From positions 1,488,001 to 1,552,000 of the forward strand of contig NZ_CP049143.1 of the NCBI RefSeq assembly GCF_011044495.1: a stretch of 64,000 nucleotides of DNA. Reading direction: 5' to 3'. Source of the DNA: Roseimicrobium sp. ORNL1 (lineage in GTDB: Bacteria; Verrucomicrobiota; Verrucomicrobiia; Verrucomicrobiales; Verrucomicrobiaceae). Position numbers and translations under genes: made by a program. How positions within the stretch are numbered: position 1 is the first letter of the stretch; every line of letters starts with the position of its first letter. Positions 1-64,000 of this stretch are shown here, piece by piece. The notes below the pieces were generated by a model. It made no database searches. It saw only the letters and a program-made list of their open reading frames with translations, and had not been told where the DNA came from.

Positions 1-838
1 CGCTGAGTTCGGACTCCTGGAGTTTCAGTTTGGCGGACTCCCAGTAGAAGAGCGGGGCGTGGGAGCCGAAGACGAGCTTCTCAAGGGGCCAGTCCTTCAA
101 GAGAGCTTCGATACCGGCGACACCCTCCAGCATGGCGAAGTCCAGCCACACAGGGCAGTCCTGCAGCGCAGTCATGGACATGGCGCGATTGGCATTGAGC
201 ACCATGACGCGGGCATTGGGGACCTTCTTGAGTATGGCAGGGAGCGGCTTGAGATTCACCGGCTTTACCTGCATCAGTGGATGCTGGGTGCGCTCGTCCT
301 CCATCTGGACTACTACCTGCACCAGGAACCCCGCCTCGGTAGCGGCTTCCAGGAGTTTCAAGAAAAGAGGATCGTCCAGGGTGTACCCGTGGTAATTCGG
401 ATGCAGGCGGATGACTCGTTCAGTAGTGAGCGCCACGGAAACACATTGAGAAAAATCATTCTCCCACGAGGGAAGCGTGGGATTGATGGTGAAGGCCGGA
501 AGGAGAAGGCGAGCACCACCGTGCTCTCTGCCATACTCCGTACAGCGCTCGTGCAGGATGTCATTGGCCTGGGTGACATCGCGGTAGAAGATCCCCTCGA
601 TGCTGCCTGCCCAGCCGCGGGTGAGGCCTTTCTCACGCAGGAGCCGGCATTGTGTCAGGATTTCGGAAGACTCCTGTCCGCGGTAGTAACGAAACGGCCA
701 GTGACCGATGGAGATGTTGCAGTCGATGATACCAGATGCTTTTGCTTCCGCGGCTGGTGCAGCATGGAGTGCTGGACCAGCGGCCAACGCTGCGGCTGCC
801 GTTGCGGCTGTCTGGTGGAGAAAGGAGCGACGGTTCAT
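1..838 (-). CDS. Amidohydrolase-fold protein, Tat-type signal, 3' end outside the window (partial)
   Basis: The frame opens at an ATG at 838 and stays open for 279 codons to the window edge, so the C-terminus is missing. The protein starts MNRRSFLHQTAA, a twin-arginine-like signal followed by an Ala-rich stretch. The body looks like the amidohydrolase 2 TIM barrel of its upstream neighbour: a HPNYHGY segment near residues 146-152 and a GSHAP segment near 259-263. The usual metal ligands look altered. The strand-1 HxH is replaced by DCN (39-41), and the usual GSDAP aspartate is His. It starts 5 bp after the stop of the upstream amidohydrolase, so the two are probably co-transcribed. A catalytic role is uncertain and the substrate is unknown. 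Confidence 0.8.
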   Translation of the reverse strand, partial: MNRRSFLHQTAATAAAALAAGPALHAAPAAEAKASGIIDCNISIGHWPFRYYRGQESSEILTQCRLLREKGLTRGWAGSIEGIFYRDVTQANDILHERCTEYGREHGGARLLLPAFTINPTLPSWENDFSQCVSVALTTERVIRLHPNYHGYTLDDPLFLKLLEAATEAGFLVQVVVQMEDERTQHPLMQVKPVNLKPLPAILKKVPNARVMVLNANRAMSMTALQDCPVWLDFAMLEGVAGIEALLKDWPLEKLVFGSHAPLFYWESAKLKLQESELS

Positions 839-843
839 AATGC

Positions 844-1629
844 TCATGCCTTGATGCCTTTCGCGGTGAGGATGGGAAGCATCATGTTGCGAAGGTTGTC
901 GCAGAAGATTGCCTGCTTCGATTCATCGGTGATGTTGGCCCCGTGAACCTTGGCGAGCTGGCTGGCGAAGCTACGTCCGCCGCTGTCACTGCCGTAAATG
1001 ACGCGGTTGGTTCCGAGTTCGCGCACGGCCATTTCCGTCATGCCGGCGGTGGGGTCACTGCCGGCAAGATCCACCGAGACATTGGGACAGTCACGGATGG
1101 TCGGGATGCCAATCTCCCAGGTGCCTCCGCTGTGGCCGCAGATGAGCGGTACGTTCGGAAAACGCTTCGCCAGTTCCGCGAACTCGGCAGGTGTCGATTC
1201 ACCCGCGTAGTTGCCCATGGTCTTGTACCAGGTGTGCTGGAAGATGACGGCCTTCAGCTCAGCCGCACGCTGGATGATGGGATCGATCTCCGGCACGTTG
1301 CAGCGCTCGGCGACCCAGAGCTTCACGCCGACCATGGGCCCCTTCGCCACGCAGCGCTCCAGCTCGGCGAGGCTGGTGTCGACGTGCTTGGGGCTGACGT
1401 AGACGAAGCCGAAGGTGCGGTCGGGGTGCTTGCTGATGGCGCGCAGGACTTCGTCGTTTTGTTTTACGAGGTCATCCGCAGCAGGGTCCTGGCTCCACTT
1501 CATGCCCATGTACACGCAGAGGCGCTCGATGCCCATGCGGTCGGCATAGCGCAGGAGCTGGCTCATGCGCTCCTCAGGAGTGAGACCGGGTACGCCGGAG
1601 AGGTGACAGTGGAGATCCCAGATGCGCAT
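844..1629 (-). CDS. Amidohydrolase 2 family metal-dependent hydrolase
   Basis: A 261-residue cytosolic protein with no signal peptide. The amidohydrolase 2 pattern is complete: HxH at H7/H9 on strand 1 (DLHCH), K103 in GVKLWV, H132 in FQHTW, H166 in CGHSGG and D215 in YGSDSG. This fits a TIM-barrel hydrolase or decarboxylase using one or two divalent metals. The substrate cannot be read from the sequence. The gene lies directly upstream of the exported, metal-ligand-poor relative that starts at 838, with a 5-bp gap. The pair may be one functional unit with one active and one degenerate paralog. Confidence 0.85.
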   Translation of the reverse strand: MRIWDLHCHLSGVPGLTPEERMSQLLRYADRMGIERLCVYMGMKWSQDPAADDLVKQNDEVLRAISKHPDRTFGFVYVSPKHVDTSLAELERCVAKGPMVGVKLWVAERCNVPEIDPIIQRAAELKAVIFQHTWYKTMGNYAGESTPAEFAELAKRFPNVPLICGHSGGTWEIGIPTIRDCPNVSVDLAGSDPTAGMTEMAVRELGTNRVIYGSDSGGRSFASQLAKVHGANITDESKQAIFCDNLRNMMLPILTAKGIKA

Positions 1630-1921
1630 GAAATTAGGGTTGGAGTGGAAGGAGGTGTGGATACGCCATGCGTTCGGGCTTGTTGCCGTTCTTGCGAGTA
1701 TCAGACACAGAAGGTCGACAAGCGGGCATATTCAGAGCAGTCGGATCTGGCCTGACCTGAGAACGGTAGGGGGAATGCATGGGGCGCTGGAGGGCGGACG
1801 GGTCTAAGGAGATCTTGAGCCCGCCTGCATCGGGATGAGCCCGCGTTATTTGTTACTTGAAGCGTGGTGCCGTTCGCCTACAGCGTCCGTATCTATGTGC
1901 GGCAACTCAGAGCCTGACCCT
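1630..1921. other. Divergent intergenic region without a recognised gene
   Basis: About 290 bp separate the minus-strand amidohydrolase operon from the plus-strand Nudix gene, so promoters for both should lie here. I see no RNA gene, strong hairpin or repeat in it. Confidence 0.4.
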
Positions 1922-2947
1922 ATGGATTCAAAGGACTTTATCACCGAAGACTTCAAACATTTCTCAGACTCCTACCTGAAGAACGAAGAGACCGGGGAAA
2001 CCAGGGTCAACTGGCTGATTGGTCTTGCCACCGCCACCTTGGGTGGCTTGGTTCTACTGTTGGGTACGGACCATCGCCCCTCGTTCCACATCCTTTGCTG
2101 GGCGGTCGTGGTTCCGGCGCTCTTCGCGAATCTGGCCCTGGGTGTGGTGACCCTGCTTCGCATTTTGAAGAGGGACAGCACTACGGATGCCTACCATCGG
2201 GTGCTCGACAAGTACCGCGCTTTCTTTGTAGCGCAGGGGGGTGACAATACGCCCCTGCCGTCGGTCATGGCCCTGCTCAAGCGGAAGCCGACGCGGTTCT
2301 TTGGCGGCGGCTTGAGGGACATGGTCCTGGTGATCAATTCCCTCTTTGGTGCCGCGATTTTCATGGCGATCGCCTTTGATATTTCGAGGGGGAATGCCCC
2401 GACCGTGGATTTCGAGGACGTGATACTTAACAGTTATGCTGCCGCGGCAGCGGGGTTTGTGCTGGCCTTCTGCCTCCAAAGCATTCTCATCAAGAAGGTG
2501 AAAGAGAAGATGAAGGACCGTGCTTCCCATGCGGGCGGCATTGTGGTGCGGGTCGATGCCGATGGGCCAAAGTACTTGCTGGTGCAGCCCAAAGGAGTGT
2601 CAGCCACCGTGAATGTGGGGAGAACCTGGGTCCTGCCCAAAGGACACATTGAAGGTGGTGAGGATGCCGCGGACGCCGCGGTGCGCGAGGTGGAAGAAGA
2701 GACCGGAGTGGTCGGTGGGATCCTTCAGTTTGTCGGGAGCAACCGATTTGAAGCGGCAGGCGAGAGCATTCATGTGAGGTACTTTCTCATGAAGTGCTTG
2801 AGCGAGGGAACGCCCAAGGAAAAGCGCGAGCGAGGATGGTTCCCCATTGAGCAGGCTCTGGACATTATCCATCCCGATAATCAGGGTCTCTTGGTTCTCG
2901 CGAACGATGCGTTTGCGCGTGTGTCCAAGGGCAAGGTGTCCGCGTGA
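1922..2947 (+). CDS. Membrane-anchored Nudix hydrolase
   Basis: From the ATG at 1922 the protein has 341 residues. The first about 180 residues contain four hydrophobic segments (beginning NWLIGLATA, FHILCWAVVV, MVLVINSLFG and SYAAAAAGFV), so it sits in the inner membrane. A cytosolic Nudix domain follows. The Nudix box begins at G241 (GHIEGGE) and runs on as seven residues, then REVEEETGV, matching GX5EX7REUXEEXGU exactly. Nudix enzymes cleave nucleoside diphosphates linked to another group; the substrate here is unknown. The frame could open further upstream at 1835, but residues encoded before 1922 look non-conserved. The membrane fusion is unusual, because most Nudix enzymes are soluble. 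Confidence 0.85.
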   Translation: MDSKDFITEDFKHFSDSYLKNEETGETRVNWLIGLATATLGGLVLLLGTDHRPSFHILCWAVVVPALFANLALGVVTLLRILKRDSTTDAYHRVLDKYRAFFVAQGGDNTPLPSVMALLKRKPTRFFGGGLRDMVLVINSLFGAAIFMAIAFDISRGNAPTVDFEDVILNSYAAAAAGFVLAFCLQSILIKKVKEKMKDRASHAGGIVVRVDADGPKYLLVQPKGVSATVNVGRTWVLPKGHIEGGEDAADAAVREVEEETGVVGGILQFVGSNRFEAAGESIHVRYFLMKCLSEGTPKEKRERGWFPIEQALDIIHPDNQGLLVLANDAFARVSKGKVSA

Positions 2948-2964
2948 GTTGCGGTGATGAGCAC

Positions 2965-2993
2965 AAAAAAAAGGGCAGGTCTGTGACCTGCCC
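2965..2993 (-). terminator. Rho-independent terminator for the DUF1080 gene
   Basis: A perfect 9-bp stem (GGGCAGGTC/GACCTGCCC, 2973-2981 and 2985-2993) with a 3-nt loop is followed on the minus strand by eight T residues (2965-2972). It lies 37 bp past the stop of the minus-strand DUF1080 gene. It may also stop the convergent Nudix transcript. Confidence 0.85.
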
Positions 2994-3029
2994 TCGTGGC
3001 TGAATGGGTGATTCGAAATCCGAAATCCC

Positions 3030-3692
3030 TTAGGGGAGCGGCTTGATGAAGAGGTCCTTGTAGTAGACCACGCTCACGGGGTCATGGCCCTGGATGGCGA
3101 TGGTGCCTTCGCTGAGCTTGCGGCCGTCCATGTTCTTGAGGGCCTTGCTGGGGTCCCAATCTTCGGGTTCGGTCCACTCGGTGGTCACCTTGCCGTTGAT
3201 GGAGATGGTGATCTTTTTGCCGTCGACCTTGATGCCGTAGTCGAACCATTCGCCGTCCTTGTTGGGGGCGTTGTTGAGCACGTCCTTCACGGCGTAGAGG
3301 CCGCCGGTCTTCTTCACGTCCTTGTGGGTCGCGTTCACCTGGCACTCATAGCCCTTGCTTGGCCAGCCTTTTTCTTCGAAGCCGGTGTGGATGTAGATGC
3401 CGCTGTTGGAGCCGGGGGTGGTCTTCACCTTGGCCTTGAACTCGAAGTTCTTGAACTTGGCGTTGCCGTCTTCACCCACGAAGAACATGTGGGCGCGACC
3501 GCCCTGGACTTTGATTTCACCGTTCTCGACGACAAAGGACTTGGCCTTTTCCTCGGGCTTCTCTTCGGTGGTGACATTCGACTTCCAGCCGGAGAGGTCC
3601 TTGCCGTTGAACATGGAGATCCAGCCGTCTTCAGCGGACGCGATGCCGCTGAGGGCCAGGATGGTGACGAGTGAGAGGAACTTGGATTTCAT
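3030..3692 (-). CDS. Exported DUF1080 / 3-keto-disaccharide hydrolase domain protein
   Basis: A 220-residue protein starting MKSKFLSLVTILALSG, with a clear Sec signal and a cleavage site after ASA near residue 19. The mature part opens with DGWISMFNGKDLSGWKS, the usual start of DUF1080 domains. These have a concanavalin-like beta sandwich and are very abundant in Verrucomicrobiota and Planctomycetota; some members hydrolyse 3-keto-glucosides. The domain fills the rest of the protein. An open frame continues upstream to 4178, but the signal peptide fixes the start at 3692. It is a single-gene unit ending in the terminator at 2965-2993. The actual substrate is not determinable. Confidence 0.88.
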   Translation of the reverse strand: MKSKFLSLVTILALSGIASAEDGWISMFNGKDLSGWKSNVTTEEKPEEKAKSFVVENGEIKVQGGRAHMFFVGEDGNAKFKNFEFKAKVKTTPGSNSGIYIHTGFEEKGWPSKGYECQVNATHKDVKKTGGLYAVKDVLNNAPNKDGEWFDYGIKVDGKKITISINGKVTTEWTEPEDWDPSKALKNMDGRKLSEGTIAIQGHDPVSVVYYKDLFIKPLP

Positions 3693-3776
3693 GGAGCGCG
3701 GAGTTTGCACGTGGGGTGAACGTTGTCGAGTTGGTTGTTTTGGACGGAAAATATGGAAAGGAGGGCTGAATTTGCC

Positions 3777-4049
3777 ATGGCCCAGGAAACCACCACCCTC
3801 GTCTGCAAGGTCACGCCGAACGCCCGGAAGTCGGAGTGCCTGGGCTGGGGCGCGGATGAGCGTGGGCGGAAGTTGCTGCTGGTGAAGCTGGCGGCTCCGG
3901 CGCAGGAGGGGAAGGCGAACAAGGAACTGGTGCGCTTTCTGGCGGAGTTGCTGGGGTGTGGGAAGAGCGAGGTGGTGCTGCTGCGTGGGGATACGAGCCG
4001 GACGAAGTCGCTGGAGGTGCCAGCGGGGGCGGTGGGGAGGCTGGGGTGA
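3777..4049 (+). CDS. DUF167 / YggU family protein
   Basis: A 90-residue protein from the ATG at 3777, chosen because an AGGAGG lies about 12 nt upstream. Upstream in-frame ATGs at 3723 and 3753 are less likely. It matches the small YggU/DUF167 fold: TPNARKSE near the N-terminus, then VKLAAPAQEGKANKELVRFL, then a Ser/Val-rich LLRGDTSRTKSLEV segment. The family is widespread and conserved, but its biochemical role is unknown. The gene is divergent from the DUF1080 gene across an 84-bp spacer. Confidence 0.85.
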   Translation: MAQETTTLVCKVTPNARKSECLGWGADERGRKLLLVKLAAPAQEGKANKELVRFLAELLGCGKSEVVLLRGDTSRTKSLEVPAGAVGRLG

Positions 4050-4073
4050 GGTGGGTGTGGTTGCGTGCAGGGT

Positions 4074-4118
4074 GTTCAACGCAGAGACACAGAGACGCAG
4101 AGGAACTTCGGAGACTGA
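4074..4118 (+). repeat. Dispersed 45-bp repeat (copy 1), CGCAGAGACACAGAGACGCAGAGG type
   Basis: This stretch matches 25379-25423 at 44 of 45 positions, and similarity continues leftward through the GGGTGTGG...GTGCAG sequence. It carries the internal repeat ACGCAGAGACAC/AGACGCAGAGG. Both copies are in intergenic spacers, with no coding signal of their own. Confidence 0.75.
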
Positions 4119-4155
4119 GAGTTGCAGAATGAGCGCTGGTCTTGCCCTCAAATAA

Positions 4156-4193
4156 GATGGGCTGCCTGGCGGGTTCACCGCGGGCAGCCCATC
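4156..4193. terminator. Strong hairpin between convergent genes
   Basis: A perfect 11-bp stem GATGGGCTGCC/GGCAGCCCATC (4156-4166 and 4183-4193) with a 16-nt loop lies between the YggU gene and the convergent AP2 gene. There is no T-tract on either side, so it may act as a bidirectional or Rho-assisted terminator, or protect 3' ends. Confidence 0.5.
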
Positions 4194-4239
4194 AATGGCG
4201 TTGAGTTAGATTCCTTGGTATTTCAGGAAGATCACGGCA

Positions 4240-4704
4240 TTAGCCGCGGATCTTGGAGACGGCCTTGTCGCGCGCCTCGATCGCAAGCTTCCAGGCCTGA
4301 TCAAGGCCAAGCTTGGCGACGGAGAAGGACTTCTTCACCACTTTGCCGGGCTCAGGGCTCCAGGAAGCTTCCACGTGCTCGTAGACGTACTTCTTGTCGT
4401 CCTTGGTCACGATGGTCTTGCGCAGGCGCACTCCGCGGTATCCGGAGGTGTTGCGGGCGGTCAGCTTCTCAGCGAGCTCACGGCGGGTATAGGGCTTGAG
4501 CTTCTTCTCCATCTTGTCACGCACGGTGCGGGCTTCTTCCAGAGCAGCCTTCTTGCCGCCATGAGCGGAGTCGGAGAAGAACTGGTTGAAACGCTCGCCA
4601 CGACGATAGATCCGCACTTCCCAGCCTTTGACGGGGCGCTTGCCCTCGCCGCCGCTGTTGTCGATGCGGGTGATGTTCCTGTTGTTTGGATCTTTTCTGG
4701 CCAT
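4240..4704 (-). CDS. AP2-domain DNA-binding-like protein
   Basis: A 154-residue basic protein. Residues from about 85 resemble the AP2 DNA-binding domain of phage and bacterial proteins: SGYRGVRLRK, then YVYEHVEASWSPEPG, then KKSFSVAKLGLDQAWKLAIE, the usual three strands plus helix. The N-terminal half is Arg/Lys-rich (WEVRIYRRGERFNQFFSDS). It has no homing endonuclease HNH motif, unlike many bacterial AP2 proteins. The likely role is DNA binding, inferred from the family; target and function are unknown. It is a single gene, convergent with the YggU gene. Confidence 0.7.
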   Translation of the reverse strand: MARKDPNNRNITRIDNSGGEGKRPVKGWEVRIYRRGERFNQFFSDSAHGGKKAALEEARTVRDKMEKKLKPYTRRELAEKLTARNTSGYRGVRLRKTIVTKDDKKYVYEHVEASWSPEPGKVVKKSFSVAKLGLDQAWKLAIEARDKAVSKIRG

Positions 4705-4822
4705 GGTATTGGTGGGTTGGTATTTCTAGGTTTTTTTGTTGGTGGTTTCTTGTTTTCTTGGGGTTCCGCAGTGCCGGGGACCGGCGTGCTCTGCTCCTCC
4801 GTCTTCAGTGGGTGGCTCCCGG

Positions 4823-5674
4823 TCAGGGATCCATGTGGCTGGAGACGAACTCGCGGAACAGTCCGGCCACCCGCCTGGTGAGCGGGCCGACGGGCTGCGA
4901 AAGGGGGGTTCCATCCACGGAGGCAATGGCCTGCACTTCGCGCATGGAAGAAGTGAGAAATGCCTCATCCGCGCCGGCGAGCGCCGTGGCGGGCAGAGGC
5001 TCTTCTGAAACGGGAATGCCGTGGGCGCGGCAGACTTCGAGCGTGAGCTCGCGGGTCACTCCGGCCAGGCAGCCGGAGGAAAGGGGCGGTGTATGGAGCA
5101 GTCCGCCACGCACCAGGAAGACATTGCTGGCCGCGCCCTCGCAAAGTTCATCCTTCGTATTGGAAAAAATCGCCTCTCCTGCACCATTGCAACGTGCATG
5201 ATTCAGGGCCACCACGTTCTCCGCGTAGGACACGGACTTGGCGCCTGCGAGAGCGCCCCGCTCGTTGCGAGGCCAGGGGACCATGGCGACGGATTCGGAC
5301 GGTTTCGTGGGGGTAGCAGGGACGGCGGTGCAAGTGAACAATCCGTCACCATGATTGGATTGCAGTCCGCCCGGGATTTCTCCACCGCTGACCGTGAAGC
5401 GCACTCGCGCTTCCTGCAACTCGTTCGCGCTCAACGTCTCAGTCATCGCGTTGGCAAACTGTTCCAAGGTTGGGGGACGCAACCCGAGGACCGCACAGGA
5501 GCGTACGAGGCGGTGCCAATGACGGGTAATGGCGAAAGGTTTTCCTCCATAGGCCCGGAGGGTCTCGAAGGCTCCGCAGCCCACCAGAAACGCAGCATTC
5601 CATGGCGAAATCCGTGCCTGCGCAGATGGCTCCAGACGGCCATTGAGCCAGACACAAGATTCGTGCGATGCCAT
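4823..5674 (-). CDS. Class IV PLP aminotransferase (aminodeoxychorismate lyase / branched-chain or D-amino acid aminotransferase type)
   Basis: A 283-residue fold-type IV PLP enzyme. It has WLNGRLEP at the N-terminus, GAFETLRAYGG (34-44), the PLP lysine K146 in GAKSVSYAENVVAL, E179 in CEGAASNVFLV, and a C-terminal LTSSMREVQAIASVDG. The length fits aminodeoxychorismate lyase (PabC, making p-aminobenzoate for folate) and the D-amino acid or branched-chain aminotransferases. The residues seen do not separate these. No pabA/pabB gene is adjacent. It stands alone, divergent from the EamA transporter. Confidence 0.85.
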   Translation of the reverse strand: MASHESCVWLNGRLEPSAQARISPWNAAFLVGCGAFETLRAYGGKPFAITRHWHRLVRSCAVLGLRPPTLEQFANAMTETLSANELQEARVRFTVSGGEIPGGLQSNHGDGLFTCTAVPATPTKPSESVAMVPWPRNERGALAGAKSVSYAENVVALNHARCNGAGEAIFSNTKDELCEGAASNVFLVRGGLLHTPPLSSGCLAGVTRELTLEVCRAHGIPVSEEPLPATALAGADEAFLTSSMREVQAIASVDGTPLSQPVGPLTRRVAGLFREFVSSHMDP

Positions 5675-5982
5675 GGGTGAATCATTTCGTATATTAATCT
5701 GTTACGCAGGTATTAGTTTAGCGGATGCATCCTCCAAATGAAAAGGGCGAGTGTGCCTTAACATTTCGTGGGGCGTTAGCTTAATGGAACGCAAAAAATT
5801 CCCACAGGAATAAGGATGACCCTTACACGCAACTTTTATGTGATGTTCTGGCTAATCGAAGGGGCCATGGGGGGATTTTTTTGTGGGATACTACCAGTAC
5901 GCCTCTGGTGTGTCAGCATGATATTTTCAATGTTCAGTGGCGCCTTGCAAACCCCCGGCCCACTGGCACGGTTCTATATTCG
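5675..5982. other. AT-rich divergent intergenic region
   Basis: About 300 bp between the aminotransferase start and the transporter start, visibly richer in A/T than its surroundings. It should contain promoters for both genes. A short piece at 5769-5790 (GGGGCGTTAGCTTAATGGAACGC) resembles a tRNA D-arm but the rest of a tRNA is missing. No gene is supported. Confidence 0.4.
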
Positions 5983-6903
5983 ATGCTCGCCTCCATTTTG
6001 ACTGCATTTTTCTATGCTGCATCGGGAATTTGTGGTCGACGCTCCGCTGTTGCTTTTGGCTCTCTCCGTGGGAATTCGCTCCGCCTGGGGCTGGCCATTC
6101 TTATCCTTGCCGTTGTTACACGAGGGGCTGCGGGGCTCGAATGGTCCTCTGTTTCAACTCATCGGTTGCTCTGGAGCGGCGCGGTGGGCTTTGGCGTGGG
6201 GGATGTAGCGCTCTTCCTGGCGTACACGCGACTGGGAGCAAGGCTGACGCTCCTGCTGAATCTCTGCAGTGCGCCAGTGTTTGGCGCCATCGGGGATTGG
6301 CTGCTGGTTGGCGTGGGAGTGTCCGGACCCCAGATGCTGGCCACGGCGATGATTCTCCTGGGCGTATCGGTCGCGATTGGGTCGCACCGTGATGGCGGAG
6401 GGCTCTTTTCGCCGCCGCCCAAGTTGTTCACGGGCGTGATATTCGCGCTTTTTGCGGGGCTGGGTCAGGGTGGGGGAGCCTCGTTGAGCCGGTTTGCCCA
6501 TGCGGCCATGAAGGTGGAGGGGCACATGGTGTCTCCGGTGCAGCAGGCATTCGTGCGCATGCTGCCGGGGCTGCTCTTCACCCTTCTCCTCTGGGGCGTG
6601 GTGGTCTGGTACCGCTCGGCCAGGCGGCTGGCCGCGGCGGAGGTGGCGCAAACGTTTTCCCACCGGTGGTGGTGGCTGCTGGGCGCGGCCATGTTTGGGC
6701 CCGTGCTGGGTGTGAGTTGTTTTCAGTGGGCCTTGGTGCAGGCGCCGGCACTGGTGGTGCTGAGCCTCACCGCCACTACGCCCATCCTCATCATGCCGCT
6801 TTCCGCTGTGATCGACCATGATCGGGCGGGAAAGGCGGCCATCTGGGGTTCCGTTCTGGCGGTGGCCGGGGTGGTGCTGATGGTTTGGCTCACCAAGCGG
6901 TGA
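5983..6903 (+). CDS. EamA/DMT-family transporter
   Basis: From the ATG at 5983 (MLASILTAFFYAASGICG) the protein has 306 residues and about ten hydrophobic helices arranged as two five-helix halves, as in drug/metabolite transporters. Segments such as GVGDVALFLAYTRLGA and ALVVLSLTATTPILIMPLSA fit the ends of the two EamA repeats. An open frame extends upstream to 5881, but that part does not look like a membrane-protein N-terminus. It is an inner-membrane exporter or importer of small metabolites with unknown substrate. The enolase-superfamily gene follows 154 bp downstream on the same strand. Confidence 0.85.
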   Translation: MLASILTAFFYAASGICGRRSAVAFGSLRGNSLRLGLAILILAVVTRGAAGLEWSSVSTHRLLWSGAVGFGVGDVALFLAYTRLGARLTLLLNLCSAPVFGAIGDWLLVGVGVSGPQMLATAMILLGVSVAIGSHRDGGGLFSPPPKLFTGVIFALFAGLGQGGGASLSRFAHAAMKVEGHMVSPVQQAFVRMLPGLLFTLLLWGVVVWYRSARRLAAAEVAQTFSHRWWWLLGAAMFGPVLGVSCFQWALVQAPALVVLSLTATTPILIMPLSAVIDHDRAGKAAIWGSVLAVAGVVLMVWLTKR

Positions 6904-7057
6904 GGGTGGGGTCGTGGGGAGGTGTCGAAAGCATCAATCTCCGTCCTTGCGCCATGAGGGTGCCGTCGCTTCAATCCGCTTCCCCCTTCGGGTTCGCTTC
7001 CTTTTCCAAGCACGCCAAGATCAACGTCAACGTTTACGCCAACACTCCGTCACTCCC

Positions 7058-8467
7058 ATGCGCCTTCCCACTGACATCCGGGTCCAGTCCGCCACTGTGT
7101 ACTTCCTGCCCATCGATTTTCGTGTGCCGCTGAAGTTCGGTCCGGAGGTCACCACCCATGTGCAGTGCCTGCGCACGTGTGTGACCGTGGTGGATCGCGA
7201 GGGACGCACCGCGCAGGGCTGGGGCGAGACGCCCGTGGCGGTGTCGTGGACCTGGCCCACGCCGCATGTGACCGTTGCAGATCGCACGACTCGCATGAAG
7301 GACTTCTCCCTGCGCCTCGCGAAGCGTCTTGTGGAATTTGATTCCTGGGGGCATCCCATGGAATTCGGGTATGATTTTCAAAAGCAAGCCCTCATGCAGG
7401 AGGTGGCCTCGGCCAATGAAGAGGCCGGTGGAGTAGAGATGCCGTACCTGGCAGCCCTGGTGTGTTTGAGCGCGTTCGATATCGCGATTCACGACGCGTT
7501 CGGCAATCTGCTGGGGAAGGACATCTACGACTGTTATGGGCCTGAGTACATCAGCCGTGACCTATCCGGATTCGTGGAACCAGCGGAGGGGAGTGACGTG
7601 GATTTCCGTGGGAAATACGTGCAGGACTTCCTGGTGCGTCCTGCGCCCTCCCGCCTGCCCGTGTGGCATCTCGTCGGTGGGGTGGATCCGCTGGAAGAGT
7701 CGGACCTCACCGGAAGCGAGCCCAAGGATGGCCATCCCGTGCTCCTAGCGGACTGGATCAAGCAGGACGGGCTCACCTGCCTGAAGGTGAAGCTGCGTGG
7801 CACGGATGAGCAGTGGGACTACGAGCGCATGGTGCGGATTGCCCGCCTCGGCTTTCCGCTGGGGGTGAAGTGGCTCAGCGCCGACTTCAACTGCACGGTC
7901 CGCGACCCGATTTATGTGAATGACATTCTCGACCGTCTACTGCGCGAGGATCCAGAAATCTATGCCCGCACGCTCTACGTGGAGCAGCCATTTGCATATG
8001 AACTGGAGCACGACATGTTGGACGTGCGCAGTGTCTCGGCGCGCAAGCCTCTCTTCCTGGATGAGAGCGCGCATGACTGGGAGTTTGTGAAGCTGGGCCG
8101 CAGCCTGGGCTGGAGTGGCGTAGCGCTGAAGACCTGCAAAACACAGACTGGCGCGCTTCTCAGCATGTGCTGGGCAAAGGCCCACGGCATGCCTCTCATG
8201 GTGCAGGATCTCACCAACCCCATGCTGGCCATGATCCCTCATGTCCGACTGGCCTCCCACGCAGGCACCATCCAGGGCGTGGAGTGCAATGGCATGCAGT
8301 TCTACCCGGACGCATCCCTGCCTGAAATGGCGGTGCATCCAGGCCTCTACCAGCGGCGCCAGGGACAGCTGGTGCTGGATACCCTGAAGGGCTCTGGTTT
8401 TGGATATCGACTGGAGGAAATGCGTCGTGAACTCCCCGAGCCTGCCGGAGTGTTCGGCCAGGCTTGA
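7058..8467 (+). CDS. Mandelate racemase / muconate lactonizing enzyme family protein (enolase superfamily)
   Basis: A 469-residue protein from the ATG at 7058 (MRLPTDIRVQSATVYFLPID). An N-terminal capping domain is followed by a barrel with the enolase-superfamily signatures: KVK in CLKVKLRG, then metal-ligand segments ADFN, VEQPF and DES, and a C-terminal lysine in ALKTCKTQTG. The ligand order D-E-D and the KxK plus opposite Lys fit the MLE or dipeptide-epimerase subgroup more than mandelate racemase. The family abstracts an alpha proton of a carboxylate; the substrate is unknown. It is longer than most members (about 370 residues), mainly through inserts in the N-terminal half. Confidence 0.82.
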   Translation: MRLPTDIRVQSATVYFLPIDFRVPLKFGPEVTTHVQCLRTCVTVVDREGRTAQGWGETPVAVSWTWPTPHVTVADRTTRMKDFSLRLAKRLVEFDSWGHPMEFGYDFQKQALMQEVASANEEAGGVEMPYLAALVCLSAFDIAIHDAFGNLLGKDIYDCYGPEYISRDLSGFVEPAEGSDVDFRGKYVQDFLVRPAPSRLPVWHLVGGVDPLEESDLTGSEPKDGHPVLLADWIKQDGLTCLKVKLRGTDEQWDYERMVRIARLGFPLGVKWLSADFNCTVRDPIYVNDILDRLLREDPEIYARTLYVEQPFAYELEHDMLDVRSVSARKPLFLDESAHDWEFVKLGRSLGWSGVALKTCKTQTGALLSMCWAKAHGMPLMVQDLTNPMLAMIPHVRLASHAGTIQGVECNGMQFYPDASLPEMAVHPGLYQRRQGQLVLDTLKGSGFGYRLEEMRRELPEPAGVFGQA

Positions 8468-8591
8468 CCTTCGCATTGCTAACAAGGAAAATTTTTTCGG
8501 AAAAATTGAAAGGCCCTAAGAAGGCGACGGCTCAACCGTTTGCACCTCAAGAGGGTCAAACCTCACCCCGACTCACCGTACCGAGACACAA

Positions 8592-10844
8592 ATGAACACA
8601 AAACCGCTGCTTCTTGGCCTGGGTATCATCACCCTCGCAGTGATGCCGGCATCTGCCGCCACCACCCGCGTCTGGACTGACGTCCAGGGCCGTAAACTTG
8701 AGGCCACCTTCATCAAGCTTGAAGGGGAAACCATCCATATCCAGGCCGCCAACGGCGTGGTGTATGCCATGCCACTCAACAAGTTCTCCGCAGAGGACCA
8801 GGCTGCCGCGCGCACCATGCAGCCGCATGAGAATGCCAATGCGCTGACCTCCGTGGCCACCAATGCCACCGCCGCTGCCGCTGCTGCCAAGATTGACGCC
8901 CTCGTGGCTCAGGGCATCGCTGCCGGTAACGTCAAGCTCGCAGCCGCCGCCACGAAGCAGGCCGCCGACGACGCGAAGGCTGGCAAGCAACCGAAGGCGT
9001 TCGTTCCCCTCAAGGAGAACCCCCTGATGAACGACGAGCAGTTCGTGCGTCGTGTGTACCTCGACATCGCGGGCCGCATCCCCAGCTACGATGAGACCAC
9101 CGCCTTCCTCAAGGACAGTGCCGGCGACAAGCGCGCCAAGCTCATCGACACCCTCCTGGCTTCCGATGGCTACTCCAGCCACATGTACAACTACATGGCG
9201 GAAATGCTGCGCGTGATTGACCGCTTCGAAGGCGGTGGCGGTTATGTCCGCGGCCTTCCCTACATCAAGTGGCTGAAGGAAGAAATCGCCAAGAACACCC
9301 CTTGGGACCAGATGGCCGCCGCGATGATGACGGCTGACGGCAAGGTGTGGGACAACGGCGCCGCCGGCTACCTCCTGCGCGACTCTGGCATGCCGCTGGA
9401 CAACCTGGCCAACACGCTGACGATCTTCCTCGGTACGGACGTCGCCTGCGCCCAGTGCCATGACCACCCCTTCTCCGACTGGACGCAGCGCCAGTTCTAT
9501 GAAATGGCCGCCTTCTTCGGCGCCACGACGACCCGCTACAACGGTCGTGACAACGGCATGATGATGGCCAGCGGCTCCCGCAACCTCGTGGACGAGGCGG
9601 TGCAGCTTGCTGAGAGCAACGGTGGCGCAGACCCCCGCCGCATCCGCAACCTGATTGGCAACGTGGTCGGCGCGAACCGCTATGTGGTGAGCGACATCGA
9701 CGTGAACAAGACCAAGCTGCCCCACGACTACAAGTACAAGGACGGCAATCCCGGCGACCAGGTCGTGCCGAAGCTGATCATGTGGTCCGAAGAGGACAAG
9801 CGCAACCCCGCCTACAACGAGCTGACCAAGACGGTGAAGAAGAGCCGCAAGTCCGTGGAAGGCGGCGTGAAGGATGCGGAAGACCTTCGTCAGAAGTTCT
9901 CCAACTGGATGACGCACCCCTCCAACCCGCGCTTCGCCATGACCATGGCCAACCGCATGTGGGAGCGCGCCTTCGGTGTGGCCCTCACCCCCACGGTGAA
10001 GAACATCGACAACGTGGACGAATCCTACAACCCGGCCCTCCTGCGTCACCTGTCCAGCGAAATGGTCCGTGTGAAGTTCAACCTGAAGGAGTTCATGCGC
10101 ATCGTGTACAACACGAAGGCCTATCAGCGTGAAGCCACCACTGAGGAACTGGCCATGGGCATGCCCTACTACTTCCAGGGACCGGTCCTGCGCCGCATGA
10201 GCGCGGAGCAGGCTTGGGATTCCTTCATGACCCTCGTGCTGGGCGCAGATGTGGACAAGCCAAAGAACACCGAGTCCGACGAGTACGCTCGTGCCGTGGA
10301 CATGGACCTCAGCAACCCGAAGCTGGATGCCGGCACCGTGCTCCGCAAGGTGAGCGCTGCTCAGGGTCTGGGCCAGAATCAGCGTAAGAAGGTGAGCGGC
10401 AGCCTCCAGGATGCCGGCAACATGTCTGACGACGCCATGATGGCAGGCGGTGGCATCCTCAACTACGGCGGCATGAACCTCATGCGCGCTGCGGAACTGC
10501 CCCAGCCCGCTCCCGGCGGCCACTTCCTTCGTGACTTCGGCCAGTCCGAGCGTGCGCTCATCGATGGCGGCTCCAGGGAGGGCTCTGTGCCCCAGGTGCT
10601 GATGATGATGAACGGCAAGGCGCAGGAAATGCTCACCAACCCGCAGTCCCTCATCTTCCGTAACATGGAGAAGGTGAAGAACCCGGCGGACAAGGCTGAG
10701 GCCATCTTCCTGAGCCTGCTCAACCGCAAGCCCACCCTTCGTGAGAAGGACATCGCCAAGCGCGTCACCGCGGAAGGCGAACAGGGCTATGCCGACATGA
10801 TCTGGGCCCTCGTGAACTCCCGCGAGTTCTGCTTCATCCAGTAA
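8592..10844 (+). CDS. Exported SHD1 + DUF1549/DUF1553 protein (PSCyt2/PSD1 type)
   Basis: A 750-residue secreted protein starting MNTKPLLLGLGIITLAVMPA with a signal cleavage near SAA. Residues about 24-75 form an SLA1 homology domain 1 (RVWTDVQGRKLEATFIKLEG ... MPLNKFSAEDQ). A DUF1549 domain follows (FVRRVYLDIAGRIPSYDET), containing CAQCHDHPFSDW near residues 285-296, which resembles a c-type heme CXXCH site. A C-terminal DUF1553 domain begins near HPSNPRFAMTMANRMWERAF. These proteins are typical of Planctomycetota and Verrucomicrobiota and normally occur beside a DUF1501 gene, as here (80 bp downstream). Links to polysaccharide or sulfated-sugar use are inferred from the family. Confidence 0.9.
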   Translation: MNTKPLLLGLGIITLAVMPASAATTRVWTDVQGRKLEATFIKLEGETIHIQAANGVVYAMPLNKFSAEDQAAARTMQPHENANALTSVATNATAAAAAAKIDALVAQGIAAGNVKLAAAATKQAADDAKAGKQPKAFVPLKENPLMNDEQFVRRVYLDIAGRIPSYDETTAFLKDSAGDKRAKLIDTLLASDGYSSHMYNYMAEMLRVIDRFEGGGGYVRGLPYIKWLKEEIAKNTPWDQMAAAMMTADGKVWDNGAAGYLLRDSGMPLDNLANTLTIFLGTDVACAQCHDHPFSDWTQRQFYEMAAFFGATTTRYNGRDNGMMMASGSRNLVDEAVQLAESNGGADPRRIRNLIGNVVGANRYVVSDIDVNKTKLPHDYKYKDGNPGDQVVPKLIMWSEEDKRNPAYNELTKTVKKSRKSVEGGVKDAEDLRQKFSNWMTHPSNPRFAMTMANRMWERAFGVALTPTVKNIDNVDESYNPALLRHLSSEMVRVKFNLKEFMRIVYNTKAYQREATTEELAMGMPYYFQGPVLRRMSAEQAWDSFMTLVLGADVDKPKNTESDEYARAVDMDLSNPKLDAGTVLRKVSAAQGLGQNQRKKVSGSLQDAGNMSDDAMMAGGGILNYGGMNLMRAAELPQPAPGGHFLRDFGQSERALIDGGSREGSVPQVLMMMNGKAQEMLTNPQSLIFRNMEKVKNPADKAEAIFLSLLNRKPTLREKDIAKRVTAEGEQGYADMIWALVNSREFCFIQ

Positions 10845-10924
10845 GTCTCCGCCTGAGCCGGGGTGCGCAGGGCGCACCCCGGTGATCGGCACACCCAACA
10901 CCATTTCAAAGGAATCCAAAGCTC

Positions 10925-12202
10925 ATGAATCCCTACCTCAAACTCGACCCGGCATCCCGCCGCGAATTCATGCTCCGCACCGCGAAGGCGGCTCTCGGGG
11001 TGAGCGTCCTCTCCGGACTGAACAATGAGGCGTTCGGCGCTGCGGCTGCTGCGCCTGCTGGCAAGGGCGGCAAGGCCAAGGCCGTCATCTATCTCTACAT
11101 GGCCGGTGGTATGAGCCACATCGACACCTTCGACCCAAAGACGGGTGAAACGAAGGGATTCAAAGATCCCATCAAGACGAATGTTTCCGGCATCCAGCTT
11201 GGCGGTTACATGACCAAGATGGCGGACCAGATGGACAAGATCTCCATCATCCGCTCCATGACCTCCAAGACGGGCGTGCATGAAGACGGCACGTACATCA
11301 TGCACACGGGTTATGAGCCCCGTGGCACGATTGTGCACCCCACGCTGGGTTCCTGGGCGCAGCACTTCAAGGGCCGCTCCCACAAGACCCTTCCTTCCAG
11401 CGTCGTGGTTGGCGCCGGCACGGCCAACGCGGGTTTCTTCCCGCCCGCCCTTGCCCCGCTGCCCATCAGCAGCCCGGAAGCCGGTCTGCAGAACTCCAAG
11501 TCCGCTGTGGGTGAGGCGATGTTCAAGAAGCGTGTGTCGCTCCTCAACGAGTTCGACTCCTCCTTCCGCGACAAGTATCGCTCCCATGAAGTGAAGGCCT
11601 ACACCGAGTTCTATGATGAGACGATGAATCTCCTCACGAGCTCCGACCTTGCCGCCTTCGACATCACGCAGGAAGATTCCGCCACCCGCCAGATGTATGG
11701 CAATGGCTTCGGCCAGGGCTGCTTGCTTGCCCGTCGCCTTGTGCAGAGCGGTGTCCGCTTCGTGGAAGTGCGCACTGGTGGCTGGGACATGCACAACACC
11801 ATTGACGACGCCATGGGTCGCACCGGCGCCGGCATGGACGCTGCTTTCGCTGCCCTCCTTACCGACCTCAAGCGCACCGGCCTGCTCGACTCCACCCTCG
11901 TGGTGCTCGGTTCCGAGTTCGGTCGTACGCCGAACATCAACGAAAACGACGGTCGCGACCACTACCCGAAGGTGTACTCCACGGTCTTCGCCGGCGGTGG
12001 TGTGAAGGGCGGCTATGTGTATGGCTCCTCCGACCCTGCTGGTAAGGAAGTGGCCGACAAGCCTGTGACGGTTCAGGACTTCATCGCCACCATTGGTGCT
12101 GCGATGGGCCTTCCGATCGACGAAACGGTGATGTCACCCTCGGGACGTCCGTTCCGCGTGGGCGACATGAAGAGCTCCGTCGTCGCCGACATTTTCGCCT
12201 AG
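10925..12202 (+). CDS. Tat-exported DUF1501 protein (sulfatase/alkaline phosphatase-like fold)
   Basis: A 425-residue protein with a twin-arginine signal, SRREFMLRTAKAALG near residues 12-26, followed by a hydrophobic stretch to AFGA. The mature part has the DUF1501 pattern: IYLYMAGGMSHIDTFDPK at the start, EVRTGGWDMHNTIDD in the middle, LVVLGSEFGRTPNINENDG and GRDHYPKV near the end. DUF1501 proteins share the alkaline-phosphatase superfamily fold and are encoded beside DUF1549 proteins. The reaction is not established. The gene is the second of a two-gene operon and is closed by the terminator at 12244-12274. Confidence 0.92.
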   Translation: MNPYLKLDPASRREFMLRTAKAALGVSVLSGLNNEAFGAAAAAPAGKGGKAKAVIYLYMAGGMSHIDTFDPKTGETKGFKDPIKTNVSGIQLGGYMTKMADQMDKISIIRSMTSKTGVHEDGTYIMHTGYEPRGTIVHPTLGSWAQHFKGRSHKTLPSSVVVGAGTANAGFFPPALAPLPISSPEAGLQNSKSAVGEAMFKKRVSLLNEFDSSFRDKYRSHEVKAYTEFYDETMNLLTSSDLAAFDITQEDSATRQMYGNGFGQGCLLARRLVQSGVRFVEVRTGGWDMHNTIDDAMGRTGAGMDAAFAALLTDLKRTGLLDSTLVVLGSEFGRTPNINENDGRDHYPKVYSTVFAGGGVKGGYVYGSSDPAGKEVADKPVTVQDFIATIGAAMGLPIDETVMSPSGRPFRVGDMKSSVVADIFA

Positions 12203-12243
12203 TTGTTCTTAGGTTTCTGCCACGGACAGCTTGGTTCTTGGGG

Positions 12244-12274
12244 AACACCCGGCAGCAATGCCGGGTGTTTTTTT
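12244..12274 (+). terminator. Rho-independent terminator after the DUF1501 gene
   Basis: A perfect 11-bp stem AACACCCGGCA/TGCCGGGTGTT (12244-12254 and 12259-12269), loop GCAA, followed by T residues to 12274. It is 42 bp past the DUF1501 stop codon. Confidence 0.95.
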
Positions 12275-12459
12275 GCATTGAACCCATCGGCACACTCCAG
12301 GGGTGTCAGGGCCTGCCTTTGGCGGGTGAATTTACGTCGCTAAAGCGTTATACAATGTGCGAGTCCCCAGGGGTGTGGCCTTGCACCAGCGACCCAAGTT
12401 GTCACACTGCGGGATCGTTGGGGGAATTTGGTCCTCTGCGCAATGTCGGAGGTTCAGGA

Positions 12460-14517
12460 ATGATATCAACGCCCATGCAGATTCAGGATTCTGTTGCTCT
12501 TGAAAGCGAGAACGCGGCTTGGGACGAGCGCTTGCGTATTGCCAGGACCCAACCAATTGCTCCCAGCCTGAGAAGTCGAATTGAACTGGCTGTTGGCTGT
12601 GACGATTGCGCAGTGATACCAAAGGTCTCCGGCGCGGGAGACGTCATGGAGATTGGAGGTGTTCCCGTGCAGAAAATGCACAATGGAGTCATGGTCCATG
12701 CGGGCGGCTATTATGGCTCCTGGATGATGGAAGTGATCCAGCGCTTGAAGGGGCATCATGAACCCCAGGAAGAAAAGGCATTCTACGAGGTGATGCGGGT
12801 TCTGCGAACGGCTGAAACGATCATCGAACTGGGCGCCTTCTGGTCGTACTACTCGCTTTGGTTTCTTCGGGAGTATCCCCATGCGAATGCCTATCTCGTC
12901 GAACCGGATCCCTACAATCTGGAGATTGGCCGGAGAAACTTCGAACTGAATGGCAGGAAAGGGACCTTTATTCAGGCGTCAGTCGACAGCTGCTCCTCCG
13001 GTCCGATGCCATTCGCTTGCGAGAACGATGGGGGGAAAACCCGCCTCATCAGCAGGCTGTCGGTCGATGATTTGGTCGCCGAAATGAATATTCCCATCGT
13101 GGATGTGCTGTTTGCCGATATCCAGGGGGCTGAGACGGCAATGCTCGCGGGAATCAAAGAGACGGTAAGAGCAGGCAAGATCCGTTATGTTTTTGTCTCC
13201 ACCCATCACTACGATATTTCTCAAGACTACCGGACGCACGAGAGATGTCTGAATGCGTTGCGAGAGCTGGGGGCCCGGATCGTGGTGGAGCACACGGTTG
13301 AGGAATCCTTCTCAGGTGATGGTTTGATCGTGGCGACCTTTGAGGCCGGGAGTGATTTGGAAATCAAACTGAGCTACTGCAGGCATCAGGACTCGCTGTT
13401 TGGGTCGAGCGAGCATCGCATCGCTGCGGTGGCGGACACGATGTCCCTATTGCAGGAGCAGCTTGCCGAGAAGAATCCTCTACTGAATGGAAAAGGGAAG
13501 GGGCCGGCGAAAAAGGAACACACGATGGTGGCCGCACGACTGGCTGCTGCGCAGCGGGCGCTTTCCAATCAGCTACTGCAGTCAGTCAGCGCGGGCCGGG
13601 TTGCGTTGCCAAAGAGCATCCGGAGGTTGCGAAAGCTGGCACGGGATTGGAGGCTGGATCGAATGGCAGCGAAGCGAATCAATGCGCTCCGAGCCCACGG
13701 GCGCACCGAAGTCGTGGTCACCTTGCATGGGGTATTCGAAATTCTCAGCGCGGAACAGGTCATCAGTGGAGCCCTCAAGACGCACCATCAGTGGGAGATG
13801 GATATGTTCCGGCGCGTCATGCGCCTGGTGGAGAGTCATGTTGGCACCCCCCTCAAATCAGCGACCATGCTCGATATTGGTGCCAACTGCGGCATGGTTG
13901 GCATTCAGGCTGTTTTTTCGGGTTTGATGAAGCGCTGCATCTCCATCGAGCCGCATCCTGATAATTTTGCATTGTTGCACGCCAATACCAGGGTGAATGG
14001 ACTGAAGTCCTCGTTTCATTTGGGCTGGTGTGCCCTGGGTGGACAGAGCGGGTCCTGTGCCATTGAGGAGAGCCCTGAGAACTCAGGAGATCATCGCGTT
14101 CGCCTTGGAACGCACCCTGTGGGGGAAGAGCGATATCGGGAAAACGTTCGCAGCGTTGTCCAGGTACCCATGGTTCGGCTCGACGATTTCCTGAAGCAGG
14201 TTCCAGGTGACTTCAAAAACAAGATAGGCCTCTGCTGGATGGATGTGCAGGGATTTGAAGGGCACGTGCTTGAGGGTGGGTTGGACGGCTTTGGCTCCCA
14301 CGGCTGGCCCAGCGTGCTGGAGTTCTGGCCTTACGGACTGAAGCGGGCCGGCTATGATTCGGCGAAGCTCAAGCAGCTTCTGTCCCGGATTTGGAGCAAG
14401 TTTTTGGTCCTGGAAAACCCTGACGATCAAGCATGGCGAGGGTGGGACAGCCTGGCCGCCCTTTGGGATGAAGTGGGCACTGAAGGCAACTTCGTGAATC
14501 TGTTGTGCGTCAGGTGA
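12460..14517 (+). CDS. Double-domain FkbM family methyltransferase
   Basis: The start at 12460 is supported by GGAGG at 12448-12452 (7-nt spacing), giving 685 residues. Two FkbM-type SAM methyltransferase domains are present. The first has ETIIELGAFWSYYSLWFL and EPDPYNLEIGRRNF, then DIQGAETAMLAG. The second has MLDIGANCGMVGIQA and EPHPDNFALLHANTRVNG, then MDVQGFEGHVLEGG. A basic helical linker (SIRRLRKLARDWRLDRMAAKR) lies between them. FkbM enzymes methylate hydroxyls of sugars or polyketides. The first domain's motif I (ELGAFWS) departs from the usual D-x-G-A-N, so it may be weak or inactive. A role in glycan modification is inferred. Confidence 0.85.
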   Translation: MISTPMQIQDSVALESENAAWDERLRIARTQPIAPSLRSRIELAVGCDDCAVIPKVSGAGDVMEIGGVPVQKMHNGVMVHAGGYYGSWMMEVIQRLKGHHEPQEEKAFYEVMRVLRTAETIIELGAFWSYYSLWFLREYPHANAYLVEPDPYNLEIGRRNFELNGRKGTFIQASVDSCSSGPMPFACENDGGKTRLISRLSVDDLVAEMNIPIVDVLFADIQGAETAMLAGIKETVRAGKIRYVFVSTHHYDISQDYRTHERCLNALRELGARIVVEHTVEESFSGDGLIVATFEAGSDLEIKLSYCRHQDSLFGSSEHRIAAVADTMSLLQEQLAEKNPLLNGKGKGPAKKEHTMVAARLAAAQRALSNQLLQSVSAGRVALPKSIRRLRKLARDWRLDRMAAKRINALRAHGRTEVVVTLHGVFEILSAEQVISGALKTHHQWEMDMFRRVMRLVESHVGTPLKSATMLDIGANCGMVGIQAVFSGLMKRCISIEPHPDNFALLHANTRVNGLKSSFHLGWCALGGQSGSCAIEESPENSGDHRVRLGTHPVGEERYRENVRSVVQVPMVRLDDFLKQVPGDFKNKIGLCWMDVQGFEGHVLEGGLDGFGSHGWPSVLEFWPYGLKRAGYDSAKLKQLLSRIWSKFLVLENPDDQAWRGWDSLAALWDEVGTEGNFVNLLCVR

Positions 14518-14605
14518 GCTGCCGCTGTCGTGGAGCCTGCGTGGACTGACCACTCACCTGCAGGAGACGGATGCCAGTGTGCCGTGCTACGACAGCTCTC
14601 TTCCC

Positions 14606-15838
14606 TCACGCTCTCGCCCGCCGCACATCCCGCAGGGAGTCCGCGAAGTCGGGGACTTTTTCGAGGAGGGATTCCCAAGCGGGGAGATTGGCGACGGTGG
14701 GAGGCGTCTTCAGGCACTCGTGGGCGACTTGCTTGATGAGGCGGGCAAAGACGCTGACGGCTTGATGTTCTTCCGCAGACGTTTGTTCGAGGCCATTGAA
14801 GGCGGCTTCGTGGGCGTAGCGGGTCAGGAGCACCTTGGCGGTGGCGGTGTAGGCATCCGAGAGACGGTCGAGCTTGCGTTGCTCGGCGGAGAAGCCGAGG
14901 TCGCTCCAGAGGTGGGCCATGAGGGCGCGGATGACTTCGCGGCCCATCTTCATGAGGCCGGAGGCGGCGTCCGTCTGGCCGGTCTCGGGGTCGTAGCCCA
15001 GGTGCTGGTGCTTGTGCTCGAAGTTGCTTCCCAGGTCCACCTGGCAGAAGCGTTGGGAGGGCGCCTGGCGGAAGACATCGCAGAGCATGCCGATTTCCAA
15101 TCCCCAGTCGGCAGCGATGCCCAGCTTGCTGAGGAACTCGGTGTCCGCGGCGAACTCGCCGGAGAGCGGGTAGCGCGTCATAGCCAGGAAGCGCAGCAGC
15201 GGCGTGGAGCCGAAGACTTCACGCAGGGCCTGGATGAGCGGGAAGACGAGCAGGCGTGTCACGCGGCCGTACATGCGCTCGCGCACGCGGCCGTAGTAAC
15301 TCTTGGCAAACACATAGCTCATGCCCGGGTGCGCCACCGGCAGGCAGAGGCGCCAGAGCATGGAGCGGTCGTAGTTCAGGATGTCGCTGTCATGGCAGGC
15401 GATGACGCCGCTGTGGCCTTCCACCAGGAGGGAGGCGATGCCCATCCAGACGTTGCTGCCCTTGCCGTGTTCATGCTTGAGGCCGGCGAAGCGGGAGACG
15501 GTGCGGTGCAGGGTGTCGAGCTCGGGGCCGTCGTTCCACAGCACTTCGTGATTGATGCCGGAGAGGTGCTTGTCGAAGTACCTGCGCGCCTTCGCATGGC
15601 CCTTCGCATCCATGTCATTCATGCTGAAGATGACCTTGGAGAGGTAGGGCACGTTGGAGATCTCCTTGAGCATGCGAGGCAGCGCTTTGCGCTCGATTTC
15701 CGCAAAGAGAGCGGGAATGACCAGCGCGATGGGCTTGGTCTTGGCAAACTCACAAAGTAATCCTTCGCGCTCCTCCAAGTCGGTCTCCGCTAGATGATGG
15801 AGAGTCGGGAGAAGAACTGGCTGGTGAAAGTCCGGCAT
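14606..15838 (-). CDS. GT81-like glycosyltransferase (glucosyl-3-phosphoglycerate synthase type)
   Basis: A 410-residue GT-A glycosyltransferase. The N-terminal part has ALVIPALFAEIERKALPRML, then KGSNVWMGIASLLVEG and a CHDSDILNYDRSM segment carrying the DxD metal site. YPLSGEFAADTEFLSKLG and ADWGLEIGMLCDVF resemble the acceptor-binding region of GT81 enzymes, which transfer glucose to 3-phosphoglycerate on the way to glucosylglycerate, or mannose in mannosylglycerate synthesis. No partner phosphatase gene is adjacent, so the product is uncertain. The gene converges with the FkbM gene and lies downstream of pssA on the same strand with a 92-bp gap. Confidence 0.75.
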   Translation of the reverse strand: MPDFHQPVLLPTLHHLAETDLEEREGLLCEFAKTKPIALVIPALFAEIERKALPRMLKEISNVPYLSKVIFSMNDMDAKGHAKARRYFDKHLSGINHEVLWNDGPELDTLHRTVSRFAGLKHEHGKGSNVWMGIASLLVEGHSGVIACHDSDILNYDRSMLWRLCLPVAHPGMSYVFAKSYYGRVRERMYGRVTRLLVFPLIQALREVFGSTPLLRFLAMTRYPLSGEFAADTEFLSKLGIAADWGLEIGMLCDVFRQAPSQRFCQVDLGSNFEHKHQHLGYDPETGQTDAASGLMKMGREVIRALMAHLWSDLGFSAEQRKLDRLSDAYTATAKVLLTRYAHEAAFNGLEQTSAEEHQAVSVFARLIKQVAHECLKTPPTVANLPAWESLLEKVPDFADSLRDVRRARA

Positions 15839-15930
15839 CCGCGGGGGTCGGGTAGCAAATGACTGTGGTGGTGACTATGGCCGCCTGCTTGGGGCAGGGA
15901 ATGAGGCTGGCTGGCTGGGAGAGAGCTGGA

Positions 15931-16824
15931 TCAGATCAGGCTGGCGGGGTCGGTCGTCTTGGCATTGCCGTTGTTCGAGCGTTCTTCATCGAGCACTTCG
16001 GGGGAGACGCCGTTTTCATCCAGCACGGGGTCGTGGCCTTCTTCAATCTCGCGCCGCCATTTGCGGGAGACCCAGGGGCGCACGAGGCCGTAGGCCAGGT
16101 AGCTCACGAAAAGCACGGAGGGCATCCACTGCCAGTACGCCACGGTGAGGGCGAGTACGATGATGCTGATGAGCACCCAGTGGAAGGAGCGGCGCGCGCG
16201 GAGGTTCAGCGACTTGAAGCTGGGGTACTCGATCTTGCTCACCATGAGGTAGGAGAGCAGGACCATGAGGAAGGGCAGGGCGTACTTCCAGCGACCGATT
16301 TCGCGATTGTTCCCGTCCAGCCAGAGCAGCATGAGGGTGAGGGAGACGATGACGCCTGCCGCGGCTGGGATGGGGCAGCCACGGAAGGAGGTGGAGGCCT
16401 TCTTCTCCTTCTGAGGCATGGCGGCGAGGCAGTTGAACCGCGCCAGGCGCATGGCGCCGCACACGAGGTAGATGCAGGCGATGAGCCAGCCCAGACCGCG
16501 GGTGGTCTGCTCGAACTCCGCCAGCACGATGTCATGTACCAAGAGGGCAGGGGCGATGCCGAAGCTCACGATATCCGCCAGGGAGTCGAACTCACGGCCG
16601 AAGTCCGAGCTCTGGCCGCTCAGCCGGGCGAGGCGCCCATCGAGAAGGTCAAACACGCACGCGGCGAGGATGAAGCCGATGGCCCAGAGGTAGCGCGTGT
16701 GATCATCCTCATTCTGAAAGCGTCCCACGATGTGCAGAATGGCCATGAACCCGCTCAGCAGGTTGCCGGCGGTCATGAGATTGGGCAGCACATAAATGCG
16801 TGGCTCGTGCTCGCGATCAGTCAT
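15931..16824 (-). CDS. pssA: CDP-diacylglycerol-serine O-phosphatidyltransferase
   Basis: A 297-residue integral membrane enzyme starting MTDREHEPRIYVLPN at 16824; the open frame continues to 16872 but has a less likely start. It has the full CDP-alcohol phosphotransferase signature DGRLAR-x8-GREFDSLAD (DGxxARx8GxxxDxxxD) in the first third and about seven hydrophobic segments. PssA makes phosphatidylserine from CDP-diacylglycerol and serine, the first step to phosphatidylethanolamine. The PNLMTAGNLLSGF start is typical of PssA rather than PgsA. No psd gene is nearby. It is divergent from the Fe-S assembly operon. Confidence 0.9.
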   Translation of the reverse strand: MTDREHEPRIYVLPNLMTAGNLLSGFMAILHIVGRFQNEDDHTRYLWAIGFILAACVFDLLDGRLARLSGQSSDFGREFDSLADIVSFGIAPALLVHDIVLAEFEQTTRGLGWLIACIYLVCGAMRLARFNCLAAMPQKEKKASTSFRGCPIPAAAGVIVSLTLMLLWLDGNNREIGRWKYALPFLMVLLSYLMVSKIEYPSFKSLNLRARRSFHWVLISIIVLALTVAYWQWMPSVLFVSYLAYGLVRPWVSRKWRREIEEGHDPVLDENGVSPEVLDEERSNNGNAKTTDPASLI

Positions 16825-16883
16825 TCCAGGAGTGTAATCGCATTCTGAAGGTGTGCGCATCTTTTTTCCCACTGGTGAAGCGG

Positions 16884-16911
16884 TTGACCCTCCCCCCGAC
16901 AGGCGTACTCT
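16884..16911 (+). promoter_or_regulatory. Candidate sigma-70 promoter of the Fe-S assembly operon
   Basis: TTGACC (16884-16889) and TACTCT (16906-16911) are separated by 16 bp, 17 bp before the ATG at 16928. The predicted leader would be very short. This is a sequence match only. Confidence 0.35.
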
Positions 16912-16927
16912 GCTTGTTCAGACTCAC

Positions 16928-17500
16928 ATGACCGCCACTGCCACCGCCGATACCCTTCCGCCGCTCTCGGGCGACACCCTCATGGGAGAGCTCCTCCGGC
17001 TCTATCCCGGGGCCCAGCGTGCCCTCTTTGCCAAGTATCACATCGGCGGCTGCCGGAGCTGTGGCTTCCAGCCCACGGAGACGCTGGCCCAGGTGTGTGA
17101 GCGGAATGAGAACATCCCGGTCGCGGAGGCAGTGGAGCACATCCAGGAGAGCCACCAGGCGGATGCGAGTATCCAGATTTCTCCGGTGGACTTCGCGAAG
17201 CTCCGGACTGAGCGGAGCGATGTGAAGGTGCTCGATGTGCGCACGCGTGAGGAACATGAGGCGGTGGCCATTCCCGGCGCGGAGCTCGTGACCCAGGAAC
17301 TGGTGCAGGAGGTCTTCACCTCCTGGGACAAGAACGCACCGCTCATCATCTACGATCACACGGGTGACCGCTCGCTGGATGCCACGGCGTATTTCCTGGG
17401 GCATGGATTCGCCGAAGCGAAGAGCCTCACCGGCGGCATCGACGCGTACTCTGTGGAGGTGGACCCTTCCCTGCCGCGCTACCGAGTGGAGATTGAGTAA
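16928..17500 (+). CDS. DUF1858/ScdA_N-like + rhodanese-like protein lacking the catalytic Cys
   Basis: A 190-residue protein from the ATG at 16928 (MTATATADTLPPLSGDTLMG). Residues about 15-65 look like a DUF1858/ScdA_N-type helical domain with a paired-Cys motif (IGGCRSCGFQPTETL). Residues about 80-190 are a rhodanese fold (DVKVLDVRTREEHEAVAIPGA). The active-site loop is IIYDHTGDRS, where most rhodaneses have YCxxGxRS, so Asp replaces the catalytic Cys and classic sulfurtransfer through this site is unlikely. It is the first gene of an operon with NifU-like and SufT genes (41 bp to the next start), suggesting a role in sulfur or Fe-S handling. Confidence 0.85.
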   Translation: MTATATADTLPPLSGDTLMGELLRLYPGAQRALFAKYHIGGCRSCGFQPTETLAQVCERNENIPVAEAVEHIQESHQADASIQISPVDFAKLRTERSDVKVLDVRTREEHEAVAIPGAELVTQELVQEVFTSWDKNAPLIIYDHTGDRSLDATAYFLGHGFAEAKSLTGGIDAYSVEVDPSLPRYRVEIE

Positions 17501-17541
17501 CATTCTGCCAACAGCCCAGCCCTTTTCTTTTACCCTCTTTC

Positions 17542-18090
17542 ATGAACGAAGACGCACTCCAGCAGGCCATCGCCAATCCCCAGAATCTCGGTGAGATGAA
17601 GGATGCGGATGCCGTGGGCACGGTCGGCAGCCCCGACTGCGGGGACATGGTGCGCATGTGGATCAAGTACAAGGAGAAGGACGGCAAGAAGGTCATCGAC
17701 AAGGCCAGCTTCCAGAGCTTCGGCTGCCAGACGGCGATTGCCGTGGCGAGCATGGCCACGCAGCTCATCAAGGGCAAGACCCGGGAAGAGGCGCTGGACA
17801 TGAGTGCCTCCGAACTCTCCGCACCGCTGGGGCCGCTGCCGCCCATGAAGATTCACTGCGGGCAGATGGTGGAAGGCGCGCTGAAGGCCGCGCTGGATGC
17901 GGAAAATGCCGAACGTGCGGGCGCGACTCCTCCGGTGAAACCCGACCTCGATGTCACTCCCCAGCCACCCCAGGCCGCCACGCTGCATGATGCGCTGGCG
18001 AATGCAGGGAAGCAGGTGGGCAAGATCAAGATTGTCATGCAGCCTCCGGCACCTGCGCCCGCCTCGGCACCCGCGAGCCCCCAGTCCTGA
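17542..18090 (+). CDS. NifU/IscU-like Fe-S cluster scaffold protein
   Basis: A 182-residue protein with the three conserved scaffold cysteines and the aspartate: C33 and D35 in SPDCGDM, C62 in FGCQTAIA and C106 in KIHCGQM. The core (about 1-125) is an IscU/NifU N-terminal domain that builds [2Fe-2S] or [4Fe-4S] clusters. The C-terminal about 55 residues are a Pro/Ala-rich tail (PAPASAPASPQS) without NifU's Fdx or C-terminal domain. The glycine-poor spacing around C62 fits the IscU/SufU-like class. It lies between the rhodanese-like gene and sufT, so a Fe-S biogenesis role is well supported. Confidence 0.88.
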   Translation: MNEDALQQAIANPQNLGEMKDADAVGTVGSPDCGDMVRMWIKYKEKDGKKVIDKASFQSFGCQTAIAVASMATQLIKGKTREEALDMSASELSAPLGPLPPMKIHCGQMVEGALKAALDAENAERAGATPPVKPDLDVTPQPPQAATLHDALANAGKQVGKIKIVMQPPAPAPASAPASPQS

Positions 18091-18162
18091 GTCGCTCGTA
18101 TCTCTTCTTATACTATACAGGCAGCCTTCATTGCCTTACCACTCCCTTCCCACCACGATCAC

Positions 18163-18720
18163 ATGCATTCCGACACCACTCTCACTCGCGCCGTAGAAGC
18201 CATCCAGATTCCCAGCGGCGACATCGTCACGCTGCCGGAGGGCACGCGTGTGATCATCACGCAGGCACTCGGCGGCACGTACACGGTGGCCACGGATCAT
18301 GGTCTGGCCCGCATCCAGTCGAAGGATGTGGATGCCTTGGGCATCGACCCCGAGGAGGAGAAGAAGGCGGAGGCGCACACCTCCTCGAACATCCCTGATG
18401 ACGCCAGCGACCTGGAAGTGCAGGTGTGGCACCAGCTGCGCAATGTGTATGATCCAGAGATTCCCGTGAACATCGTGGACCTCGGCCTCGTGTACGGCTG
18501 CGAAGTGCAGCAGGACGGCGAGGGCAAGCACAAAGCCGTGGTGAAGATGACCCTCACCGCGCCCGGCTGCGGCATGGGGCCGACGATTGCGGCGGATGCG
18601 CAGTCCCGCATCATGACGATCGAAGACATGGATGACGCTGCTGTGGAACTGGTCTGGGAACCCGCGTGGAACCAGAGCATGATCAGCGAAGAGGGGAAGA
18701 TGAAGCTGGGGATGATCTGA
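18163..18720 (+). CDS. sufT: SufT family Fe-S assembly protein (DUF59/MIP18)
   Basis: A 185-residue protein. An N-terminal segment (TRAVEAIQIPSGDIVTLPEG ... AGATRVII-like TRVIITQALGG) matches the SufT N-terminal extension. Residues about 85-180 form the MIP18/DUF59 domain with VYDPEIPVNIVDLGLVYG and the cysteine motif TAPGCGMGPTIA, ending VWEPAWNQSMISEEGKMKLG. SufT proteins help mature Fe-S proteins. It is the third gene of the operon, 72 bp after the NifU-like stop. A GCCGCAAAA inverted repeat follows the gene and may mark the operon end. Confidence 0.9.
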   Translation: MHSDTTLTRAVEAIQIPSGDIVTLPEGTRVIITQALGGTYTVATDHGLARIQSKDVDALGIDPEEEKKAEAHTSSNIPDDASDLEVQVWHQLRNVYDPEIPVNIVDLGLVYGCEVQQDGEGKHKAVVKMTLTAPGCGMGPTIAADAQSRIMTIEDMDDAAVELVWEPAWNQSMISEEGKMKLGMI

Positions 18721-18765
18721 GGTGTCTTCTGGCTGTCCGTACAACGCGAAAGTCGCGCTGGTTTT

Positions 18766-18890
18766 TTAGCCGCAAAAAGACGCAAAAAACACAAAAGAGT
18801 CTGACGCTGGGTGATGACATCTGATGTGAGATGGTTCATGCCCAAGAGCCCTCATCTTTTGTGCCTTTTGCGTTTTTTTGCGGCTAATGA
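18766..18890. repeat. Inverted repeat pair, GCCGCAAAA family (locus 1)
   Basis: Left arm 18766-18798 (TTAGCCGCAAAAAGACGCAAA...) and right arm 18855-18890 (TCTTTTGTGCCTTTTGCG... GCGGCTAATGA) are inverted copies separated by 56 bp. The same family recurs at 23330-23450. The arms are oriented head-to-head and could fold into one long hairpin. It is intergenic, after sufT. Confidence 0.85.
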
Positions 18891-18994
18891 ATTCAGGCTC
18901 GGATAGGGCTATAGGGCGCGGCAGCCTACTGACTGCACTGCTCAGTGTATGGACCACCCCTTGCACACCGCCCGTGCCCCGCTAAAGGACTGGC

Positions 18995-20203
18995 ATGTCC
19001 CAGTCTCAGTCTTCCGTCTCCGCTTCCATCGGCACACCGTTCACGCCTTCTGCTGTTAAAATCCTGTTCCTCGGTTCGGGGGAGTTGGGCAAGGAGGTGG
19101 TGATAGAACTGCAGCGGTTCGGCTGTGAGGTGATTGCGGTGGACTCGTATGCCAACGCGCCGGCCATGCAGGTGGCGCATCGCTCGCATGTCATTTCCAT
19201 GTTGGATGGCGATGCTCTGCGCCGCGTGATTCTGGAGGAGAAGCCGGACCTCGTGGTGCCGGAGGTGGAGGCGATAGCCACGGATGTGCTGGTGGAGCTG
19301 GAGGCCCAGGGACAGCGCGTGATCCCCACTGCCCTCGCGGCGAAGCTCACCATGAACCGTGAAGGCATCCGCACACTCGCGGCGGAGACGCTGGGGCTGC
19401 GCTGCTCCAGCTACAAGTTCGCGGCCACCGAAGAGGAGTTCAACGAAGCGGTGAAGACCATCGGCATTCCCTGTGTGGTGAAGCCCATCATGAGCAGCTC
19501 CGGCAAAGGCCAGAGCGTGGTGCGCAGCGAGGCGGACATCCCCAAGGCGTGGAAGTATGCCCAGGAAGGCGGACGCGCAGGCAAGGGCAAGGTGATTGTG
19601 GAGGGTATGGTGGACTTCGACTACGAGATCACCATGCTCACGGTGCGCCATGCCAATGGCACGTCCTTCTGCGCGCCCATCGGGCACCTGCAGATTGACG
19701 GCGACTACCGCGAGAGCTGGCAGCCGCAGCCCATGTCACCGGCCGCGCTGGAGGAGAGTGAGCGCATCGCGGGCGCGATTACGAATGCGCTGGGTGGGTG
19801 GGGTATCTTCGGCGTGGAGCTCTTTGTGAAGGGGGACACGGTGTGGTTCAGCGAAGTCTCTCCCCGCCCGCACGATACCGGCCTGGTGACCCTGATTTCG
19901 CAGGACCTTAGTGAGTTCGCCCTGCATGCACGCGCCATCTTGGGCCTGCCGATTCCAAACATCCGCCAGCATGGCCCCAGCGCCTCAGCGGTCATTTTGC
20001 CCGAGGGGCATTCCAAGAATGTGAGCTTCAGCAATCTGGGCGAAGCCCTGGCTGAGCCAGACACGCTTTTGCGCCTCTTTGGCAAGCCCGAGGTGAAGGG
20101 ACGCCGCCGCATGGGGGTGGCAGCAGCCCGGGGAGCGACCATTGAGGAGGCCCGCGAAAAGGCCCTTAAGGCTGCCGGAGCGGTGCAGGTGACGCTGGGC
20201 TAG
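18995..20203 (+). CDS. purT: Phosphoribosylglycinamide formyltransferase 2 (formate-dependent)
   Basis: A 402-residue ATP-grasp enzyme that formylates GAR using formate and ATP in de novo purine synthesis. The N-terminal dinucleotide-like segment is [20 protein letters not shown]. The ATP-grasp core includes [36 protein letters not shown] and [25 protein letters not shown]. Length and motif order match PurT well. An extra about 18 residues precede the core. It stands alone between repeat locus 1 and the terminator at 20269-20301. Confidence 0.95.
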
Positions 20204-20268
20204 GTGTTTTAGGCTGGGCTTGCACAAGGCAAGACAGGGCTAGTGACAGGCGCGTGAGGAGCAAATTT

Positions 20269-20301
20269 TGCCTCCATCTTACCGATGGAGGCATATTTTT
20301 T
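20269..20301 (+). terminator. Rho-independent terminator after purT
   Basis: Perfect 10-bp stem TGCCTCCATC/GATGGAGGCA (20269-20278 and 20284-20293), loop TTACC, then TATTTTTT to 20301. It lies about 65 bp after the purT stop. Confidence 0.9.
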
Positions 20302-20314
20302 GGCCGCAGTTGCA

Positions 20315-20330
20315 GTTTGCAATTGCAAAC
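20315..20330. promoter_or_regulatory. Perfect 16-bp palindrome in AT-rich leader
   Basis: GTTTGCAATTGCAAAC is a perfect palindrome, with further TTGC/GCAA motifs nearby. It sits about 105 bp upstream of the exported-protein gene at 20437, so it could be an operator. No regulator can be assigned. Confidence 0.4.
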
Positions 20331-20381
20331 AAGCAAATCTTAAGCTCTAAATATGCAATTAGGAGTTTTATTCAAAACTGC

Positions 20382-20387
20382 TATAAT
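20382..20387 (+). promoter_or_regulatory. Candidate -10 element of the exported-protein gene
   Basis: A consensus TATAAT lies 49 bp before the ATG at 20437 within an AT-rich stretch. The matching -35 (TTAGGA at 20359-20364, 17-bp spacer) is weak. Confidence 0.35.
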
Positions 20388-20436
20388 TGCCATAAATTGC
20401 GAGCTAAAGTAGAATTTGGCTCTAACTTGCCCTTGT

Positions 20437-21015
20437 ATGAAAAAGATTCTGTCACTCACTCTGTGCTTGATCGCTCTCCCAGCACTGGCTGACTTTAATC
20501 TCGGGGGCCCTGGTGTTCCCGCAGGTACCGTGAAGGCCGCTGGTGCACCTTTCAAGGTTGAATACACCATTCCTGGTGGGGTCTACCGATTCGTCTTCCG
20601 TGGCATCGAGGCCCGAGGCGCGACGCTTGGAGCTCCCGGTAGCTCCGGCACCAAGGGCAACGGTGGTCAGTTCCACCTGAGCGCCACGGTGTGGACCGAT
20701 GTCGGCCACGAGAAGCTTGGCAAGATCGAATTCCGTGATGTGCAGGAGTTCAACGCTGCTCCGCTGAAGACCTTGCTCTTGGATAACCAGGAGGTCTTTC
20801 AGGCTCCTGGAAACACGCCTATGAATGTGACGATCGAATGGGCTGGCCAGGGCAATGCGCATAAGCCAGATGGTTTCTTCAACGTGCTGGGTGAGAGCCA
20901 GGCGCAGCCCACTGTTCCCACGGGCACGCTGACCTTCGAAGTGGGTGACTACGCCCTCAGGAACCTCCCGACCGGCGCCTACCCTCCCGGCAAGGCGACC
21001 ATCGTTCGCGACTAA
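20437..21015 (+). CDS. Exported hypothetical protein
   Basis: A 192-residue protein starting MKKILSLTLCLIALPALA, a clear Sec signal with cleavage near residue 18. The mature part is mostly predicted beta strand, with Gly-rich stretches (LGAPGSSGTKGNGG), and has no Cys and no motif I recognise. The start at 20437 is set by the signal peptide; the frame is open from 20416. No good ribosome binding site is visible before it. The upstream region is unusually AT-rich for this window. The gene is monocistronic, between terminators at 20269-20301 and 21053-21083. Function unknown; a surface or periplasmic beta-sandwich is a guess. Confidence 0.75.
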   Translation: MKKILSLTLCLIALPALADFNLGGPGVPAGTVKAAGAPFKVEYTIPGGVYRFVFRGIEARGATLGAPGSSGTKGNGGQFHLSATVWTDVGHEKLGKIEFRDVQEFNAAPLKTLLLDNQEVFQAPGNTPMNVTIEWAGQGNAHKPDGFFNVLGESQAQPTVPTGTLTFEVGDYALRNLPTGAYPPGKATIVRD

Positions 21016-21052
21016 CGTTTTTAGACAGAATCGCTTAGTAGTGATGATTTGA

Positions 21053-21083
21053 AACCGGGCGCTTTGCGGCGCCCGGTTTTTTT
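21053..21083 (+). terminator. Rho-independent terminator after the exported-protein gene
   Basis: Perfect 10-bp stem AACCGGGCGC/GCGCCCGGTT (21053-21062 and 21069-21078), 6-nt loop, followed by T residues to 21083. Confidence 0.95.
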
Positions 21084-21180
21084 GTGTCCGCATTGCCTGA
21101 AGGATTTCTCCATCGTCATGTGAGCTTTGCGCTTGCTCTTCGAGAGTCAGTCACGGAGTCTGGTTGGTACTGCCGCCGCC

Positions 21181-22092
21181 ATGAGTAAGAGAGTATTTGT
21201 CATCGCCTTGTGCCTCGCCCTGACGAGCCTTGCGGGCCAGCTTTCCGCGGATGTCCCCTCGGAACTGGTGAAGATGGCGAACGCGGGCGATGCCGAGGCC
21301 ATGTTTCAGGTGGGCTCCACGGCGCTGCTGGAGCAGGACTATGGCACCTCCTTCACCTGGCTCACGAAAGGGGCTGAACAGAAGCACCCTGCCTCTCTCG
21401 GTGGACTGGGGTTTCTCTACTTTAATGGATTCGGGTGTGAGAAGGATCCTGCCAAGGCGCGCCAGCTGTATGAGAAGTCCGCTGCTCTGGGCGCGCACCA
21501 GGGGATGAACAATCTGGCGCACCTCTACCGGTATGGTCTCGCGGGATTGGAGAAGGACCTGCCGCGCGCGGTGCAGTTGCTGGAGAAGGCAGCGGAGCTG
21601 GGGAATCCGAAGGCCGTGAATACGCTCAAGGAGCTGTACATGGGCACAGAACTTGGCCCTCCAGACACGGCGAAGACTCTGCACTGGCTGAAGTACGGCG
21701 CGGAGCGCGACAATCCGGGGTGCACTTGTGACCTCGGCTACGCGTATCAGCACGGTATTGGCGTGGAGAAGGACCCCGCGAGGGCGCTTGAGCTTTACAA
21801 GAAGGCGATTGCCTTGGGTTCCACCGGAGCCGTGTCCAACCTCGGCATGCTCTACCTCACCGGACAGGGCGTGGAACGGGACTATGGAGCTGCGTTGACA
21901 CTGTTCAGCAAAGCGGCGGAGAAGAACGATATCGGTGGTCTCATCAATCTGGCCGTGATGCGCTATCAGGGCCTCGGCTGTGAGCGTGATGTGCCGGGTG
22001 CCTTTGCCCTGCTGGAGAAGGCGAAGGCGCTGGGAAATCCACAGGCTGGCCAGATACTGGAGGCGTGGAAGAAGAAGGAGCAGGGAGGCTAA
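21181..22092 (+). CDS. Exported Sel1-repeat (TPR-like) protein
   Basis: A 303-residue protein starting MSKRVFVIALCLALTSLAG, a Sec signal. The rest is about six or seven Sel1-like repeats of about 36 residues, each with the A-x-x-x-L-G-x-[MLF]-Y pattern: GGLGFLYFNGFGCEKDPAKA, NNLAHLYRYGLAGLEKDLPR and SNLGMLYLTGQGVERDYGAA. Sel1 repeats form alpha-helical solenoids that bind protein partners. The start is chosen at the signal peptide although the frame opens at 21127. There is no catalytic domain. A periplasmic scaffolding role is inferred. Confidence 0.88.
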   Translation: MSKRVFVIALCLALTSLAGQLSADVPSELVKMANAGDAEAMFQVGSTALLEQDYGTSFTWLTKGAEQKHPASLGGLGFLYFNGFGCEKDPAKARQLYEKSAALGAHQGMNNLAHLYRYGLAGLEKDLPRAVQLLEKAAELGNPKAVNTLKELYMGTELGPPDTAKTLHWLKYGAERDNPGCTCDLGYAYQHGIGVEKDPARALELYKKAIALGSTGAVSNLGMLYLTGQGVERDYGAALTLFSKAAEKNDIGGLINLAVMRYQGLGCERDVPGAFALLEKAKALGNPQAGQILEAWKKKEQGG

Positions 22093-22268
22093 GTTTACTC
22101 AGTCTGCCGGAGACGAGAGCGTGTGGCGCTCGGGGGTGAGGTGAATATCGGGTGAGTCCGCAAGGCACTACACTTTCCTTTTGATGAAGAAAACTTTGCA
22201 ATAGCAGGCAATATAAACGCCCCTTCAGGGCACCTTCAGCGATTCCCAAGGACGCTCTCCCAAGCTCC

Positions 22269-22478
22269 ATGGAACCGACTCTCGAAAATATCCAGGCTTT
22301 CAAACATGCGCGCTGGCGCGTTCGATTCACCGCCCGCCTCATCGCCTTGAACGAAGGGCTGAGTACCCGTGACTCACCCAGCTGGGGGGAAGAACGTGTG
22401 GAATACGAAAACCGCCATCTGCTCGCCAAGCAGGAGCTCGCAGCTTTCCCCAAGGACTGGAGCAGTCTGTATCCCTGA
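22269..22478 (+). CDS. Small hypothetical protein, HARWRV family (paralog 1)
   Basis: A 69-residue charged, helical protein with no signal peptide. It shares HARWRVRFTARL and an R/E-rich middle with the next gene, which has HARWRVNFIRNLL. This similarity is the main reason to accept both as real genes. Function unknown. Confidence 0.55.
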   Translation: MEPTLENIQAFKHARWRVRFTARLIALNEGLSTRDSPSWGEERVEYENRHLLAKQELAAFPKDWSSLYP

Positions 22479-22514
22479 GAGTACCCCCAGCTGAACGAAT
22501 GGAGTATCGACGAG

Positions 22515-22817
22515 ATGGACCCTCAACAACATGTCCTCGGCAACCTGGCGCATGCCCGGTGGAGGGTGAATTTCATCCGAAATCTCCTCCAGGCACACCG
22601 GACTTCGCCCTGGAAGGGGACGCAGGAGTGGCAGGCACGGCATGCAGAAATGCTGCACCAGCTGGCTTCCGCGGAGGATGAAGTGAAGCTCTGCGAGCAG
22701 TCGGTGAAGGCGCTGGAGCCCACCTTGGAGGACGGGCAGGTCCTGTTGCCCGAAGGCGAATCAATCATGGAAACGACCGACCATGGAATAACAACACGCA
22801 GCACAGCCAATGATTAA
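22515..22817 (+). CDS. Small hypothetical protein, HARWRV family (paralog 2)
   Basis: A 100-residue protein whose first about 60 residues align with the preceding gene (HARWRV-F---L, then EWQARH...QLAS). It adds a helical C-terminal half rich in Glu. It starts 36 bp after the first paralog and its stop overlaps the next gene by 8 bp, so the three small genes look like one operon. Function unknown. Confidence 0.6.
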   Translation: MDPQQHVLGNLAHARWRVNFIRNLLQAHRTSPWKGTQEWQARHAEMLHQLASAEDEVKLCEQSVKALEPTLEDGQVLLPEGESIMETTDHGITTRSTAND

Positions 22818-23172
22818 GAACATCTTCCCCACTTACCTCGATAACTTGGGCATGGCCGTACGCGTGGCCCATGGCGTGGAGGCTCATCACGAAGGCTCCG
22901 TGCGGGTGCATGTGGTGATGGATGGAACCACCATCTGGGAAGGGTATGTCGAGATTTACACGCTGGAGGGCCATCCCGAGGCGTCCCGGGCCTTTGCCTG
23001 GGGACGCGAGGACGAGGAAGAGGTGCATTTCATCTCTGTCCTGAACGTGGCCCCCATCCGTACTCCCACGGACGCAGTGCGGGCGGCGATTGCGCGGTCG
23101 TCAAAGGGAGAAGACAAGCGCGCGCGAAAGAGAGAAGGGGAGGAGGAGCAGGGTGGGGAGGGAGAGGGGTAG
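22810..23172 (+). CDS. Hypothetical protein, DUF-like, charged C-terminal tail
   Basis: A 120-residue protein. Residues 1-95 have regular alternating strands and helices (MIKNIFPTYLDNLGMAVRVA, GTTIWEGYVEIYTLEGHPEA, AFAWGREDEEEVHFISVLNV), compatible with a compact alpha/beta fold. The last about 25 residues are Lys/Arg/Glu/Gly-rich (KRARKREGEEEQGG) and probably disordered. It overlaps the upstream gene by 8 bp, suggesting translational coupling. I do not recognise the family. Confidence 0.6.
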   Translation: MIKNIFPTYLDNLGMAVRVAHGVEAHHEGSVRVHVVMDGTTIWEGYVEIYTLEGHPEASRAFAWGREDEEEVHFISVLNVAPIRTPTDAVRAAIARSSKGEDKRARKREGEEEQGGEGEG

Positions 23173-23524
23173 CGGCTATGCATGGTGGTCATGTGATATG
23201 ATGTAGTGTGCCGCTGCCGGGTGGGAGATTGTATGATGATGACTGGCGGGTAGGAAAACCCGCCGACCGCTGTCCGGTCTGGAGACCCGACTTCCTCTGA
23301 CACTCTGCGCGAGAATCACGCCCGGTTCATTAGCCGCAAAAAGTCGCAAAAGGCACAAGAAGTGAGGGCTCCTTGGGCTGGCTGTCTGCAGTGAGCCGTT
23401 GCGTTATCTTTTGGGAAACCCCTTGAGTTTTTTGCGTCTCTTTGCGGCTATCCTCTCCGTGTCGCCAACTCCCATCACAGAAGAGGACGACACGGTTGGA
23501 GGTGGAGTCAAAGGCGGTGATGAC
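23173..23524. other. Intergenic region with repeat locus 2
   Basis: About 350 bp with no gene that I can support. It contains the GCCGCAAAA inverted repeat (23330-23450). The rest shows nothing further. Confidence 0.4.
23330..23450. repeat. Inverted repeat pair, GCCGCAAAA family (locus 2)
   Basis: Left arm 23330-23365 (TTAGCCGCAAAAAGTCGCAAA...) and right arm 23428-23450 (TTTTTTGCGTCTCTTTGCGGCTA) are inverted. The arms match locus 1 at 18766-18890 in sequence and spacing. Confidence 0.8.
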
Positions 23525-24034
23525 TCAGGGTTTCTCCACGAAGATGGAGGTGGCGTTGACGATGAGGTTGTCCTTGGTGGAGGCGGGGTCGACGGTGCCG
23601 GAGATGACCACGAGGCTGAGTTCCTTCAGCTCACCGAGGCCACGAAGGGGGGTGCGGAGGATTTTGCCTTTTTCATCGCGCACCTGGATGGTGGCGGTGG
23701 ATGAGCTCAGCTTCTCGGGTGACTCGCAGCAGTAGTCCCAAGGGGTCTTGCAGGAGTCGCCGGGCATGTCGTTGCAGGAGGTGATGGCTTTTTCATCGGC
23801 CAGTACGGCCATGGCGAATTTCGGAAGCAGGGCGATCTTGCGTCCGCCAATCTTGCCGCGCAGCACGACGGCCTCGCCGGGCTTGGCGTTCTCACGCGCT
23901 TTCACCACGCTCACGGCGTCCTTGGGAGCCTTTTCAGCGAGCAGGGAAGCGGGGAGCGCGGGGTCGGCGGCGTGGGTGGTGGTGGCGAGGGCGAGGGCGA
24001 CGATGGCGGTGAGAGAGCGGAGGGTGGATTTCAT
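23525..24034 (-). CDS. Exported hypothetical protein, OB-fold-like, Cys-rich motif
   Basis: A 169-residue protein starting MKSTLRSLTAIVALALATTTHA, a Sec signal. The mature part has VVLRGKIGGRKIALLPKFA and a C-terminal LSLVVISGTVD segment, which look like strands of an OB-fold. A central CNDMPGDSCKTPWDYCC motif could form disulfides or bind metal. It is the last minus-strand gene after the ABC exporter permeases (gap 124 bp), and may or may not belong to that operon. A tandem 7-mer repeat lies just upstream of its start. Function unknown. Confidence 0.65.
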   Translation of the reverse strand: MKSTLRSLTAIVALALATTTHAADPALPASLLAEKAPKDAVSVVKARENAKPGEAVVLRGKIGGRKIALLPKFAMAVLADEKAITSCNDMPGDSCKTPWDYCCESPEKLSSSTATIQVRDEKGKILRTPLRGLGELKELSLVVISGTVDPASTKDNLIVNATSIFVEKP

Positions 24035-24051
24035 GGGTTCTTGGTTCTTGG

Positions 24052-24079
24052 TTACTGCTTACTGCTTACTGCTTACTGC
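24052..24079. repeat. Tandem 7-mer repeat (four copies of TTACTGC)
   Basis: Four perfect copies of TTACTGC end about 18 bp upstream of the minus-strand start at 24034. A GTTCTTG doublet sits between the repeat and the start. Confidence 0.85.
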
Positions 24080-24158
24080 TAGCGGGTGAGTTGCGGTGAG
24101 AATGCAAAATGGGGGTTCGGGTGGTGGGATGGGGTGTAGGAGGAGTGGATGATTATGG

Positions 24159-25307
24159 TTATGAGGCGCGGAGGGCGGCGGGAAGGAGCGGCTTGAGACA
24201 GGTCCAGGCGGGGGGCAAAGTGCCGATGAGGGCGAGGGCCACGCCGCCGAGGACGCCGAGGCCCAATACCTGAGGGGTGATTTCCAAGGCGAAGGTGCCG
24301 ATGGAGAAGGTGACGGCGAACCCGTCCGCCAGCCAGAGGGCGAGGGCGGCGGCGACCAGGGCGCCCATGAGGGTGGCGAGCATGCCCTCCTGCAGCAGGC
24401 TGAGCAGCAGGGCACGCCGGCGGTAACCGATGGCCTGCAGCGTGGCCATTTCCCGCACGCGGGAAGCGAAGGCAGCGTACAAAGTATTCAACCCACCGAA
24501 GATGGCTCCTGCCGCAACGAGGCAGGTGGTGACCCATGTCATGGCGCGCAGGGGGCGGTAGAAAGAGGAGAGCTTCGCGTAGTACTCGCTCTCCAGCATG
24601 GCGGCGAGTTCGAGGTCGAGCCGCTGCAGCGTGAAGATTTCCACGTCGTCGAAGGTGGCATCATCGAGGCGCACGACGGCGCAGGAAATGGTGTCGCGCT
24701 GGCCGATGGCGAGCATGTCGCTGAGGTCCGCCCACACCTCCGCCTCCATCACGGTGCCGGGTGCGTGGAAGATGCCGACGATGCGCATGGGATTCTCTGC
24801 GACGGTGATGGTCTTGCCGAGGGCGAGGTCGTCCTCGGTGAGTCCCAGCTTGTGCGCGGCGAGCTTGCCCACCATGACCTCGCCTGAGCGCGGGAAGCGA
24901 CCGGAGAGGAGTTGCACTTCCGGATGCACCAGCAGCGCGGCGGGAGTGACGCCGCGGATGAGCGCCTGGCTGGCGGGATGCGTGCCGGCTTGCAGAGGGC
25001 CGTTGTAGTGGATCTCGCCGGAGACCGCGGGCTTGCCAAGGACGGTCTTGATGCCGGGCACGGAGGCGGCGAGGAGGGAGGGAACGGAGGCTTTGATCTC
25101 GCTGCGTTCCACGCTCTCCTCGCTGCCCGTGCCGAGCACGATGACGTTGTGCTCGGAGCCGGAGGAGCGCAGCACGGCATCCATGCCGTTGGAGAGGGCG
25201 GACGCGAGCATGAGGAGGAAGATGACGAGTGCCGCACCGAGCACGAGCTGGCAGAGCCGCGCGGGGACGCGGAAGAGATTTCTCACGGCGTAGGAGAGGG
25301 GGAGCAT
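24159..25307 (-). CDS. ABC transporter permease, FtsX/MacB type (second permease)
   Basis: A 382-residue protein of the MacB/FtsX topology: one N-terminal helix (LCQLVLGAALVIFLLMLASA), a large periplasmic domain of about 240 residues, then three C-terminal helices in the FtsX domain (WVTTCLVAAGAIFGGLNTLYAAFASRVREMATLQAIGYRRR). The helix-loop with ATLQAIGYRRRALLLSLLQEG is typical. With the other permease it probably forms a heterodimer on the ATPase at 26702. A 28-bp sequence just past its stop (24121-24148) also follows the other permease gene. Confidence 0.88.
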   Translation of the reverse strand: MLPLSYAVRNLFRVPARLCQLVLGAALVIFLLMLASALSNGMDAVLRSSGSEHNVIVLGTGSEESVERSEIKASVPSLLAASVPGIKTVLGKPAVSGEIHYNGPLQAGTHPASQALIRGVTPAALLVHPEVQLLSGRFPRSGEVMVGKLAAHKLGLTEDDLALGKTITVAENPMRIVGIFHAPGTVMEAEVWADLSDMLAIGQRDTISCAVVRLDDATFDDVEIFTLQRLDLELAAMLESEYYAKLSSFYRPLRAMTWVTTCLVAAGAIFGGLNTLYAAFASRVREMATLQAIGYRRRALLLSLLQEGMLATLMGALVAAALALWLADGFAVTFSIGTFALEITPQVLGLGVLGGVALALIGTLPPAWTCLKPLLPAALRAS

Positions 25308-25378
25308 TTCGGTGGGACGGTGTGGCGGTGAGCGGTGCGACAGTGGGGGCTGGTGCTGGGTGTGGTGGTGTGCAGTGA

Positions 25379-25423
25379 GTTCAACGCAGAGACACGGAGA
25401 CGCAGAGGAACTTCGGAGACTGA
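25379..25423 (+). repeat. Dispersed 45-bp repeat (copy 2)
   Basis: Matches 4074-4118 at 44 of 45 positions. It lies in the 213-bp spacer between the two permease genes. Confidence 0.75.
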
Positions 25424-25438
25424 TTACTGATTACCGTT

Positions 25439-25466
25439 GTGGTGGGATGGGGTGTAGGAGGAGTGG
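25439..25466 (+). repeat. 28-bp direct repeat shared with 24121-24148
   Basis: GTGGTGGGATGGGGTGTAGG plus AGGAGTGG is identical at 24121-24148 and 25439-25466. Each copy lies just downstream of one permease stop codon. Confidence 0.8.
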
Positions 25467-25520
25467 TGGGATGGAATGCAAAGTGAAAAATGAAAGGTGA
25501 AAAATGCAAAGTGGCTGGAC

Positions 25521-26675
25521 TCAGGCGGAGCGCAGGGAGGCGACGATGGGTTTGCGGGCGGCTTTGAAGGCGGGGTAGAGGCTGGCGAGGAGGCCGAGGG
25601 CGAGGGCGGTGAGCATGCCGCGGATGAGGATGGGCATGTCCGGCATGATGGAGAGGGTCACGCCTTCATTCCCCACGGTGAAGCTCTGCCAGCGCAGCAT
25701 GCCGTAGGCGGCAGCGACGCCGAGGGCGCCGCCCAGGAGGCCGAGGAGAATGCCTTCCACGGCGACGAGCACGCCGATGGCTCGCTGGGAGAAACCAAGC
25801 GTCTGCAGCACGGCATTCTCCTTCACGCGGGAGCGCACCACGAGCAGCACGGCATTGGCCACGAGGCCGAGCACGGCAGCCACGGCGCCGAGGCCGAGCC
25901 AGCGGGTGAAGCCTACGAGCTCCACGAGTTGCGCCGCGGTGTCGGCAAAGAAGGCTTTCTCGGGACGCGTGCTGGTGGGTGCTTGTTCAGCATTGAAGCG
26001 TTCGTCGATTTCCTTCGACACGCGGGCGAGGTCGCCGGCGGAGTTCACGCGCACGTTGAACTGGGTCACAATGCCGAGCCCACGGCGGGAGGCTTGCTGG
26101 AGGAAGGGGAGGTGCACATAGGCCACGTTGCTGTCCTGCGGCTCATCACTCTCGATGATGCCTGCGACTGTCACCGTGACGCCAGCGGCATCGAAGCGGT
26201 CGCCCACGCTCAGCCGGCGGCGCGTGGCGAGGTTGCGCCCGAGCAGGGCGGCATCGGAGCGCTTCTTCCATTCGTCGATGGAGCCCTCCAGTACGTGGAG
26301 ATGCGAGGCGTAGCGCATCAGATTGTCCGGTGGCACCCCTCGGAAAGCGATGATGTCCAGACTGGCGCCGCAGTTGTTCACCACAATCTGGATGGGGATG
26401 ACTTCCTTCACGCCCTCGATTTTTCGGATGGTGTTTTCGTAGTGCTCGGGCAGGCGGCTGGTGGCGGGGCAGAAGCGGTTCTCGCGATAGACCACGAGCG
26501 TGGTGTCATCGGCGCCAGCCTGCGTGGCGAGGCGCAGGCTGCGCTGCATGGTCTCCACCGTGGCGAAGAGGAACATGCTCATGGCCACACCGAGGATGGT
26601 GAGCAGCGAGCGCAGCCGGTGGCGGCTGAGCTGCTTGAAGGCGAGGATGACGAGGTTGGTGAGCTTCGAAATCAT
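25521..26675 (-). CDS. ABC transporter permease, FtsX/MacB type (first permease)
   Basis: A 384-residue protein of the same topology: helix 1 (LRSLLTILGVAMSMFLFATVE), a periplasmic domain with a MacB-like fold, then three C-terminal helices around GLGAVAAVLGLVANAVLLVVRSRVKENAVLQTLGFSQRAIGVL. VKENAVLQTLGFSQRAIGVL is the FtsX-domain signature. It starts 26 bp after the ATPase stop, so the two are probably translated together. The two permeases are diverged from each other, so a heterodimer is likely. Confidence 0.88.
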   Translation of the reverse strand: MISKLTNLVILAFKQLSRHRLRSLLTILGVAMSMFLFATVETMQRSLRLATQAGADDTTLVVYRENRFCPATSRLPEHYENTIRKIEGVKEVIPIQIVVNNCGASLDIIAFRGVPPDNLMRYASHLHVLEGSIDEWKKRSDAALLGRNLATRRRLSVGDRFDAAGVTVTVAGIIESDEPQDSNVAYVHLPFLQQASRRGLGIVTQFNVRVNSAGDLARVSKEIDERFNAEQAPTSTRPEKAFFADTAAQLVELVGFTRWLGLGAVAAVLGLVANAVLLVVRSRVKENAVLQTLGFSQRAIGVLVAVEGILLGLLGGALGVAAAYGMLRWQSFTVGNEGVTLSIMPDMPILIRGMLTALALGLLASLYPAFKAARKPIVASLRSA

Positions 26676-26701
26676 ACTACATCACTTTGTATTGTGTCCC
26701 A

Positions 26702-27427
26702 TCACACGTGGGCGGGTGCTAGGCGATGGGATTGGGATTCCAAAAGGCGTCCCTTTTCCAGGTGCAGTACACGGTCGGCGGCATCGGCGGCACGCGGGTC
26801 ATGGGTCACCATCACCACGGTCTTCCCGTGATGCGCGACGAGTTCGCGCAGCAGGCCGAGGATGGAGTCGGCGGACTCGCGGTCGAGGTCGCCTGTGGGT
26901 TCGTCTGCCACGAGCAGGTCGGGATTGGCTACGATGGCGCGGGCGATGGCCACGCGCTGCTCCTGACCGCCGGAGAGTTCGGAAGGCGTGTGATGGGCGC
27001 GATCTCCGAGGCCGACGAGTTGCAGCGCCGTCTGCACGCGTGCGCGCCGCTCGCTGCGTGAGAGCGGGCTCAGAAGCAGGGGCAGCTCCACATTCTCAAA
27101 CGCGCTGAGAATCGGCACGAGGTGGTAGAGCTGGAAGATGTAACCCACATGGCTGGCACGCCACTTCGTGAGCTGGCTGCGCGACATGCGTTCCAACTGC
27201 GACTCGCCGATGCGCAAGGTGCCCGAGGTGGGGCTGTCGATGCCGGCGACGAGATTCAGCAGCGTGGTCTTGCCGCTGCCGGAGGGACCCATGAGCGCGA
27301 GGAAGGAGCCGCGTGGCACATCGAGGTCGAGGTCCAGCAAAGGAGTCACGGTATTCGTGCCTTTCTTGTAGGACTTCGTCAGGCCGCGGCACTGGATGAA
27401 GGGGGATGGGACGGAGGGGGAGGACAT
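26702..27427 (-). CDS. ABC transporter ATP-binding protein, MacB/LolD type
   Basis: A 241-residue ATPase with Walker A GPSGSGKTTLL, Q-loop YIFQLYHLVP, signature SGGQEQ, Walker B LLVADEPTGDLD and H-loop VMVTHDPR. SGGQEQ and VADEPTGDLD are typical of the MacB/LolD subfamily, which powers mechanotransmission permeases. The operon gives it two FtsX-type permeases and an upstream HlyD-type adaptor, as in MacAB-type tripartite export or lipoprotein release. The substrate is unknown. A 400-bp spacer with inverted repeats separates it from the adaptor. Confidence 0.92.
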   Translation of the reverse strand: MSSPSVPSPFIQCRGLTKSYKKGTNTVTPLLDLDLDVPRGSFLALMGPSGSGKTTLLNLVAGIDSPTSGTLRIGESQLERMSRSQLTKWRASHVGYIFQLYHLVPILSAFENVELPLLLSPLSRSERRARVQTALQLVGLGDRAHHTPSELSGGQEQRVAIARAIVANPDLLVADEPTGDLDRESADSILGLLRELVAHHGKTVVMVTHDPRAADAADRVLHLEKGRLLESQSHRLAPAHV

Positions 27428-27838
27428 GGGAGATGGGGAGACAGGGAGAAGCGGAGAAGCGGAGAAAGGGAACGTGTATCAGCCAATGGCACGTCTCGTG
27501 AGCTCGCAGACACTTGAGGCGGAAGAGCGTCCGCATGGCATGCCACGTTGCGCGAAGCGCTTTGGAGTGCGTGTGCGAAGCACCGCTTTGAGCGGAGGAG
27601 TGAAAGGTCCGAACGACGCGCGGGTTCTTGAGGCTCCCGATTTCTGGACGACGGGATATTGGTGAATGCCTGGAGAGGTTTGATGCTGGCTCGCGCTGTT
27701 CAAAGCGGTGCTTCGCACGCGCACTCCAAGGCGCTTCGCGCAAGCTCGTACCTTGCTGGCTGGTTTGCTGTGAGGAGTGCTTTTCATGTCACGAGACGTT
27801 CGTTAGTGCGTGGGAGCACAAATGTTGGAGTGATGGGG
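27428..27838. other. Repeat-containing spacer inside the exporter operon
   Basis: About 410 bp between the adaptor and ATPase genes, with inverted-repeat pair B (27549-27590 and 27701-27742). I see no protein gene in it; open frames there are the repeat read in six frames. Confidence 0.5.
27549..27742. repeat. REP-like inverted repeat pair, TTGGAGTGCG family
   Basis: Left arm 27549-27590 and right arm 27701-27742 are inverted copies with 40 of 42 positions matching. The arms contain CTTTGGAGTGCG...GAAGCACCGCTTTG. They are related to the 51-bp arms that flank the RAYT gene at 58156-58963, sharing TTGGAGTGCG and ACCGCTTTG. Confidence 0.8.
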
Positions 27839-29515
27839 TCACTGAGGGGACCCGGTGACTCGGACGCGGCGGCCTTCGGTGAGGTGGTCGTGCGGGGGGA
27901 GGATGACGAACTCGCCGGGGAGGACTCCGGAGGTGATGGAGACGTAGCCTTCACGCTCGATGGGGCCGCGCTGAGCGGGGCGCTTCGTGGCGGTGGAGTT
28001 GTCTGGGGAGATGACCCAGAGGGAGGTGGCTTTTTGCGGTGTGCTGTCCGTCACCAGAGCGGTGGCGGGGACCATGATGGCGCGGGTGGGGTCTGCGGGT
28101 GAGACGTCTGCCACGGCAGTCGAGGATGAGGGCGAGAATGAGGAGGAGGACGAAGCGGCTGTGGAGGATGATGGCGTGGATGAGGTGCCGAGGAACTTCA
28201 CGCGGCAGAGCATCTCGGGACGCAGGCGAGGGTCGGGGTTCTCGATGCGCACCTTGGCCTGGAGGGTGTTTCTCTGGAGGTCGGCGGAGCCCACGATGCG
28301 GGTCACCACGCCGTGGATCTCGGTGTTGGGCAGGAAGTCGGAGGTGACAATCGCCTGCTGTCCCACCATGAGGCCGCGGGCGTCCGCGAGAGGCACATCC
28401 ACGCGCGCCTGCAGTTTCCCCTTCTCGAAGAGCGTGGCGATGGTGGCGGACTGGTGGTCATCCATGCCCAGCAGCTTCTTCTGGCCGGGGGCGGCGTGGA
28501 GTTGGAGGATGACACCATCCACCGGCGAGGTGATGCGGGTGCGGGCGAGGGCGAGCTCCTGCTTTTCCACGGCTACTTGAGCGGAGGCGACGCCGGCTTC
28601 CATGGCGGCGGCCTGGGCCTTGGCGGCTTCCACCTTGGCCTTCGCGGCGATGAGTTGGGACTGGCGGGAGGCCACTTCTGCAGCCTGACCCTGGACCACG
28701 AACTTGGCCCGCGAGCGTTCCTGATCGGACACGGAGCCGGAGGGAATCTTCGCGATGCGTTGCTCGTTGTCCTTCTCCTCCGCGAGCTTGGCTTCGGCGG
28801 CTCTCACCTGGTCGGCCATCACCGCTACCTCGGTCTCGGCCACGGTGACCTGCACGGTTTGCAGCTTCTGCTCGGCCACGGCCTTGTCATGCGCGCGCTT
28901 GGCGGCATCGAGGGAGATGCGATTGTCGTCTGCGATGAGTTCCGCGAGGAGCTGGCCCTGCTTCACCTCCTGGCCTTCCAGCACGTGCACCTTTGCGATG
29001 ACGCCATCTGTCAGGGTGGTGGCATAGATGGGCAGCGGGTCCGGCTCGAACCACCCGGCCGCTTGGAAGAGGAGCTGGGGTGGGGAGGGGGATGAGGGAG
29101 CAAGATTAGGAGCAGGAGTGGACGGTGATGGCGGTGTAGGATGGTGTGATGCCGTTTCATCCTTCTCCCCGCCGGCTGCGGCCGCGGGAGCGGAGTCGAT
29201 GTCCGTCAGCAGGATGGCTTGTGCGACCTGCACCTCCAGCGCGGGCAGGAGACGGTCGCGGAAGACGAAGGCAAAGAGCCCAGCAAAGGCGAGGATGAGG
29301 ACAGCTGGCAGCAACCACGCGGGCAGCAGAAGGATGCGCCGGCGCAGCGGGGTGGAGGATTCGGCTGTGGCAGCCGGGCTGGGGGATGCGCTTGCCTTCG
29401 CGTTTGCGGGCAATGCGTGGGAGGCAGGGGAATAGAGATCGGAAAGAGACACGGCGACAGCTTGGGCATGGGCTTGGGTTGGGTGTGGATGCGCGGCATT
29501 GGCATCGGCATCCAC
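27839..29515 (-). CDS. HlyD/MFP-family periplasmic adaptor of an ABC exporter
   Basis: A 558-residue membrane fusion protein. An N-terminal cytosolic, Pro/Ala-rich part (about 1-57) is followed by one transmembrane helix (ILLLPAWLLPAVLILAFAGL). The periplasmic part has a biotinyl-lipoyl half (DGVIAKVHVLEGQEVKQGQL), a long coiled-coil hairpin (about residues 200-310), the second half (ITSPVDGVILQLHAAPGQKK) and a beta-barrel region with a low-complexity Ser/Pro/Thr insert near residue 430. This is the adaptor of a tripartite exporter, matching the ABC genes downstream. No TolC-type outer membrane gene is adjacent. Confidence 0.88.
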   Translation of the reverse strand: MDADANAAHPHPTQAHAQAVAVSLSDLYSPASHALPANAKASASPSPAATAESSTPLRRRILLLPAWLLPAVLILAFAGLFAFVFRDRLLPALEVQVAQAILLTDIDSAPAAAAGGEKDETASHHPTPPSPSTPAPNLAPSSPSPPQLLFQAAGWFEPDPLPIYATTLTDGVIAKVHVLEGQEVKQGQLLAELIADDNRISLDAAKRAHDKAVAEQKLQTVQVTVAETEVAVMADQVRAAEAKLAEEKDNEQRIAKIPSGSVSDQERSRAKFVVQGQAAEVASRQSQLIAAKAKVEAAKAQAAAMEAGVASAQVAVEKQELALARTRITSPVDGVILQLHAAPGQKKLLGMDDHQSATIATLFEKGKLQARVDVPLADARGLMVGQQAIVTSDFLPNTEIHGVVTRIVGSADLQRNTLQAKVRIENPDPRLRPEMLCRVKFLGTSSTPSSSTAASSSSSFSPSSSTAVADVSPADPTRAIMVPATALVTDSTPQKATSLWVISPDNSTATKRPAQRGPIEREGYVSITSGVLPGEFVILPPHDHLTEGRRVRVTGSPQ

Positions 29516-29589
29516 AACGACATGCGCCGCCTGTTGCAGGGAGCAACAAGGTCACGGCGCACCAGCCAGGGGGCGGAGGCGTGTCTGCT

Positions 29590-30045
29590 TCAAATCAGAA
29601 GCGAGCGATACAGCACCAAGCGGGACGGACCCGGGGGTTCCGGCTGGTGTGTGAGATTCCACGACATCATTCCCGTGGGGGCGTGCCGTGGCATCATGGG
29701 GACGAGCAGAAGGGAGGCGAAGGGCTCCGCCGCCGTGTATACCGGCGCGGGCGTGTGTTCCTTCGCCGTGGAAGGCAGGTAGGTTTCCCAGCCTTTGGAG
29801 ACGACAACGAAGCAGTTTTCCCGGCTGGTGAGCATCAGGCAGCCGCTGGCAAGGGGGCTTGCGCTGGCGGCCTGGAGGGTGGCAGAGGCTTCTTGTTCCT
29901 CCGGGCACTCGCCGCAGCAGGACTCCGGTGCGGCACCCACGAAGACATGCCCCGTGCAGCGGCACACCGTCATGGACAGACCCTGCGACACGCAGGTCGC
30001 CACTGCGATAAGCAGCAGGACAAGGGCCTTGGCGCGACGGGTCAT
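29590..30045 (-). CDS. Exported Cys-rich hypothetical protein
   Basis: A 151-residue protein starting MTRRAKALVLLLIAVATCVS, a Sec signal. The first part has CRCTGHVF and then SCCGECPEE, a small Cys cluster resembling proteins encoded beside heavy-metal efflux systems. The rest is low in regular structure. It is the first gene of the exporter operon, 74 bp before the adaptor start. A metal-sensing or metal-binding periplasmic role is only an inference. Confidence 0.65.
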   Translation of the reverse strand: MTRRAKALVLLLIAVATCVSQGLSMTVCRCTGHVFVGAAPESCCGECPEEQEASATLQAASASPLASGCLMLTSRENCFVVVSKGWETYLPSTAKEHTPAPVYTAAEPFASLLLVPMMPRHAPTGMMSWNLTHQPEPPGPSRLVLYRSLLI

Positions 30046-30175
30046 GCCATAAGGATAAGGGGAGGAGAAATGCGGTGCAAGCGGGATTGTGGTGAGGAGA
30101 TGGGGGTGGCGGTGCGACAGGCGAAACTAGAGAATGGCCTCGTTGCGTCTATTTGGAGGACAGGCATGGTGGGTG

Positions 30176-30577
30176 ATGCCATCGAAACGCCCACGGAAGA
30201 CTGCTGCGAAAAAGCCAGAGACGATTTCCAAAAAGCAGAAGGTGAACAAGGGTCGCGAGGAAGCAGTGCAGAAGGATGGTGGACCGTTTCTGGGTACGGG
30301 AATGGATGCGGTGGTGCTTCTCTGCAAGAAGCTCGACAGGCTGGGCTCAGGACTGTCGGATGCGGAGATTCAGGATGCCGCCATTGATTTGCATGATGTG
30401 GCGCACGGGTGCCTTGCGGTGGCGCGGAAGGTCCAGGAACTGTCGACCTGCAGGTCCAAGAAACAGGCAGCGTGGATACTCGAGGATATCAATTTTGAGT
30501 TGTTTGACCACCTCCAGCGGTTCCATCTCCGGAGCCTCCGCCGGAGTTTGAAGAAGCTGACGGCGGGAAAGGAGTGA
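30176..30577 (+). CDS. Hypothetical protein, basic N-terminus
   Basis: A 133-residue protein from the ATG at 30176 (MPSKRPRKTAAKKPETISKK), with a Lys-rich start. The remaining part is helical (GLSDAEIQDAAIDLHDVAHG, ARKVQELSTCRSKKQAAWIL). The frame is open from 30134, but the Lys-rich start at 30176 looks more natural. No family is recognised. It is divergent from the exporter operon and followed by inverted-repeat pair C. Confidence 0.5.
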   Translation: MPSKRPRKTAAKKPETISKKQKVNKGREEAVQKDGGPFLGTGMDAVVLLCKKLDRLGSGLSDAEIQDAAIDLHDVAHGCLAVARKVQELSTCRSKKQAAWILEDINFELFDHLQRFHLRSLRRSLKKLTAGKE

Positions 30578-30974
30578 TCCGGCTGAGCTAGGCGGAAGCA
30601 GGGGGGCGGCAGCGATAGTGGCCGACTTTCTCCGAAAGTCGCAGCAGTCTGAAGCCCTTTGTGAGCGAGCCATGGCTCCTGGTTCTCCGCCTTCGGGAAG
30701 CTCCCTTCGGTTGGAAGTTTGCCAGGAGGGAGTGTCCTTTGGCATCACATGGGTGGTACGCAATGGATGGGGTGGAGTGCTGCGACTTTCGGAGAAAGTC
30801 GGCCACTATCGCTGCATCCGCGTCCTCAAGCCCCAAGCCTCCCTCCCACTTTTCTCCTCTCCCATGGCACTCTGCGATCTTTCCATACCTCCATTCGACA
30901 AATCGGCACTGCCTGTGCTAGATTTCGCTGGCGTTGCAGGCGGAACTTGCTAACGGCCTGCGAATTCCTTCAGG
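30578..30974. other. Intergenic region with inverted-repeat pair C
   Basis: About 400 bp before the histidine kinase. Besides repeat pair C (30609-30815) it holds no gene that I can support. Confidence 0.4.
30609..30815. repeat. Inverted repeat pair C (perfect 38-bp arms)
   Basis: Left arm 30609-30646 and right arm 30778-30815 are perfect inverted copies (38 of 38), 131 bp apart. Each arm holds a small hairpin, GACTTTC-TCC-GAAAGTC. Confidence 0.9.
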
Positions 30975-33881
30975 ATGGCCAGCCGAGCTACAAAGATAGG
31001 CGTATCCGCTGAGACCCAGTTGCGCGAGCGCATCCGGGAATTGGAGGCGCAGGTCCGCCAGGAACAGAGCGCGCGGAAGGCGTGGCTGGCCAGCGAGGAG
31101 CGTTTCGCCATGGCGGTGCGCGGCACCAATGACGGCATCTGGGACTGGACCGTCCGCACGCAGGAGATCTATTACTCGCCCCGCTTCAAGGAACTGCTGG
31201 GCTACGGTAACAACGAGCTCTCCAACAAATTCATCGAATGGGAATCCCGCCTCCATCCGGAGGACAAGGCCCGCACCATGGAGGCGCTGAACGCGCACCT
31301 GGAGCGCGACCTCCCCTATGACGTGGAGTACCGCCTGCGCTGCAAGGACGGAGGCTACCGCTGGTTCCGCGCGCGTGGCAAGGCCATCCGCAATCCAGAC
31401 GGCACCCCGCATCGCATGGCAGGCGCCATCACGGACATCACCGAGCGCAAGGAGGCCATGCGCGCGCTGGCGGAGAGCGAGGAGCGCTTCGCCTTGGCCG
31501 TGCGCGGGGCCAATGACGGCATCTGGGACTGGGACATCCTGACGAATCAGGTCTACTTCTCCCCGCGGTGGAAGGCCATGGTGGGGTATGAGGACCACGA
31601 ACTCGAGAACGTGTTCGCCACGTTCGAGGCGCTGCTGCATCCCGATGATCACGACCGGGTGATGCAGGCGGTGAATGACTACCTGGACGGTCGCATGGAG
31701 GGCTACGCGGTGGAGTTCCGCTTCCGGCACCGGGACGGTAGCTACCGCTGGATGCTCGCCCGTGGCATGGCCTTGCGCGATGCCAAGGGGCGGCCGTATC
31801 GCATGGCCGGTTCCCACACGGATGTCACGGAGCAGAAGCAGTCCTTGTATGCCCTGGCAGAGGGGGAGGAGCAGCTCCGCCTCGCCAAGCAGGCCGCCGA
31901 GATGGCGAACCGCGCGAAGAGCGAATTCCTGGCGAACATGAGCCACGAAATCCGCACGCCCATGAATGGCATCCTGGGCCTTACGGAGCTCCTGCTGAAC
32001 ATGCACCTCAGCCCCGAGCAGCGCTCCTATGAGACGCTCGTGCGCCAGTCCGCAGAGTCCCTGCTGACCATTCTCAATGACATCCTCGACTTCTCCAAGA
32101 TCGAGGCGGGCAAGCTGGGGCTGGATGACCAGGAGTTCCGCCTGCGGGATGCGATTGGCGATACGCTGCAGAGCCTGGGCGTGCGTGCGGCGGAGAAGAA
32201 TCTGGAACTCGCCTGCCACATCGAGCCTGGGGTGCCGGAGATCCTGGTGGGGGACATCGCCCGCCTGCGCCAGGTGCTGGTGAATCTGGTGGGCAATGCG
32301 GTGAAGTTCACCCACGAGGGTGAGGTGGTCGTGGAGGTGCGGGTGGAGGCCCTCTCGGAAGGCCACGTGATGCTCCACTTCTCGGTGAAGGATACCGGCA
32401 TCGGCATCGCGGAGGAGCAGCACCACAAGATTTTCGAAGCCTTCACGCAGGCGGAGAGCTCCACCACCCGGCACTATGGTGGCACCGGTTTGGGGCTCAC
32501 CATCTGCCGGCAGCTCGTGGAGATGATGGATGGACGCATCTGGGTGGAGAGCACACCTGGTGCGGGTAGCACCTTCCACTTCACGGCCCAGTTGGGACTG
32601 GTCACTGAGCCAGTTCCCTGCAAGCGTCCCGAGCCGGGTGTGCTCAAGGGCCTGCACGTGCTCGTGGTGGATGACAATGCGACAAATCGCCTCATCCTGG
32701 ATGAAATGCTCAAGGGCTGGCAGATGATTCCCACCTGCGTGGCCAGTGGCGTGCTGGCGCTGGAGCTTCTCGGCTCTCCGAAGGGGCGCATCTTCAATCT
32801 CGTGCTCATGGATGTGATGATGCCCGGCATGGACGGCATGGAAGTGAGCCGCCGGGCGCATCTCCTGTTGGGCAGTGATGCGCCCAAGATTCTCATGCTC
32901 TCCTCCGCAGGACATCTCCTGCAACTGGCGAATTCTCCGCAAACCGGCATCGAGCGCGTGCTGACGAAGCCGGTGAAGCAAAGCGATCTCTTCGATGCCA
33001 TCGTGCAAATCCTCGACCTGTGCGAGGATTATGAACTGGGGGACACCTGCCCCTTCCAGCCGCTGCCCTCGCACCCGCTGCGCCCGCTCAATGTGCTGCT
33101 GGTGGAAGACGGTCGCGTGAATCAACTCGTGGCCACGCGCATGCTGGAGGACCGCGGGCACGCCGTGAGCGTGGCGAACAACGGCCGGGAGGCGCTGGAG
33201 ATGCTCTCGCAGGAGTCCTACGATGCGATTGTCATGGACGTGCACATGCCGGAGCTGAATGGCTTTGAGACCACTGCCATGATCCGCGAGCAGGAGCGCG
33301 AGTCCGGCGGGCACCTTCCCATCATCGCCATGACTGCGAATGCGATGAAGGGTGACCGCGAGCGCTGCATGGCTGCCGGCATGGATGATTATGTCTCCAA
33401 GCCCGTGCGCTCGGGCGAGCTCTACCGCGCCGTGGAGAGCTTCACCACCGTGCCGCTTTCCGCGCGCGGCGGCACCCCTCCTTGTGACATGCCAGACCCA
33501 CTGGAGCCGGATCCGGATTCTGTGTTTGATGCGGCGGCGTTCCGCGAGTCCATCAGTGATGAAGGACTGATGCGCCAGCTCGTGGAGATCTATCCGGAGG
33601 ATTCCGAGGACATGCTCCTGGAAGCGGAGACAGCCTTGCGAGACAAGGATCGCGCAGCGCTGCACCAGGCCGCGCACTCGCTCAAGGGCCTGCTGGGCAA
33701 CTACAGCGCGCCCATCGCCCTTGAAGCCGCACGCACCCTCAGCCGTCTCGCACGCGAGGACCGGTTGAAGGATGCGGCGCCCGTGCTCGCGGATACGATT
33801 CGCGAGGTGCGCCGCCTTGCCGATGCGCTCAAGGCCTTCGGCAAGACGTTGCCAGCGGAGCCTTCCGCCAACGGTCAATGA
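30975..33881 (+). CDS. Cytosolic hybrid sensor histidine kinase (2 PAS, HisKA, HATPase, 2 REC, HPt)
   Basis: A 968-residue protein with no transmembrane segment. Order: coiled coil (1-35), PAS/PAC 1 (about 37-160, RFAMAVRGTNDGIWDW), PAS/PAC 2 (about 165-290, RFALAVRGANDGIWDW), HisKA with phospho-acceptor H324 (MSHEIRTPMNG), HATPase (N-box near 436, DTGIGIAEE, GGTGLGLTICRQ), receiver 1 with D613 (LMDVMMPGMDG), receiver 2 with D755 (MDVHMPELNG), and a C-terminal HPt with H901 (AAHSLKGLLGNYS). It is a multistep phosphorelay kinase sensing an intracellular signal; the two PAS domains are near-duplicates. No response regulator gene is adjacent, so the partner is unknown. Its 3' end overlaps the convergent His-rich lipoprotein gene by 7 bp. 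Confidence 0.93.
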   Translation: MASRATKIGVSAETQLRERIRELEAQVRQEQSARKAWLASEERFAMAVRGTNDGIWDWTVRTQEIYYSPRFKELLGYGNNELSNKFIEWESRLHPEDKARTMEALNAHLERDLPYDVEYRLRCKDGGYRWFRARGKAIRNPDGTPHRMAGAITDITERKEAMRALAESEERFALAVRGANDGIWDWDILTNQVYFSPRWKAMVGYEDHELENVFATFEALLHPDDHDRVMQAVNDYLDGRMEGYAVEFRFRHRDGSYRWMLARGMALRDAKGRPYRMAGSHTDVTEQKQSLYALAEGEEQLRLAKQAAEMANRAKSEFLANMSHEIRTPMNGILGLTELLLNMHLSPEQRSYETLVRQSAESLLTILNDILDFSKIEAGKLGLDDQEFRLRDAIGDTLQSLGVRAAEKNLELACHIEPGVPEILVGDIARLRQVLVNLVGNAVKFTHEGEVVVEVRVEALSEGHVMLHFSVKDTGIGIAEEQHHKIFEAFTQAESSTTRHYGGTGLGLTICRQLVEMMDGRIWVESTPGAGSTFHFTAQLGLVTEPVPCKRPEPGVLKGLHVLVVDDNATNRLILDEMLKGWQMIPTCVASGVLALELLGSPKGRIFNLVLMDVMMPGMDGMEVSRRAHLLLGSDAPKILMLSSAGHLLQLANSPQTGIERVLTKPVKQSDLFDAIVQILDLCEDYELGDTCPFQPLPSHPLRPLNVLLVEDGRVNQLVATRMLEDRGHAVSVANNGREALEMLSQESYDAIVMDVHMPELNGFETTAMIREQERESGGHLPIIAMTANAMKGDRERCMAAGMDDYVSKPVRSGELYRAVESFTTVPLSARGGTPPCDMPDPLEPDPDSVFDAAAFRESISDEGLMRQLVEIYPEDSEDMLLEAETALRDKDRAALHQAAHSLKGLLGNYSAPIALEAARTLSRLAREDRLKDAAPVLADTIREVRRLADALKAFGKTLPAEPSANGQ

Positions 33882-34039
33882 TGATCATGGTGGTCATGAC
33901 CGTGACCATGCCCATGATGATGACCGTCTCCACGGTGATGTCCGTGGCCACCCGGGTGGTGATGGTAGCAACTTGAAAGTCCGAGCGCTCCAAAGGTCAG
34001 GGCGATGATGGTGGCAATCCTGGTGAGGCGAAGCTTCAT
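33875..34039 (-). CDS. Small His-rich lipoprotein
   Basis: A 54-residue gene. It starts MKLRLTRIATIIALTFGALG, a signal sequence ending in a lipobox LSSC with C24 as lipid site. The mature part is about 30 residues, nearly all His, Gly and Asp (HHHPGGHGHH, then GHGHGHDHHDHH). Histidines bind Ni, Zn, Co or Cu, so a metal-binding or chaperone role on the membrane is likely. It overlaps the end of the histidine kinase gene by 7 bp in convergent orientation. A second His-rich exported protein lies 177 bp upstream. Confidence 0.7.
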   Translation of the reverse strand: MKLRLTRIATIIALTFGALGLSSCYHHHPGGHGHHRGDGHHHGHGHGHDHHDHH

Positions 34040-34216
34040 ACGATATTCAATGGGTTGTTTTTTGAAAAACCGGACGCAGACGAGGTGAGAGGTGAGGCAT
34101 CACGCCGGAGCGCTTCTGCTCCTCTTAAGAACACTCGTCTGCATCTGCCTGATTGGATGGGCGTGGCGGTGATTCTATTCAGGTGCTTGCGCAGATTTCT
34201 GTGCAAGGGGCGTCGC

Positions 34217-34507
34217 TTACTTGTGCCCATAGCACTTGTAGTTGCGGTGATCCCATCCGTGCCAGTAGTGCACATGATGGTGCCTGTGGCTGCCGCAGAA
34301 GCGCACCGGTGTACGGTGATGATGGCCGTGACCACCATGACCATGGCCATGACTGTGGTGGCGGTGTTTCTTGGACTTCTTGCTGTGATGATGGCCGTGG
34401 TCATGTCTGTCGCGTGCCTCTGCGGGAAGCGCGAAGGCGAATGCTGAGGCAAGCGTGATCGCGAGCACCACAGGCGCGCGGAAGATGCGTGACGTTGAAA
34501 GTTTCAT
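34217..34507 (-). CDS. Exported His-rich protein
   Basis: From the ATG at 34507 the protein has 96 residues and starts MKLSTSRIFRAPVVLAITLA, a Sec signal with cleavage near AEA. The mature part is dominated by His with Lys and Gly (HDHGHHHSKKSKKHRHHSH, then HGHGGHGHHH) and ends with YWHGWDHRNYKCYGHK. The frame is open to 34645, but the signal peptide sets the start. It is likely a periplasmic metal-binding protein, and its neighbour (33875-34039) is a His-rich lipoprotein, so the two may act together. Confidence 0.75.
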   Translation of the reverse strand: MKLSTSRIFRAPVVLAITLASAFAFALPAEARDRHDHGHHHSKKSKKHRHHSHGHGHGGHGHHHRTPVRFCGSHRHHHVHYWHGWDHRNYKCYGHK

Positions 34508-34986
34508 CTGGGGTTCTGGGGGGTGGTTTATCGATGGGTTTTTTTGTGCATCCGTTTTGCAACGGACGCCCCATTGGATGAAACCGCACTCCGGCTTATT
34601 CGGCCCCATGAGCGGAATGTCCGCGCATCCCGCAGAAAGTTGCAACGAGGGATCATTCGCACCCCGTATTGTAGGATGGTGTAATACAAATGCTTATGCC
34701 TGGGTGCCTGTGATGAGTGTGAGCAGCGACTGTGATGATGGGCTCACTTTGCGCAGAGCGCTTTCGAGCACGTTTGGAATCACTGCTTTGTTTGAAGTCG
34801 CACGCGCCTTCTCAAGGAGCGGGAGCATTCCTGCTCCCGAACTCCTGACGCACCATCACTCCACGTCAGGCATGCGCGTCATCATCTTCTCGCGTGCTGT
34901 TTATGAGGAGATAATGCTCCCTTCGATCAGAGCTGTTTAACAATGACATTGCCGCGCTCAATCACAGAGGAGAAGCAACTGGATTT
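34508..34986. other. Intergenic region upstream of the His-rich gene
   Basis: About 480 bp. It includes an inverted repeat GTATTGTAGG...GTGTAATAC at 34665-34686 that could be an operator for the His-rich gene. I do not support a gene; an open frame here (34455-34940, plus) has no signal, family match or plausible composition. Confidence 0.35.
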
Positions 34987-35185
34987 AGTCGCGAAGCGAC
35001 GCCCGAGTCTTAGCCCGGCCTTTCAAGGCCGGGTGGGATGGTGGGGCAGTAGTGTCGCGGAGCGACACCCGAACACATGACCGCGCCCAAGATTCACCGG
35101 TTCGGGCGTCGCTCCGCGACGCTTATTCCAGTCACATACCCGGCCTTGAAAGGCCGGGCTAAGACTCGGCCGTCGCTCCGCGACT
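34987..35185. repeat. Nested palindromic repeat D (GTCGCGNAGCGAC family)
   Basis: Outer arms 34987-35033 and 35139-35185 are inverted copies (45 of 47). Inner arms 35054-35073 and 35101-35120 are also inverted (19 of 20). Each outer arm contains its own hairpins (GTCGC-GAA-GCGAC type and CCCGGCCTTTCAAGGCCGGG). The whole unit could fold into one large cruciform. Confidence 0.88.
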
Positions 35186-35220
35186 GAGTTCCCAATGCAG
35201 CCACGTTTAGGTTAACCGAT

Positions 35221-35508
35221 CTAGGCCTGCGAGCACGGATGATCCAACACCCGCAGCTTGTGCGCGGCGAAGCTGATGGCGGTGGGGTCATTCTCCTTCG
35301 GCACGAGCATGCCGGAAGTTTCCAGTTCATGCCACGCGTCCCCGCTGCTCAGACACCGGTCCGGATACAGGTTCATCATGCGGCGTGCAGCCTCCTCCAT
35401 GGAGAAAGGTCTGCCATTGAAGCTAAGGCAGGTGACTTCTACGGCGGTGCGGTTGTCCATCATGGCGGAGTGGGGGTGAGGGTTGAGGCCTTTGATGTAG
35501 AATCGCAT
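35221..35508 (-). CDS. Hypothetical small protein
   Basis: A 95-residue protein with no signal peptide or transmembrane segment. Sequence pieces such as FNGRPFSMEEAARRMMNLYP, then GDAWHELETSGMLVPKE suggest a mixed helix/strand fold. Codon use and lack of low complexity favour a real gene, but there is no family match that I recognise. It is isolated between repeat loci D and E. Confidence 0.45.
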   Translation of the reverse strand: MRFYIKGLNPHPHSAMMDNRTAVEVTCLSFNGRPFSMEEAARRMMNLYPDRCLSSGDAWHELETSGMLVPKENDPTAISFAAHKLRVLDHPCSQA

Positions 35509-35680
35509 TTGCCTGGTATTGCGAGGGCGGGGAGGTGGGTGGATTCTTGGGTTTCAGCGTGTGGTGAATTGCATGGTGCAGGGATGTTGGTGTGGTGGTG
35601 AATGGAGAAACTTTCAGCGTCGGGGAATGACATCTCAACGCATGAACGTCTGGTTAAAGATATGGAAGCGGTGCCGAAGG

Positions 35681-35853
35681 CCCTGGACTGCGTGCAGCCT
35701 GCTGCCGCTTTCCTAAAGTGCAGCCTGCTGCACGCATCACTGCGACGAAGTCGCCAAGCCTTCAGCGATGTGTCGCCTTACGAGTGAGTGTCACAATCGC
35801 CACAGCAGGCTGTGGACTCTGGAAAGCGGCAGCAGGCTGCGCGCAGTCCAAGG
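35681..35853. repeat. Inverted repeat pair E (CAGCAGGCTG family)
   Basis: Left arm 35681-35713 (CCCTGGACTGCGTGCAGCCT...) and right arm 35821-35853 are inverted, 31 of 33 positions matching. Extra CAGCCTGCTG and CAGCAGGCTG copies lie between them, giving several alternative pairings. Confidence 0.85.
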
Positions 35854-35925
35854 ACGCTGCGCGTCACAACATCTGGATCTCTCGTGAATCTTAAACCTCG
35901 ACAGATGCCAGCCCATCACCGCCCA

Positions 35926-35954
35926 CAAAAAAACGGGAGCAAGCATGCTCCCGT
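35926..35954 (-). terminator. Rho-independent terminator of the DUF3500 gene
   Basis: Perfect 9-bp stem ACGGGAGCA/TGCTCCCGT (35933-35941 and 35946-35954), loop of 4. On the minus strand seven T residues (35926-35932) follow. It is about 100 bp past the stop at 36055. Confidence 0.9.
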
Positions 35955-36054
35955 TCCCTTGAGTTGGTGAGATGTCAGCAGGGGCGTGGCTGTTGTTGCC
36001 GTTCCCGCTCCCTGCGCACTCTCTATTTACTACGAGCTACTTCCCACTCACCAC

Positions 36055-37122
36055 TTACTTCCCTTGCGCCTGGTGCGCCGCCTTTAGGTGCTCGCCGAGC
36101 AGGTCGCGACCGAAGTCGCTGTCGAAGTCGCGCCACACCACGTGGATGTGGTTTGCGTCATTCTGGGTGTTGTCGTACTCCACGACGAAGGTCTTGCCCT
36201 GCACGCGGTAGTAGTGGGGTTGGCCCTTCTCCTTGCCGCCAGCCCAGGCGAAGAACACCGGACCGCTGGTCTTGATTTCCTTCCAGGCTTCCTCAGCTAC
36301 CTCGGGGCGGCTGCGGAAGAGGTGGGCCTTGATGAGCTTTTCCAGTTTGGCCTTCTGGGCGTCGTTCAATTCCGTCTCGCTGAGGCCATCCGGGGTGAGG
36401 GGAGTGACTTCACGCTTGGCTTCGGTGAGGACGTCCTTGTAGGCTTCCGCGCTCACGAGGGCCTTTTTGAACTGGGCGTCGTCCAGGGACTTCACCAGGT
36501 CGCGGCCGAGGTCTTCTTCCTGACCGAGGACGCGCAGACCGGTGCGGGGGCCTTCGCGGACTTCGCCAGGGTTGGTGCCGAAGAACGCGGGCGTCACGCG
36601 GAGCAGGGCGCCGTCCTTCACGGTGAAGTTGAGGGAGAGGTGGTGGCCTTCGAAGCGCCAGCCCCAGGTACCCTTCATGGAGGGTTCGCCGAAGATGCTT
36701 ACGAAGTAGCGCTCCGGGTTGCGCTTCTCACGCGTGGCCTCACGCTTCGCGGGGTCTGCACCTTCGATGGTGTAGAGCACCTCTTCCAGGGACATGATGG
36801 AGACGGCCTTCATGTAGCCGGTGGTGCTGAGACCGGAGTTCAGCAGAGCGTGGGCCAGGAGACGCTGCTCCTGGGTCATCTCCTTGATGGGGAGGCCGAG
36901 GCGCTCCTTCGGGATGAAGTGCCAGTTCTGGCGCTCGTCGTGATCAAAGGGAAACACGGCCTTGGCCTTGGATTCCGCAGGCAGGGTGGCGAGGAGGGCA
37001 TTTGCCGTGTCCACCATCTGCTGGGCGCCATCATGAGCGTGCAGGTCAGCGGGCTGAAGCGGGAGAATGGCAGCGCAGACAAGCGCGAGGAGGCTAGGCA
37101 ATTTGCTGAGTCGTGAATACAT
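36055..37122 (-). CDS. Exported DUF3500 domain protein
   Basis: A 355-residue protein starting MYSRLSKLPSLLALVCAAIL at 37122, a Sec signal. The body fits DUF3500: DHDERQNWHFIPKERLGLPI, then MTQEQRLLAHALLNSGLSTTG, a GTWGWRFEGHHLSLNFT segment and a C-terminal EYDNTQNDANHIHVVWRDFD. The family is common in Planctomycetota and Verrucomicrobiota and its reaction is not established. The frame is open to 37245 but the signal peptide fixes the start. Monocistronic, divergent from the GspE cluster. Confidence 0.9.
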   Translation of the reverse strand: MYSRLSKLPSLLALVCAAILPLQPADLHAHDGAQQMVDTANALLATLPAESKAKAVFPFDHDERQNWHFIPKERLGLPIKEMTQEQRLLAHALLNSGLSTTGYMKAVSIMSLEEVLYTIEGADPAKREATREKRNPERYFVSIFGEPSMKGTWGWRFEGHHLSLNFTVKDGALLRVTPAFFGTNPGEVREGPRTGLRVLGQEEDLGRDLVKSLDDAQFKKALVSAEAYKDVLTEAKREVTPLTPDGLSETELNDAQKAKLEKLIKAHLFRSRPEVAEEAWKEIKTSGPVFFAWAGGKEKGQPHYYRVQGKTFVVEYDNTQNDANHIHVVWRDFDSDFGRDLLGEHLKAAHQAQGK

Positions 37123-37212
37123 GGGAGGCGTATGGAATTTGACAGGGTGGGTGAGAACGAACGCGTCAAGTGACAGCCGTATCTCAAGATTTAGTAAAAA
37201 AGGCGGGCAGTA

Positions 37213-37242
37213 TTGACACTGAAATGCCGCACGGGGTAATCT
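37213..37242 (+). promoter_or_regulatory. Candidate sigma-70 promoter of the pilus/secretion operon
   Basis: TTGACA (37213-37218) and TAATCT (37237-37242) with an 18-bp spacer, 54 bp before the gspE-like ATG at 37296. The -35 hexamer is a perfect consensus. Confidence 0.55.
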
Positions 37243-37295
37243 CACCTTCCTGACAGGAATTTGCCCCTAAAATCCACGTAACAGCCACGGTTTAC

Positions 37296-38954
37296 ATGTA
37301 TTCCAACGAAGACTTTTTGCTCGAACTTCTCCGCGAGGCGGGAATGGTGACCGAGCAGGACCTTGAGCACGTCCGCAAGACCAAGAAACCCGCCGAAACG
37401 CTGATTGAGGGCCTGATTAAGTCCGGGGTGGTGAGCGAGGAAGATGTGGCAAGGACCATGGCGGTGAATTCCGGCATGGAGTTTGTGGATCTTACGGGCT
37501 TTGTACCGCCGGCGGACCTGAAACTGGTGGTGTCGGAGGAAGCCGCCCGCCGCTACCGCGTGGTCCCGCTCGGTTTCGAGCACGGCCGCTTGCAGGTCGC
37601 CATCAGCGACCCGAACAACTTTGAGACGCTGGATGCCCTGCCCCACGTGCTGAAGACGGAGATCGACTTCGTGTGCGCCACGCCGGAGAACATCCGGACC
37701 CTCCTTTCCGCAATCTATGGAAATGAAGGGGACATGGCGTCAACCATTGTGAAGGGCGTGGAAGGAGTCGGCAGCGATGCCGAGGCACCCATCATCCGCC
37801 TGGTGACGAACACCCTGATGGAGGCCTTCAAGGCGCGCTCCTCGGACATTCACATCGAGCCCATGGAGAAGGACCTCCGCATCCGCTACCGCATTGACGG
37901 TGTGCTGCATGACGTGGAGCACCACCCCAAGAAGCTGCACAGCTCCATCATCGCCCGACTCAAGATCATGACGGGCACGATGAGCATCGACGAAAAGCGC
38001 ATCCCCCAGGACGGCCGTATCCAGATGAAGTTCCAGGACAAGGAACTGGACCTGCGCGTGAGCATCGTGCCTACCAGCAATGGTGAGAGCGTGGTCATGC
38101 GTATTCTGGACAAGAGCTCGCTTCGCCTCGGCTTGAGCGACCTTGGCTTCCTCTCGGATGACCAGGAGACCTTTGAAAAGCTCATCACCCTGCCGGACGG
38201 CATCATCCTGGTGACCGGTCCCACCGGTTCGGGCAAGACCACGACGCTCTACGCGTGCCTGAACTACATCAACCGTCCTGACCGCAAGATCATCACGGTG
38301 GAAGACCCGGTGGAATACGAACTGCCCGGCATCAACCAGGTGATGGTGAAAGAGGATATCGGCATGACCTTCGCCGCCGCCCTGCGCGCCATGCTGCGCC
38401 AGGCGCCGAACATCATCATGATTGGTGAGATTCGAGACATGGAGACGGCGAGCATCGCCATCAACGCCTCCCTCACCGGTCACCTTGTCTTCAGCACGCT
38501 GCACACGAATGACGCGCCCAGTGCCGTCTCGCGTCTCACGGACATCGGCATCAAGCCCTTCCTCATCGCCTCCGCCGTGCGCGCCATTGAGGCCCAGCGC
38601 CTCGTGCGCAAGCTCTGCAACGAGTGCAAGAAGGAAGGCTCGCTTACGGAATCAGAATTGCGCAAGCTGGGGCTGGATGCCTCCCAAGTCTACGGCGCCA
38701 CCATCATGGTGCCGGAAGGTTGCCCCAAGTGCCGCAACAACGGCTACCGCGGACGACTCTCCATCATCGAGATCTTCAAGATGGATGACGAAGTGCGCGG
38801 CATGATCAACCAGTCCCTGTCCTCCCCGCAATTGCGCAAGCGCGCGAGAGAGCTGGGCATGCGCACCCTGCGTGAAGACGGCGTGCGCAAGGTGCTGGCC
38901 GGCATGACCACGGCGGAAGAGGTGATCGAAGAGACCATGTCCGACGCGAGCTAG
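37296..38954 (+). CDS. GspE/PilB-type secretion/pilus assembly ATPase (first copy)
   Basis: A 552-residue ATPase. An N-terminal MshEN-like domain (about 1-150) is followed by the GspE core with Walker A GPTGSGKTTT (G308 onward), the Asp box, a Walker B-like MIGEIRDMETA, the His box and a tetracysteine zinc site (CNECKKEG ... CPKCRNNGYRG). It energises pseudopilus or type IV pilus extension in complex with a GspF/PilC platform. The next gene is a close paralog of the same class, 66 bp downstream. Platform and prepilin genes follow, so the operon assembles a pilus or pseudopilus. Confidence 0.92.
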   Translation: MYSNEDFLLELLREAGMVTEQDLEHVRKTKKPAETLIEGLIKSGVVSEEDVARTMAVNSGMEFVDLTGFVPPADLKLVVSEEAARRYRVVPLGFEHGRLQVAISDPNNFETLDALPHVLKTEIDFVCATPENIRTLLSAIYGNEGDMASTIVKGVEGVGSDAEAPIIRLVTNTLMEAFKARSSDIHIEPMEKDLRIRYRIDGVLHDVEHHPKKLHSSIIARLKIMTGTMSIDEKRIPQDGRIQMKFQDKELDLRVSIVPTSNGESVVMRILDKSSLRLGLSDLGFLSDDQETFEKLITLPDGIILVTGPTGSGKTTTLYACLNYINRPDRKIITVEDPVEYELPGINQVMVKEDIGMTFAAALRAMLRQAPNIIMIGEIRDMETASIAINASLTGHLVFSTLHTNDAPSAVSRLTDIGIKPFLIASAVRAIEAQRLVRKLCNECKKEGSLTESELRKLGLDASQVYGATIMVPEGCPKCRNNGYRGRLSIIEIFKMDDEVRGMINQSLSSPQLRKRARELGMRTLREDGVRKVLAGMTTAEEVIEETMSDAS

Positions 38955-39020
38955 TCCTGTGGAGCCGCCGGAGTTTTAGAACGCAATCATTCAGCTACAG
39001 CACTTTTAATTCTTACGAAC

Positions 39021-40694
39021 ATGACAGCAGACAGCGTGGTGGACATGCTCTTGCAGCGGGGCCTGCTTGATGAGGGCCAGTCGAGCGATTTGGTTCACGA
39101 TGTGAAACACACTGGCAAGGACATTGTGGACCTGCTGGTGGAGTACGGCATTTTTAATCACGTCGATGAATTCTGGGCCACCGTGGCCGAGGAAATCGGC
39201 GCGGAGCATTACGATCTGGACGCCTTCGAGCCGACCCCGGATATCCTGCAGACCATTCCTGCAGGCATGGCGCGCCTTTGTGGCGCCTTCCCCATCCAGC
39301 TCGCGCCGGATGGCCTGCATGTGGCCCTCACGGATCCGCTCAATCCCCAGTTGCTGGAAGACCTTCGCTTCGGCCTCGGGAAGAACATTGTGCCCGTGGT
39401 GGCGCGTCGTGAGCAGGTGCAAAAGCTCATCGACAAGAGCTACGGCAGCGGCACCGAGAGCATCCAGGACATCTTCAACCAGCTCGGCGTCACCTCAGGG
39501 AAGCCCGGGGACAAGGCCAGCCTGGAACAGGAGGCGAACAGCGCCCCCATCGTGCGCTTCGTGGACCTCGTGCTGGAGCAGGCCATCAAGGAAAAGGCCT
39601 CGGACATCCACTTCGAGCCCTTCGAGCACGAGTTCAAGATTCGCTATCGTGTGGACGGTTCGCTGTATGAAATGGCGCCGCCCCCGGTGCATCTCTCCGC
39701 CTCCGTCATCTCCCGCGTGAAGGTCATGTCCAACATGAACATCGCGGAGCGCCGAGTGCCCCAGGACGGCCGCATCATGACCGTGGTGGATGGCCGGCCG
39801 GTGGACATGCGCGTTTCCACCCTGCCCACGCAGTACGGCGAGAGCGTGGTGCTCCGCGTGCTGGACCGTTCCTCGGTGAACCTGTCCCTGGAGAATCTGG
39901 GGATGCCGCCCTTCCTGTTCAACTACATCCACGAGACGATCCACAAGCCCAACGGCATCTTCATCGTCACCGGACCCACGGGCGCGGGCAAGACGACCAC
40001 TCTCTACGCCGCGCTGAAGGAGATCAATACCATCGATGCGAAGCTGCTGACCGCAGAGGATCCGGTGGAGTACGACATCGAAGGCATCATGCAGGTGCCC
40101 ATCAATGAAGCGGTGGGTCTCACCTTCGGCCGTGCGTTGCGCGCCTTCCTTCGTCAGGACCCGGACCGCATCATGGTAGGAGAGATGCGTGACGTGGAAA
40201 CGGCGCAGATCGCCATCCAGGCCTCACTCACGGGTCACTTGGTGCTGAGCACGCTGCACACGAATGACGCCGCGGGCGCCGTGACGCGTCTCATCGACAT
40301 GGGCGTGGAGCCCTTCCTCGTGGCGGCCACGCTGGAGGGCATCCTGGCCCAGCGCCTCCTGCGCACCATCTGCAAGGGCTGCAAGATTCCCTACCAGCCG
40401 AATGCCATTGTGCTCAACCAGCTTGGCCTTTCGCAGAGCGACATTGGCGACAAGCACTTCTACACCGGGGGGGGCTGCGAGAAATGCGGCAACTCAGGAT
40501 ACAAGGGCCGAAAGGGCATCTACGAACTCCTGGATATCAATGACCCCCTGCGGGAGCTCATCACCCAAAAGGCGCCGACCCTGGTCCTCCGCCAGAAGGC
40601 CATCGAGCTGGGCATGCAAACGCTCCGCGAGGACGGCCTGCGAAACATCTACGACGGCGAGACCTCCATCGAAGAAGTCCTCAAGTATACCTGA
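39021..40694 (+). CDS. GspE/PilB-type secretion/pilus assembly ATPase (second copy)
   Basis: A 557-residue ATPase with the same domain order as its neighbour: N-terminal MshEN-like region, Walker A GPTGAGKTTT (G318 onward), MVGEMRDVETA in place of the more common GEIRD, and a zinc motif CKGCKIPY ... CEKCGNSGYKG. Sequence similarity to copy 1 is moderate, so this looks like an old duplication. The two may act as extension motors for different conditions or form mixed hexamers; which is unknown. Confidence 0.92.
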   Translation: MTADSVVDMLLQRGLLDEGQSSDLVHDVKHTGKDIVDLLVEYGIFNHVDEFWATVAEEIGAEHYDLDAFEPTPDILQTIPAGMARLCGAFPIQLAPDGLHVALTDPLNPQLLEDLRFGLGKNIVPVVARREQVQKLIDKSYGSGTESIQDIFNQLGVTSGKPGDKASLEQEANSAPIVRFVDLVLEQAIKEKASDIHFEPFEHEFKIRYRVDGSLYEMAPPPVHLSASVISRVKVMSNMNIAERRVPQDGRIMTVVDGRPVDMRVSTLPTQYGESVVLRVLDRSSVNLSLENLGMPPFLFNYIHETIHKPNGIFIVTGPTGAGKTTTLYAALKEINTIDAKLLTAEDPVEYDIEGIMQVPINEAVGLTFGRALRAFLRQDPDRIMVGEMRDVETAQIAIQASLTGHLVLSTLHTNDAAGAVTRLIDMGVEPFLVAATLEGILAQRLLRTICKGCKIPYQPNAIVLNQLGLSQSDIGDKHFYTGGGCEKCGNSGYKGRKGIYELLDINDPLRELITQKAPTLVLRQKAIELGMQTLREDGLRNIYDGETSIEEVLKYT

Positions 40695-40822
40695 TGAAAC
40701 TCCGGTTCGGTAGAGCCTGAGCCGCTGGAAATTGCCATTTTTTCCCAGTGGACAAGCTTCCCCGAAACCCAGTAATCTTTAAGCGAAGCAAAAACCAGCT
40801 GACCCACTGACGACCCCACGTT

Positions 40823-42103
40823 ATGCCGAAATTTCATTACATCGCCCTTGATTCGAACGGGCAGGAGAATGCCGGAGTGATTGATGCGCCGAACGAGGCT
40901 GAGGCCATCGGGCAGCTTCGCCGCGGCCAGCTCTATCCGACGCAGGTCGTCGAGGAGGGCAAGGGGGATACCGCCGCCATCAAAAAGCGCGTCCGCACGT
41001 CCGCGGGGAAGGGCAAGACCAAGACGGGGGGCAAGGCCTCCGGTTCGGCCAAGGTGGCTGGCAAGACGCTGATGATTTTCACCCGCCAGCTCGCAACACT
41101 GATCGACTCCGGTCTTCCGTTGCTGCGCGGTCTCACGGTGCTGGGCCGTCAGGAGCCCAACCCGGTGATGAAGCGCACCATCAATACGCTGGCGGACTCC
41201 GTGCAGACCGGCAGCACCTTCTCTGAAAGCCTCCAGCAGTTCCCGCGCATCTTCAACAAGCTGTACGTGAACATGGTGAAGGCCGGTGAACTCGGCGGTG
41301 TGCTCGAACTCGTGCTCAACCGTCTGGCCGAGTACCAGGAAAAGGCCCAGAAGCTGAAGAACAAGATTGTGGCCGCCATGGTGTATCCCATCATCGTGAT
41401 GGTCATCGCCGTGGGCATCATGATCTTCCTCATGACGGTCATCGTGCCGAAGTTCGAGAAGATCTTCGAAGAAATGCTCGGCGACCGCAACAAGCTGCCT
41501 GAACTGACCAAGGCGGTCATCGGCTTCAGCCGGTGGATCCAGGGGAACATCATTTTCCTCATCATCGGCACCGCGGGCGCCATCGTGCTGTGGCAGGTGG
41601 TCAAGTCTACCAAGGGTGGGCGTGCCATCATCGATGCCTGGAAGCTCAAGCTGCCTCTCTTTGGTGACGTGCAGCGCAAGAGCGCCATCTCCCGCTTTAC
41701 CCGTACCCTGGGTACGCTGGTCACCTCCGGTGTGCCGATTCTCCAGGCGCTGAACATCACCCGTGAAACCGCCGGCAACGTGGTCGTCTCCGACGCCATC
41801 GACAAGGTGCACAACGCGGTGAAGGAAGGTGAGAGCATGGTGGCTCCGCTGGAGTCCAGCAAGGTCTTCCCCCCGATGGTGATTTCCATGGTGGACGTGG
41901 GTGAGGAAACCGGTCAGCTCCCCGAAATGCTCCTGAAGGTGGCGGACGTGTACGAGGATGAAGTGGACAACTCCGTGTCAGCGCTCACCTCCATGCTGGA
42001 ACCGCTCATGATCGTGATTCTGGCCGTGGTCGTCGGTGTCATCGTGCTGGCGCTGTTCATGCCGCTCATCCAGATCATCCAGGGCATCAATGAGAAGAGC
42101 TGA
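40823..42103 (+). CDS. GspF/PilC-type inner-membrane platform protein
   Basis: A 426-residue protein with two T2SSF domains (about 75-205 and 280-410) and three transmembrane stretches, including YPIIVMVIAVGIMIFLMTVI and a C-terminal MIVILAVVVGVIVLALFMPL. The N-terminal about 75 residues are cytosolic and Lys/Gly-rich (KGKTKTGGKASGSAKVAGK). It holds the ATPases to the pilus base and contacts pilin subunits. It lies 128 bp after the second ATPase and 76 bp before the prepilin. Confidence 0.92.
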   Translation: MPKFHYIALDSNGQENAGVIDAPNEAEAIGQLRRGQLYPTQVVEEGKGDTAAIKKRVRTSAGKGKTKTGGKASGSAKVAGKTLMIFTRQLATLIDSGLPLLRGLTVLGRQEPNPVMKRTINTLADSVQTGSTFSESLQQFPRIFNKLYVNMVKAGELGGVLELVLNRLAEYQEKAQKLKNKIVAAMVYPIIVMVIAVGIMIFLMTVIVPKFEKIFEEMLGDRNKLPELTKAVIGFSRWIQGNIIFLIIGTAGAIVLWQVVKSTKGGRAIIDAWKLKLPLFGDVQRKSAISRFTRTLGTLVTSGVPILQALNITRETAGNVVVSDAIDKVHNAVKEGESMVAPLESSKVFPPMVISMVDVGEETGQLPEMLLKVADVYEDEVDNSVSALTSMLEPLMIVILAVVVGVIVLALFMPLIQIIQGINEKS

Positions 42104-42179
42104 TGCGTCAACGGGGCTGCCGTACGGCGGCCCCTTCGTCCGCTTGCTTGTCCGTAAATCCCCCCAAAAGAACGACCTC

Positions 42180-42806
42180 ATGAAACTCAACCGTTCGCAA
42201 TCCCTGCTTGAGAAAGGCTTCACGTTGCTGGAGCTCCTCGTGGTGATCGCCATCATCGCCATTCTGGCAGGCCTTACCCTAGGTGGCTTCAAGTACGCCC
42301 AGCTGGCCGCTGCGCGCAATCGCACCATCGCCGCCCATGCGGTGATCAAGTCGGCCCTCGAACAGTACAAGGAGGAGCAGGGTGAATACCCCGAACCGAA
42401 TACGCCAGGTGCCACCACCCAGGTGCACGGTCAGGATGTGCGTGTCGGCGGCGCGCGCATGCTTTACCAGGCCATCTCGGGCGACGGAGACAACGAAATC
42501 AAGCTCGCCACGGGTAGTGGCAATATCTCCGACGGAAAGATCACGGCGGAAGAGTCCGAGATGAGCATCAACTCCAACCTGCCGAAAAGCATGGTGGTGA
42601 AGAGCCCGGACGGTTACTTCCTGGCGGACGGCTGGAACCGCCCGTTCCAGTATTCCAAAGGCTCGCTGCCTACCGGGGATGCCATCAATTCCACCTATGA
42701 TCTCTGGTCTTTCGGCGACTTGGAAGGTCGTGCCGGTGGCATGGTCTACGAGGCGGAAGGTCGTAGGAATTCTGAGACTACGGCTGCCTGGATCAAGAAC
42801 TGGTAA
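42180..42806 (+). CDS. Type II secretion GspG-like prepilin
   Basis: A 208-residue prepilin starting MKLNRSQSLLEKG|FTLLELL. The prepilin peptidase site is G13|F14 and the conserved Glu5 of the mature protein is E18. A hydrophobic helix follows (VVIAIIAILAGLTLG). The C-terminal globular part has YQAISGDGDNEIK and ends ETTAAWIKNW. The frame opens at 42036, but the prepilin leader fixes the start. It is probably a major pseudopilin or pilin of the operon's ATPase/platform. Confidence 0.9.
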   Translation: MKLNRSQSLLEKGFTLLELLVVIAIIAILAGLTLGGFKYAQLAAARNRTIAAHAVIKSALEQYKEEQGEYPEPNTPGATTQVHGQDVRVGGARMLYQAISGDGDNEIKLATGSGNISDGKITAEESEMSINSNLPKSMVVKSPDGYFLADGWNRPFQYSKGSLPTGDAINSTYDLWSFGDLEGRAGGMVYEAEGRRNSETTAAWIKNW

Positions 42807-42841
42807 ACTGGACCTTTTTATCAATCTTATTGATAAACGCG

Positions 42842-42879
42842 ACCCAGTCATCGTGCGATGGCTGGGTTGTTTGCTTTTT
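42842..42879 (+). terminator. Possible attenuator/terminator after the first prepilin
   Basis: Stem ACCCAGTCATCG/CGATGGCTGGGT (42842-42867, one G-T pair) followed by a T-rich stretch to 42879. An AT-only hairpin (TTTATCAAT/ATTGATAAA) lies just before. It separates the two prepilin genes. Confidence 0.6.
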
Positions 42880-42961
42880 GGGGATGTCTATCTCCCTGTG
42901 CGTGCAGAGCATTGCCGTCCATCCGGCCAGCCTGTAGGCCCGCGTTACCTGAAAAGCACTC

Positions 42962-43582
42962 ATGAGTGTCGATAGTTCACCACCTTGTCCCGAGAAGGGC
43001 TTCCCGGCGCTGAAGTGGCTGGTGGGGCTTGCCTTCATTGGTCTTCTGGCGGGACTCACCCTGCGTCCCATTCCAATCTCCCATGCGCCATCGAAACGCA
43101 ACCGCAGCGTCGCTGCCCACGCAGTCATCAAGTCCGGCCTTGAGCAGTACTTGGAAGAGCACGGCCAGTATCCCACTCCAGCGCATCCCGACGCCATGAT
43201 GAAGGTCTCCGGCAAGGACATCCGAGTGGGAGCCGCGCGGATGCTGTATCAGGCATTAACGGGCGATGGCGATAGTGAAATCAAGTCTGCTTCCGCGACT
43301 GGCAATGCCTCAGATGGGAAGATCAGCGAGGAGGAGGCCAAGCACAGCATCAACTCGAACCTCCCCAAGAACATGGTGGCAACCAGCAGCGAAGGCTACC
43401 GCTACCTGGTAGATGGATGGGGCCGTCCTTTCCAGTACATCAAGGGAGGCACCGAGGATGCGATCAATCCTACCTTCGACCTTTGGACCTTCGGCGATAT
43501 CGGGTCCCAGGACCCGCTCTTCTACGATGCGGAGACCCGTCGCAAGGATGAGGCCATCGCGAGGTGGATCAGGAACTGGTAG
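42962..43582 (+). CDS. Degenerate prepilin paralog lacking Glu5
   Basis: A 206-residue paralog of the preceding prepilin over its whole length: shared AAHAVIKSGLEQY, RMLYQALTGDGDSEIKSA, SINSNLPKNMV and the end IARWIRNW. The leader is still EKG|F, but the mature start is FPALKWLVGLAF instead of FTLLELLVVIAI. Glu5, needed for pilin packing in most systems, is Lys here, and Pro and Trp are introduced nearby. It may be a minor pilin-like subunit, a non-assembling competitor or a decaying duplicate. A terminator lies upstream of it, so it may be expressed separately. Confidence 0.85.
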   Translation: MSVDSSPPCPEKGFPALKWLVGLAFIGLLAGLTLRPIPISHAPSKRNRSVAAHAVIKSGLEQYLEEHGQYPTPAHPDAMMKVSGKDIRVGAARMLYQALTGDGDSEIKSASATGNASDGKISEEEAKHSINSNLPKNMVATSSEGYRYLVDGWGRPFQYIKGGTEDAINPTFDLWTFGDIGSQDPLFYDAETRRKDEAIARWIRNW

Positions 43583-43703
43583 TTTGTTCGTCCACTGATG
43601 ACGCCACAGGGAGTGAGCAGACTATCTCCCCATGGATGAAAACGCACCCCGTGGCGCAGCCCGCACTTGTCAAGCCGGAGTGCTGTGCTCATCATGTCCC
43701 GCG

Positions 43704-44867
43704 ATGGTTTCCTCGACCCAGAGACATAGGACTTGGCGGCATGTGGCCGGCCTTGTGCTTGTGGGGCTGGGAATGCAGGGGGCCATGCGGCTCCCGGCTG
43801 CTGAGCCGAAGCTGGAGATGGTGTATCAGCTTCCATTGGCCCCTGCCGGACTCACCATCACTCCGGACAACCATTTCCTCATGAGCGTGAGTCGTGAGGA
43901 GCGGCCACAGAATCGCATCATTGATGTGGGTAAGGGCGGCACCTCGCGCCCATTCCCCACCACGGACGTCAGCCAGGCCACCGCAGGCCAGCCGCTCCTG
44001 CTGGACGCGGTAGAGGGCATGCAGATCGACAAGGCGGGCGTGGTCTGGATGCTGGACAATGGCCGGCGTAGCGAGTACCCGCCCAAGGTCGTCGGCTGGG
44101 ACACCGCCAAGTACAAGCTGCACCGCATCTACAATCTCGCCTTTCCGGCGGTGCTGCCCGGCTCCCTTCTGGATGACCTCGCCGTCGATCCGGAGGCTCC
44201 GTTCATCTACATCAGCGATCCAGCTGCCGGAGCGGATGCCGCCCTGGTGGTGCTGGATCTCACCACCGGCCTGGCCCATCGAGTCCTTCAGGGACATCCC
44301 TCCGTGGTACCCGTGGCCGGTCTGGAATTGACCATCGACGGGCACAAGGTGGAGACCCGCCGCCTGGATGGCACGGTGGCGGACCCACAGGGAGGCGTGA
44401 GCGCGCTCGCACTCGACAAGAAGGGCGAGTGGCTCTACTTCGGCCCCGTGCGCTCCCAGAAGCTCTACCGTGTGCGCACGGAGCACCTGCGGGATGTGAA
44501 CATGCTTCCTGAAAAGCTGGCCGGGCTCGTGGAAGAGTACTCCACGAAACCCGTGAGCGACGGCATGTCCATGGACAACAAGGGGAACATCTACGTCTCC
44601 GATCTGGCAGCCAAGGGCATTGGAATGATCTCGGCAGGGAAGAAGGAGTACCGCATCCTCGCCGCCGAGCCGCGACTGCTGTGGCCTGCGGGACTCTGCT
44701 TTGGTGCAGACGGCTGGCTGTATTTCTTCACCAACACCTCCCGGACCCGACCACCCCTGCAACGCCCCATGCTGGGTGCCGGCACACCTTTGGATTCCAC
44801 CACCGGGGCGAACATGAATTACCTCTTCCGCCTGGAGACTCCCGGATCCGGCCGGGTGGGGGATTAA
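43704..44867 (+). CDS. Exported major royal jelly protein (MRJP)/Yellow-like beta-propeller
   Basis: From the ATG at 43704 (MVSSTQRHRTWRHVAGLVLV) the protein has 387 residues with a signal-like start. It has MRJP/Yellow-type repeated blade motifs: VVWMLDNGRRSEYPPKVVGW, LLDDLAVDPEAPFIYISDPA, ALALDKKGEWLYFGPVRSQK and YVSDLAAKGIGMI. These proteins form six-blade propellers; insect members bind small molecules, while the bacterial role is unknown. The frame opens at 43632, but that part does not look like a signal peptide. The gene is separated from the pilus genes and from the downstream tRNA. Confidence 0.82.
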   Translation: MVSSTQRHRTWRHVAGLVLVGLGMQGAMRLPAAEPKLEMVYQLPLAPAGLTITPDNHFLMSVSREERPQNRIIDVGKGGTSRPFPTTDVSQATAGQPLLLDAVEGMQIDKAGVVWMLDNGRRSEYPPKVVGWDTAKYKLHRIYNLAFPAVLPGSLLDDLAVDPEAPFIYISDPAAGADAALVVLDLTTGLAHRVLQGHPSVVPVAGLELTIDGHKVETRRLDGTVADPQGGVSALALDKKGEWLYFGPVRSQKLYRVRTEHLRDVNMLPEKLAGLVEEYSTKPVSDGMSMDNKGNIYVSDLAAKGIGMISAGKKEYRILAAEPRLLWPAGLCFGADGWLYFFTNTSRTRPPLQRPMLGAGTPLDSTTGANMNYLFRLETPGSGRVGD

Positions 44868-45096
44868 GCTCCGAGCGCAACGGCAAGTCACCGTTCATGG
44901 CGGGTGCCGGGGAGAGGGTTCCCCTCTTTCGGTTGAAGACCGCGCCTGGGAGTCATTTCAGGCTGTTTGAGGTCGGAATGGCCCGCGATCAGGAATGATC
45001 CAGCCCTTGGTGAACGGAAAAGAGGACGATATCTTGATAATTTCAGTTGAGAAAACCCAGCTTCGGCTAAACTGACCCTCCTGCCGCAGACAAAAT

Positions 45097-45181
45097 GCTC
45101 ACGTGGCGGAATTGGTAGACGCGCAAGATTCAGGATCTTGTGGGGAGACCCGTGGAGGTTCGAGTCCTCTCGTGAGCACCA
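45097..45181 (+). tRNA. tRNA-Leu (anticodon CAG)
   Basis: Acceptor arm GCTCACG pairs with CGTGAGC, followed by encoded ACCA (45178-45181). The anticodon stem CAAGA/TCTTG encloses TTCAGGA, so the anticodon is CAG at 45131-45133, reading CUG. A long variable arm (about 45141-45155) and the T loop GTTCGAGTC are present, as expected for tRNA-Leu. Confidence 0.97.
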
Positions 45182-45214
45182 TTTTCTTGCTGCGTACAGT
45201 ACTCAGCACGGCAC

Positions 45215-45934
45215 ATGGAGCAGCAAGCAGCGAAGGAATCGGCAGCAGCAGGCCCCATGGGACAGGATGCCACCTTTGTGCGCCGTGCCTTTGCCGCCAT
45301 CGCAGGTCGCTATGTGCTGACGAATCACGTGCTCAGCCTGGGCATCGATGTGCTGTGGCGGAAATCCACGGCGCGAGCCGTGGAGGCGCTGCAACCGAAG
45401 GTGGTGCTGGATGTGGCCACTGGCAGTGGTGACCTCGCGGAAGCCATCCAGAGGGCCTGCCCGCAAGCTACCGTGGTGGGGCTGGATTTCTCCGCACCCA
45501 TGCTCCAGGAAGCGCGCAAGCGTGGCCTGCAGCACCTGATGGTCGCGGATGCCATGAACATGCCCATCGTGGATGGCGCGGCCGATGTGCTCACCGTGGC
45601 CTTTGGCCTGCGGAACATGGCCTCCTGGCCGGATGCCCTGCGCGAAATGTCCCGCGTGCTGCGTCCCGGTGGCAGTCTCTTCGTACTGGATTTCTCCCTG
45701 CCCACCCAGCCGCTCATGCGGAAGGCACACCTCTTTTACCTGAGGAAAGTGATGCCCAAGGTGGCGGGTGTCATCACCGGTGAGCGCGGAGCCTTCGAGT
45801 ATCTTTGCAATACCATTGAGCAATTTCCCAGTGGGGAAAACATGTGCCGCATGATTCGCGAGAATGGCTTCCGTGAAGCGAAGGCGCGGCCACTATCCTT
45901 TGGCATCGCGAGTTTGTATCACGCGGTGAAGTAG
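45215..45934 (+). CDS. ubiE: Demethylmenaquinone/ubiquinone C-methyltransferase
   Basis: A 239-residue SAM methyltransferase of the UbiE/MenG type: FAAIAGRYVLTNHVLSLGID, motif I VVLDVATGSGDLAEA, VVGLDFSAPMLQEAR, a central LTVAFGLRNMASW and a C-terminal NTIEQFPSGENMCRMIRE. The C-terminal CNTIEQFPSG signature is specific to this family. It methylates demethylmenaquinol (or the ubiquinone ring) in quinone synthesis. It starts 33 bp after tRNA-Leu; no other men gene is in the window. The gene name menG would be equally correct. Confidence 0.92.
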   Translation: MEQQAAKESAAAGPMGQDATFVRRAFAAIAGRYVLTNHVLSLGIDVLWRKSTARAVEALQPKVVLDVATGSGDLAEAIQRACPQATVVGLDFSAPMLQEARKRGLQHLMVADAMNMPIVDGAADVLTVAFGLRNMASWPDALREMSRVLRPGGSLFVLDFSLPTQPLMRKAHLFYLRKVMPKVAGVITGERGAFEYLCNTIEQFPSGENMCRMIRENGFREAKARPLSFGIASLYHAVK

Positions 45935-45971
45935 CGACTGTTCCTGTCCATGGCATCGAGTTGCCGAATAC

Positions 45972-46412
45972 TCATTCTGGGCGCTTCGGATGAAATGACA
46001 TGACCTCGACGTCAGTCTTGACCATCCACCCCAACTTTTTCCAGAAGTTGTGAGCGGGACCGTTGTCCTTCATCACAAAAATCCGGATCTCACTGATACC
46101 CAGCTCCGCAAATGCCTTCACCGAGTTTTCCACGAGTGTGGTGGCAATGGAAAGGCCCCTGAAGGCGGGCTTTACAGCCAGAAGTTGAAGAAAGCCTCTA
46201 CGTCCATCGGTGCCGGAAAGTAGTGTGCCAACCAGCTCATTTCCGCACGTGGCAACGAAACTCAGGCCCTTGTTGTGGTCAAGGTAGGAGGCAATTCTTT
46301 GGCGTGTATCATGCTCGTTGGGGGTGAGTCCATCCATGCCCATCCAAAGTGCAAGCATTGAATCATAGTCCCCAATCTCCATTGGGCGAATGCGCCATTC
46401 CGGTCGTGTCAT
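45972..46412 (-). CDS. GNAT family N-acetyltransferase
   Basis: A 146-residue protein (start at 46412; 46442 is an alternative in frame). GNAT features are visible: IRPMEIGDYDSMLALWMG start, GNELVGTLLSG strand, LQLLAVKPAFRGLSIATTLV (motif A with the R/Q-x-x-G-x-A/G-like region) and GPAHNFWKKLGW. It acetylates a small molecule or protein using acetyl-CoA; the acceptor is unknown. Convergent with ubiE. Confidence 0.85.
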   Translation of the reverse strand: MTRPEWRIRPMEIGDYDSMLALWMGMDGLTPNEHDTRQRIASYLDHNKGLSFVATCGNELVGTLLSGTDGRRGFLQLLAVKPAFRGLSIATTLVENSVKAFAELGISEIRIFVMKDNGPAHNFWKKLGWMVKTDVEVMSFHPKRPE

Positions 46413-46546
46413 TGCTCGATGTTCACTCCTACCATGGAGCACACAAGGAACGGTGGCAATTTAAATCCCCGATTTCAAGGCCACTAGAATTTGAAGGTTT
46501 CAAGTTTAGAATGCGAGTTTCGCCATAGAATTGCGTAAACTGTAAT

Positions 46547-47800
46547 ATGTTCCATTTCAAGAGTAACCGATCCTTGGTTCTGGCTGTTCTCTGCCTATCG
46601 ATTGCGCTGGTGTACATCGCGTGTCTTTTTGTCTATTGGCCGAGGGATCCTGAAAAGCCCAACCCGCCGATTCAATGGAATGAGGCGTTCAAGGAGGCAA
46701 ATCGTGGATTGTCGAGTCAAGTCCTTCCTGGATTGCTTTTTACACTGTTTGGAGCGACGCTTTCGTTGTTAGGATCCTACTTCCAGCGGGAAAAACAAAA
46801 CGAAGAAGCCAATCGGCTTATTCATCAGCTTAAGATGGCTGGTGTAGCCGAAAAGGTCGGTGCGCAAATTGCGTCTGTAGCGGCTAAGGGGGTCCAGAAG
46901 GCGTACGGAAAACAGGAATATGGCTATCTAGATGACATCGAGGTCAAACTGCTTGAAACGAAAAAAGGAGATAAGGTCGTAGTCATCGAGAACTGGCTTT
47001 GCTCGGGGTTGCCCCCTGCGTATGAGAAACTGGAGTCCGGAATAAGAGGGAGCCTCGACAATGGAAGTGAAGTCATTCTAGTTCTGATGCATCCCAATTC
47101 ACCGCTAGTTCAGCGGCGAGAACATTTCGTCGAGTGGGGAGCAGTTGGTGGGGAGATTGCGAAGTCCTTAAAAAAAGTAGGTTGCTGGTACACCAAGTGG
47201 GCCGTGAAATGCATCCATGGAAAATGGCCAAGCGACGATGACATGAAGGATCTTCAGTGGAATACTCTCGAGCCGGGATTCAACGCCGTAAGAGGTGAGA
47301 TTCAAAGGTTTAGGGTATATCTGATTGATACTTTTCTCACTTTGCAGCTCTATGCACTGCCCAACTGCGCGTTCGCTGGCTTTTACGTTGCCAAGGACAC
47401 GTCAACGCATGGTCCACACCTGTGGGGCGCGTGCGGTTCATCGTTTGGAGATATGTTCCGTGAATATGCCAACCGCATTCTGACGCTGTGCGACGATGCA
47501 GACCAGTTTTGGGCAGTGCGGGTTAAGCTTCACGAGTTTGACCGCTTCAAGGGGATTGCGGCTCGAGAGGCTGACAAACACCTTTTAGGAATTCAAATTG
47601 CTGATTGCGAATCACTGTTCCACCAACTGCAAAAAAGGTCACGTGTTAAAGATCCGGGATCGGCTTTGTATGAAAAGGTTGTGAAGAGCGCGGTGGAAAA
47701 CAAAATGACCTTTGTTTCTGCAGTGATGAAGCTGCCATCGTCCGAGAGAAGCACTTTCATTGAATATCTAAGACGTGAGTTCGCGTCAGATCGAAAGTAG
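46547..47800 (+). CDS. Unknown membrane-anchored protein, PLD-like soluble domain
   Basis: A 417-residue protein. Two N-terminal helices (LVLAVLCLSIALVYIACLFV and VLPGLLFTLFGATLSLLGSY) anchor a cytosolic part of about 320 residues. Pieces of that part resemble the core of phospholipase D-like proteins: VVVIENWLCSGLPPAYEKLE, then SEVILVLMHPNSPLVQRREH, then a FAGFYVAKDTSTHGPHLWG and SFGDMFREYANRI. The catalytic HKD (HxKxxxxD) motif is not visible, so any PLD-like role would be non-catalytic or use other residues. Base composition is clearly lower in G+C than its neighbours, suggesting transfer. No family is firmly recognised. Confidence 0.7.
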   Translation: MFHFKSNRSLVLAVLCLSIALVYIACLFVYWPRDPEKPNPPIQWNEAFKEANRGLSSQVLPGLLFTLFGATLSLLGSYFQREKQNEEANRLIHQLKMAGVAEKVGAQIASVAAKGVQKAYGKQEYGYLDDIEVKLLETKKGDKVVVIENWLCSGLPPAYEKLESGIRGSLDNGSEVILVLMHPNSPLVQRREHFVEWGAVGGEIAKSLKKVGCWYTKWAVKCIHGKWPSDDDMKDLQWNTLEPGFNAVRGEIQRFRVYLIDTFLTLQLYALPNCAFAGFYVAKDTSTHGPHLWGACGSSFGDMFREYANRILTLCDDADQFWAVRVKLHEFDRFKGIAAREADKHLLGIQIADCESLFHQLQKRSRVKDPGSALYEKVVKSAVENKMTFVSAVMKLPSSERSTFIEYLRREFASDRK

Positions 47801-47899
47801 GTTCCTGCTGCTCGGTATGAAAGCCAGTCATGCTCAGTAGTTCTCTATCTTGGAGTTCTAATCAAACATCGAAAAACAAAACCGGGCCAAGGAACGTGG

Positions 47900-48415
47900 T
47901 CACACCATCTGCAGCGTCGCCTGCATCGCCTTCTCCAGATGACGCATCTTGTCGTCCAGCGTGGCCATGCCGATTTGGCCGAAGTGGGAGGCATAGTTTT
48001 CCGCTTGTTCGGGCGTCATCAGTTCGATGAGGAAAGTGCCTTCCACCCAGACCTTGGTGAATTGGAAGAAACCTGCGTTGCCGGGGAAACAGTCCCAACC
48101 CTCCTCGGCGGAGATCTCCTCAATACGGGAAGTGGAGAGCGGCGTTTGAATCAGGAAGTGCGTGCTGCTGTGCTCACGCATGGCTTCGTCGAAGCTTTTC
48201 CCGATGCCGCCCTTGTCGCAGACGGGATTCCACAGGATGTGACCCCACGGCAGAATCTCCAGGATGGTCCCTGCGGCATCACCGAGGCAGACAAACCATG
48301 ACCCTTCCGGAAAGGGTGGACTGGGAGCCTGAATCGCGTCACAGGCGAAGAGACGGGCCAGACCGCGGGCGGCGGCTTCTGGATTGCGGGCGCTGAAGGA
48401 GGCGTGATGGATCAT
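47900..48415 (-). CDS. VOC-superfamily (glyoxalase/bleomycin-resistance-like) protein
   Basis: A 171-residue protein beginning MIHHASFSARNPEAAARGLA, the usual VOC opening. FVCLGDAAGTILEILPWGHI and a second half with FLIQTPLSTSRIEEISAEEG and WVEGTFLIELMTPEQAENYA complete the two-module fold. Metal ligands of the glyoxalase class cannot be assigned with confidence. Function unknown; VOC members act as isomerases, dioxygenases or binding proteins. Confidence 0.8.
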   Translation of the reverse strand: MIHHASFSARNPEAAARGLARLFACDAIQAPSPPFPEGSWFVCLGDAAGTILEILPWGHILWNPVCDKGGIGKSFDEAMREHSSTHFLIQTPLSTSRIEEISAEEGWDCFPGNAGFFQFTKVWVEGTFLIELMTPEQAENYASHFGQIGMATLDDKMRHLEKAMQATLQMV

Positions 48416-48464
48416 GGTAGTGTCCCTGGAATGGGGGCTACATGATGCAGGTCACTTCAGGCAC

Positions 48465-48836
48465 TCACTGTGACGGAGGTTTTTCTGCCGGGTCGACTGG
48501 CGCGGGAGCGGGGGCTGGGGTCGGCGTCGGAACAGGCTGAGAATCAGGTGCTGAAGGTGGTGCTAGCTTGGGCTTGAGCTCCTCCAGGGGATCGTTCGCC
48601 TCGTCGATGCGTTTCTGCAGTTCCTCCATGAGGGGGTCTTTTTTCTCAGCATCGATCTTCTGGGCATCAATCTTCCTCTGTACCTCCTCCTGCAGATGTT
48701 TTTTCTCCTCATCCATTTCCTTCACCCTATTGATGGCGGCATTCCCTGCGCGATTGATCATCACGCGGAAGAGGATGAGCACCACGATCATCAGGATCAT
48801 GACGAACAACTGCATCTGCGAACGACGATGGCGCAT
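48465..48836 (-). CDS. Small membrane-anchored coiled-coil protein
   Basis: A 123-residue protein with one N-terminal helix (LFVMILMIVVLILFRVMINR), a charged coiled coil (KEMDEEKKHLQEEVQRKI) and a Pro-rich tail (PVPTPTPAPAPAPVDPAEKP). Low complexity in the tail makes homology hard to judge. It lies 89 bp downstream of the DUF4340 gene and may belong to that operon. Confidence 0.6.
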   Translation of the reverse strand: MRHRRSQMQLFVMILMIVVLILFRVMINRAGNAAINRVKEMDEEKKHLQEEVQRKIDAQKIDAEKKDPLMEELQKRIDEANDPLEELKPKLAPPSAPDSQPVPTPTPAPAPAPVDPAEKPPSQ

Positions 48837-48925
48837 GGAGGTGGGTGGCTGCTGCTGGTGGTGGGTGCGTGAGAGCGAGGGTCCGGGTGGCTCCTTCGCT
48901 TCACCTCACCTCACGTCACTTCATC

Positions 48926-50722
48926 TTATTTAACGAGCGTACGCGCGAGTTGTTGGTAAAGATCGCGGCTGATGAGGAAGGTGTCCGGGTCGTCGTTCAA
49001 CCTGCCATGATACACCGCCGTGGCCATGCCGGGAGAACTTGGGGCAAAGGTAAGTGTCTTTATCTCGGGCTTCACATCGGGTTGGCCAGGCTGAGAGATG
49101 AGTACCTGCACCGTGAGGGTGGGGCTCTTCAGGGCTTCAATGGCGGCAGTGCGATCAGAGCTCCAGTCTGACACTTCAAAGCTGGCGAGCTGCTTGAGCA
49201 GGGTGTTCGCGCCGGCTGTATCCAGTTTCTCGGTCACGTCCGCACCGGCATACTCTGCCTTCCAGGTGCCTTCGTCGGGATTGTATTGGAGCGTGAGGGT
49301 GGGCTTGTCTCCTTCGGTGATGATGATGCGGCGTATCGCGAAGATGCTGGCATCGATCACCCGCGTGCCGCGCCATTTCACCATTTCGGGTGGCAGGATG
49401 GCGGGCAGCATGAGCGGATTCACCCGGAAGATAGAAGGCTCGTCCCCATACTTCGCACAAACCTGGTCGGTGCCCTGGCCAAACTGAAGCGCACTGGTTT
49501 TCCCGTCCACGGTCCACTCCAGGGTGAGGAAGGGCTGATGCAGGCCATACAGCTCCAGGTTCGGCGCGGCGTCGCTCACGAAGTCGAGAATCTGGGCCGT
49601 GTTGATGCCCTCGATGAGGCGCTGGATGCGGGCCTGGTTGGCCGGCTCTTCATTGCCGAAGCGGTTGAGCGTCCAGATCTCACCGGAGCGGGCCAGCTTC
49701 ACGTCGGGAAAACCCGGACCGTGGAGACGGATGGTGTCCACGCGGTCTGCCGGGATTTGCGCGAGGCGTTGGTCGCGCAGGTGATTGGGCTGCAGCTTCC
49801 AGAAGTCCGCCAGCTTTGCAGGAGCCAGGAAGGTGCCGCTGCGGTCGCTGACCTCTGCCACCACTTCTGCGCCTGCGGCGGAGGGGGGCTGGAAGGTGAG
49901 TTCCACCGGAGGCTGCGAACTCACTCCGGTGCTGAAGGTCACCTTCATGACAGGCAGCACCTGGCCCGGATCGGCGGGGGGAGCTGGCAGCTTCGCGCGG
50001 ACCGGTTTGACCTGCATTTTCAGCAGGGCCTGGATCACGCTGCTCACGCGCTCGTCACTCGCGCGCGCCTGGATGGGCTTGACCAGGCGCCAGGGCTGGC
50101 CCGGCTCCCGGCTGAACTCCATCGCGCCCGTGCCGGCGGCGAGCGTGAAGCGGCCCACGTGCTCCAGCTTCAGGCGCACGAGCCGGTTGTCCCGCCAGTC
50201 GTCGGAATGCTTTTCCAGCAGGGGCTTCACGCCAGACTTTGCCAGGTAGAATTCCTCGGCGTTTTCACCCAGGCTGACATAGGTGGTGTCTTCCACCGGG
50301 GACCCTGCTCCGAAGAATCCCTGCAGCACCTTTTCCTCGCCGTGGCGCAGAGTCACGCGCGTGGAGGGCTCGCCGAGTCCGGTACGCTTGAAGTCATCCT
50401 TGCGCAGGTCGGCCTTCTTCAGTTTCTCCACGAAGGTGACAGTGCCAAGGCTGTCCAGGAACTGCTTCACCAGTTCCTGATTCGCCCGGTCTTCCACGGG
50501 CTTGTTCATGTACCACAGTCCATCGGGTCCACGCGTGAGGCGCAGGGAGAGGTCCTCTCCCACGATCTCCATGTTGTCGACAGTGCGGAGATCTTCGGAG
50601 AAGGGTCTCTTTTCAAGAGCCTGGCGCTCGGGCGTGGCAGGCTGCTTCTGCTCCCAGAAGATGATGAAGGCAGCCAGCCCCGCCAACAGCAGAAAGAGGA
50701 GGATGGTGGTGCGGAGCTTCAT
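48926..50722 (-). CDS. DUF4340 domain protein
   Basis: A 598-residue protein starting MKLRTTILLFLLLAGLAAFI at 50722, one N-terminal helix with the rest periplasmic. It has repeated DUF4340-like units such as LSLRLTRGPDGLWYMNKPVE, a middle LARSGEIWTLNRFGNEEPAN and a C-terminal LTFAPSSPGMATAVYHGRLN. The start overlaps the GldG stop as ATGA (50719-50722), so it is translationally coupled. DUF4340 proteins commonly sit with Gld-like ABC genes; function unknown. Confidence 0.88.
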   Translation of the reverse strand: MKLRTTILLFLLLAGLAAFIIFWEQKQPATPERQALEKRPFSEDLRTVDNMEIVGEDLSLRLTRGPDGLWYMNKPVEDRANQELVKQFLDSLGTVTFVEKLKKADLRKDDFKRTGLGEPSTRVTLRHGEEKVLQGFFGAGSPVEDTTYVSLGENAEEFYLAKSGVKPLLEKHSDDWRDNRLVRLKLEHVGRFTLAAGTGAMEFSREPGQPWRLVKPIQARASDERVSSVIQALLKMQVKPVRAKLPAPPADPGQVLPVMKVTFSTGVSSQPPVELTFQPPSAAGAEVVAEVSDRSGTFLAPAKLADFWKLQPNHLRDQRLAQIPADRVDTIRLHGPGFPDVKLARSGEIWTLNRFGNEEPANQARIQRLIEGINTAQILDFVSDAAPNLELYGLHQPFLTLEWTVDGKTSALQFGQGTDQVCAKYGDEPSIFRVNPLMLPAILPPEMVKWRGTRVIDASIFAIRRIIITEGDKPTLTLQYNPDEGTWKAEYAGADVTEKLDTAGANTLLKQLASFEVSDWSSDRTAAIEALKSPTLTVQVLISQPGQPDVKPEIKTLTFAPSSPGMATAVYHGRLNDDPDTFLISRDLYQQLARTLVK

Positions 50723-52218
50723 GCGCGTCGATGGCTCCAAACCAGCAGTCCCAGGGCAAGCACGGCGCCCGGCATGATGACGGTGGTCACCCAGAAGATT
50801 TGCTGGCGCTGCTCATCCGTGAGCTGGACGCGGAACATCTGCTTCCGCTTGGGAGCCGTGCCGATGAGTGTCTCGCGATTCATCATCCAATTCAGGCTGC
50901 CTGCGATGAAGTCCTGATGCACGCCGAGACGCGTCATGGGGTCGAGCATGGAGGAATTTCCCACGACCACCATGCGCGAGCTGTCCACGCGGAGGCGCTC
51001 GTCACTCACGGCGCCGCGCTCCACACTGGCGGCTACAAACACCGGGGGCTGCGTGTCGCCTTCATCGGCCACGGGGAGATCCTTGGTGTAGAACATTTCG
51101 CCCCAGTACTTCTCCGTCGCCTGCATGAGCGGCTTCACCTCGATGTGCTGGGCGCGCAACTCGTCGGAGTCCAGCTTCAGGTTGAGAGACTGTGTCTGCC
51201 CGCTCAGTGAGGATGCCACCTCGGTGAAAGGCTGTGAGATGGGGGAGTCGGGAAGAAAGAGGGTCTGCACGGAGAATTGCTTCTTCGGTCCGGCAGGGGT
51301 GCTCTCCGCATACAGCACGCGATCATTGCGGGGAGTGACGCCCTTCTCTGAAAGGAACTTCGTGAGGTTCGGTGTGGAGCCGCTGGGATCCAGCAGGATG
51401 AGGAGCGCCGCGCGCTTCTCCTGCCAGTAGTTCTGCAGAATCTGAATCTCCTGCGTGCTGAGGTCATAGCGCGCTCCGATGAGGACGACGCCGGTGGCAT
51501 CTTGCGGTATGGATTCCACCTCGGAGAGGTTCAGGGGCGCCAGCTCGAAAGTCTGCTGCCTGCCGATGTCTTCCAAGGTGCGCCAGGCGAGCTCATTACC
51601 GCCCTCCTTGGCTGCGCCCTTTCCAGCGATGAAGTAGAACTTCCGCGTCTTCCCTTCGATGAGGCCAACAATGGCGGACATGACGGCGTCTTCTCCACGG
51701 AAGTCGAGGCTGGGATTCTCTCTGCTACGGTTCAGGCCGCGGAGGACAATCTCCTCCTCCGTGATGAAGCGGGTGCGGTTGTTCGCGCGAACGAGGATGC
51801 CATTTCCCTTCAGCGAGATGCCGTACTTCAACTTGAGTTCTTCGGCGCGCTCCACGTCGCGGGCGGGATCGACTTCATCCACCTTGATGCGGACCTTCTT
51901 GGCACGGCGGAATTCCTCCACGAGGGAGCGCACGTCATTCATCACGGGCGAGTCGCGGGTGAAGACGACCGTGAGTTCCACGGGCTTTGTCAGGCTCTCC
52001 TTGAGCCATTTGATGGTAGACTCGCTCAGTGTGTAGTCCTGGCTGGGCGTGAGGTCGAACCGCCAGTAGTGGCGGTAGCTGAGGTAATTCACCAGGCCGA
52101 AGAGCACCAGGCAGATGGCGAGTTGCACCATCACATTCACCCCGATGCTGAGCCGGCGCAGGGGCTTCGGCTTGCTCGCGGGTGGCGCAGGCTCTTGGGT
52201 GGATTCTGGTGATGCCAT
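50719..52218 (-). CDS. GldG-like ABC transport auxiliary component
   Basis: Starting at the ATG at 52218 (MASPESTQEPAPPASKPKPL) the protein has 499 residues, one helix near 25-45 (VNVMVQLAICLVLFGLVNYL), a GldG/IFT-like periplasmic body (EEFRRAKKVRIKVDEVDPAR, GVVLIGARYDLSTQEIQILQ, AALLILLDPSGSTPN) and a C-terminal helix (FWVTTVIMPGAVLALGLLVW). An in-frame GTG at 52293 overlaps the permease stop as GTGA and would add 25 residues; the shorter form fits the family better. GldG works with the ABC permease and ATPase just upstream. Confidence 0.85.
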   Translation of the reverse strand: MASPESTQEPAPPASKPKPLRRLSIGVNVMVQLAICLVLFGLVNYLSYRHYWRFDLTPSQDYTLSESTIKWLKESLTKPVELTVVFTRDSPVMNDVRSLVEEFRRAKKVRIKVDEVDPARDVERAEELKLKYGISLKGNGILVRANNRTRFITEEEIVLRGLNRSRENPSLDFRGEDAVMSAIVGLIEGKTRKFYFIAGKGAAKEGGNELAWRTLEDIGRQQTFELAPLNLSEVESIPQDATGVVLIGARYDLSTQEIQILQNYWQEKRAALLILLDPSGSTPNLTKFLSEKGVTPRNDRVLYAESTPAGPKKQFSVQTLFLPDSPISQPFTEVASSLSGQTQSLNLKLDSDELRAQHIEVKPLMQATEKYWGEMFYTKDLPVADEGDTQPPVFVAASVERGAVSDERLRVDSSRMVVVGNSSMLDPMTRLGVHQDFIAGSLNWMMNRETLIGTAPKRKQMFRVQLTDEQRQQIFWVTTVIMPGAVLALGLLVWSHRRA

Positions 52219-52289
52219 GAAGGGAAATGGAGGAAGAAAAAGGTCGGAGAAAGGAGAGGTCGGAATGTAAAGGCCGGAAGTCTGCTCGC

Positions 52290-53048
52290 TCACACCCGCC
52301 AGCGGCGGAACTCGAGAACCTGGTGCGTGATCACCAAAAACAGCAGGGACATGCTGGTGTAGTACACCAGCGGCCGCGTATCCAGCAGGCCATTGGTGAA
52401 GGTCTCAATGTGCTGCACGGAGGCGATGTAGTAGACGAAGTCCACGAACGCCTTCTGCCCCGCGCGCTGGAAGTAGAGGATGAACGCGCCCACCAGGAAA
52501 TGCATGAGGCTCGCGGTGAAGGAAACCACGGCGGCCACGATTTGATTCGCCGTCAGTGACGAGGCGAGGCAACCGATGGATAGATTGAAGAGGCCCATGG
52601 CCAGCAGCAGGATGTACGTGCCAATCAGTGCGCCCTGCGGAACGTCTGCGGCGCCAGCTGTCATGGTCTGGAAGATGGCGAAATTCGCGAGGCTGGGCAC
52701 CCAGAGAAGGCAGTAGAACACCACGCACGCGAGGTATTTGGCCAGGACAATCTGCCACGTGCGCACGGGCGCGGTGCAGAGCGTTTCCCATGTGCCAAGC
52801 TTTCGCTCCTCCGCAAAGAGCCGCATGGTGAGCAGCGGGAATACGAAGAAATAGCTGAGCCAGAACCACTGCGAGGAGAAGGTCCACGTGACAATGCTGG
52901 CCTGCTGCGGCTTCGACTCCAGCACGGTGATCGCCGCGCGGAAGGAAAGGCCATTGATGATCATCACCAACGCCAGCACCACGTAGGCGATGGGTGAGTA
53001 GAAGAAGCTCCGGAGTTCCTTGGTGAACAGGGTGAGTAGCAGGCGCAC
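52290..53048 (-). CDS. ABC-2 type permease, GldF-like
   Basis: A 252-residue membrane protein with about six hydrophobic segments: VVLALVMIINGLSFRAAITV, FWLSYFFVFPLLTMRLFAEE (the conserved ABC-2 TMRLFAEERK segment), LACVVFYCLLWVPSLANFAI and IVAAVVSFTASLMHFLVGAF. Together with GldA it forms the membrane part of a Gld-type transporter, used by Bacteroidetes for gliding and by other phyla for unknown export. It is 83 bp downstream of the ATPase. Confidence 0.88.
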   Translation of the reverse strand: MRLLLTLFTKELRSFFYSPIAYVVLALVMIINGLSFRAAITVLESKPQQASIVTWTFSSQWFWLSYFFVFPLLTMRLFAEERKLGTWETLCTAPVRTWQIVLAKYLACVVFYCLLWVPSLANFAIFQTMTAGAADVPQGALIGTYILLLAMGLFNLSIGCLASSLTANQIVAAVVSFTASLMHFLVGAFILYFQRAGQKAFVDFVYYIASVQHIETFTNGLLDTRPLVYYTSMSLLFLVITHQVLEFRRWRV

Positions 53049-53131
53049 GGGTAAGGAATCGGGGAAAGTGGTGAGGTGAAAAAGGAGGTTCTGGAGAAAC
53101 GAAGCAGAAGCAGTGAAGGGGAGCCGGACAA

Positions 53132-54061
53132 TCAGTCGCCGCTGGTCATCTCCACAAAGACATCCTCCAGGCGGGGCTGCTCAAGATGCAGCTCACGGAT
53201 GGGCCACTGCTTCTTCAACGCCAGATCGCAGAGTGCCTCGCGGATGTCTCCCCGGGCCTCCACGCGCAGGGTGAAGCGCCGCCAGGTGCCGTCCGCCTTT
53301 TCTTCGGTGATCTTGCGAATGCCGGTGACGGCGGCGAGGGACTCTTCCACCGTGCCGTCTGCCTGAATCTCCACATGCACATCGCGCGCCACACGCAGGC
53401 GGCGTACGAGGTTCTTCGGAGTGTCATCCGCGCGCAGTTTGCCGCGGTGCAGGAGGAGCACGCGATCGCAGGTGAGCTCCACTTCGCTGAGAATGTGGGT
53501 GGAGAGCAGGATGGTCTGCTTGGCGCGGTAGGTCTGGAGGAGATCGCGGATGTGGCGGATCTGATTTGGGTCCAGGCCGTTCGTGGGCTCGTCGAGGATG
53601 AGCACGGGAGGACGGGCCAGCAGGGTGTCTGCCAGGGCCACGCGCTGGCGGAAGCCCTTGCTGAGCGTGGCGATGATCTTGCGCCGCACCTCGGTGAGCG
53701 CGCAGGCTTCCATGACCTCACCCACACGCTTGCGCAGGGTGCTGCCATACACGCCTTTCAACTGGCCGCGAAATTGCAGGTATTCCTTCACCCGCATGTC
53801 GAGATACAGCGGTGCATTCTCGGGCATGTAGCCCAGGCTCTGGCGCGCCTGCACGGACTCGTGAAAGACGTCGTAGCCGTTGACCTTGGCCGTTCCCGCG
53901 GTGGCTGGCAGGAAACCTGCCAGAATGCGCATGGTCGTGCTCTTCCCCGCACCATTGGGCCCCAGGAACCCCACCACTTCACCCGGCTTCACGGAAAAGG
54001 TAAGCCCGTCCACCGCAGTGCGGCCGACATAGGTTTTGGTCAGGTTTTCGACTTCGATCAT
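53132..54061 (-). CDS. ABC transporter ATP-binding protein, GldA-like
   Basis: A 309-residue ATPase from the ATG at 54061 (MIEVENLTKTYVGRTAVDGL). Walker A is GPNGAGKSTTM, signature LSKGFRQRV, Walker B LILDEPTNGLDPNQ and the H-loop ILLSTHILSE. The C-terminal about 90 residues are the usual regulatory extension of ABC-2 ATPases. The frame stays open far upstream (to 54769), but that part lies antisense to the threonine dehydratase gene. First gene of the Gld-like operon. Confidence 0.9.
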   Translation of the reverse strand: MIEVENLTKTYVGRTAVDGLTFSVKPGEVVGFLGPNGAGKSTTMRILAGFLPATAGTAKVNGYDVFHESVQARQSLGYMPENAPLYLDMRVKEYLQFRGQLKGVYGSTLRKRVGEVMEACALTEVRRKIIATLSKGFRQRVALADTLLARPPVLILDEPTNGLDPNQIRHIRDLLQTYRAKQTILLSTHILSEVELTCDRVLLLHRGKLRADDTPKNLVRRLRVARDVHVEIQADGTVEESLAAVTGIRKITEEKADGTWRRFTLRVEARGDIREALCDLALKKQWPIRELHLEQPRLEDVFVEMTSGD

Positions 54062-54184
54062 GTGGGGAGGGGAATCAAAGCGCAGCCAGCGGGGGATGAC
54101 AAGGCTGGATGCAGTCCCGGTCAAAAGGCGTTTCTGGTTGACGAGACGGGGTTTACTCGCATCTGAAAGTTTTACCCCGCTCGC

Positions 54185-55162
54185 ATGGCACCGCTTCCCG
54201 TCACCTATGCCGATGTGCTCGATGCCCTGCCGCGTATCCACGCGGTGCTGCAACCCACGCTGCTGCGGAACTGGCCGGGCCTGTCCGCACTGCTGGGGTG
54301 TGAGTTCCACCTCAAGCATGAAAATCACCAGCCGGTCGGCGCTTTCAAGGTGCGCGGCGGGATCAATCTCGTGGGTACGCTGAGCGAGGACGAGCGTGCT
54401 GCAGGCATCCTGGGGGTATCGACCGGGAATCATGGGCAGTCCCTTGCCTTCGCCGCGCAGCATTTCGGCGTGAAATGCACCATCGTGGTGCCTCGCGGAA
54501 ACAATCCGGACAAGAACCGCGCCATCCAGCAGCTCGGCGCGGAGATGATTGAGCACGGGAAGGACTTCGATGAAGCACGCGAGTTCGCCACCGTCTTGCA
54601 GAAGGAGCGAGGCTATCGCTATGTGCACTCTGCGAATGAGCCGAAGCTGATCGCGGGCGTGGGGACCTTCACCTGGGAGATCTTTGAGAAGCTGCCGGAT
54701 CCTGATGTGCTGCTCGTGCCCATTGGACTGGGGAGTGGAGTGTGCGGCGCGTGTATTGTCGCGAAGCATCGGAATCCGCGAACGAAGGTGATTGGCGTGC
54801 AGGCGGTGAATGCCTCTGCGGTCGCCGAGTCATGGCGCACCGGCACGGTGAAGACGAATGAGTCCGTGAACACCTGGGCCGAAGGCTTGGCCACGCGCGT
54901 GCCGGCGGAGATGACTCTCACCATCATGCGTGCACTCATGGATGATGTCATCCTCGTGAGTGAAGAGGAGCTTCGCATCGCCGCGGCGCGCATTCTGGAG
55001 CACACACATAGTCTCGCGGAAGGCGCCGGCGCGGCGACCGTGGCTGCGGCGCTTCAGCAGCGGGAGAAGCTCGCCGGAAAGAAAGTGGCCGCAGTGCTCT
55101 CCGGTGGGAATTTGGACTTGGCGAAGTTGCCGGAGATTTTGCGGTACGTGGGGAGGGAGTGA
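54185..55162 (+). CDS. Threonine/serine dehydratase (PLP fold II)
   Basis: A 325-residue fold II PLP enzyme. The PLP lysine is in VGAFKVRGGINL, the phosphate loop is LVPIGLGSGVCGACIV, and STGNHGQSLAFAAQHFGV and SVNTWAEGLATRVPAEMTL fit the Ser/Thr deaminase class. Length without a C-terminal ACT domain suggests the catabolic type (TdcB-like) or a serine racemase-like enzyme rather than feedback-regulated IlvA. Deaminates threonine to 2-oxobutanoate. Divergent from the Gld-like operon. Confidence 0.88.
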   Translation: MAPLPVTYADVLDALPRIHAVLQPTLLRNWPGLSALLGCEFHLKHENHQPVGAFKVRGGINLVGTLSEDERAAGILGVSTGNHGQSLAFAAQHFGVKCTIVVPRGNNPDKNRAIQQLGAEMIEHGKDFDEAREFATVLQKERGYRYVHSANEPKLIAGVGTFTWEIFEKLPDPDVLLVPIGLGSGVCGACIVAKHRNPRTKVIGVQAVNASAVAESWRTGTVKTNESVNTWAEGLATRVPAEMTLTIMRALMDDVILVSEEELRIAAARILEHTHSLAEGAGAATVAAALQQREKLAGKKVAAVLSGGNLDLAKLPEILRYVGRE

Positions 55163-55181
55163 AGAGGAAAGGCGGCGACGC

Positions 55182-55964
55182 TTACTTATCCGCCGCATTT
55201 TCCACCGCCTTCTTCAGCCGCTGCAGCATGTCCAGAGCAGTCGGAGTGAGGTCTTTCAGTTCCACGGCCAGAGGAATGAACTCCGCATCCTGCCAAGCAG
55301 CCGGAGTCGATTTCAACGGTGGACGGAAGAGCACCACCTTCGCGACTGTGATTCCGGTCTCCGCAAACTTTTGTGCCAGGACTTCCATGCCATTCGCTTT
55401 TGCTTCGGCAGCGTCACCCTGAGCGACGGCGGCGAAGTGGATCGTGCGATTGTGATTGGTGCCCACCATGGCGTGCGCCACGGACATCATCGAGGCAATG
55501 CCACTCGCGTCTGCGGCATCGTAGTCCGCCAGCACGAGGACGGTGTCTTTCTTCGCTTTCTTCCCAGGAAGCTCGGCGAGGAGATTGGCAACCGTCTGGC
55601 CTCCGGCTTCGAACTCCTGCCGCTGGATGTTGTAACCCATGTTCGCGAAGCCCATGGTGGACTCCACATAATTGCCGGCTGCATTCAGGCCGTCTGGATT
55701 CGCCAGACTGCGGTCACCGATGCCCTGCACGAAGCCCTGCACATAGCGGTCCATGTCTACGGCATTGAGCTCACGCTGCAGCATGGGCGCGAGATGTGAG
55801 GCAGCCTCCTGCGGTGCGTATTTTTTCTGGTAATAGATCCACAATGACAGCGGGACCATGAAGGCCAGGCCGAGGGGTAGGGCGATGATGAATGCCTTCA
55901 CGACGCAGCCAGCCTTGACCGGTTGTTCCGTCGCTTCGGGTGAAGGGGGATTGCTGTCGCTCAT
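55182..55964 (-). CDS. Membrane-anchored M28-peptidase-like protein, likely inactive
   Basis: A 260-residue protein with one helix (VVKAFIIALPLGLAFMVPLS) after a short N-terminus. The soluble part resembles an M28 aminopeptidase: TVANLLAELPGKK, then TVLVLADYDAADASGIASMM. The metal ligands usual in M28 (H and D in GAHxDSVxxxxGADDNASG) are not present: ADYDAADASG replaces them. So it looks like a catalytically dead relative. It overlaps the lpxB stop by 4 bp (ATGA) and is co-transcribed with lpxB. Function unknown. Confidence 0.7.
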   Translation of the reverse strand: MSDSNPPSPEATEQPVKAGCVVKAFIIALPLGLAFMVPLSLWIYYQKKYAPQEAASHLAPMLQRELNAVDMDRYVQGFVQGIGDRSLANPDGLNAAGNYVESTMGFANMGYNIQRQEFEAGGQTVANLLAELPGKKAKKDTVLVLADYDAADASGIASMMSVAHAMVGTNHNRTIHFAAVAQGDAAEAKANGMEVLAQKFAETGITVAKVVLFRPPLKSTPAAWQDAEFIPLAVELKDLTPTALDMLQRLKKAVENAADK

Positions 55965-57112
55965 GATGCCTTGTTCGCCACTTCCTCCATGTGCATCTGG
56001 GTGAGCACGGCTTCCGCGGCGCGGCGGTAGGCTCCACCTTCACCAAGGGTCGCCACCACTTCCGCGAGTCGCTTCGTGAGTGCGTTGCGTGCGGCATCAT
56101 CCTTGAGCAGGGTCACGAGCGACTTGGTCACGCTCTCGGCGGTGAAGTCGTGCTGTACGAGTTCCTGCACGACGGTCTCACCTGCGAGCACGTTCACAAT
56201 GCCGAGGTGCTTGATCTTCACCACGGACTTGCCCACGGCATAGGTGATGGCGTTCACCTTGTACACCAGCACGTAGGGCAGGCCAAAACAGGCCGCCTCC
56301 AGTGTGGCGGTGCCGCTGGCTACTGCGCCCACCTGCACGCGCTGCATGAGGTCATTCGCGGTGCCTACTTCGATCCAGCGGATGGCTTCCGGCAATCCTG
56401 CCGACTCCGCCATGCCGCGCATCATGTTCGCCAGACTCTGGTTCGCCGCGCTCACGGCAAACTTCACGTCAGGTACCGCGGCACGGATGAGCTTCACCGA
56501 CTGGAGCATCACGGGGAAGTGACGCTTCACTTCATTCACGCGACTGCCGGGGAAGAAGCCCACGAGATTCGCCTCACGATTCCAGCCGCGACTCAGTGAC
56601 TTCGTGCGGTCCACCATGGGATGGCCGGAGAAGACGGTGCGCAGACCGCTCTTTTCATAGAGGTCCTTCTCAAATGGGAAGATGCAGATCATCAGATCCA
56701 GCAGCTTCGCCATGGTCTTCACGCGACCTTTCTTCCAGGCCCAGACCTGTGGACTGATGTAGTAGATGATGGGACGGTCGAAGCCCGCCTCACGCAGCGC
56801 CTTGGCGAAGCGGAGATTGAAGCCGGGATAGTCGATGAGGATGACTGCGTCCGGCTTCTCTTCAGCCACGAGCGCGAGGGCCTCGGCCATCTTCTGCTTG
56901 AACCAGCCATACATCTTCAGCACCTCCCACAGGCCGAGTACGCCGGCCTGTTCCACCCAGTCCAGCATCTTTGCGCCGCCGCAGTTCTTCATCTGCGGGC
57001 CGCAGAACCCGGAGAACTCGATGCCGCCGTGCAGCTCCTGAAGCGCACGCATGAGCCCCGCTCCGTGCGTGTCACCGCTGACTTCACCAGCGAGGATGAA
57101 AATCTTCTTCAT
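55961..57112 (-). CDS. lpxB: Lipid-A-disaccharide synthase
   Basis: A 383-residue GT19 glycosyltransferase that joins UDP-diacylglucosamine and lipid X in lipid A synthesis. It begins KKIFILAGEVSGDTHGAGLM, the usual LpxB start, and has VILIDYPGFNLRFAKALRE, YISPQVWAWKKGRVKTMAKL, FPFEKDLYEKSGLRTVFSGH and a C-terminal GVASGTATLEAACFGLPYVL-like segment (GAVASGTATLEAACFGLPYV). Length fits. It overlaps the oxidoreductase upstream by 4 bp and the M28-like gene downstream by 4 bp, so the three form an operon. Confidence 0.95.
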   Translation of the reverse strand: MKKIFILAGEVSGDTHGAGLMRALQELHGGIEFSGFCGPQMKNCGGAKMLDWVEQAGVLGLWEVLKMYGWFKQKMAEALALVAEEKPDAVILIDYPGFNLRFAKALREAGFDRPIIYYISPQVWAWKKGRVKTMAKLLDLMICIFPFEKDLYEKSGLRTVFSGHPMVDRTKSLSRGWNREANLVGFFPGSRVNEVKRHFPVMLQSVKLIRAAVPDVKFAVSAANQSLANMMRGMAESAGLPEAIRWIEVGTANDLMQRVQVGAVASGTATLEAACFGLPYVLVYKVNAITYAVGKSVVKIKHLGIVNVLAGETVVQELVQHDFTAESVTKSLVTLLKDDAARNALTKRLAEVVATLGEGGAYRRAAEAVLTQMHMEEVANKAS

Positions 57113-58047
57113 GGGCGGAGCGCTGCCGTGGCCTTGGCAATGTCCTCCGTAATACGAATCGCAAGATGCAGGGCATCCGTCCCTTGTTGGCCGGTCACTT
57201 TCGGCTGGGAGCCTTCGCGCACAGCATCGAGGAAGGCGGCGAGTTCCAGCTTGAGCGGCTCATCCTTTTCCACCTGCACCTCTTCGCGCGCGATGCTCAT
57301 GCCCTCGCGGCGGTAAATGTGTCCGGACTGCTCCTGGTAATCGAGCGAGATGTAGCCCTCCATGTGGAAGACCTGGATCTTGCGCATCTTCTTGTCACTC
57401 ACGCGGCTGGCGGTCACGTTGGCCACACAGCCATTCTCGAAACGGATGCGCGCATTGGCGATGTCTTCGCGCTTGGTCAGCACGGGCATGCCCACGGTAT
57501 CCACACTCACCACCGGCGAACGCACGAGGTGCAGGATGATTTCCAGATCGTGGATCATGATGTCCAGCACGACGCCGACATCCATACTGCGGTTCGGGAA
57601 CGGGGAGAGACGTGTGGACTCGATGAAGCGCGGAAGCTTGATGCGTTCCTCAAGCTGGCGCATCACGGGATTGAATCGCTCGATGTGGCCCACCTGGAGC
57701 ACGAGCTTCTTCGCATCGGCCAGGGCCACGAGTTCCTGTGCTTCCTTGAGGCTGTCACTCAGCGGCTTTTCCACGAGCACGTGGCGGCCCTGTTCCAGAA
57801 GGTGACCTGCCACGGGACGATGTGCAATGGTCGGCACGGCGACAGCCACGGCATCAGTCAGCGCGGTGAGTTCCTCCAGTGTGGACACCGCCTTGGCATT
57901 GTACTGGGAAGCTAATTCCTGGGCTCGCGCCTGGTCCAGGTCATAAATGGCCGTGAGTTCCGCTCCTTCCAAAGAAGCCAGCACCCGGGCATGATTTTTT
58001 CCCATCGCGCCGACACCGGCAACACCGACCTTAATCCGTTCACTCAT
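57109..58047 (-). CDS. Gfo/Idh/MocA family oxidoreductase
   Basis: A 312-residue NAD(P)-dependent oxidoreductase. The N-terminal Rossmann motif is VGVAGVGAMGKNHARVLASL; EKPLSDSLKEAQELVALADA follows and carries the conserved EKP. The C-terminal alpha/beta domain has SFPNR-like PFPNRSMDVGVVLDIMIHDL with catalytic-type His. Substrates in this family are sugars, including UDP-GlcNAc-related compounds in some lipid A pathways (GnnA). Coupling to lpxB makes a lipid A sugar role possible, but no GnnB-like aminotransferase is present, so this stays an inference. Confidence 0.85.
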   Translation of the reverse strand: MSERIKVGVAGVGAMGKNHARVLASLEGAELTAIYDLDQARAQELASQYNAKAVSTLEELTALTDAVAVAVPTIAHRPVAGHLLEQGRHVLVEKPLSDSLKEAQELVALADAKKLVLQVGHIERFNPVMRQLEERIKLPRFIESTRLSPFPNRSMDVGVVLDIMIHDLEIILHLVRSPVVSVDTVGMPVLTKREDIANARIRFENGCVANVTASRVSDKKMRKIQVFHMEGYISLDYQEQSGHIYRREGMSIAREEVQVEKDEPLKLELAAFLDAVREGSQPKVTGQQGTDALHLAIRITEDIAKATAALRP

Positions 58048-58155
58048 GGAGCGCGCACCTTGCCAACAGGGGAGGGGGAGGCAAGTGCAAATTATTGCCT
58101 CGGCGCCCTCGGCCCAAAAGACCTGTGATCAACTCAGCTCCAGCATGTGCCATCG

Positions 58156-58963
58156 CGCTTTGCGTCTTGGAGTGCGGTGGCAAGCGCTAAGGCGCGACAC
58201 CGCTTTTGCCGGAGCCCATCAACTATAAACGGCAGACCGGCATTACTGGAACCTCTGAATGACTACACCACGAACGGCTTTACCAGTCGATGGATGGCTC
58301 GAAGTCATCCTTGACCTTCACCCGCCCGGTTTTGAAAGCGGTAAATCGCTTTCACTTGAGTTGGCGGAGCAGTCCGCTCGAACCACGAAGCAGAACACCA
58401 CGGATACTCAGACGCTACCTTTACCAGGCCGTGTTTGACGGGATTCTGATGCACATAGCTGAGCCGCGCGAAGTAGGACCGCTCGTGGCTCAAGAACGTG
58501 TCCCAGTGATTGTGCCAGACTTTGCGTCCAATGGTGTTGTCGTCCTGATTGACGTACTTGCAGGTTTGCTCGTGCAAGAGTCCCACGAGACCCGGCAGTC
58601 GTGACGCAAAGTCTGAGTGTGCGCAGTGTGCTACGAAGTGGTAGTGGTTCGAAAACACGGCCCATGCCTGAAGTCGCCAACCATGATCTTGGCAGTGCTG
58701 CAAGAGTGAGTCGTGGAGCATGGCGAGACGTTGCCTGCCCTGAAAATGGTGCTGCTTGTTATAAGTGGACGCGGTGACAAAGTAGGTCCCATCTTCGAGC
58801 AAGCGATGTGGGGGAGCATGTGGCCATGGTGTGGAGTTTTTGCCATCCATGAGGGAAATCTAGTGGGCTTCTAAATCGTGGCAAGACCAGTTCCGGTTCA
58901 ATCGCTCCGTTCAAAGCGGTGTCGCGCCTTAGCGCTTGCCGCCGCACTCCAAGACGCAAAGCG
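58156..58963. mobile_element. RAYT locus bracketed by 51-bp inverted repeats (REPtron-like)
   Basis: Left arm 58156-58206 and right arm 58913-58963 are inverted copies with 50 of 51 positions matching. They flank the RAYT gene at 58305-58850. Each arm has an internal stem (GCGGTG/CACCGC around GCGC-TAAG-GCGC). The arms are related to repeat pair B at 27549-27742. No target-site duplication is clearly visible, so the mechanism need not be classic transposition. Confidence 0.85.
58305..58850 (-). CDS. REP-associated tyrosine transposase (RAYT), Y1_Tnp family
   Basis: A 181-residue Y1_Tnp protein. The HUH motif is SNHYHFVAH (H69, H71) and the likely catalytic tyrosine is Y132 in SYVHQNPVKHGLV, the usual RAYT context. 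The N-terminal GTYFVTASTYNKQHHFQG is typical of IS200-like RAYTs. These single-strand endonucleases cut and may spread REP sequences. The gene lies between 51-bp inverted repeats of the REP-like family, as in REPtrons. It splits the lipid A genes lpxI and lpxB. Likely active; only family and motifs support this. Confidence 0.9.
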   Translation of the reverse strand: MDGKNSTPWPHAPPHRLLEDGTYFVTASTYNKQHHFQGRQRLAMLHDSLLQHCQDHGWRLQAWAVFSNHYHFVAHCAHSDFASRLPGLVGLLHEQTCKYVNQDDNTIGRKVWHNHWDTFLSHERSYFARLSYVHQNPVKHGLVKVASEYPWCSASWFERTAPPTQVKAIYRFQNRAGEGQG

Positions 58964-59030
58964 AGCTATGGCAGGCCGTGGAGTAGTTCGCCGGAAGGGT
59001 ATGCGGACGTTTGATAGGAGCGGACTGGGG

Positions 59031-59855
59031 TTACTCCCCCTTCTTCTCCCCCATGCCCAGCAGGCTCACTTTGAGCTCCGCACAGCGGCGGAAGACTTCG
59101 GGCTGGTCCAGGATGAGGGTCTTGTCAGCCTCCACGGCGATGACGTCCACGCCGGCAGCGGCGGCATTGCTGATGGTGTCCGGGCCGATCACTGGCACGT
59201 CGAAACGCATGTCCTGATTGGGCTTGCTCACCTTCACCATGGTGCAGCCGCCTTTGCCGAGAGCGCCACCGCGCTTGATGCATTCATTCGTGCCTTCAAA
59301 GGCCTCCACCGCGAGCACGGTGCCTTTTTTCACCACCACGGTCTGGCCGATGTCCAGTTTGCTGGAGGCCTTGGCGATTTCGAAACCATATTGCGCATCC
59401 TCCCAGCGGCGCTGCTTGGGGTCGGGACCTGCCACCAGCCCTGGGCCGGGCATGAAGTCCTCCAGGAACGTGGTGGCCGGCAGCAGTTCGATCTCCTCCT
59501 TCTTCAGTTCATCACCAATGGCACCGAAGAGGGACTCGGCGTTCCGCTTCTTCAGCTTGGCCAGCATCATGAGCGTGCGCAGGTCGGGGCGCAGGTCGAA
59601 GAGATTCTTCGGGGCGATCTGGCCCACCATCACGGCGTGCTTGATGCCTTCCTTGTGGAAGAACTTGATCATCTTGCTGAGCTGCCCCACGCGGAACCAC
59701 GCCATGGCATCCACCTGCCGCTCGAGGTCGGGGCGGGTCTCATCGATGAATCCCGCTGCCACGAGCTTCTTCACACCGGCCTTGCGGGCGGCGCTGACGA
59801 AGGTTTCGGGGTAGACGCCGTTTCCGGCGATGAGGGCGATGGATGACAGGGACAC
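59031..59855 (-). CDS. lpxI: UDP-2,3-diacylglucosamine pyrophosphatase LpxI
   Basis: A 274-residue LpxI/DUF1009 protein, which hydrolyses UDP-diacylglucosamine to lipid X and UMP, replacing LpxH. Typical segments are LIAGNGVYPETFVSAARKAG, AVMVGQIAPKNLFDLRPDLR, a KKRNAESLFGAIGDELKKEE region and the C-terminal RFDVPVIGPDTISNAAAAGV followed by IAVEADKTLILDQPEV. Length matches. lpxB is 1.9 kb downstream on the same strand; the RAYT insertion region and the oxidoreductase lie between. The start is the first ATG. Confidence 0.92.
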   Translation of the reverse strand: MSLSSIALIAGNGVYPETFVSAARKAGVKKLVAAGFIDETRPDLERQVDAMAWFRVGQLSKMIKFFHKEGIKHAVMVGQIAPKNLFDLRPDLRTLMMLAKLKKRNAESLFGAIGDELKKEEIELLPATTFLEDFMPGPGLVAGPDPKQRRWEDAQYGFEIAKASSKLDIGQTVVVKKGTVLAVEAFEGTNECIKRGGALGKGGCTMVKVSKPNQDMRFDVPVIGPDTISNAAAAGVDVIAVEADKTLILDQPEVFRRCAELKVSLLGMGEKKGE

Positions 59856-59898
59856 GGGGTCATTGGTCCATGGTCATGGGGCACTCGTCAACCATGTG

Positions 59899-60312
59899 TC
59901 ACGATGAGGTTTCATCCAGACCATAGTAGCTCTGGTAAGATGCGATCCAGCCTCCTACGGACCATTCCTCGAAGTCACCCTCAGCGATGCACGCTTCAAG
60001 GTGTTCGAAAGCTCGTGGTGCCGCTTCCTCAGCGGAAGAAGACAGATAGGTCCTGGTAGCTTCCACTCCGGCACCGCAGAGCAATTGCACGTCGATGCTC
60101 CAACCAAGGTCCATATTGCGGCGTTTCGCCTGCCAGATAAGGAGCGAGTCGGCGACCTCGCCAATGGAGAAGAGTTGTACCGCAAGGCATAGGATCAATT
60201 CGTGATCCATATCCAGCCGCGTCAATTCCGCCGTGAAAGCCGCTCGAATGGCATCCCGGTCCGCGATGTCCGCAGGCAAGCTGAATTGTGCCAATGCATC
60301 CTCATCCGTCAT
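59899..60312 (-). CDS. Hypothetical protein
   Basis: A 137-residue helical protein with no signal peptide (MTDEDALAQFSLPADIADRD). Regular Leu/Ala heptad-like stretches (LDMDHELILCLAVQLFSIGE) suggest an all-alpha repeat fold. Its start overlaps the stop of the upstream exported gene (60309-60312, ATGA), so the two are coupled. Family not recognised. Confidence 0.6.
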   Translation of the reverse strand: MTDEDALAQFSLPADIADRDAIRAAFTAELTRLDMDHELILCLAVQLFSIGEVADSLLIWQAKRRNMDLGWSIDVQLLCGAGVEATRTYLSSSAEEAAPRAFEHLEACIAEGDFEEWSVGGWIASYQSYYGLDETSS

Positions 60313-60806
60313 TTCCGGTGTGCCTTCATTGCTGCATTCACCCGCTTTACCAAGGTTTCATTCAGCTCACCGGAATTTAGCGGAAGAGTGATGAGAAGCC
60401 TGAGACGAAGAGTTCCTATCTTCTTCAATTCGCCACCGTCGATTTGGTGCACGGGTTTTCCACCTACGACGATGAGGCAGTGCGCCCCTTCCTCTTTGGA
60501 GGTCATTTTTTTCAGGGCATTATTGCCTGAATTGGTGAGCCGCACACTCAGGCCTGGGCAGGGAGCGGAGCCATACTCGACTGTTGTAGCATGGATGTCA
60601 TACACATCCCCCGGCATCACCAGTGGAGGGGTAACAAACCAGCCGGTAATATCTTCTTTCCCATCGACACTCTTGAAGGAAAACTCCTGCGCGTTCGGAG
60701 TAGCGGCGTCCACCGTATGGTAGATGGCAAAGGCCGGTAAAGGAACCTCCGCTGGGAGCACAAAGGCAGCGCTCCAACACAGGGCGATGAGGAGAAGACG
60801 ACGCAT
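60309..60806 (-). CDS. Exported protein with SecDF P1-head-like domain
   Basis: A 165-residue protein starting MRRLLLIALCWSAAFVLPAE, a Sec signal. The C-terminal half resembles the SecD/SecDF P1 head subdomain: LSVRLTNSGNNALKKMTSKE then AHCLIVVGGKPVHQIDGG, which matches the FTLTPEGAKRFAEIT and LAIVLDGEV pattern. It is a free-standing P1-like domain rather than part of SecD. Role unknown; a periplasmic accessory is possible. Coupled to the helical gene downstream. Confidence 0.6.
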   Translation of the reverse strand: MRRLLLIALCWSAAFVLPAEVPLPAFAIYHTVDAATPNAQEFSFKSVDGKEDITGWFVTPPLVMPGDVYDIHATTVEYGSAPCPGLSVRLTNSGNNALKKMTSKEEGAHCLIVVGGKPVHQIDGGELKKIGTLRLRLLITLPLNSGELNETLVKRVNAAMKAHRK

Positions 60807-60817
60807 GGTGGAATGGC

Positions 60818-61618
60818 CTACAGCTTGAACTTCTCTGTCTGGCTCATGAAGGCCACGGGATTGTCGAAGGCCACCTTCTGGATCATCTCCTCGTTCCAGC
60901 CACGCTTGCGCATCTCCAGCATGGTCTTCGGCGCAGCGAGGGGATCGCTCACACCCCAGTCGCAGGCGGAGTTCATCCAGATCTGTTCGCCTCTGCGAGC
61001 CTCCAGCATGTCGATCGCACGGTGCGGGGTGCACTTGCTCTCGGGATAGAGGGTGATGCCCGCCCAGAAGCCCGCATCGAGCACGAGGTCGATGGTGTGC
61101 TCCTCCACGTGGTCGATGATGACGCGCTCGGGCTTGATCTTGGAGTGGTTCTTCAGCGCATCCAGAATGAGGCGCGTGCCCTTGAGCTTGTCTTCCAGGT
61201 GCGGCGTGTGCACGAGGATGAGCTGGTCATGATCCGCCGCGATTTGGATATGCTTCTCCAGTACGATCAATTCATTGCGCGAGTTCTTGTTCAACCCGAT
61301 CTCGCCAATGCCCAGCACCGTCGACTTGTTGATGAACTGCGGGATGAGCGCCATCACTTCATCTGCCAGCACGGTGTCCTCCGCTTCCTTGGGATTGATG
61401 CAGAGCCAGGTGAAGTGCTTCAGGCCAAACTTCGCCGCACGCTTCGGCTCGTATTCCGTGATCTGGCGGAAGTAATCGTAGAAGCCCTGCGGCCCCGAGC
61501 GGTCAAAGCCGGCCCAGAAGGCGGGTTCACAAATGGCCACACAGCCCGCGAGTGCGAGCTTCTCGTAGTCATCCGTCGTGCGGCTGACCATGTGGCCGTG
61601 GGGTTCGATGTAGGGCAT
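60818..61618 (-). CDS. TatD-like metal-dependent hydrolase, EboB-like
   Basis: A 266-residue TIM-barrel hydrolase. It starts IEPHGHMVSRTTDDYEKLAL with the HxH pair, then AICEPAFWAGFDR, LGIGEIGLNKNSRNELIVLE, LVHTPHLEDKLKG, RVIIDHVEEHTIDLVLDAGF and SACDWGVSDPLAAPKTMLEM. The combination SRTTDDYE, EPAFW and DWGVSDPLA matches EboB of the ebo gene clusters (cyanobacteria and others), which support transport or processing of secondary metabolites. Only a small unknown gene is found next to it here. Substrate unknown. Confidence 0.8.
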   Translation of the reverse strand: MPYIEPHGHMVSRTTDDYEKLALAGCVAICEPAFWAGFDRSGPQGFYDYFRQITEYEPKRAAKFGLKHFTWLCINPKEAEDTVLADEVMALIPQFINKSTVLGIGEIGLNKNSRNELIVLEKHIQIAADHDQLILVHTPHLEDKLKGTRLILDALKNHSKIKPERVIIDHVEEHTIDLVLDAGFWAGITLYPESKCTPHRAIDMLEARRGEQIWMNSACDWGVSDPLAAPKTMLEMRKRGWNEEMIQKVAFDNPVAFMSQTEKFKL

Positions 61619-61703
61619 GGAGGAAGTGAGGAGTGATGCGTTAAGTGTTATGAGTTAGGTGGGCGAATTGAGGCTGCAACCCTTAACTCCTAACCAGTAA
61701 CTT

Positions 61704-61982
61704 CTAACCTTTGTACGCCCCGATCGCCCCCTGGGTCGTGGCCTTCGCAATGGGCTCTTCGCTGGGGTCACTGAAGCTCAGGAGCACCTCCCTGGCGCGC
61801 TGGGGCTCGTTCTTCTGCAGCAGGGTGATGGCGTGCTTCAGCGCCTGCACCCGAAAGTCACCATCCTGCCCTGAGCGCTGCACGCGATCGAGGAAGGCGG
61901 CAAGGTCGATGAGCTTGCTGCGTGAGTCCATGAAGCCCAGGTCCACGAGGTTCGTGGACTGGGGAGGTGTCCAATTCGTCAT
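61704..61982 (-). CDS. Small helical protein upstream of the EboB-like gene
   Basis: A 92-residue protein from the ATG at 61982 (MTNWTPPQSTNLVDLGFMDS), with ATGs at 62003 and 61931 as alternatives. It is all-alpha in appearance (KLIDLAAFLDRVQRSGQDGD, FRVQALKHAITLLQKNEPQR) and acidic at its C-terminus. It precedes the EboB-like gene by 85 bp on the same strand, so it could be a partner. It is much shorter than EboA. No family is recognised. Confidence 0.55.
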   Translation of the reverse strand: MTNWTPPQSTNLVDLGFMDSRSKLIDLAAFLDRVQRSGQDGDFRVQALKHAITLLQKNEPQRAREVLLSFSDPSEEPIAKATTQGAIGAYKG

Positions 61983-62097
61983 ATGGGAATGGTCAGGGGT
62001 CATGGGCTGCGCGTCAAGAGGGAGCCCTCTGCTGAGCAGGAGCTGCAGCGCGAGCGCGAGTGGAGGTGGATGAGCGGGCTGCCTTGTCCAGTCGGTC

Positions 62098-64000
62098 CTA
62101 CTTCTTGCGGACTTCGAGCTTTGTCAGGCGGATGCGTGTTTTCCCCGTGGTGGAAGCCGCCGCCAGACCGAGTTGGGCGAATCTTTCATTCACCGCACCA
62201 TCGACCTGTACAAGGTCACTCCAGACTGGCTTGCCGTTCACCGTGAGGTCCAGGAACCCAGGTCTCATGGTGAGGGTGAAGGTGTGCTTCGCAGCGGCGT
62301 CCAGCAGGGTGGAGTGCACAGGAGCGCCCAAGCCCGTGGAGAGCACGGCGTGGGCGCCGCCTTTGTCAGTGAACACGAAACGCACGGCACCCCAGCGTCC
62401 CTTCCTCGAGGGAGGTGGATATCCGAATGTCACTGCCACCTCCGTCATTTCACCCGGGTCCTGCACTTCGAACTCGCCTGTCACTTCCACATTGGCGCCT
62501 ACGCGCGCCAGGCTTGTCAAAATGCTGTGGCCAACCACGCCGCCGTGTTCCAAGGCTTTTTCAGGAGTGACCTGCCAGCCTTCGCGGCCCACCTTGATCC
62601 AGCCCAACATCTCCGCATTGGGGATGAAGTTGAGAGTTTTCCCTGCACTCAAATCCATTTCACTGGCGGTCACGGCGATGCGGTGTTCTAGGAACAACTT
62701 CCCGTTGGCAGAGAGTGCCGGTCCATCCTGGAGTGCCTTGCGGTAGAGTTCATGCGCGCGGGAGGCCTGGAAACCCTCCTCGGCCTTTTCCGCGTCACGC
62801 AGCACGGAGCCCTTGGCGGACGCATAGGCGGCGACCCGGCCGACGAACTCTTCCTTCTCCACGCCCCACTTCTCCATCAGCTTGGAGTTGGGTTTGAAGT
62901 CGAGCTTCTGCAGCCACGATTGCGCATCGGCATACTCCCCGCATTTGGCGCTGAACACAGCGGCGATTGTGCGATCCTGGGAGCGCCAGGCGGCGCGTGA
63001 GGGTTCACTCTCATAGCCCTCGAACAGCTTCCGCATCGAGGCGAAATCCTTGAACTCACGGAAGTAGTAGTCAGGCAGGTCCCATTCAGAAGCGCAATCG
63101 GCGTGCGCTATCAGGTAGAACCACGGGGCATCCGTATCAAAGCGGGCCGTGCCCAGGCAATCCCTGCCGAAGGCCTGCATCTTCTGGTGACTGCCGTACC
63201 AGCGTGGGCGGAGACCCCAGAGGACGTTGCGGTAGGTCTCTTCATGATCCGCATGCACGCTGACGGCTTCTTCGAACCAGCGACGCATGACGCCGGGTGC
63301 AGCGTCCCGGTTTTGTCCCAGTCCGGCGTACACCATGGAAGCGGCAGGACCGGCGTGCTGGGGCTTGAGCCTCCAGGCTGCGATGAGGTGATCCTGGGCC
63401 TTCTCGAGCTCGGCGCGGAAGACTTTCCTGTTGCGGTCTGTCACGGTATCCGAATAGCCGCCGCCCCGTGCCTCCCAGGCGAGATGGATGCGGTGCAGTC
63501 CGCGTGCCCACAGCTTGAGCCAGCGCTTCATGTCATTGGAGGCCTCCATGATGGGCAGCAGATCCTCGTGAAGTTCCGAGTACACATCCCTGCGATGGCC
63601 CTCGAGCAGGATCCACGCGGCGATCTGATCGTGGTGCTTGCTCAGGCCGGCGTCTTTTTCCAAAAGGGCACTCAGCGACTCCTTCACGTGCTTGACCGTG
63701 GATTCGATCGAGCTGCCCTCGGGATGCTCGGTGAGCGCGAGATCGCATGCCACCATCCAGGCGAGATGCTCCGAGCCGGGCTGCTTCGACAGTGACTCCC
63801 AGGCCTTCTGCAGCAGCGTGTACTTGCCTTCGTGATCTGTCAGGACATGACCAACCACCGCTGCGGCGACGGGATGTTTATCCGCCACCGGGACCAGATC
63901 CACGGCGAGGCTTTCCAGCTCTCGGGAGGAGGGGGCGTCCGGTGCATTGAGTTCCGCAGCGACGGCTGCCTTGGCGAAGGTCTTCCATTCTTTGCTTGGA
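62098..64000 (-). CDS. DUF4034-like protein with C-terminal carbohydrate-binding-like domain (5' end outside the window)
   Basis: The frame is open without a stop from 64000 down to 62098, so the N-terminus is missing and at least 633 residues are present. The middle resembles DUF4034: HLAWEARGGGYSDTVTDRNR, then LRPRWYGSHQKMQAFGRD, typical of Planctomycetota and Verrucomicrobiota. The C-terminal about 190 residues (NFIPNAEMLGWIKVGREGWQ ... PGFLDLTVNGKPVWSDLVQV) look like a concanavalin-like or DUF1080-like domain. An alpha-helical repeat region precedes these. Function unknown; the arrangement suggests an exported or peripheral protein. Confidence 0.75.
   Translation of the reverse strand, partial: PSKEWKTFAKAAVAAELNAPDAPSSRELESLAVDLVPVADKHPVAAAVVGHVLTDHEGKYTLLQKAWESLSKQPGSEHLAWMVACDLALTEHPEGSSIESTVKHVKESLSALLEKDAGLSKHHDQIAAWILLEGHRRDVYSELHEDLLPIMEASNDMKRWLKLWARGLHRIHLAWEARGGGYSDTVTDRNRKVFRAELEKAQDHLIAAWRLKPQHAGPAASMVYAGLGQNRDAAPGVMRRWFEEAVSVHADHEETYRNVLWGLRPRWYGSHQKMQAFGRDCLGTARFDTDAPWFYLIAHADCASEWDLPDYYFREFKDFASMRKLFEGYESEPSRAAWRSQDRTIAAVFSAKCGEYADAQSWLQKLDFKPNSKLMEKWGVEKEEFVGRVAAYASAKGSVLRDAEKAEEGFQASRAHELYRKALQDGPALSANGKLFLEHRIAVTASEMDLSAGKTLNFIPNAEMLGWIKVGREGWQVTPEKALEHGGVVGHSILTSLARVGANVEVTGEFEVQDPGEMTEVAVTFGYPPPSRKGRWGAVRFVFTDKGGAHAVLSTGLGAPVHSTLLDAAAKHTFTLTMRPGFLDLTVNGKPVWSDLVQVDGAVNERFAQLGLAAASTTGKTRIRLTKLEVRKK

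Follow-up and report, generated by a model that had tools for sequence, protein, structure and literature searches.

A REP-associated tyrosine transposase between GGAG-footed, REP-like inverted repeats in Roseimicrobium sp. ORNL1

Introduction

The tetranucleotide GT[A/G]G is the defining mark of REPs (PMC3686654, excerpt). The E. coli REP-associated tyrosine transposase (RAYT) TnpA_REP (4er8) comes with flanking inverted repeats, dispersed dimers and a GTAG foot; its residues W94, Q95, E100, H101 and R104 are discussed for GTAG recognition in an excerpt of PMC6006769, whereas Q95, D100 and R104 are listed in an excerpt of PMC8266576, which also holds a guide model where A3G4 selects a CT site. 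In Pseudomonas, two repeats in opposite orientation, i.e., REPINs, are the apparent unit of spread (PMC3116915, excerpt). TnpA_REP proteins of subclass 2.8, found in cyanobacteria, combine the motif NHYH with W[YH] and YIHYNP and with GT[A/G]G REPs (PMC6006769, excerpt). In TIRtrons, a RAYT-like gene (TIRYT) lies within long GTAG-less inverted arms that recur in the genome (PMC3733652, excerpt). Because REPs are defined and searched by their tag (PMC6006769, excerpt), scans built on GT[A/G]G miss repeats with other tags.

Here we describe a RAYT unit in a stretch of 64,000 nucleotides (the window; NZ_CP049143.1, positions 1,488,001 to 1,552,000) of the genome of Roseimicrobium sp. ORNL1, which is one contig of 7,957,748 bp. 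A preceding sequence-only reading of the window had taken the unit for a RAYT with its cognate REP and had called REPs little described in Verrucomicrobiota; they are, however, not quite absent from the literature on this phylum (PMC3733652, excerpt). Features are collected in Table 1, with positions of the window.

Table 1. Features of the RAYT unit and of related repeats in the window
Feature	Position	Strand	Details
Left arm	58156-58215	+	REP-like core 58167-58206, TTGGAGT-stem-TTT, family A
RAYT gene (TnpA_REP-like HUH tyrosine transposase)	58305-58850	-	181 aa ORF; NF047646, fold, alignments
RAYT residues			NHYH = 68-71; candidate catalytic Tyr132 in YVHQNP; by alignment
Right arm, inverted copy	58904-58963	-	core 58913-58952, family A
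Pair B, family B REPIN	27549-27742		short hairpin GTGCGAAGCAC; cores 27564-27586(+), 27705-27727(-)
Family C REPIN	35683-35851		foot TGGACTGC; cores 35683-35711(+), 35823-35851(-)
Site of the G061 family-B RAYT unit	18745-18887		unit without in-frame stop in G061; absent here

Results

The gene between the two arms encodes a REP-associated tyrosine transposase. NCBIfam model NF047646 (REP_Tyr_transpos) scored 82.5 bits on the ORF, i.e., 2.5 bits above its cut-off of 80, and Pfam Y1_Tnp scored 19.3, under its cut-off of 23. No further Pfam domain, HTH included, was found in the protein with a Pfam search. For an AlphaFold model built with 39 sequences (pLDDT 86), E. coli TnpA_REP was the best structural match (4er8, Z 15.2), followed by the IS608 transposase (Z 10.5). 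Residues H69, H71 and Y132 align with H59, H61 and Y115 of the E. coli protein and are identical in all 104 rows of the focal clade defined below. The HUH motif, the single catalytic Tyr and the TnpA_REP fold, by which membership of the RAYTs is judged, were thus all found. Unlike the E. coli enzyme, the protein has HYH instead of HMH, and the sequence alignment of both reaches no further than residue 136 of the 165 in the E. coli protein. With subclass 2.8 it shares NHYH and a similar length; its clade, in contrast, shows mostly H or F after the W, together with YVHQN[P/A] and GGA[G/C] feet (compared with PMC6006769, excerpt).

The arms are identical at 50 of 51 positions (58156-58206 on the plus strand, 58913-58963 on the minus strand), and inverted-repeat detection gave 60-nt arms with 93% complementarity and 688 nt in between. 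The sequence-only reading was hence right in placing a Y1_Tnp-type RAYT, with NF047646 passed, inside near-perfect 51-bp inverted repeats. It had further assigned internal hairpins to the arms and a relation to pair B, and both held in part. The hairpins can be drawn on paper and covary across loci, but the single-strand folding energy of the focal arms was no better than that of shuffles (z -1.26 and +1.14); support for the stem therefore comes from covariation. Pair B has the foot-stem-TTT frame in common with the arms, yet its stem is different and shorter, and on sequence grounds we assign it to a repeat family (B) separate from the arm family A.

The arm is not unique to this locus, and the sequence-only reading would have been given up if it were: a 77-nt arm query (E<=1) yielded at least 52 matches across the genome (40 of 83 candidate places scored). 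By pattern, we counted 46 copies of family A, 54 copies of the pair-B type, family B (exact pattern), and 53 copies of family C with its GGAC foot (up to 2 mismatches), i.e., 153 copies in three multicopy families, and the backward-read control was 0 for each of them. Among the 52 listed arm matches, 42 formed 21 head-out pairs (left +, right -; feet outward), none formed reversed or tandem pairs, and 10 stood alone at the sensitivity of the query. The repeats hence occur as REPINs, i.e., as units of two inverted repeats, in 21 pairs of one polarity. A RAYT with flanking inverted repeats that have dispersed genome copies corresponds to a REPtron. Genome-wide, hairpin tips of family A were of several types (GCGCTAAGGCGC, GCTTCAAGC, GGCCTCCCTTGAGGCC) on a constant base, and the tips frequently differed between the two arms of one dimer.

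A subset of the spacers of 19 family A dimers was related to one another, and none of the 19 matched, at E<0.01, the sequence between the arms in the two family-A RAYT units. As the spacers are unlike the interior of the RAYT unit, the dimer and not a shortened RAYT unit looks like the spreading entity. This resembles the Pseudomonas REPINs, with partly related spacers in our case, whereas foot and RAYT clade differ (PMC3116915, excerpt). On one 300-kb stretch the repeats were mainly extragenic, i.e., 29 of 33 were intergenic compared with 9.9 expected, as counted with a crude gene finder and a repeat rule that omits most of family B.

At E<=1e-10, the genome holds four other RAYT homologues. 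The closest of them (74% identical) has family-A arms and forms a second unit of the arm type. Two paralogues with 45% identity, at genome positions 836613 and 4897240, have family-C arms or a near variant with one extra loop base. No RAYT hit of the genome had family-B arms, despite the abundant family-B repeats. Several near-identical whole copies, as they would mark an IS200/IS605 element, were not present in the genome. At L037 (genome ~30 kb) we noted a weak RAYT-like match (E 0.049) with inverted repeats containing CTCCTTGGACTGTGGGC and CGGCACTAGGCTAGTGCCG nearby, which are perhaps another REP-like family.

We then turned to relatives found by protein alone in one scan of named genomes, and used the best 80 of 156. 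The frame was defined as a TGGA[G/C]T foot, at least 5 of 6 stem pairs and [ACT]TT, within 900 bp of the RAYT. TGGA[G/C]T-stem-[ACT]TT was found at 76 of these best 80 loci, with 271 copies, a few of them chance-looking, whereas dinucleotide shuffles gave 3.8 on average. With GT[A/G]G as the foot, the stem rule gave 59 copies at the 80 loci versus 64.3 in shuffles. At four loci (L053, L073, L101, L117), both the frame and flanking inverted repeats were lacking. A motif-free search found inverted repeats at 61 of the 80 loci; 59 contained GGA[G/C]TGC, one of these only after 8 nt had been added at the ends, and two were trivial. Inverted repeats with GGA[G/C]TGC were present at all four own-genome loci. 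At 20 further loci of the family, the frame occurred in 12 and a GGA[G/C]TGC inverted repeat in 19, together covering all 20. The 27-nt class of the repeat alone comprised 81 distinct sequences. By their labels, the relatives came from Verrucomicrobiota, Acidobacteriota, Planctomycetota, Lentisphaerota, Kiritimatiellota, Armatimonadota and Hydrogenedentes, plus two bins given as Proteobacteria; all relatives but L046 are labelled MAG, and individual taxon placements may therefore be wrong.

The feet of the arm type are GGAG or GGAC. Because GT[A/G]G is missing from the foot and stays at chance level around the 80 related RAYTs, these repeats are not canonical REPs. Of the RAYT and cognate REP proposed for this unit, the cognate dispersed repeats remain, but not their classification as canonical REPs. 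In the open-licence literature searched, REPs with a TGGASTGC or GGAG foot did not turn up; supplementary tables or Bertels 2017 may describe one. GGAG hits in excerpts of PMC2817692 and PMC3686654 were considered as prior GGAG-footed REPs and discarded, as they were located inside GT[A/G]G-footed sequences. The GGA[G/C]-footed REP-like system hence looks like an undescribed variety of REP/RAYT.

Stem covariation was analyzed in windows with fixed foot-TTT spacing and without a pairing rule, one per locus, and with shuffles that keep relatedness. For the short form (46 loci), 87% of the cells paired, compared with a shuffle mean of 73% and maximum of 77%, and at most 63% with one side slid; 59 both-side changes exceeded the shuffle maximum of 28. 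The long form (18 loci) showed 92% pairing versus a shuffle maximum of 82% and 17 both-side changes versus 12. Extra pair types stayed inside the shuffle range for the short form (15; mean 13.8, maximum 19) and equalled the shuffle maximum of 9 for the long form. The stem is thus compensated as in REPs by pairing and both-side changes, which lay above every shuffle, but not by pair types.

Repeat density follows the RAYT clade, with exceptions. Across the family (68 genomes), TTGGASTGCN{8,38}GCTTT matched 1735 times (backward control 223), and the 34 genomes with a close RAYT exceeded the 20 without any in repeat density (p = 2.5e-4, phylogeny ignored). Among genomes that are at least 90% complete, the median density was 4.74 per Mb where a close RAYT was present (28 genomes) and 1.03 where there was none (10 genomes; p = 3.8e-4, again ignoring phylogeny). 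Beyond the family, in 130 other genomes of the order, where a clade RAYT was called at profile E<=1e-50, an excess of at least 5 was seen in 18 of 26 genomes with a clade RAYT and in 13 of 104 others (p = 2.4e-8, without regard to phylogeny). Exceptions ran in both directions. The family genomes G027, G030, G039 and G065 had an excess of at least 10 although they lack both close and middle RAYTs, and the 13 order genomes just mentioned had an excess of at least 5 without a clade RAYT; conversely, G004, G018, G036, G047 and G059 of the family and eight genomes of the order set had a RAYT but an excess below 5.

A second set of 20 RAYTs (L159-L178; 31-38% identity) from genomes of the same family forms a separate branch. 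The focal clade comprises 104 rows, which a branch with SH-aLRT 95 separates from the rest of a quick tree; one very long row is included in this tree. By motif (mostly Y-[I/V/L]-HHNP), the second clade is nearer to subclass 2.8 (PMC6006769, excerpt). Its repeats have mostly CTTTAG or CTTCAG loops in hairpins different from those of the focal clade, and their feet, assigned by eye, were GTAG in 9, GGAG in 9 and GTTG in 2 of 20 cases. A loose frame rule picked up 9 copies at 7 of the 20 loci, which we rejected: those of L169 and L170 are GGAG-footed hairpins of the second clade's type, the others are chance-like, and TGGA[G/C]TGC was not among the nine.

Both clades differ at the columns of E. 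coli residues 101 and 104, where the E. coli enzyme has H and R. The focal protein has T118 and S121 there. Among the 104 focal rows, T occupies column 101 in 96 (S in 6) and column 104 in 95 (S in 6). The second set (21 rows with L035) had R14/T7 at column 101 and R14/K7 at column 104. Within the second clade, T101/K104 went with GGAG in 7 of 7 cases, and R101/R104 with GTAG in 9, GGAG in 2 and GTTG in 2. For residue 101 versus a GG or GT foot, this amounts to 1-2 independent pairs, i.e., few origins, and our hypothesis is that residues 101 and 104 are linked to the foot, based on few independent changes. For GGAG versus GGAC in the focal clade, the best listed raw association with a protein column (p 1.2e-5) came down to 3 independent pairs on supported branches and was set aside.

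The history of the locus was followed in G061, a genome of the same genus with 27 family A, 16 family B and 48 family C copies. There, a RAYT with 86% identity lies at the same site, with one in-frame stop that is possibly a sequencing error. The 51-nt left arm core is unchanged, the right arm core has 3 substitutions and 1 insertion, and site and arms of pair B are conserved as well. G061 furthermore carries a family-B RAYT unit, at whose site the window has one copy of an unrelated inverted repeat, AGCCGCAAAAAGACGC. A AGCCGCAAAAAGACGCAAAAGGCACAAAAG-like inverted repeat is found once at this site and twice around the G061 family-B RAYT (C1 ~698374-698500 and ~699715-699850), and recombination between such copies could have removed that RAYT. 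Two family-C REPINs of G061 are missing from the window near 55111 and 24029, where the neighbouring DNA has diverged too far for base-exact junctions. As the presence of RAYTs and REPINs differs between the window and G061, repeats seem to be gained and lost independently of the enzymes, and vice versa. Moreover, the 54 family B copies in this genome, in which the B-armed RAYT is absent where G061 has one, suggest that repeat families outlive their enzyme.

According to Pfam, the RAYT unit has an LpxI gene on one side and a Gfo/Idh-LpxB pair on the other, in line with the earlier remark that it splits lipid A genes. Disruption of an operon is, however, at most weakly indicated: LpxI adjoins Gfo/Idh within ~1.5 kb in 3 of 20 family loci, i.e., the own locus, G061 and G062, and in G062 both genes are separated by a gap of ~870 bp without a RAYT.

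Discussion

We are confident, with some reserve, that the unit consists of a RAYT and its cognate repeat in REPtron architecture, and that the repeats spread as REPINs and the gene is passed on vertically. The mechanism is probably that of a REPtron working on repeats without the GTAG tag. The RAYT would bind one folded repeat strand, recognizing the hairpin and the 5' foot TGGA[G/C]T, which stands in the place of GTAG in classical REPs. It would nick this strand, presumably in a strand-specific manner, via Tyr132 and the NHYH metal site. The repeats would then spread through intergenic DNA as foot-outward inverted dimers, likely via single-strand DNA. The RAYT gene itself would stay in place and be inherited vertically, since the same unit is found at the same site in G061. 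By analogy with the guide model (PMC8266576, excerpt), a GGAG foot would be expected to select a CT site; our guess is the C-T step at the border of stem and tail, where GC is followed by TTT.

The repeats might instead be host elements, such as terminators or protein-binding sites, that are kept under selection with the RAYT merely among them. Compared with G061, the arms seem better conserved than the adjacent intergenic DNA despite the changes in the right arm, some genomes carry repeats without a clade RAYT, and the intergenic position of 29 of 33 repeats on one 300-kb stretch (crude gene finder) would suit this explanation, too. It is nevertheless unlikely, given that, among 80 RAYTs identified by protein alone, 76 have the frame, with many different stems, and that repeats are denser where the RAYT clade is present; a host use, if any, may have come second.

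Equally improbable is a TIRtron, in which the arms would be long TIRs unrelated to REPs (Di Nocera 2013). Compared with the published description, the GGGGWSAS sequence is absent, with no GGGG in either arm, and the arms contain a covarying palindrome. Moreover, 20 of 26 TIRYTs belong to subclass 2.1 with HTH domains (PMC6006769, excerpt), but the focal protein has 181 residues and neither a detected HTH nor another Pfam domain. The likeness is confined to the long inverted arms around a RAYT-like gene, the missing GTAG and a moderately abundant dimer family as in PMC3733652 (excerpt).

An insertion sequence of the IS200 type, mobile in its entirety, with the arms as its terminal inverted repeats and the small dimers as internally deleted copies (MITEs), would account for the symmetric bracketing of the gene and for the existence of another unit bearing these arms, but is the least probable explanation, as the proteins of the two same-armed units are only 74% identical, the unit occupies the identical site in G061, dimers outnumber whole units, and the 19 REPIN spacers do not match the unit interiors, several matching each other instead.

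For the RAYT with its cognate REPINs, a wider proposal can be made, to which we give an even chance: a clade that crosses phyla owns a REP superfamily TTGGA[G/C]T-GC..GC-TTT, and the foot tracks T at columns 101 and 104 in a protein-to-foot code. The second clade, with its GTAG, GGAG and GTTG feet, is a possible natural series for foot recognition. Together with a clade of uniform tag, in which many stem variants occur with their cognate enzymes, it provides a natural experiment on the reading of ssDNA hairpins.

The distribution of the repeats along the genome is uneven. Of 132 genome matches to GGAGTGCG..CACCGC, 48 lie inside 2.52-2.82 Mb (L138, L124-L137), i.e., in 3.8% of the genome, and 33 of these 48 are of the short family B form. 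In the stricter pattern lists of families A and B, plus-strand copies are about twice as numerous as minus-strand ones. GC content and skew over 2.52-2.82 Mb do not account for the clustering. The same repeat-rich stretch contains a gene for a phage head-to-tail connector (PF12236, 336 bits; L126 15059-16759 on the minus strand, genome ~2.595 Mb), possibly as part of a prophage, and GC skew in this stretch is strongly negative.
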